Assembly: GCA_016290335.1 (NCBI GenBank)
Contig: JAEETM010000068.1
Location: 1-18,430, forward strand
Direction: 5' to 3'
Source of the DNA: Treponema sp.
GTDB lineage: Bacteria; Spirochaetota; Spirochaetia; Treponematales; Treponemataceae
Length of the DNA stretch: 18,430 nt
The position numbers and the translations under genes were made by a program. Shown in pieces: positions 1-18,430 of this stretch (positions within the stretch are counted from its first letter, which is position 1; the number at the start of each line of letters is the position of its first letter). Below the pieces are notes generated by a model. It was not told the DNA's origin and made no database searches. It was given only the letters and a program-made list of their open reading frames with translations.

Positions 1-137
1 TTTTCCAGCCTGCTTTCTGTTATAAATATAGACAGCGTTATTTGTCTGTCTCCCAGTGACACTTCTTTCGTTCATTTTATTGCTTTGTTCGGGAAAGCTG
101 CCACTGCGCCGTGCGGGAAAACGGGGGGTTCGTTTTA
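1..137. other. Downstream flank of the NERD-helicase gene, no gene seen
   Basis: No credible gene is visible. On the minus strand, just after the helicase stop codon, lies a weak hairpin: AAAACG at 118-123 pairs with CGTTTT at 131-136. It could act as a poor intrinsic terminator. A separate inverted repeat, AGACAG at 30-35 and CTGTCT at 46-51 with a 10-nt spacer, is of unknown role. Confidence 0.3.
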
Positions 138-1937
138 TCACTCTACCGCGCTTTCCATCTTCAGCAACTTCACCACGCTCTTGCGAGTACCTGGCAGTTT
201 TGCTTCTTCCACACCAGAAAGACTTTCTTCCGCCTCTGTTTCGCCCTCTGGAGCATCTTTGCAATTAATTTTCATCTGCTCCTGCAAAGCATCCACAATA
301 CCCCGGTAGTCACCTTTCTCTACATCTTCATAAAACGCAACTTTCAAATACGTGTTGGCACGGCTGCCACCAATGTAAATCATACGCTGCATCACCGCAT
401 CTAACAGTTTGGAAACTTCCACATCCACCAGCAACACTGCTTTGGCTTCCAGCCCTTTGTACTTGCGGGTGGTGGTGACCCAAACTTTTCCTTCTTCCAG
501 TGTATTGGAAACGGGCAGTCCTGCCAGTGACCTTACGCCGAACAACGCGCTGTGTTCCAGCGAATGCACGGAAAGAATCACCATATCTTCCAAGGCCACG
601 CGGTTTTCCTGCATAGTTTTCACAAAACGCTCTGCAATGCCACGAGCCTCAGCTTTATCAGTATAAAAAACAGCTTTCGGCTTTTCCCCATGCACATTGT
701 TCACATAGGGTTCCTGCCGCATATCCACCAGCGAACCAACCGTTGCTGCAATCTCCGACGTGTTCCGGCAGTTACGGTACAACACCAGCCGGCACTCCGC
801 CTTGCTGTCCAAGTATTGCGGCTGTTCCGGTGAATTCCGTTCCAATATGAACTGGTTCCGGTCATAGAACACATAAAAGCTTCCATCGTTCAGCTCTGCC
901 AAAAAAGATAAATGTTCCAGCATGGCGTCGCTGATATCCTGGCCTTCATCCACCACGATGTTGGGATATTGCCAGTCCGTATCGTCAAAGTCCGTAGCAA
1001 AGTATTCTTCAAAAAACTTATTGATATGCTCTATGGGCAGCGAATCATCCTGCAAGATTTCTTCCGCCAGGGAACGCACGTTATGCACAGTAATCAGCGG
1101 ATCCAGTTCCTGGGTGCGCAGATGCTGCAATAAAAATTCATTGAAGCACAACAGCAAAACCTTTTGCCCGGTCTGTACCAGCATCCGGGCTTTTTCTATA
1201 GCCAGCAGACTTTTTCCCGTACCTGCCGGGCCATGAATAGCCGCAATCTTCTGCTCACGCAGAAAATCCAGCACCGCAAACTGTTGGCGTGTCAATTGTA
1301 CATAGCTTGTCTGGTTCTCCCGAGCACTGCTGGAAATGGTTTCCGCTATCTGGAACGACGGCAGCAACACACGCAATAATTCTTTGTACTGCCCACCAGT
1401 CAAAGGCGTTGGTACAAAACGGAGATTCCGTTGCCAATACCCAAAAGCAGCATCTAACGCCTTTTCCGGTTCTGTAAGGCTATCCTGATCCAGAATAATA
1501 TCCCGCACCGCTTCCGGCGGCAGCTTCAAATTTTTATCCACGCAAACAGAAGTAAACCATACCGCTCGTCCAATGAGCGGCATGGTTCTCCTATAATTGT
1601 TACGCAAGAGCAGGCGCACCCGGTACTGACTCTCCGCTGCCTGGCCAAACGGATCCATCACCTTTTCCGTACCTGTATTACGGTTAATCTGAATCCAGTT
1701 GCCATCGCGGAACGCCACGCCACCCGCCTTCACTTCTACAGACAGAATCCCCTTCGCCGGATGGATAATCAGAAAATCCGCTTCCCCCTCACTGCGACGC
1801 TGGGCTTCATCTCCCAGCCAACGGTAAGAGTGGATAACTCTGTACTCATTATTCAGTTTCTGCAACGCTTTGTAAACCAGCTTTTCACCCTCGCTGGAGT
1901 GAAAGCTGGTGGTGATGGATGGGTAGAAATTTGGCAT
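138..1937 (-). CDS. NERD nuclease-domain protein fused to a UvrD/DUF2075-like superfamily 1 helicase
   Basis: The roughly 599-residue protein starts with a NERD domain (about residues 10-120). This is a restriction-endonuclease-like fold expected to cut or bind DNA, and the core residues D54, E68 and K70 are visible in GEADF and SVEVKAG. A superfamily 1 helicase follows: Walker A GPAGTGKS (236-243), Walker B DEGQD (330-334), YRNCRNT (387-393), a motif V-like TTTRKYKGLE (488-497) and a motif VI-like YIGGSRAN (521-528). All motor motifs look intact. The last 45 residues are acidic and variable. The start is uncertain: ATG at 1937 or an in-frame GTG at 1955, neither with a good ribosome binding site. 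The gene is more GC-rich than the operon upstream and is separated from it by 129 nt and a hairpin. It may therefore be a neighbour with its own expression rather than part of that operon. NERD-helicases occur both as housekeeping-like repair proteins and in defence islands. Confidence 0.88.
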   Translation of the reverse strand: MPNFYPSITTSFHSSEGEKLVYKALQKLNNEYRVIHSYRWLGDEAQRRSEGEADFLIIHPAKGILSVEVKAGGVAFRDGNWIQINRNTGTEKVMDPFGQAAESQYRVRLLLRNNYRRTMPLIGRAVWFTSVCVDKNLKLPPEAVRDIILDQDSLTEPEKALDAAFGYWQRNLRFVPTPLTGGQYKELLRVLLPSFQIAETISSSARENQTSYVQLTRQQFAVLDFLREQKIAAIHGPAGTGKSLLAIEKARMLVQTGQKVLLLCFNEFLLQHLRTQELDPLITVHNVRSLAEEILQDDSLPIEHINKFFEEYFATDFDDTDWQYPNIVVDEGQDISDAMLEHLSFLAELNDGSFYVFYDRNQFILERNSPEQPQYLDSKAECRLVLYRNCRNTSEIAATVGSLVDMRQEPYVNNVHGEKPKAVFYTDKAEARGIAERFVKTMQENRVALEDMVILSVHSLEHSALFGVRSLAGLPVSNTLEEGKVWVTTTRKYKGLEAKAVLLVDVEVSKLLDAVMQRMIYIGGSRANTYLKVAFYEDVEKGDYRGIVDALQEQMKINCKDAPEGETEAEESLSGVEEAKLPGTRKSVVKLLKMESAVE

Positions 1938-2016
1938 ATTCGTTTTTGCAACCACTTAATCTATACTACATCGTTACAATGGAGATGTATCTCATTTCTA
2001 AATTCGATTAATTCAA

Positions 2017-2045
2017 CAATCCCGAAGATGCACTCTCCGGGATTG
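2017..2045 (-). terminator. Hairpin after the 202 aa gene, possible terminator
   Basis: CAATCCCG at 2017-2024 pairs perfectly with CGGGATTG at 2038-2045 across a 13-nt loop that can pair a little further (AGA/TCT). On the minus strand only a short, broken T/A-rich tail follows, so termination may be partial. The hairpin lies between the stop of the AT-rich operon and the NERD-helicase gene. Confidence 0.45.
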
Positions 2046-2066
2046 AAAAGAAAGAACCCATTAAAG

Positions 2067-2675
2067 CTATTTGTTTTTTGGAGAATTAGCGATTTCCCTT
2101 AATGCATCATAAACATTACTACTGTTTTCAGGTTGAGGCTCTGGTTGCTTTTTCACAGCTAATCGTTGTATTTCTTTAGGACTATGCTCTGATGAAACAG
2201 ACTCTTTTTTTACACAAGTTTGTTGAGAATTACTCCACGGCTTAGCATGTTTTGGTGGATTAATTTTAGGATATGTATAAAGAAAACCTTCTTTAATCTT
2301 TCCATTATATTCATTTGGCAAGGAACGATTAATTATTTCTTCCAACTGCATTCCATCTAGCTTCCACTTAACCGGTCTGAGTGTTGTAGCATCAACCGCT
2401 TTAACAACTTCATTCCATTGCCAAGGGTTACTTTTGGTAATAGTAAAAAAAGACTGTGAATCCAAACATTGATCGCTAACCAGAATACATTGACAGACTG
2501 TATTCTTAGTATCAATTTGCTCGTTGTCCCGAATTTGTGAAAACAAGTCCTGGGACCAAGGTATCTTTTCTTCTCCACCAATTGATATCTTTGAATACGG
2601 ACCATCATTATAACTGACTTGCCCGCTAAAAACTCCTTTTTGTAAACATCCAATGATTTTTATATGGTTATCCAT
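2067..2675 (-). CDS. Hypothetical protein, 202 aa, last gene of the Hsp70/HerA cluster
   Basis: I do not recognise the family. The first about 135 residues look globular with alternating strands and two tryptophan motifs (IPWSQDLF near 38, NPWQWNEVV near 83). From about residue 135 the chain is proline-, lysine-, serine- and glutamine-rich and probably disordered. A short helical end follows (VYDALREIANS). No membrane segment or signal peptide is seen. The ATG at 2675 has AGGTGG about 9 nt upstream. The start lies 14 nt after the stop of the preceding paralog gene, so the two are almost certainly cotranscribed, and the product probably works with the proteins upstream. AT-rich codon use matches the operon and differs from the NERD-helicase gene that follows. 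A role as adaptor or immunity-type partner is possible but not shown by the sequence. Confidence 0.75.
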   Translation of the reverse strand: MDNHIKIIGCLQKGVFSGQVSYNDGPYSKISIGGEEKIPWSQDLFSQIRDNEQIDTKNTVCQCILVSDQCLDSQSFFTITKSNPWQWNEVVKAVDATTLRPVKWKLDGMQLEEIINRSLPNEYNGKIKEGFLYTYPKINPPKHAKPWSNSQQTCVKKESVSSEHSPKEIQRLAVKKQPEPQPENSSNVYDALREIANSPKNK

Positions 2676-2689
2676 AGTTGTCGTCCACC

Positions 2690-3388
2690 TTAAAGATTGC
2701 TCTTAACAGCATCTTTCAAATCGTCAATTTTTTCATCAGTATCAATTGCTGCATCTGCAAAGTGTTTTTCAACCATATCTTTGACAGAATGGTACACTTT
2801 GCTCCTATCCTCGCTGCCAGGTTGCAAATCGCCCCTTAAATAATCAGCACATTTTCCCATGTCAGAAACACCGTTGTTCTTCATATTTTGCATAAGACCT
2901 GCAATATCTTCAACCTTGTAACCTTGTTTTTCCATAGCTGGAATTGTTTTTAAAAAAGCCGGACTTAACGTAACGCCTTGTTTTTCTTCTATATCTTTTA
3001 CGTAAAGCCCTAACCCTGTTAATTGATATTTTTGCCTCTCTTCTGGGGTTAAATTCTTAAGTTTTTCTGAATCAATCTGGTATTTAGGATTATTACGCAA
3101 TTCATCAAGATACTCACCAATAGAATCAAATTTTTCTGGCTTTACACCCTCTTGACCGGCAAGTTCTGCTTTCATGCCAATCTCTTCTGGTTCTTCTTCT
3201 TCCGGTTTACCTGCAAAAAGAGTTGCCAAAATACTTATAATAGGTCCTAAAACTGACAAAAAAGGGGCTATCACCGGCGCCAATGTGCTGACTGCTCCCA
3301 TAACAGCGCCACCAATACTTGAACAAATGCTTCCAACCGCGCTACAAACGCTACCAATAAACGAACCTATAGCACTAAAAAAACCCAT
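2690..3388 (-). CDS. Glycine-zipper-like hydrophobic N-terminus plus conserved paralog domain (paralog B), 232 aa
   Basis: The N-terminal about 60 residues are almost entirely G, A, S, V, I and L with regularly spaced glycines (GSFIGSVCSAVGS, SSIGGAVMGAV), then a second apolar stretch (VIAPFLSVLGPIISILATLF). This could insert in or oligomerise on membranes. An acidic hinge (KPEEEEPEE) leads to a soluble helical domain that is clearly homologous to the upstream gene product. Shared signatures include IGMKAEL, EGVKP, ERQKYQL, GLGLYV and YLRGDLQPGS, the last followed by VYH. The start is placed at ATG 3388 because GGAGGAA (3395-3401) sits 6 nt upstream. The longer frame from a GTG at 3403 would start inside this ribosome binding site. 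The gene begins 29 nt after paralog A and ends 14 nt before the 202 aa gene. A membrane-active effector or membrane anchor is an inference; no named family is recognised. Confidence 0.8.
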   Translation of the reverse strand: MGFFSAIGSFIGSVCSAVGSICSSIGGAVMGAVSTLAPVIAPFLSVLGPIISILATLFAGKPEEEEPEEIGMKAELAGQEGVKPEKFDSIGEYLDELRNNPKYQIDSEKLKNLTPEERQKYQLTGLGLYVKDIEEKQGVTLSPAFLKTIPAMEKQGYKVEDIAGLMQNMKNNGVSDMGKCADYLRGDLQPGSEDRSKVYHSVKDMVEKHFADAAIDTDEKIDDLKDAVKSNL

Positions 3389-3394
3389 AATAAA

Positions 3395-3401
3395 TTCCTC
3401 C
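3395..3401 (-). promoter_or_regulatory. Ribosome binding site that fixes the start of paralog B
   Basis: GGAGGAA on the minus strand lies 6 nt before ATG 3388. It overlaps the alternative GTG start at 3403, which argues against that longer form. Confidence 0.8.
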
Positions 3402-3417
3402 ACATTTCACTCTCATA

Positions 3418-4059
3418 TTAAGCCTTTAAATCACTTTTCATTGTTTCAAGCTTTTCATCAATTCCTGCATCATCCAATTCCGGGAATTTTTTATGTAACA
3501 TATTATCCGTTGCATGGTACACTATCGTACGTTCCGACGAACCCGGTTGCAAATCACCACGCAAATATCTTTCAAATGCCCCTGCATCGCTTAATTTTTC
3601 TGAAGCAAAACCGGTTATTAAATTTGCGATATCGTTAGCAGCCAACCCTACCGTAACAGCAGTCTTCCAAAAATTAGCCGGTAAGCCGATATTAAATTTT
3701 TGTTCCATGCCAACAATATACAATCCTGCTCCAAGTACCTGATACTTATAACGTTCAACGTCAGATAAACTATCAAGCATTTTTTCGTCAACCTTAACTT
3801 TTTCATTTAAACAATTAAGATAGTCATCCATGTTTTCAAAATCAGCCGGTTTGATACCTTCCTTTGCACCCAGTTCAGCTTTTAATCCAATGAGTTCAGC
3901 ACTTTCGCTTTCAGGTCTGTCGAGGAGGATTTTTCCTACCTCTGAAACAATTGATAAAATGGCTTTTCCCAACTCAATATAAATTTGCAAATTTGCAAAC
4001 GGAGCCGGTAGCTTTGGTAATATACCTGGAAGAATTTCCGTCGAATTAAACATGGCCAT
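3418..4059 (-). CDS. Paralog A of the tandem pair, 213 aa, unknown function
   Basis: The C-terminal about 160 residues match paralog B downstream: LIGLKAEL, EGIKPADF, ERYKYQV, GAGLYIVGMEQK, and YLRGDLQPGS followed by VYH. The N-terminus differs. Instead of a glycine-rich membrane-like segment it has a proline-containing start (ILPGILPKLPAP) and one moderately hydrophobic amphipathic helix (ELGKAILSIVSEVGKILL), then an acidic hinge (RPESES). The two genes look like a duplication in which the shared domain was kept and the N-terminus changed. ATG 4059 has AAGGAGG about 9 nt upstream. The gene starts 35 nt after the HerA-like ATPase stop. No catalytic motif is evident. The conserved arginine, aspartate and histidine cluster around YLRGDLQPGS and VYH is the most constrained part and may be a binding surface for the ATPase or chaperone. 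Confidence 0.8.
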   Translation of the reverse strand: MAMFNSTEILPGILPKLPAPFANLQIYIELGKAILSIVSEVGKILLDRPESESAELIGLKAELGAKEGIKPADFENMDDYLNCLNEKVKVDEKMLDSLSDVERYKYQVLGAGLYIVGMEQKFNIGLPANFWKTAVTVGLAANDIANLITGFASEKLSDAGAFERYLRGDLQPGSSERTIVYHATDNMLHKKFPELDDAGIDEKLETMKSDLKA

Positions 4060-4094
4060 GTTAACTTTCCTCCTTTTCTAACTAATAGTAAAGT

Positions 4095-7000
4095 TTAAAA
4101 CAAATCAGATACCTTAACTTTTTTCAATTCTTCATAGTTAGACTGATACGCGGTAAGCCACTTCTTTAACAACTCTGCATTTTTATCATTTAACGAACCT
4201 GCTGCAAATGTCTTAACTCTTAACCAGTCAACTATATCATCTAATGTATACACTTTTTCATCAATCATTTTCTTTAAAATTGAAGCATAATATTTATTCC
4301 ACTTCTTTTCATTGGTTTCTTTCATGTAAAGATCTATCATCTTTACTGCATAATCATTCCGCATGAAATCCAAAACATCCCCACGCAGCTTACCATCAAG
4401 CTTTGTCAAAGGTATACGGGGCTTTATAAAGATAGGCCGCTTGCAGCACTTTTCGTAATAAGAAAAAGCTATATCTGTTAATTCTTCATCAGCTAAAGGA
4501 GCATTAGACGTGCTTGTTTCCTGTTCAATCTGTACTTGCAATGCCTGACCAAAATTATCCGAGAACATAATGGCGCGGCCAATATTCAAATTAGACAAAA
4601 ATTCTTTCTGATCTTGCTGTAAGGCCATAGTGTTTCCCACGGCTTCTTTATCGTCTTGGGCAAAAATACGGTGTACTATTTTTGTATTCGTATTCTTTAA
4701 AACATCTGGCGCCAGCTTATTGGGAATCTGATCAACAATAATCAAACTTTCTCCATACTTGCGAATCTCTGCCAGCATATCTGCAAAAGTTTCTACTGCC
4801 TGCTTCTTATTCAAACTGTCCCCCGGTACAAAACGACTCAACAAACGATGTGACTCTTCAATGAGAATAATATGAGAGTGTGCTTTTCTTTCCCGCAAAT
4901 AACGCGCACGAACCGCTTCATTAAATGCAGAAAGGACAAAGCCCATAATTAATGCCTTTTCACTCCCGTTCTTAATACCTTCCAATTCTAATACAACCTG
5001 ACGGTCAAGCAAATCATCAAAGTCTACTGAACGTTTCGTGTCAAGCATCAAACCCTTAGAACCCAAAACCAAACTTTGCAACCTTGCACGTATTGAACCA
5101 ATATAATCATTTTTAAGCCGTTCATCAAATTTTTGTTCCGTCACAACAGTTTCAATCTTCTTCAGCATGTCGTTAAAGGTCGGGAAAGCATTTATATCAT
5201 CCGCAAAAGGATTGTCATACTTTTTATTTTTATTTGTTGTTATGTCCCAACCACAATCCTCATAACAACGGTAAAGTATCGTTTCAATCAATTGCGGTAT
5301 AGCTGCTTCCATATCAAAAGCAGCTTCTATACTTGCCTTGATCATATCTACATGAGATGTGATGTTTTCATGAGGCAAAAACTCAAAAGGATTTAAGCGG
5401 AAGGGAGCAACACTATCATTCCCGAGCGTAAACACAAGCAAATCTTTACACTGTGGATTGTGGCGTAGAATACGATACTCTGTCTTCGCCGGTTCAATAA
5501 CCAAAAATGGAACCTGGCTCTGTAACAAAATTTTATGACAGGTTGTGGTTTTGCCGCTTCCGGTTACACCAGCAATAAAAATATGTTTGTCCAAAACGTT
5601 TTTATCTAAATAAACCGGCGTCGTTGGAACCACATTACCATTCTGAACCATCTTCCCAAGGCTGATACGATTCTCTGTTAAAGGTTCATCATAATTCAAG
5701 CCAAACTCAACCTCTTCACGAAGCCTCATCCCGATAATTTCTTTTTGCGGCAAACCGGCCAACATAGATAATTCATTGGTTGTCATCCAATTGCATAACG
5801 GAAAATCTTTTTTCCGCTCAACTACCTGTGACAGCAAAGAACGCGCTTTTTTTTCATCTTCAGTCGCTGTCTGCGCAAAGTGACCTCGTGGTAACTGGTA
5901 ATTAAAAAGCGAATCAGTATTTTCCTTTCCATTTATTGAAAACGTACGCAATGGAACCCGGTTTCCCTGTTTTCCTGAATAGAGTGCCAAAGCTGTATTT
6001 TCAAGTTTGATTAATGCAGTTTTCTTTTTTGCAAGAACGTAGAATGCGGAAAGGAATATACCTTTTCCTTTACCATAATCAAGTCTGGGCAATATAACTT
6101 CATCACAGTATTTAATCCATTCACTTGCGTTTTTATTTAAGTATTCACGGGATAATGTTTTAGAACTGCTTTTATTAACACCTTCCTGATCACCGATACT
6201 ATGGCTATCACCGACAGTCTTACTGCTGCTGGTTGTTGCCGAATTACTCTTACCTGTTGTCTTTGAATCACTCCTGCCGCCGCTTTCATTCGTAGATTTG
6301 GAATCATTTTTGCCAGAAGAAGAAGAACTGCTTCCGCTTGAACTATTAGTACCTTTAGTTTCAGACCTGCCCTTACTGCTATTTGTGCCATGCGTTTCAC
6401 TTTCATTGCTTCCGCCAGTCTGGCTACTGCCTGAAGTAGAACTGCTGCTTTCCCCCTTTGTCATAGTTCTTGATTTAGAAGTTCCTTCAGAAGAACCTTC
6501 CTGTAAACTGAATTTAGCAATAGGATTCAAATCATTATATGCATCCTGAAGCGTATTTTCCAAATCTGTAATTAATTGTGGCTGCAAAGCTTTTGCTATT
6601 AACAGAACACAAAATTCTTCGCCTTGCATAATATCAACTAAACGGTCAACACTTTGAAACTCTTCATTGTCTTTAATTGTTCCCGCCACGCCCTCAATAC
6701 GCGAAACATGGGTCATAGAACTGATTTTTTGCAAAAGTGGTGTTTTATCTTCCGGCGAAACCGCATTAATCTTACAACCGCGAAAATTTCCTCGGATACT
6801 TGCCTGTAAAATATTATCACCAATTTCTTTTACAGAAAGCTTGCTTTCCGTTTTTTCATACAGGTTACGCGCAAGCCCGTAATAAAATTTCACGCCGGCT
6901 TTATCGCCAACAATCAAATATAAGAAATTGACGCCGGGAATACGCACAGCGCTTAACACATTCTCCAATGCTTCTTTACGTGGAGCATCATCTTCAAATG

Positions 7001-7145
7001 TAACCTCATCAATACGGTATAGGACAATATCTTTATTCTCTATAGTGATATTGTCTTTTTCCCGGCTTAAAACAATGTCCGAAGAATTTGCAAAATAATA
7101 GTTTTGTACAAAATTCAAAACGTTTAAAACAGATTTTTCTTCCAT
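4095..7145 (-). CDS. HerA/FtsK-like (DUF87-type) P-loop ATPase with serine-rich linker, 1016 aa
   Basis: The protein is a likely hexameric DNA- or protein-translocating motor of the HerA/VirB4 type. Residues 1-212 form an alpha/beta domain of unknown role. Residues about 217-332 are a low-complexity linker dominated by S, G, T, K and N. Residues about 333-500 are a second domain, followed by the RecA-like ATPase: Walker A GVTGSGKTTT (526-535), a typical EPAKTEYR motif (551-558), and Walker B IILIEES followed by HRLL (759-768). The helical C-terminal about 120 residues carry no motif I recognise. ATG 7145 has GAGGTG about 11 nt upstream and lies 15 nt after the stop of the Hsp70-like gene, so the two are cotranscribed. 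HerA-like ATPases in defence loci usually pair with nucleases (SIR2-HerA, DUF4297-HerA). Here the only nuclease-like candidate nearby is the NERD-helicase. All nucleotide-binding motifs look intact. Confidence 0.88.
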   Translation of the reverse strand: MEEKSVLNVLNFVQNYYFANSSDIVLSREKDNITIENKDIVLYRIDEVTFEDDAPRKEALENVLSAVRIPGVNFLYLIVGDKAGVKFYYGLARNLYEKTESKLSVKEIGDNILQASIRGNFRGCKINAVSPEDKTPLLQKISSMTHVSRIEGVAGTIKDNEEFQSVDRLVDIMQGEEFCVLLIAKALQPQLITDLENTLQDAYNDLNPIAKFSLQEGSSEGTSKSRTMTKGESSSSTSGSSQTGGSNESETHGTNSSKGRSETKGTNSSSGSSSSSSGKNDSKSTNESGGRSDSKTTGKSNSATTSSSKTVGDSHSIGDQEGVNKSSSKTLSREYLNKNASEWIKYCDEVILPRLDYGKGKGIFLSAFYVLAKKKTALIKLENTALALYSGKQGNRVPLRTFSINGKENTDSLFNYQLPRGHFAQTATEDEKKARSLLSQVVERKKDFPLCNWMTTNELSMLAGLPQKEIIGMRLREEVEFGLNYDEPLTENRISLGKMVQNGNVVPTTPVYLDKNVLDKHIFIAGVTGSGKTTTCHKILLQSQVPFLVIEPAKTEYRILRHNPQCKDLLVFTLGNDSVAPFRLNPFEFLPHENITSHVDMIKASIEAAFDMEAAIPQLIETILYRCYEDCGWDITTNKNKKYDNPFADDINAFPTFNDMLKKIETVVTEQKFDERLKNDYIGSIRARLQSLVLGSKGLMLDTKRSVDFDDLLDRQVVLELEGIKNGSEKALIMGFVLSAFNEAVRARYLRERKAHSHIILIEESHRLLSRFVPGDSLNKKQAVETFADMLAEIRKYGESLIIVDQIPNKLAPDVLKNTNTKIVHRIFAQDDKEAVGNTMALQQDQKEFLSNLNIGRAIMFSDNFGQALQVQIEQETSTSNAPLADEELTDIAFSYYEKCCKRPIFIKPRIPLTKLDGKLRGDVLDFMRNDYAVKMIDLYMKETNEKKWNKYYASILKKMIDEKVYTLDDIVDWLRVKTFAAGSLNDKNAELLKKWLTAYQSNYEELKKVKVSDLF

Positions 7146-7160
7146 GTTTTCGTGTCACCT

Positions 7161-10100
7161 CTAATCCAATTCAATTTTAACAGGGCCATATTTAAAGTTG
7201 CCGCTCTTTACCGCATCATCATTAACCGCCACCACATATTCCAGTGTGTCCGGGCCAACGGCACGCAGATAAATGAGCCAATCTTCATTTACTGCTTTAG
7301 CCGGTAACTTTTGCCGTGATTTTTTAGTTTCTGATGCCAGTAGGCCACGTTCTCTTTCTGCCGTTGTGGATGTAGTATAATAAAATTCAAATCTGTCAAC
7401 GCCCGCATCATAGTATTCGTGCCATACATTGTATTCGCAGTCACGACTGATAACAGGCACAAAATAATTGTCATTATCGCTGTAACCAACCCAATAACGG
7501 AACTTAATTTCTTCTTCCGTCTTTGTTTCGCTTATAACTCTGATTTTTGAACCCTTACGGCACTGAACCAAACCTATCGCAACTCCAGTTTTGCCGGTAG
7601 GACTTTCCAGTGAATTTACGTCTATACTTGTCACTTTTAGTTTTTGTATCTGTTTGTTTGCGTCTTCAGTTCCCAACGGCGGATAAATCAAAAGCAAATC
7701 TTCAACCTTAACTTTTTTATCCATCCGATCCTGGATTTCTTTTGCGCATTCATCCATTGCCTGTCTGAACAATTCCTGTAATATAACCGATTTACTGGCG
7801 TTACCGGCAAGGAAAATGTGTATCTTTGTTGTATCTTTTATTTTTTCCGCATAAGATGGCTTTTTATAATTAGAAATTAGTGCGTCAAAGAAACTATCCA
7901 CTCCTTTTTTAATACGCTTTCTCAAAAGTTCATCCAATTTTTTAACAGGTACTTTAAGTTCAAAATTGTTAAGTACTTCACCATTACGATTGAATAAACG
8001 TAGTTTTATGACTCCGGAACTATATTCCTTTTCATATTCTGCGGTTCTTTCCCAAAACGGCCGCAACTTTTCCATAAGCTGGCGCATATTAGTCTGCGCT
8101 TCCTGTGAATCAGCTAACAGAAATTCACTGCCTGGAAAACGGTTACATTCAGGCGGCCTGCAAAACGTTACCTCTGAAGTACGCAATTCATTCTGATTCT
8201 CTTTGAACACTTCATATGCCAGCAGTTCCAATAAGTTTTCTCCGCCAAGAAATTTATCGCCACCGTCTCCAAAATGTTCAATCACATAATTATAACGGCG
8301 TTCCTTAACGCCTTTTGCCTTTCGCCAAATTCCAAAATCAAAATCGGTAGTGCCACCGCCAAAGTCAAAAACGCCATAAACTATATTTTCATTTTCTTTA
8401 GGCTGTAAATTATAGCACTGCAAAGCACAAACTGCATACGCTGCGGGTTCGCCTACGCCCTCTTCTACACTAAACTTTTCCATACTCGTTTTATCACCGA
8501 GTACCGTCTGCGGTAATGAACGAGCCAAGCCTTTGCGGAAACTTGTTAATATCCTTTTACGTGTTTCCAAAGAATAGGTAACCGGGAAAGACAACAAATA
8601 TTCCATGTAAATACGGCCTGTATGCATATTATTTATATATAACCCTATAAAATACGCATACAACTCAATGGGATCAAAGTCCCCATCCTGCAATTCATCG
8701 TATGGAGGTAAACTGATTTCCTTGCCCTGTTTATCTCTTATGCGGATTCGCCGGTTGCTATCGCCGGCCCACTGCTTCAATTCCCCAAAAAATGAAAAAT
8801 AGTATTCGCTTTTGTCGTTATTCTGCCAGTCATTGTACGCCGTATGCGAAGCTGTCACATCAGCCCATTTGGTAAGCGGTCGTCCAACACCCGTTCGATA
8901 CGCCTCAAGAAATTCATCAATATTGATAAACTCCATAACCGTTGGGTTTTCGTAATCTCTGGCTGATGGGGCTTTTTCAAAACGGCCCATACCTACGCGC
9001 ATAGGTTCAATGCGATCACTGTCATCCTGGGCAACAACAACGGTAGATTTTGTGCCAAAATCAATACCAATCACGCCTCCATCCAATATATCCATCCGAG
9101 GATCACGGGCATAACACGATACATCCGGCAATGTAACCAACGCTTCATTCCGGTATTTTGCATCCCAAAGTTCCCAGGAACCCCTGTTGGGGTCTTCTAA
9201 CATCATGGAGTCATATTCTTTAATATCTGCTCGCAAAGAATCTGTTGTCAGAATTCCATTCACAATGGTATCCTGTGATATAAACTCTGTGCCCCCGGTA
9301 CTCTTCTGTATTTCTTTACCTAGAAGTTCAATATCATAATGACTGAAAGCCTCTAACCATTCTTTATCTCTTAAATATTTTCGTAAGGTACCTAACGCAG
9401 CCGGATCAAGAGAAATCTTGTTGCCTAATATTACATAATGATTTTCATACAGCGATTGTAGTATTTTAAATAATGTGCTTAAAATTTTATACTTAGCAGG
9501 GAACTTAGGGACAAATCCTTTTATGAGTAAAAATGATAAATAAGGTTCATCATCAAATAATTCACTTATACGGATATCACAGCTATCATAACCATATGAA
9601 GAACCAAAATAACGTGCATCATCAAATTGATCTTCAACATGACGAAAAACATATTGGTTTGTATAAATTGTATAATAAATGTTACCATATTTATGCTGGA
9701 TAGAATTGTTTATTTGAGGAACATCTTTCTTTCTGGGAAATTTTATAGAAAAGTAATCAGGCCTTTTATCTTTCAATACATCTGGCATTTCTTTATAATA
9801 ATACTGCGAAGCATGTTTTTGCAAATTGGCCGCTGGAATGTTATCAATTAAATATTTCTTTTTATCGGCAGTGACGGTAAGCAAAACAGGATAATTTTCC
9901 AATTCTATATACAGATTTAAATTTTCTTTTAGATATATATCAAATTGTTTGGTAAAATCTGTAATAAATTTATCAACTTCCTCAGCCAAGCCTAAATCAT
10001 GCAGAAGAGCATTGCTCAACGGAAAGGCATTTACTTTTTTAATTGTTTCCTGCGATAGCGGATCAACTTTTTTTAAACGCATGGCCGGTTCGTTATTGTT

Positions 10101-10595
10101 TTTGGGATGCATAGTTTTACCACCTTTATCATTTTTATTAATTACATCGCTATTACTATTTGCGCTTCTTTCTTTTGCCAATTTGGCTAAATAATTGGTT
10201 TCTTCCTTTGTCAAGATAATTTCCTCCACATGTTTCTTTTTCTCCTGCAAAGCGTTTTTTACCACTTTCTTTGTACTTGTACTCTTACTCTTTTGACGTG
10301 GCTCTGTTGTGCCTGTTGTGCTAGCAGTTTTTGCCACTTTCTTTGTACTTGTACCCTTACTCTTTTGACGTAGCTCTGTTTTGCCTGTTGCACTGGCAGC
10401 TTTTGCCACTTTCTTTGTACTTGTACTCTTACTCTTCTGACGCGGCTTTGTTTTGCCTGTTGCACCGGCAGCTTTTGCCACTTTCTTTGTACTTGTACTC
10501 TTACTCTTCTGACGCGGCTCTGTTTTGCCTGTTGCATCGACAGCTTCTGACATCGCGCCAATAATCATCCCCGCAGGAAAAATACCAATTCCCAT
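7161..10595 (-). CDS. Large Hsp70/DnaK-like actin-fold ATPase with basic tandem-repeat N-terminus, 1144 aa
   Basis: The Hsp70-type ATPase core is placed unusually late in the chain. Phosphate-1 motif IGIDFGTKSTVVV is at 509-521, phosphate-2 motif VFDFGGGTTDFDF at 742-754, a GDGGDKFLGG segment near 776 matches the Hsp70 GG-x-x-F region, and the adenosine motif IFLAGNASKS is at 927-936. Residues 21-116 are four 24-residue basic repeats (core RQKSKSTSTKK). Residues about 180-490 form a domain I do not recognise. The C-terminal about 200 residues are partly beta-rich (YWVGYSDND, FEFYYTTST) and may replace the usual substrate-binding domain. Typical DnaK is about 610-640 aa with its ATPase at the N-terminus, so this is a divergent architecture. 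ATG 10595 has AGGAA about 7-9 nt upstream. It sits between the GrpE-like coiled-coil gene and the HerA-like ATPase, which suggests an ATP-driven switch acting with both. Confidence 0.85.
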   Translation of the reverse strand: MGIGIFPAGMIIGAMSEAVDATGKTEPRQKSKSTSTKKVAKAAGATGKTKPRQKSKSTSTKKVAKAASATGKTELRQKSKGTSTKKVAKTASTTGTTEPRQKSKSTSTKKVVKNALQEKKKHVEEIILTKEETNYLAKLAKERSANSNSDVINKNDKGGKTMHPKNNNEPAMRLKKVDPLSQETIKKVNAFPLSNALLHDLGLAEEVDKFITDFTKQFDIYLKENLNLYIELENYPVLLTVTADKKKYLIDNIPAANLQKHASQYYYKEMPDVLKDKRPDYFSIKFPRKKDVPQINNSIQHKYGNIYYTIYTNQYVFRHVEDQFDDARYFGSSYGYDSCDIRISELFDDEPYLSFLLIKGFVPKFPAKYKILSTLFKILQSLYENHYVILGNKISLDPAALGTLRKYLRDKEWLEAFSHYDIELLGKEIQKSTGGTEFISQDTIVNGILTTDSLRADIKEYDSMMLEDPNRGSWELWDAKYRNEALVTLPDVSCYARDPRMDILDGGVIGIDFGTKSTVVVAQDDSDRIEPMRVGMGRFEKAPSARDYENPTVMEFINIDEFLEAYRTGVGRPLTKWADVTASHTAYNDWQNNDKSEYYFSFFGELKQWAGDSNRRIRIRDKQGKEISLPPYDELQDGDFDPIELYAYFIGLYINNMHTGRIYMEYLLSFPVTYSLETRKRILTSFRKGLARSLPQTVLGDKTSMEKFSVEEGVGEPAAYAVCALQCYNLQPKENENIVYGVFDFGGGTTDFDFGIWRKAKGVKERRYNYVIEHFGDGGDKFLGGENLLELLAYEVFKENQNELRTSEVTFCRPPECNRFPGSEFLLADSQEAQTNMRQLMEKLRPFWERTAEYEKEYSSGVIKLRLFNRNGEVLNNFELKVPVKKLDELLRKRIKKGVDSFFDALISNYKKPSYAEKIKDTTKIHIFLAGNASKSVILQELFRQAMDECAKEIQDRMDKKVKVEDLLLIYPPLGTEDANKQIQKLKVTSIDVNSLESPTGKTGVAIGLVQCRKGSKIRVISETKTEEEIKFRYWVGYSDNDNYFVPVISRDCEYNVWHEYYDAGVDRFEFYYTTSTTAERERGLLASETKKSRQKLPAKAVNEDWLIYLRAVGPDTLEYVVAVNDDAVKSGNFKYGPVKIELD
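10248..10535 (-). repeat. Four in-frame 72-bp tandem repeats in the Hsp70-like gene
   Basis: Four consecutive 72-bp units each encode 24 residues with the core PRQKSKSTSTKKV and a variable TG-K-T beginning. The units are near-identical in DNA with a few substitutions, and the last is the most diverged. Because the period is a multiple of three, gain or loss of units would change tail length without a frameshift. The tail is strongly basic. Confidence 0.9.
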
Positions 10596-10676
10596 ATTAA
10601 ATTCCTATATTATCAACTATTTTAACTATATCATACTAGTAGTAACAACCATTTCAACTAAATGTATCGGAAGATA

Positions 10677-11546
10677 TTACGTATATTCCACAATAGTCTT
10701 ACGTTCTGCTTCCTGTTTATTGTTATTCCAAATGCCAGGCAATAATACCCTTTCAATCTTACCTTGGTATTTGCTGCAATTTGCACTTCTAATATGTCGT
10801 TCTTCATCAAACTGCTTTCCTTTCTCGCTTGACATTAATACATATACCGGAGTTTTGTAATTGCAATTTACCAGTTTCAAGAAAAAGTCTATTAATTTTA
10901 CCAACAACTCCATTTCTTTTTCATCAGTTTCGTCAATCCTGTATTTAAGATCATCCCATAACGCTAGTATATTATCCTTATCCGCAACGCTAAGAAGGAA
11001 ATCTAACGGTTTTTTAGAATTTATAATTGACTTAAATCGTTTTTGAGTAGAAGTAGGCAAAGAACAATATAACTTATAATACTGCAATGCTTCTTCAAAT
11101 TCATCAGCAATATTATGATATTCATTATTTTGTTTCAACAAATCCCGATTTTTCTTCTGCAACGAATCCATTTCTATTTTATTTTTTTCGCACTGATTGC
11201 GTAACCCTGCTATTAAAGAAATTTGTTTCTCTTGCTCAGAATCGGCTATTTGGAGTTTTTCTCGCAATTTAAGATTATCTTTTTGTACAAAGGCTAATTC
11301 TTTTTCCAAAGATTCTATAGTATTCTGTGCCGTTAATAAATCTTGTTGAATTCTTTTTAAATCTATTAATTTTTCATTCTCATTCTTTCTATTTCTAACT
11401 TTATCACTTAAAATATCATCTGAATCAAAACTTTCAAATGATTCTTTTATGACCGATAGCATTTTTTTTTGAATCACAGGATTATCTAGAGCTATGGCAA
11501 AACGTTTTAAAAATTTTTCCATTTTTTCTTCCTCGCTATCAAACAT
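10677..11546 (-). CDS. Coiled-coil protein with GrpE-like C-terminal domain, 289 aa
   Basis: Residues about 55-150 are a heptad-like coiled coil rich in K, E, Q and L. A helical stretch follows (about 150-230). The last 50 residues carry a pattern seen in the beta domain of GrpE nucleotide exchange factors: G-x-x-FDEERH near 243-251, then GKIERVLLPG near 262-271, then RKTIVEY near 282-288. GrpE has FDPxxH, G-x-V-x-x-V-x-x-x-GY and R-x-A-x-V-x-V in the same order and after a coiled coil. GrpE partners Hsp70 by opening its nucleotide cleft, and the next gene is an Hsp70-like ATPase, so a dedicated exchange factor is a reasonable inference from order and motif. The assignment is not certain, because the protein is longer than usual GrpE (about 200 aa) and the match is short. 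ATG 11546 has AGGTGAG about 7 nt upstream. The gap to the Hsp70-like gene is 81 nt, with no terminator seen. Confidence 0.72.
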   Translation of the reverse strand: MFDSEEEKMEKFLKRFAIALDNPVIQKKMLSVIKESFESFDSDDILSDKVRNRKNENEKLIDLKRIQQDLLTAQNTIESLEKELAFVQKDNLKLREKLQIADSEQEKQISLIAGLRNQCEKNKIEMDSLQKKNRDLLKQNNEYHNIADEFEEALQYYKLYCSLPTSTQKRFKSIINSKKPLDFLLSVADKDNILALWDDLKYRIDETDEKEMELLVKLIDFFLKLVNCNYKTPVYVLMSSEKGKQFDEERHIRSANCSKYQGKIERVLLPGIWNNNKQEAERKTIVEYT

Positions 11547-11651
11547 TATCGCTCACCTGCTATGAAAAAACCGTACAACAACTCTCGGTAGTTTTTCATC
11601 CTTTCCTTAAAATGAAATTTATAAAACATAATAATTATAAATATTTTTTTT

Positions 11652-11684
11652 ATTATACCATAATACTGTTTTTCTTTCATGAAA
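11652..11684 (-). promoter_or_regulatory. Putative promoter of the coiled-coil/Hsp70/HerA operon with palindrome at the -35 position
   Basis: On the minus strand TATAAT (11657 to 11652) lies about 106 nt before the coiled-coil gene. The -35 position has no consensus but overlaps a perfect 10-bp palindrome, TTTCATGAAA (11675-11684), which could be an operator. Downstream in the leader, 8-bp arms ATTTATAA (11617-11624) and TTATAAAT (11635-11642) form another dyad. Control by the adjacent XRE protein is inferred. Confidence 0.4.
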
Positions 11685-11740
11685 TATTATCGTAATTAGT
11701 TAATCATTCTAAAAATATTCATACATGTAATAGTGATAGT

Positions 11741-11965
11741 TCACTTCAGCAATTCCTGATACTCAACCTGTAATGCCTCGGCAATTGCTAAAAGCGCTTC
11801 CATGCGGAAATTTGTTTTTCCTCTCTCCATGCCGGAAATCTGTGTACGCGAAATACCGGACGCTTCTGCCAGTTCATTTTGTGTCATGTTTAATTTCCGT
11901 CTGCACATCAGGATATTTAATCCAATCCGCTGGCGTTCTTTTTTTAATAGTTCTTTATTGATCAT
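11741..11965 (-). CDS. XRE/Cro-CI-family small DNA-binding regulator, 74 aa
   Basis: This is a single-domain helix-turn-helix repressor-type protein. The core MTQNELAEASGISRTQISGM (about residues 27-46) is a textbook Xre HTH, and ERGKTNFRMEALLAIAEAL completes the five-helix fold. It has no sensor or oligomerisation domain beyond the HTH. The start is placed at ATG 11965 because CGAGGC lies about 9 nt upstream; a longer frame would need a TTG at 11986. The gene lies 194 nt upstream of the coiled-coil/Hsp70-like/HerA operon on the same strand, with a separate promoter between them. Small Xre proteins in this position commonly repress the operon that follows, and autoregulation is likely. A short dyad, AGTGA-TAGT-TCACT (11732-11745), overlaps its stop codon and could be part of that control. 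Confidence 0.88.
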   Translation of the reverse strand: MINKELLKKERQRIGLNILMCRRKLNMTQNELAEASGISRTQISGMERGKTNFRMEALLAIAEALQVEYQELLK

Positions 11966-12020
11966 CACAAATTGCCTCGGTATCAAGTAAATGAGAAATC
12001 ATGGTTATGAAAATATATTC

Positions 12021-12092
12021 TTCTTATTATTATCTCATAAAAATAATTACTGTAGTGTACAATATCCGCAACATTTGTACATCCTATACGAC
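12021..12092 (-). promoter_or_regulatory. Promoter-like segment upstream of the XRE gene (copy 1 of a pair)
   Basis: On the minus strand TTGTAC and TATGAG are 17 bp apart, about 60-90 nt before the XRE start. The segment aligns without gaps to 12833-12904 at roughly two-thirds identity, including both boxes and their spacing. A distal block reading GCAACATTTGT on the plus strand is shared with one difference. A weak hairpin, GGCAA/TTGCC near 12117-12131, lies further upstream and may end the membrane-protein gene. Confidence 0.4.
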
Positions 12093-12159
12093 ATCTGCAT
12101 AAAAACCTTGCAAACGGCAAAGAAATTGCCATCATCACTTTCAATATCGAATGCGTTGA

Positions 12160-12573
12160 CTAAAATTCCCTTACTTTCTTATATAGCGATTTGTAAAAGA
12201 TTTCCTTTTCCCTGTCGTTAAAGAACATGAATTTCGGTGCGTTGTGCAAAATCCTTTGCACCTTTTCTTCAGCGCTTAGCTCGGTATTTTGATAATAATA
12301 CTGATGGACTATTTCATTGAGTATGTTCAGCCCGTAAATTACCACACCGCAGGTTAACCATACCGACCACCGGTCATCCTGAAATACATAATGGGCTGCG
12401 CCTAAACATGTGACTAACAAAAAACTTGAATCAATCATAAGGTCAAAGAGTATCGTTTTTGCAAATACGGTAATGTTGTCAAGATTTCTGATGTTTTCTT
12501 TATCCAAACGATATAACACGATTGACAGTTTTAATCCTTCAAAAGACATCTTATTCGTTCGAAATAGTTTCAT
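12160..12573 (-). CDS. Small membrane protein with two predicted transmembrane helices, 137 aa
   Basis: I do not recognise the family. Two hydrophobic segments are visible: about residues 42-66 (ILFDLMIDSSFLLVTCLGAA) and about 72-92 (WLTCGVVIYGLNILNEIV). They are flanked by a charged N-terminus and a cytoplasmic-looking basic C-terminus (NDREKEIFYKSLYKKVREF). The start is fixed at ATG 12573 by GGAGGG 5-6 nt upstream. A longer frame reaches a GTG at 12774, but it would translate through the conserved promoter at 12683-12722. The gene is therefore read as having a roughly 100-nt leader from that promoter. The promoter shares its upstream motif with two others in the window, one of them divergent from a WYL regulator. 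That makes this gene a probable member of the same regulon. Confidence 0.72.
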   Translation of the reverse strand: MKLFRTNKMSFEGLKLSIVLYRLDKENIRNLDNITVFAKTILFDLMIDSSFLLVTCLGAAHYVFQDDRWSVWLTCGVVIYGLNILNEIVHQYYYQNTELSAEEKVQRILHNAPKFMFFNDREKEIFYKSLYKKVREF

Positions 12574-12673
12574 TGGCCCTCCTGTTGTCACATACTCATT
12601 TTCTTTTTCTTCATGCCGTCTTCGTCCTTGGCAATGTGGACTATAACGTTCCCCTTCCGATTCCGCTATTGTT

Positions 12674-12722
12674 CTATTCTCAATTATAGTTTCTTTGTGC
12701 GACAGGATGCGTCGGTGTGAAA
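12674..12722. repeat. 49-bp repeat, copy 1
   Basis: The 49 bases are identical to 15867-15915, in the same orientation. The repeat contains the motif promoter described at 12683-12722. A diverged third copy of the promoter part lies at 17404-17443. Confidence 0.95.
12683..12722 (-). promoter_or_regulatory. Motif promoter P1 (for the 137 aa membrane protein)
   Basis: Read on the minus strand: TTTCACA, one variable base, CGACGCATCCTGTC, 12 bp, then a perfect TATAAT. No -35 consensus sits 17 bp upstream; the shared motif occupies that place, which suggests an activator-dependent promoter. The motif and spacing recur at P2 (15876-15915) and P3 (17404-17443). Confidence 0.65.
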
Positions 12723-12832
12723 TGGAACAAATGAACAAGACAACATAAAATATTGCAAAATAAAAAGGAAGCACTCTCGTAATTGATAGTTCTCCCTTTC
12801 AATTGTAGCTAATATGTGACTGTACATCGTCT

Positions 12833-12904
12833 TTCTTTTTATTACCTCATAATATCTATGTTCGCGTTGCACAACATACGCTACATTTGTTATTTGTATA
12901 GCAC
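12833..12904 (-). promoter_or_regulatory. Promoter-like segment upstream of P1 (copy 2 of a pair)
   Basis: On the minus strand TTGTGC and TATGAG are 17 bp apart. The segment aligns with 12021-12092 at roughly two-thirds identity. A transcript from here would read through P1 into the 137 aa membrane-protein gene. Confidence 0.35.
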
Positions 12905-12908
12905 ACTA

Positions 12909-13424
12909 CTACTTTTTCAGCCACTTTGCAGCTTCTTCTTTATTCACTGGTACACCATCTCCGCGATAATATGCCGTGCCCAAATTATGCCGTGCCTTAG
13001 CATGACCCTGTTCTGCCGCTTTTCGACACCAGTACACTGCTGCGGTCAAATCTTTCTCTACACCTCGTCCCAAGTGATATGAGTTTCCGACCCTGTATTG
13101 TGATTCGGCATCACCCAGTTCAGCGGCCTTATAATACCACTGGAACGCTTCTTTTGCGTCTGGCTCAACCCCTTTGCCAAATTGATACATCATGCCTATC
13201 ATGTACAATGCATCAACGATTCCCTGTTCCCCAGCCGCTTTGAACCAGTACAACGCCTTGCTCCAGTCTTTGGGTATGCCTACACCATTGTAGTAAGAAA
13301 TGCCCAGATTATATTGTGCCATTGCATGACCCTGCTCGGCCTTAATTAACCACCGCTGAACCGTTTCTTCTGTCGGCAAGCCAGTTTTCACAGGTTCCTT
13401 TTTTCTATTCTCAGTACACAACAT
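12909..13424 (-). CDS. Sel1-repeat (SLR/TPR-like) protein, 171 aa
   Basis: About four Sel1-like repeats of 36 residues fill the protein from about residue 33: 33-68, 69-104, 105-140 and 141-171. Each shows the A-x-x-Q/L-Y-x-L/I-G-x-x-Y-x-x-G-x-G-V pattern followed by K-A/E-A-x-x-W-x-x-K-A-A-E-x-G. Such solenoids bind other proteins and act as scaffolds or adaptors in stress and signalling pathways. No signal peptide is visible, so the product is probably cytoplasmic. ATG 13424 overlaps the last 14 nt of the 55 aa gene upstream, which points to translational coupling. GGAG lies 5 nt before the ATG, inside the upstream gene. It is the third gene of a likely operon with the 99 aa and 55 aa genes. 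Confidence 0.9.
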   Translation of the reverse strand: MLCTENRKKEPVKTGLPTEETVQRWLIKAEQGHAMAQYNLGISYYNGVGIPKDWSKALYWFKAAGEQGIVDALYMIGMMYQFGKGVEPDAKEAFQWYYKAAELGDAESQYRVGNSYHLGRGVEKDLTAAVYWCRKAAEQGHAKARHNLGTAYYRGDGVPVNKEEAAKWLKK

Positions 13425-13578
13425 ATTTCTCCATCCATTCTTTCATTTCATAATACTTTTTCACTTCTTCGTAGCAACCATGCTTCTTCGCCCATTCCAA
13501 AGCTTTCTTTTTTCTTAGCTCTTTCTCTTTCCTATACAATGGATCCCATTTTTCCCGCGGCATAATAATGTTTGACAT
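13411..13578 (-). CDS. Small charged protein, 55 aa, coupled to the Sel1 gene
   Basis: This short frame begins at ATG 13578 with AAGGAG about 10 nt upstream and stops at TGA 13411, overlapping the Sel1-repeat start by 14 nt. The product is highly charged and helical (RKEKELRKKKALEWAKKHG, then EEVKKYYEMKEWMEKY). No family is recognised. It starts 22 nt after the stop of the 99 aa gene. The ribosome binding site, tight spacing and overlap support a real gene. Confidence 0.7.
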   Translation of the reverse strand: MSNIIMPREKWDPLYRKEKELRKKKALEWAKKHGCYEEVKKYYEMKEWMEKYVVY

Positions 13579-13600
13579 AGTGATTTTCTCCTTCCTTTCA

Positions 13601-13900
13601 TCATTCAGCGCAGTATCTGTCTAACTGAGCCAACAGCACTTTCGGTTTTATCACCGCACGGTAAGCCACTTCTTTATGTCCGTTTGTATCCTGTTCCCAT
13701 TTTACAGACAAGGTAATGCCTTTCAGGCCTTCGTCTTCCACGCAGTCGCGGTAGTTTTCAAAACCGTTGTAAATGTTCATCCGGATTTCTTCTTCATCCT
13801 TTAGCCTGTCTGCCAGGTAGAACAGGTTCCGCAGCAGGTTCTCATGGGTATTGGGGAAGTGAATCTGGTTTGCGTGCATTTTCTCAAGATAACTGTTCAT
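13601..13900 (-). CDS. Hypothetical protein, 99 aa, first gene of the Sel1 operon
   Basis: I do not recognise this protein. It is mixed alpha/beta, with an acidic central helix (YLADRLKDEEEIRMNIYNGF) and a likely beta-hairpin (GITLSVKWEQD, EVAYRAVIKP). There is no membrane segment. The start is placed at ATG 13900 because GGAGGAGG lies about 7 nt upstream. The frame remains open to 13978, but that extension crosses a conserved non-coding-like element (13959-13984) and has no ribosome binding site. It is followed at 22 nt by the 55 aa gene and then the Sel1-repeat gene, so the three probably form one transcript. A possible extended -10 (TGGTATCAT) is visible about 45 nt upstream of the start. 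Function is unknown. Confidence 0.75.
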   Translation of the reverse strand: MNSYLEKMHANQIHFPNTHENLLRNLFYLADRLKDEEEIRMNIYNGFENYRDCVEDEGLKGITLSVKWEQDTNGHKEVAYRAVIKPKVLLAQLDRYCAE

Positions 13901-13958
13901 TGGGCATCCTCCTCCTTCTCTTTTGCTAACAATATGATACCATGTAACAGTTTTTTCG

Positions 13959-13984
13959 GGTTTCCCGGCAGGCAACATTTTGCA
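13959..13984. repeat. Post-terminator repeat element, copy A
   Basis: The 26 bp match 15745-15771 with two substitutions and one T indel. On the plus strand it runs from GGTTTCCC through GGCAACATTTT to GCA. It contains a dyad of the form TTSCC-N4-GGSAA and lies directly after a minus-strand terminator and before the promoter region of the next minus-strand operon. Confidence 0.75.
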
Positions 13985-14018
13985 AAACGGAGAAAGAGCC
14001 TCCGGTTACAGAAGCTCT
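13985..14018 (-). terminator. Intrinsic terminator of the 119 aa glycine-zipper gene
   Basis: On the minus strand AGAGCTTCT (14018-14010) pairs with GGAGGCTCT (14003-13995) over a 6-nt loop, with two G-U pairs. TTCTCCGTTTT follows. It lies about 48 nt after the stop of the 119 aa gene. Confidence 0.6.
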
Positions 14019-14065
14019 TCCTCCTCACGATTTAAAATAAGCCTGGCTAATTGATTTCAATTTTT

Positions 14066-14425
14066 TTACAACGCCGGTCCCCACTCATCTTCTGTCATTT
14101 CTGCATCAATCCGTTCCATCATTTCTTCGTGTTCGCGTTCTTCCTGTTCTAGTGCTTCCTTCGTAGCATACTTGGTCTTGGCTTCTTCATATCCTTCAAA
14201 GTATGCGTCATAATCCGCCTCGTCGCCTAACCCATCTGCAATGGCCGCTCCTACAATTCCGGCGGTCACTGCCGCGAGGCCTGTGCCGATGCCACTCAAC
14301 GAACCGGCCAACGTTGCCGCTCCTAACACGGAACCACCGCCGGTAAACGGCGCTGCCGCTACCGCACCAATACCTAACGCTGCCCCTAACAAAATCCGTT
14401 CCATACTTAAATCGCCTCTTGCCAT
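14066..14425 (-). CDS. Glycine-zipper small protein, 119 aa
   Basis: Residues about 10-66 are rich in G, A, S, V and L with recurrent small-x3-small spacing (LLGAALGIGAVAAA, GSVLGAATLAGSLSGIGTGL, VTAGIVGAAIADG), typical of glycine-zipper membrane-inserting or oligomerising segments. The rest is an acidic helix with many E, D and Y, ending in DEWGPAL. There is no clear signal peptide. ATG 14425 has AAGGAGG about 9 nt upstream. The gene appears monocistronic, with a terminator downstream at 13985-14018. It is divergent from the HTH gene at 14585, with a shared 159-nt promoter region. A TATAAC box lies at 14509-14514 on the minus strand. Function is not known; a membrane-active or envelope-associated stress protein is possible. 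Confidence 0.75.
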   Translation of the reverse strand: MARGDLSMERILLGAALGIGAVAAAPFTGGGSVLGAATLAGSLSGIGTGLAAVTAGIVGAAIADGLGDEADYDAYFEGYEEAKTKYATKEALEQEEREHEEMMERIDAEMTEDEWGPAL

Positions 14426-14549
14426 TTTGTTATTCCTCCTTCAATTTCAACACTTTCAAATACTGGTTTAACCTGTCTGCAATGCTCAAAAGTTTTATTA
14501 ATGCCGGTGTTATATTTATTTTCACTGTTTCCCCCTTCCGCAGTTGTGC

Positions 14550-14555
14550 TATAAT
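14550..14555 (+). promoter_or_regulatory. -10 box of the HTH gene
   Basis: TATAAT lies 29 nt before ATG 14585. No good -35 is found at 17 bp (GTTTCC). GGAG at 14572-14575 is the ribosome binding site. Confidence 0.5.
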
Positions 14556-14584
14556 GATTTCATAAACATACAGGAGCTGATTTC

Positions 14585-15163
14585 ATGATTACCGATGAAC
14601 TGTTTTCTAAAGAATTTGAGAGTTTCCATTTTAAGGAAATCCATCGCAACCCGCCCAAATCGCTGCTTGCATCCGTAAAACAGCCTGCCGGTCTGCCCGG
14701 TGTGTTCGGCGGCATTCTTGCCGGTGGCTTCTCATGGGGACAGATGCATCTTCCGCCGGATAAACCGGATATGGACGCCGAACTGGAAAAGGAACTGGCA
14801 AAGCGCGAGCCCAACTTTTACGATTATCTGATCTATTACATGGACCAGAAGCATATTGATAAAGAGGCAGACCTTTACCGGAAAGCGGAAATCAGCCGGC
14901 CTGTGTTTTCCAAAATCCGTTCCATGCGGAAAACGAACCACCGCCCCAGCAAACCGACGGTCATTAAGCTCTGCCTGGCATTGCACCTGAATTCCAAAGA
15001 AACGCAGGAAATGCTTCACACGGTAGGGTACGGTATGTCCAATTCTTCGCTGATTGATAAAATCATTATGTTTTTTATTGAACACAATGAATTTGACATC
15101 TTTAAAATTGATAACAAAATTTACGATAAAACCAAGCAACGCTACTTAATTGAAAAGCTGTAA
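14585..15163 (+). CDS. Protein with C-terminal Xre-like helix-turn-helix domain, 192 aa
   Basis: The C-terminal half (about residues 78-175) shows a helix-turn-helix module I associate with many Firmicute proteins, including some macro-domain proteins: AEISRPVFSKIRSMR, then PSKPTVIKLCLALHLN, then ETQEMLHTVGYGMSNSS and DIFKID. The N-terminal about 75 residues are different, with a glycine-rich patch (GVFGGILAGGFSWG) and an acidic helix, and contain no enzymatic domain I recognise. It probably binds DNA as a regulator. ATG 14585 has AGGAG about 9 nt upstream and a TATAAT 29 nt upstream. It is the only complete plus-strand gene here and is divergent from the glycine-zipper gene, which is a likely target. 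It ends in a strong terminator at 15170-15191. Confidence 0.82.
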   Translation: MITDELFSKEFESFHFKEIHRNPPKSLLASVKQPAGLPGVFGGILAGGFSWGQMHLPPDKPDMDAELEKELAKREPNFYDYLIYYMDQKHIDKEADLYRKAEISRPVFSKIRSMRKTNHRPSKPTVIKLCLALHLNSKETQEMLHTVGYGMSNSSLIDKIIMFFIEHNEFDIFKIDNKIYDKTKQRYLIEKL

Positions 15164-15169
15164 GGCAAG

Positions 15170-15191
15170 GGGCTGCACGGGCAGCCCTTTT
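15170..15191 (+). terminator. Intrinsic terminator of the HTH gene
   Basis: GGGCTGC (15170-15176) and GCAGCCC (15181-15187) form a perfect 7-bp stem with a 4-nt loop, followed directly by TTTTTG. It starts 7 nt after the stop. On the minus strand it could also end the convergent 61 aa gene, but there the T-tract is poor. Confidence 0.88.
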
Positions 15192-15208
15192 TGTTTGTCC
15201 CCAATGTC

Positions 15209-15394
15209 TCAACGCAGGAAGAAAAGAATCGGTATCAGTGAAATCTTGTCAAAGATTGCCGAAATCAGCCAGCCTGCCAGTACCACTACTGTAATCACCG
15301 TAAGCCAGGTGCCGATTTTGCATTCAGCATAAATCTTTCCCGCTAACGCTTTCAGTATCGCAAGGGCCAGTACTGTCATTACCGCTACGCCCAT
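15209..15394 (-). CDS. Small integral membrane protein, 61 aa
   Basis: It is almost wholly hydrophobic, with segments MTVLALAILKALAG, TWLTVITVVVLAGWLISAIF and ISLIPILFFL, so two or three short membrane passes are likely. A K-E-C-K patch at about 20-26 separates the first two. ATG 15394 has GGAG 6 nt upstream and overlaps the end of the 75 aa gene by 10 nt in another frame, so translation is probably coupled. Unknown family. Paired small membrane proteins of this size can be holin-like, toxin-like or subunits of a small membrane complex; the sequence does not decide. Confidence 0.7.
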   Translation of the reverse strand: MGVAVMTVLALAILKALAGKIYAECKIGTWLTVITVVVLAGWLISAIFDKISLIPILFFLR

Positions 15395-15612
15395 GGTTGC
15401 TCCTTCGTTGCATTCCGCAGATCATCTTCACTGATGTTATATTTTTTGCTGGCCATAGCAAAAGCCGTGCCTGTAGCAACGCCTTTGGTCAGAATCAGAA
15501 ACGTAAGGTACAGAACAGCTGCAATCAGCATTTCCTTCATTGTCCAGTCATGTTTAGGAAACGGCCAGGGGTCCGGATTCGGCCCGATTATCGTGTGCAG
15601 TGCATCAAACAT
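15385..15612 (-). CDS. Small membrane protein, 75 aa, coupled to the 61 aa gene
   Basis: The N-terminal about 27 residues are proline-rich and polar (GPNPDPWPFPKHDW). One transmembrane helix follows (about 30-52, MLIAAVLYLTFLILTKGVA), then a polar end (KKYNISEDDLRNATKEQPWA). The start is placed at ATG 15612 because GGAGGAA lies 6 nt upstream; a frame from GTG 15633 would begin before this site. It overlaps the following 61 aa gene by 10 nt. A candidate promoter with ATATTATAA lies near 15717-15726 on the minus strand, about 105 nt upstream. Family unknown. Confidence 0.72.
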   Translation of the reverse strand: MFDALHTIIGPNPDPWPFPKHDWTMKEMLIAAVLYLTFLILTKGVATGTAFAMASKKYNISEDDLRNATKEQPWA

Positions 15613-15744
15613 TGTGAATTCCTCCTTTAACACGCTTAATCATTTTTACAATACCCGCATACAATCTGCTTGCAGGTTCATCGCTTCGTTCGTTACGGTA
15701 TCACCTGCTGGCACTGTTATAATATCACCCATTGTTCAGGTCGT

Positions 15745-15771
15745 GGTTTCCCGCCGGGCAACATTTTTGCA
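15745..15771. repeat. Post-terminator repeat element, copy B
   Basis: The 27 bp match copy A at 13959-13984, in the same orientation. It lies directly behind the minus-strand terminator at 15773-15811 and upstream of the promoter of the 75/61 aa genes. Confidence 0.75.
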
Positions 15772-15772
15772 T

Positions 15773-15811
15773 AAAAAGAAAGTGCAGCCTGAATAATTTA
15801 ACAAGCTGCAC
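15773..15811 (-). terminator. Intrinsic terminator downstream of P2
   Basis: On the minus strand GTGCAGCTTG (15811-15802) pairs with CAGGCTGCAC (15791-15782), a 10-bp stem with one G-U pair and a 10-nt loop. TTTCTTTTT follows. Confidence 0.75.
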
Positions 15812-15868
15812 CCTGATTTTTATTAATCGTTTAACTGTTTTGAAAATAGTTATGAATTTCATTTCCCT
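15773..15868 (-). ncRNA. Putative 95-nt small RNA (or micropeptide message) from promoter P2
   Basis: P2's TATAAT at 15881-15876 predicts a start near 15868, and an intrinsic terminator ends near 15773. The 3' hairpin occupies 15782-15811. ATG 15862 would be almost leaderless and its frame continues past the terminator to 15725. A non-coding RNA, or an attenuated leader of the 75/61 aa genes, therefore fits better than a peptide. Not verified. Confidence 0.35.
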
Positions 15869-15915
15869 ATTCTCAATTATAGTTTCTTTGTGCGACAGGA
15901 TGCGTCGGTGTGAAA
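15867..15915. repeat. 49-bp repeat, copy 2
   Basis: The 49 bases are identical to 12674-12722, in the same orientation, 3.2 kb apart. The flanking sequence is unrelated on both sides. Confidence 0.95.
15876..15915 (-). promoter_or_regulatory. Motif promoter P2
   Basis: It is identical to P1: TTTCACA, one base, CGACGCATCCTGTC, 12 bp, TATAAT, with no -35 consensus. It lies directly after the terminator of the LRAT operon. Confidence 0.65.
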
Positions 15916-15921
15916 ATGAGA

Positions 15922-15982
15922 CAAAAAAATACGCAGTTACTGGAATGGTTGGTTTCAATCGTTCATTCACCGGTAACTGCGT
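15922..15982 (-). terminator. Long-stem intrinsic terminator of the LRAT operon
   Basis: ACGCAGTTAC at 15931-15940 pairs with GTAACTGCGT ending at 15982, extended by GG/CC and AATG/CATT pairs around a loop near 15950. On the minus strand ATTTTTTTGT follows. It begins 8 nt after the 64 aa gene. Confidence 0.88.
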
Positions 15983-15989
15983 TTCATTT

Positions 15990-16184
15990 TTAATACTTTA
16001 TAACGTTTCGTTTGATAGTATCTTTTATGTTCTCTTCTAACTCCGTTGCATCGGACTGTGCGTCTTCCTCGTCATTGCAACCTTTTTTCTTTTTTGTTTT
16101 CTTTTTGATTTCCTCGGCAAGACGTGTCAATGGGTTTTTGCTTTCTTCTTCCGGCATACGTACCATGCGTTTCACCTCGCTCAT
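15990..16184 (-). CDS. Small highly charged protein, 64 aa, last gene of the LRAT operon
   Basis: It is lysine-rich in the middle (EEIKKKTKKKKG), acidic after it (NDEEDAQSDATELEEN) and basic again at the end (KDTIKRNVIKY). There is no membrane segment or recognised fold. ATG 16184 has AAGGAAAA about 5 nt upstream. It lies 45 nt after the LRAT-domain gene and is followed immediately by a strong terminator. A TATAAT 13 nt before the ATG on the minus strand could give extra transcription. It may be a partner of the LRAT-domain protein, but this rests only on position. Confidence 0.65.
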   Translation of the reverse strand: MSEVKRMVRMPEEESKNPLTRLAEEIKKKTKKKKGCNDEEDAQSDATELEENIKDTIKRNVIKY

Positions 16185-16229
16185 TACTTTTCCTTAATTA
16201 TAACTGGTTGCGCTAAATTTTTCCACTGT

Positions 16230-16787
16230 TTATTCCAGCAGCAGGTCCACCAGATCAAACACGCCGCATAGCGTTCTTCCTGCGTTACGTACCTGGCTGC
16301 TGGTTGAGATATTCGTGCGGCACCAGATTGCAAAATGTTCGCAGTTGTTGGAGATCAGGTTGTAATTCCGTTCTCCCAGCCGCAGGTATGCCCGGCGCAG
16401 GGTTTCTTCCCGGCTGTACAGATGGTAGACGGGAATATCGCAACGCGTTTTAAACCGACAAATGGTAAAATGCCTCGCATCCTGCAAAAACTCGTGCAGC
16501 GGCGCTTCGTGGATGGAAACATCGTCGCCCCAGTCGCCTCCGCGTCCTGCGTAATGGATCACCCGGTTGTGTCCGGCGTAGATTCCGTAATGCCGGTACA
16601 GGTCCCCCATGCGTTTTACGTAAATCACGTCGCCGGGAAGCGGTTCCTCTCCATTTGAGTTTTCGTTTCTATTCAGATTTTTCCTCCTGCTTGCAGATTT
16701 TTTGTGTTGTGCTGCAGGAAGCCCGGTTAAAAGCGGCGCTCCCGTAATGTAGAGCGCCGCGGCTTTGGCAAGAAATTCTGTTAGCAT
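16230..16787 (-). CDS. LRAT-domain (NC domain) papain-like protein, 185 aa
   Basis: Residues about 50-160 match the lecithin:retinol acyltransferase / HRASLS-type domain, a permuted NlpC/P60-like cysteine fold. GDVIYV opens it, HYGIYAG gives H66, VIHYAG gives H78 and NNCEHFAIWC gives the likely nucleophile C149. In animals these enzymes move acyl chains between phospholipids and acceptors or act as phospholipases. Bacterial members are mostly uncharacterised, so acyltransferase or lipase activity on membrane lipids is an inference. The N-terminal 30 residues are apolar (FLAKAAALYITGAPLLTGLPA) and may associate with the membrane. ATG 16787 lies 2 nt after the stop of the 148 aa gene, with only a weak ribosome binding site, which suggests coupled translation. 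All three catalytic positions are present. Confidence 0.88.
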   Translation of the reverse strand: MLTEFLAKAAALYITGAPLLTGLPAAQHKKSASRRKNLNRNENSNGEEPLPGDVIYVKRMGDLYRHYGIYAGHNRVIHYAGRGGDWGDDVSIHEAPLHEFLQDARHFTICRFKTRCDIPVYHLYSREETLRRAYLRLGERNYNLISNNCEHFAIWCRTNISTSSQVRNAGRTLCGVFDLVDLLLE

Positions 16788-16789
16788 TG

Positions 16790-17236
16790 TCAGTCATCCG
16801 TTCCATGCTGGTTGTACGCGTTCCGGTCCAATTCCGGCCATTCGTCATCCTTCATGTCCGCAGCGGCTTCGTGCAGCCGTTTCTTTGCGTCGCCGAAAAC
16901 TTCTGCCGCTTCTTCCGCCAGGAAACTGAAGAAGTCGCCGGTGCATTCCAGCACCTCATTCAAAATCGCCTCTTTTGTTTCTTCGCTTTCCGCATTGCGG
17001 TAATTGGCGCGGGTTTCTTTCGCCACGTCTTTGAACTCCCTGGCAAGGCCGGCCAGCGTGATCATCTCCATGGGCTTATCGTTCGCTCTTGATTTCCGTT
17101 CTTTCACGTCACGTACAATTTCCTGTGTCTCCTGCCTGTCGCCCTCGCTGTAAGCTTCCTTACCCAAAAGGCTTCCCATAGCGTCGGTAAACTCCATAAT
17201 TTCCTGTACCTGATTCCAATACGTTTTGTTCGGCAT
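16790..17236 (-). CDS. Helical acidic protein, 148 aa, unknown, cotranscribed with the LRAT gene
   Basis: It is predicted to be mostly helical with many E, K, A and D and no membrane segment (WNQVQEIMEFTDAMGSLLG, LAREFKDVAKETRANYRNAE, FFSFLAEEAAEVFGDAKKRL). It ends in a polar tail with DDEWPELD. The start is placed at ATG 17236 because GGAGGAA lies about 6-8 nt upstream; a frame from a TTG at 17359 has no site. The stop overlaps the spacing of the LRAT start (2 nt between), so the two products are likely needed together. It is the first gene after motif promoter P3 (17404-17443), with a roughly 160-nt leader, divergent from the WYL regulator. The function is not recognisable; inhibitor or chaperone of the LRAT enzyme is one possibility. 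Confidence 0.78.
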   Translation of the reverse strand: MPNKTYWNQVQEIMEFTDAMGSLLGKEAYSEGDRQETQEIVRDVKERKSRANDKPMEMITLAGLAREFKDVAKETRANYRNAESEETKEAILNEVLECTGDFFSFLAEEAAEVFGDAKKRLHEAAADMKDDEWPELDRNAYNQHGTDD

Positions 17237-17403
17237 AGTGTTTCCTCCTGTTCTTCTTTTCTGAACTGCGAAATCATTACTTTGTTTTGCGCATGACTCA
17301 CTACTTTTTTGCAGCGGAACCTTTATGAGTTGCAAAATATCTCGCAGTTTTTCCGACAATCCTTCTTCGTGAATTACGGTTCCCTTTTTCTTTCCGCACT
17401 CAT

Positions 17404-17443
17404 AGTATACCGGTTCTGTCAGACAGAATGTGTCGTTGTGAAA
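17404..17443 (-). promoter_or_regulatory. Motif promoter P3 of the 148 aa/LRAT/64 aa operon, divergent from the WYL gene
   Basis: On the minus strand: TTTCACA, one base, CGACACATTCTGTC, 12 bp, TATACT. Motif and spacing match P1 and P2 although the spacer is unrelated. A perfect dyad, TTCTGTC-N-GACAGAA (17414-17428), overlaps the motif. It lies about 80 bp before the WYL regulator start. Confidence 0.6.
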
Positions 17444-17489
17444 CAGGGAAAAATAAAATTTTTCTGTTTTCTTCCAGAAGGTTTTGTTA

Positions 17490-17512
17490 TATAATGAGGG
17501 CGGTATTGGAGG
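17490..17512 (+). promoter_or_regulatory. Promoter -10 and ribosome binding site of the WYL gene
   Basis: TATAAT is visible near 17490-17495 and GGAGGTG at about 17507-17513, about 7 nt before ATG 17521. Confidence 0.55.
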
Positions 17513-17520
17513 TGTACAAC

Positions 17521-18430
17521 ATGAAAGGAAACATTAAGACAGACCGGATTCTGGAAATCTTTTACCGCGCCATGAAGGGCGAAGCGCTGTCCGCCACCAG
17601 TCTGGCTGATGAATACAAGGTGTCCACGCGCAGTATCTCCCGGGACCTGACGGGACTGAAAATGTTTATGGCAGACCACCGGGACGCCATGGGCAACGCG
17701 GAACTTGTTTACACCAGCAGCGACCACTGTTACCGTCTGCAAATGGATAACTTCATCACCAATAAGGAGCTGCTGGCCATCACGAAGATTCTGATTGGGG
17801 CAAAGGCTTTTGCCAGTGACGATCTGCTGCGTCTGATCGGCAAGCTGAAAGAGCATACATCCGCCGGTGATAAGAAATCGTTGGAAAAGCTGATACGCAA
17901 GGAGCTGCTGCAGTATTCCACCATTAAGTTTGACTGCCGAAGCCTGCTGGATAATTTGTGGTTGCTTTCGGAGTGCATCGACATCCGCCAGCCCATCACC
18001 GTGACCTATTACCGCATGGACCGGAAAGAAGTGAAACACCGTCTGCTGCCTGTGGCGATTCTGTTTACGGAATATTATTTTTATCTGCTGGCCTATAAGG
18101 ACGGCGCCGTTAAAAATGCGGCCACGCCCTATTATTTCCGTATCGACCGCATCACAAAAATAACGCGGCACCGCACCACCTTCACCTTGTCTCCTGCGCA
18201 GGATTTTGATGAAGGGTTGCTGCGACGCCGCAGTCAGTTCATGTGGCCCGGTAAGCTGCGCCACATCCGTTTTGAGTTTTCCGGCCCCTCCGTCCAGGCC
18301 ATTTTAGACCGTCTGCCCACCGCCCGCATCATTGATGTGAAAGGCAAAACCTACACCATGGAAGCGGAAGTCTACGGCGACGGCATTAAGATGTACCTGC
18401 TCAGCCAGGGCAGTTGGGTAAAGGTGCTGG
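17521..18430 (+). CDS. WYL-domain transcriptional regulator, partial at the right edge (303 residues visible)
   Basis: Translation from ATG 17521 stays open to the end of the window. Residues about 5-55 are a winged-helix DNA-binding domain (SATSLADEYKVSTRSISRDL). Residues about 150-215 are the WYL ligand-sensing domain, with the core YYFYLLAYKD (185-194) in the place of the usual WYL motif, and YYFRIDRI (204-211). Residues about 222-303 match the WCX C-terminal extension (FDEGLLRRRSQFMW; VEVYGDG-like segment). Typical family length is about 310-330 aa, so only a few residues are missing. WYL regulators bind DNA as dimers and respond to small ligands or nucleic acids; several control defence loci and DNA-damage responses. 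It is divergent from the LRAT operon, and the three motif promoters in the window are its likely targets, perhaps as an activator. Codon use is more GC-rich than in the Hsp70/HerA cluster. Confidence 0.92.
   Translation, partial: MKGNIKTDRILEIFYRAMKGEALSATSLADEYKVSTRSISRDLTGLKMFMADHRDAMGNAELVYTSSDHCYRLQMDNFITNKELLAITKILIGAKAFASDDLLRLIGKLKEHTSAGDKKSLEKLIRKELLQYSTIKFDCRSLLDNLWLLSECIDIRQPITVTYYRMDRKEVKHRLLPVAILFTEYYFYLLAYKDGAVKNAATPYYFRIDRITKITRHRTTFTLSPAQDFDEGLLRRRSQFMWPGKLRHIRFEFSGPSVQAILDRLPTARIIDVKGKTYTMEAEVYGDGIKMYLLSQGSWVKVL

Follow-up and report, generated by a model that had tools for sequence, protein, structure and literature searches.

What does an operon do that pairs an Hsp70-like ATPase and a GrpE-like coiled coil with a HerA-type motor and two paralogous proteins? 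Such an array lies in the window (the whole stretch of Treponema sp. DNA analysed here, 18,430 nt), and we asked whether its genes belong together, what they are related to and what function they may serve.

Organization of the operon

The preliminary description had proposed a minus-strand operon of six genes behind one promoter, preceded by an Xre regulator. The operon itself is borne out by coordinates and strands, as an ORF check placed the six genes and the Xre ORF at the positions first reported.

11741..11986, minus strand: Xre-type regulator, 81 aa (Pfam HTH_3, E 1.8e-16)
10677..11546, minus strand: CC, coiled coil with C-terminal GrpE-type beta-domain, 289 aa (hhalign to GrpE)
7161..10595, minus strand: HSP70, Hsp70-type ATPase, 1144 aa (hhalign, AF2, Foldseek, catalytic residues)
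10257..10536, no strand: tandem repeat within the HSP70 gene, in its 5' part (TRF)
4095..7145, minus strand: HERA, FtsK/HerA-superfamily motor, 1016 aa (Pfam DUF87, PADLOC, PDB HerA chains)
3418..4059, minus strand: P213, PARA-family paralog (35% identity to P237)
2690..3388, minus strand: P237, PARA-family protein (A2 alignment, AF2, N-terminal composition)
2067..2675, minus strand: P202, small protein, 202 aa (position in the operon)
138..1955, minus strand: NERD nuclease-helicase (Pfam NERD; PADLOC RTasNERD-Hel, E 9.8e-61)

The Xre gene is separated from CC by 194 nt; the following gaps are 81 nt (CC to HSP70), 15 nt (HSP70 to HERA), 35 nt (HERA to P213), 14 nt (P213 to P237) and 14 nt (P237 to P202), and 111 nt separate P202 from the NERD helicase, a possible extra member of the operon. 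Homologs make ATG 3388 a more likely start for P237 than GTG 3403, where the ORF opens. The single promoter was not upheld: the best match (11680-11652, 10/12) is one of seven, and shuffled sequences give 6.6 +/- 2.1. The Xre gene is indeed present upstream, but conservation does not extend to it, a similar ORF being found in 4 of 88 loci, counting the window.

An Hsp70 without a lid and its GrpE-like partner

Judged by profile, model and residue conservation, HSP70 is an Hsp70 with intact catalytic residues, in agreement with its first assignment. A profile with 81 relatives aligned by hhalign to the DnaK NBD (Prob 98.6, E 1.2e-15), as did the 15-row alignment A1 (Prob 94.3), and the top Foldseek matches of the AF2 model (residues 185-1144, pLDDT 90.3) were DnaK (E 4.6e-19). 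The equivalents of D8, K70, E171, D194 and T199, which we take to be the catalytic residues in DnaK numbering, are kept in 65, 64, 65, 65 and 65 of 65 rows. No Pfam, NCBIfam or PADLOC family matched HSP70 at E <= 1, and the PF00012 gathering score was not reached.

The protein consists of a repetitive N-terminus (residues 1-184, outside the model), N-terminal domain(s) with about 320 modelled residues, the ATPase domain and a C-terminal beta-domain. The hhalign alignment to DnaK covers the NBD only and not the substrate-binding beta-domain; in the structural comparison of the model, some VIA rows reach the C-terminus (6eof, 453 residues, model 323-960, rmsd 7.0). The helical lid is absent from the C-terminus of the AF2 model, which ends in strands (last element E952-958). 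The tandem repeat (72 bp x 3.9, TRF score 462, 92% matches) is in frame and encodes a basic linker rich in Lys, Ser and Thr.

CC is predicted to be a nucleotide exchange factor. Its GrpE-type beta-domain, at the very C-terminal end, was matched by hhalign against ten canonical GrpE proteins, two of them partial ORFs (Prob 91.9, E 7e-7, against Prob 1.3 for the reversed control), which bears out the GrpE-like label; the long coil is not diagnostic for GrpE. Pfam PF01025 left the window CC unmatched, and among its relatives it reached E <= 0.1 in 5 of the 27 rows of alignment A3 (best 0.0048), or E <= 1 in 2 of 27 with the C-terminal part alone (best 0.038). The pair has an Hsp70 ATPase domain and a GrpE beta-domain in common with DnaK-DnaJ-GrpE. 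It differs from DnaK in the missing lid, the long N-terminal extension, the genetic tie to HerA and the J-domain partner, none having been met in the family scans. All ten genomes searched keep a canonical Hsp70 and GrpE elsewhere.

The HerA motor and the PARA proteins

HERA comprises a conserved N-terminal domain, a Ser-rich linker (about 215-330) and a DUF87 ATPase, the last scoring 32.3 bits in Pfam (cut-off 23.2), and it also matches the PADLOC mad8 and HerA models and PDB HerA chains. Together with conservation of Walker A (526-535) and the Walker B Glu 763/764, this confirms the HerA-type motor; K532, T533, E763, E764 and Q806 occur in 21 of 21 rows.

The two partners are paralogs, as proposed (P237 and P213, 35% identical). 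The PARA family is helical with no clear PDB or significant fold match, so that its role is read from composition. The C-terminal domain of P237 is all-helical (AF2 pLDDT 86.5, residues 1-30 poor), and its first 55 residues, an uncharged Gly/Ala/Ser-rich helix, hold 0 charged residues and 25 G/A/S; P213 lacks such a helix (11 charged, 13 G/A/S). Across the family these 55 residues carry on average 4.5 charges, against 19.0 per 55 elsewhere. Small residues four apart number 10.6 per protein compared with 8.1 +/- 0.29 in shuffles (none of 500 reached this number), with enrichment at spacings 3 and 7 too. P237 is the only core protein of the window with a 19-residue hydropathy window above 1.6 (Kyte-Doolittle maximum 2.22), and since many relatives stay below 1.8, membrane insertion is uncertain and the segment could be a packing helix. 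P202 occupies the slot of the SMALL family in other loci; homology between the two is not established (hhalign Prob 0.3, SMALL profile 2.6 bits).

Conservation of the gene set

Comparison covered 81 loci, namely the window and the best 80 of 159 related genome loci, with the viral loci L081-L087 kept outside the tallies. HERA adjoins HSP70 in 29 of them, in four phyla, and all five families (HSP70, CC, HERA, PARA and SMALL) occur in 21. Gene order is mostly conserved within Bacillota; in Vibrionaceae it is HSP70-PARA-HERA-PARA-SMALL-CC. Phylum-wide searches with PARA as the only query, each covering 398 genomes, found it in four genomes of Pseudomonadota and four of Bacillota. Five of these eight are independent; the PARA proteins of the other three, two Pseudomonadota and one Bacillota (G006, G355, which is the genome of L027, and G002), had contributed to the query alignment. 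HERA lies next to PARA in all five independent genomes, and HSP70 is visible in two, the contigs of the other three being short.

The conserved-neighbourhood check proposed at the outset thus found the genes together in distant phyla, which indicates that they form a genuine system and did not come together by chance. The comparison shows a predicted Hsp70-GrpE pair to be co-inherited with a HerA motor, with PARA in one or two copies and, in most cases, with a small protein. The coupling of Hsp70/GrpE to HerA is well supported, and profile and fold comparison supports a dedicated set.

Distribution and genomic context

In 42 of the 81 loci (some contigs short) the CC-HSP70 pair stands without HERA, with partly fixed chromosomal surroundings in Peribacillus and Lachnospiraceae-like genomes (Bacillota). 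We counted this against a defence function, as it fits a cellular role: a lidless Hsp70, together with a dedicated exchange factor and an ATPase ring, could serve a cellular client in stress or proteostasis. We consider this quite improbable for the whole set in view of its patchiness, its plasmid copies, its differing regulators and its defence-type neighbours. Besides the rarity of PARA, a family-wide search of 197 Vibrionaceae genomes found HSP70 in seven; G006 and G007 at least, and apparently G096 and G122, are genomes of loci already in the set. An Acinetobacter plasmid copy is accompanied by a WYL regulator, HEPN, dynamin and integrase genes and has transposases on both sides.

To describe the neighbours, 106 of 117 listed flank proteins were scanned together with 3 window proteins (109 in total, phylogenetically uneven); the 11 left out comprised four from the L137 plasmid, two from L154 and one each from L009, L024, L073, L136 and L152. 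The control was a seeded draw of 109 of 138 ORFs from 20 stretches of ten genomes (G001-G010), mostly at or near weak matches of the Hsp70/GrpE genome searches and so not strictly random; one, G008, carries only the CC-HSP70 form. Among the first 25 families listed, WYL occurred in 9 of 109 flank proteins and at most 1 of 109 controls (Fisher p = 0.003 if the control is 0, weaker if 1), five of the nine being Vibrionaceae orthologs; some Vibrionaceae loci have outer neighbours in common. PADLOC families numbered 82 in the flanks and 32 in the control, where one protein can match many models. The patchy spread, the plasmid copy between transposases, WYL and some PADLOC flank genes are suggestive of a defence context.

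The HerA matches also fit a complex acting on DNA, in which the ring would translocate the DNA of an invader, the NERD helicase or some other nuclease would cut it, and Hsp70/GrpE would gate assembly. A NERD relative follows the operon in L010 as well (L010:9471-11204, E 1.4e-52), and NERD-helicase models match 3 of 109 flank proteins, one of which is that of the window. Nevertheless, we regard this reading as improbable: no recurrent nuclease family appears at most loci among the 25 of 128 Pfam families listed (NERD in 2 of 109), the window NERD helicase has one match at E <= 1e-10 among the 2091 ORFs of the loci, and PARA has no nuclease match in Pfam or PADLOC.

Relationship to known systems

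No named system was known for this set at first, and the literature searched yielded no Hsp70-GrpE-HerA combination. The first statement has to be amended in that one half fits a described element: the available part of PMC11090510 (eLife 2024) mentions an accessory HerA and a small helical protein in type III-A CoCoNuTs. By our own identification, HERA and PARA probably are these families, common to both systems. A plasmid of Photobacterium damselae carries HERA (E 0) together with a 213-aa PARA (E 1.9e-43) beside a DUF2357 protein, in an operon that also has genes for an AAA-domain protein, a Ser/Thr kinase, PP2C and VWA. No match to the window Hsp70 family was found in this operon. Type III-A is described as having an Hsp70 unit (PMC11090510, available part), yet the DUF2357 protein showed no DnaK similarity in single-sequence hhalign, so the subtype of the operon is uncertain. 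The window differs from CoCoNuTs in having Hsp70, the GrpE-like protein and usually a small protein instead of the McrB/McrC core (no Pfam match to an McrB-like GTPase or DUF2357 McrC homolog in the 18 proteins of the 18-kb window), and in its intact Hsp70 ATP motifs, those of CoCoNuTs being partly degenerate according to the same part of PMC11090510.

Dedicated HSP70 and GrpE also occur in GAP1-N2 GTPase-centred predicted conflict systems, as far as the available part of Kaur et al. 2020 (PMC7159879) describes them; compared with these, the window has a HerA motor and no TRAFAC-type GTPase among its 18 proteins. A HerA/FtsK ATPase domain is common to the window operon and the HerA-containing defence systems SIR2-HerA, DUF4297-HerA and MADS (mad8). 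Unlike them, the operon has no SIR2, nuclease or methylase partner (general family scans of the 18 window proteins found no NurA or SIR2), and HERA has an extra N-terminal domain, the Ser-rich linker and chaperone partners.

The CoCoNuT-associated HerA has been modelled as EccE3-like and VirB4-like and secretion is discussed (PMC11090510, available part), which raises a delivery machine as an alternative: HERA would be an export motor of this kind, PARA its substrate or adaptor, and Hsp70/GrpE would unfold or load the substrate. Two plasmids point the same way, one from Exiguobacterium, where HNH endonuclease and SMI1/KNR4 genes lie downstream of a HERA-like gene, and one from Helicobacter, where HSP70, CC and a weak SMALL match occur with an FtsK-type motor, HNH and SMI1. 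We still hold this unlikely, as no envelope channel was recognised, P237 alone among the core proteins exceeds the hydropathy threshold, and no toxin-immunity family occurs among the 25 of 128 flank Pfam families listed.

Proposed function

We favour, as a possibility somewhat short of even, a horizontally moving conflict system, probably anti-phage, built of two coupled ATP machines. We infer that Hsp70 controls the HerA motor. The Hsp70/GrpE pair would bind PARA and/or the motor and hold the complex silent until infection or damage pulls the chaperone away from its client or alters its nucleotide cycle; the released HerA ring would then use ATP to remodel or deploy P237, whose N-terminal helix would pack into or against the membrane, and the cell would be stopped before the invader spreads. 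P213, without that helix, may be a regulatory or capping subunit. Here we infer the trigger, the binding partners, the membrane insertion and the cell arrest. In favour of this reading we count the co-occurrence of the genes, the Hsp70 and GrpE homology, the conserved residues of both ATPases, the composition of the PARA N-terminus, the signs of mobility and the WYL flank genes. We also count the history of PARA, which was duplicated separately in the window lineage and in Gammaproteobacteria (quick tree, long branches), one copy being poor in G/A/S each time; the parallel with P213 is partial, since the gammaproteobacterial G/A/S-poor copies remain hydrophobic at the N-terminus. Further, two viral-collection contigs have a Gly/Ala-rich stretch within the HerA linker, and in both a different Hsp70-like ATPase gene overlaps the HerA start.

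A more detailed version, rather unlikely to hold in full, is a chaperone-gated deployment machine. The lidless Hsp70 and the GrpE-like factor would keep a HerA ring and a zipper-helix partner inactive, infection would titrate the chaperone or change its nucleotide state, and the ring would push the zipper protein into the membrane. Motor and zipper would form a cassette that has been exchanged between two kinds of sensor, Hsp70/GrpE and McrBC-type (CoCoNuT), and a built-in inhibitor or cap would have arisen where the zipper decayed after duplication.

If the proposal is right, this would be a conflict system whose HerA motor is gated by a full Hsp70/GrpE cycle and not by an AAA+ or GTPase switch, and the uncharacterised CoCoNuT HerA accessory would gain a second, independent context in which its role can be studied. 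The proposal lends itself to direct tests in laboratory strains, since ATPase residues are conserved, the cassette is separable and the paralogs come as a pair.

Conservation of the gene set

Five family profiles were applied to 81 loci, namely the window and the best 80 of 159 relatives retrieved by scanning genome contigs with the HSP70 alignment; several of these contigs are short. The families comprise a coiled coil with a GrpE-type beta-domain (CC), the Hsp70-type ATPase (HSP70), an FtsK/HerA-superfamily motor (HERA), the family of the window paralogs P213 and P237 (PARA) and a family of small proteins (SMALL). HERA adjoins HSP70 in 29 of the 81 loci and all five families occur together in 21; the window has four of the five. 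The neighbourhood comparison suggested in the preliminary description thus shows that the gene set recurs across genomes, and the operon is a conserved system. On these contigs, several of them short, 42 loci carry CC and HSP70 without HERA, nine HSP70 alone and one HSP70 with SMALL. The gene order is mostly CC-HSP70-HERA-PARA-SMALL in Bacillota and HSP70-PARA-HERA-PARA-SMALL-CC in Vibrionaceae, and the SMALL proteins of both groups belong to one family (hhalign Prob 97.9).

A query with PARA alone matched 4 of 398 Pseudomonadota and 4 of 398 Bacillota genomes; three of the eight (G006, G355 and G002) were already in the query alignment, leaving five independent genomes. HERA is adjacent in all five, and HSP70 is visible in two (L152 and L153). 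The contigs of L150 (5.3 kb) and L151 (3.3 kb) stop at the HERA-PARA pair, and no Hsp70 was found on the short 9.8-kb contig of L154, which ends soon past HERA. At L154 (4334-9440), the genes after HERA-PARA encode a protein of 152 aa and a GTPase-like one of 542 aa whose start resembles a zinc ribbon.

Two HSP70-family genes per operon were seen in unrelated groups (L027, L040, L058, L065, L080, L136 and L153). At L034, L035, L043, L063 and others and at L014-L025, in Lachnospiraceae-like genomes and in Peribacillus, CC-HSP70 stands without HERA in fixed chromosomal surroundings, as if the pair had been domesticated.

Organization of the window operon

The ORF layout bears out the six tightly packed minus-strand genes and Xre regulator described previously, and a NERD nuclease-helicase gene lies 111 nt further on. 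The single operon promoter proposed at the same time does not rise above chance (7 matches, 6.6 +/- 2.1 expected). Family libraries match HERA to DUF87 (32.3 bits), to the PADLOC mad8 and HerA models and, weakly, to an NCBIfam serine-rich protein (110 of 650 bits); the Xre regulator and the NERD helicase are the sole other products they name in the eight-gene set. Other features of the window are:

10257-10536: in-frame tandem repeat (72 bp x 3.9 copies) in the HSP70 gene, encoding a basic Lys/Ser/Thr-rich N-terminus absent from the remaining 14 rows of the HSP70 alignment
14066-14425, minus strand: 119-aa Gly/Ala-rich protein resembling the zipper protein described below, with an acidic tail, upstream of the operon
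12909-13424: neighbouring Sel1-repeat gene
16230-16787: neighbouring LRAT gene

HERA-PARA as a possible cassette

The HERA-PARA half resembles a cassette. A Photobacterium damselae plasmid carries the pair next to genes for a DUF2357 protein, an AAA-domain protein, a kinase, a phosphatase and a VWA protein, with Csm6 genes on the opposite side. This arrangement is in keeping with the third extension described for type III-A CoCoNuTs (McrBC-type systems), in which, according to PMC11090510, a HerA modelled as EccE3-like plus VirB4-like accompanies a small, functionally uncharacterised helical protein. The CoCoNuT subtype is not firm, because the Photobacterium DUF2357 protein showed no Hsp70 part (single-sequence hhalign, Prob 0.2). 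In a quick HERA tree with an outgroup of our choosing, the Photobacterium copy branches directly after the Acinetobacter-L154 pair, ahead of the other Hsp70-associated copies (SH-aLRT 99).

The earlier view that no named system has this gene set should be amended for the HERA-PARA half, which fits a CoCoNuT accessory (PMC11090510). For the combination of Hsp70, GrpE and HerA, no description was found in the open full texts; subscription papers and preprints lie outside this scope and may contain one. Among the open texts, only PMC11090510 and Kaur et al. 2020 (PMC7159879) were judged relevant, and no account of the three together was found in either.

The PARA zipper helix and paralog pairs

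Residues 1-55 of PARA contain on average 4.5 charged and 21.5 G/A/S residues, versus 19.0 and 10.7 per 55 residues in the remainder (n=30). Spacings of 3, 4 and 7 between small residues, consistent with a zipper helix, are commoner than in shuffles (spacing 4: 10.6 versus 8.1 +/- 0.29, 0 of 500 as high). A quick PARA tree, whose long branches include P213, places the window pair within its own lineage and the gammaproteobacterial pair apart. One copy is G/A/S-poor in both pairs: P213 has 13 such residues at its start versus 25 in P237, and gammaproteobacterial first copies have 15 versus 27 (L037), 14 versus 24 (L054) and 10 versus 25 (L065). Since these first copies still start with a hydrophobic stretch, the parallel with P213 is only partial. 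From this shared difference in composition, we infer that the paralogs may be an effector and its cap.

Mobility and flanking genes

The system moves between genomes. HSP70 is present in 7 of 197 Vibrionaceae genomes (a sample from the family of G007, assigned through the Aliivibrio record L065), at loci whose outer neighbours are partly different; a WYL gene upstream of HSP70 is common to five, and L054, L057 and L156 are alike in two further outer genes, judged by length. An Acinetobacter piscicola plasmid segment flanked on both sides by IS3 transposases carries a WYL regulator, HERA, PARA, CC, two HSP70 genes, HEPN, a dynamin-like protein and an integrase, with no SMALL match. No match was found in 50,697 phage records.

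WYL proteins are frequent regulators of defence loci. They make up 9 of the 109 nearest flanking proteins. By phmmer, five of the nine are Vibrionaceae orthologs, and L136, L073, L029 and L044 contribute one each, with weak matches at L029 and L044. WYL is absent from the 25 families listed, out of 32 matched by 109 control proteins that were drawn from ten HSP70-bearing genomes. Single flank matches among those listed include viperin, PD-T4-6, CARF/Csx1 and mad6 models.

Possible mechanism and alternative motors

HSP70, the GrpE-like factor, the HerA motor and PARA are co-inherited, and the ATPase sites are conserved. In the mechanism that we propose, the Hsp70/GrpE chaperone pair would gate the HerA motor, which would act on the zipper protein; a membrane would be the target and infected cells would be arrested. 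An export machine, a DNA-directed action and a role in cellular stress are all live alternatives to this chaperone-gated arrest.

On a Helicobacter plasmid (L138, NZ_AP024820.1, 10363-20226), the Hsp70 family and a CC-like protein stand beside an FtsK-type motor, an HNH endonuclease and an SMI1/KNR4 protein, a set suggesting that the motor of the system may be exchangeable. A third arrangement occurs on two viral-collection contigs (L181:7492-13347 and L182:7807-13362), where an Hsp70/actin-like ATPase gene overlaps the start of a HERA-like gene whose Ser-rich linker contains a Gly/Ala-rich hydrophobic stretch. This ATPase differs from the HSP70 family of the window (hhalign Prob 92.3 to DnaK, 38.8 to window-type HSP70); against Pfam, one of the two proteins has a sub-cut-off match and the other none. 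An HEGRH motif is present in the product of the gene after the HERA-like one.
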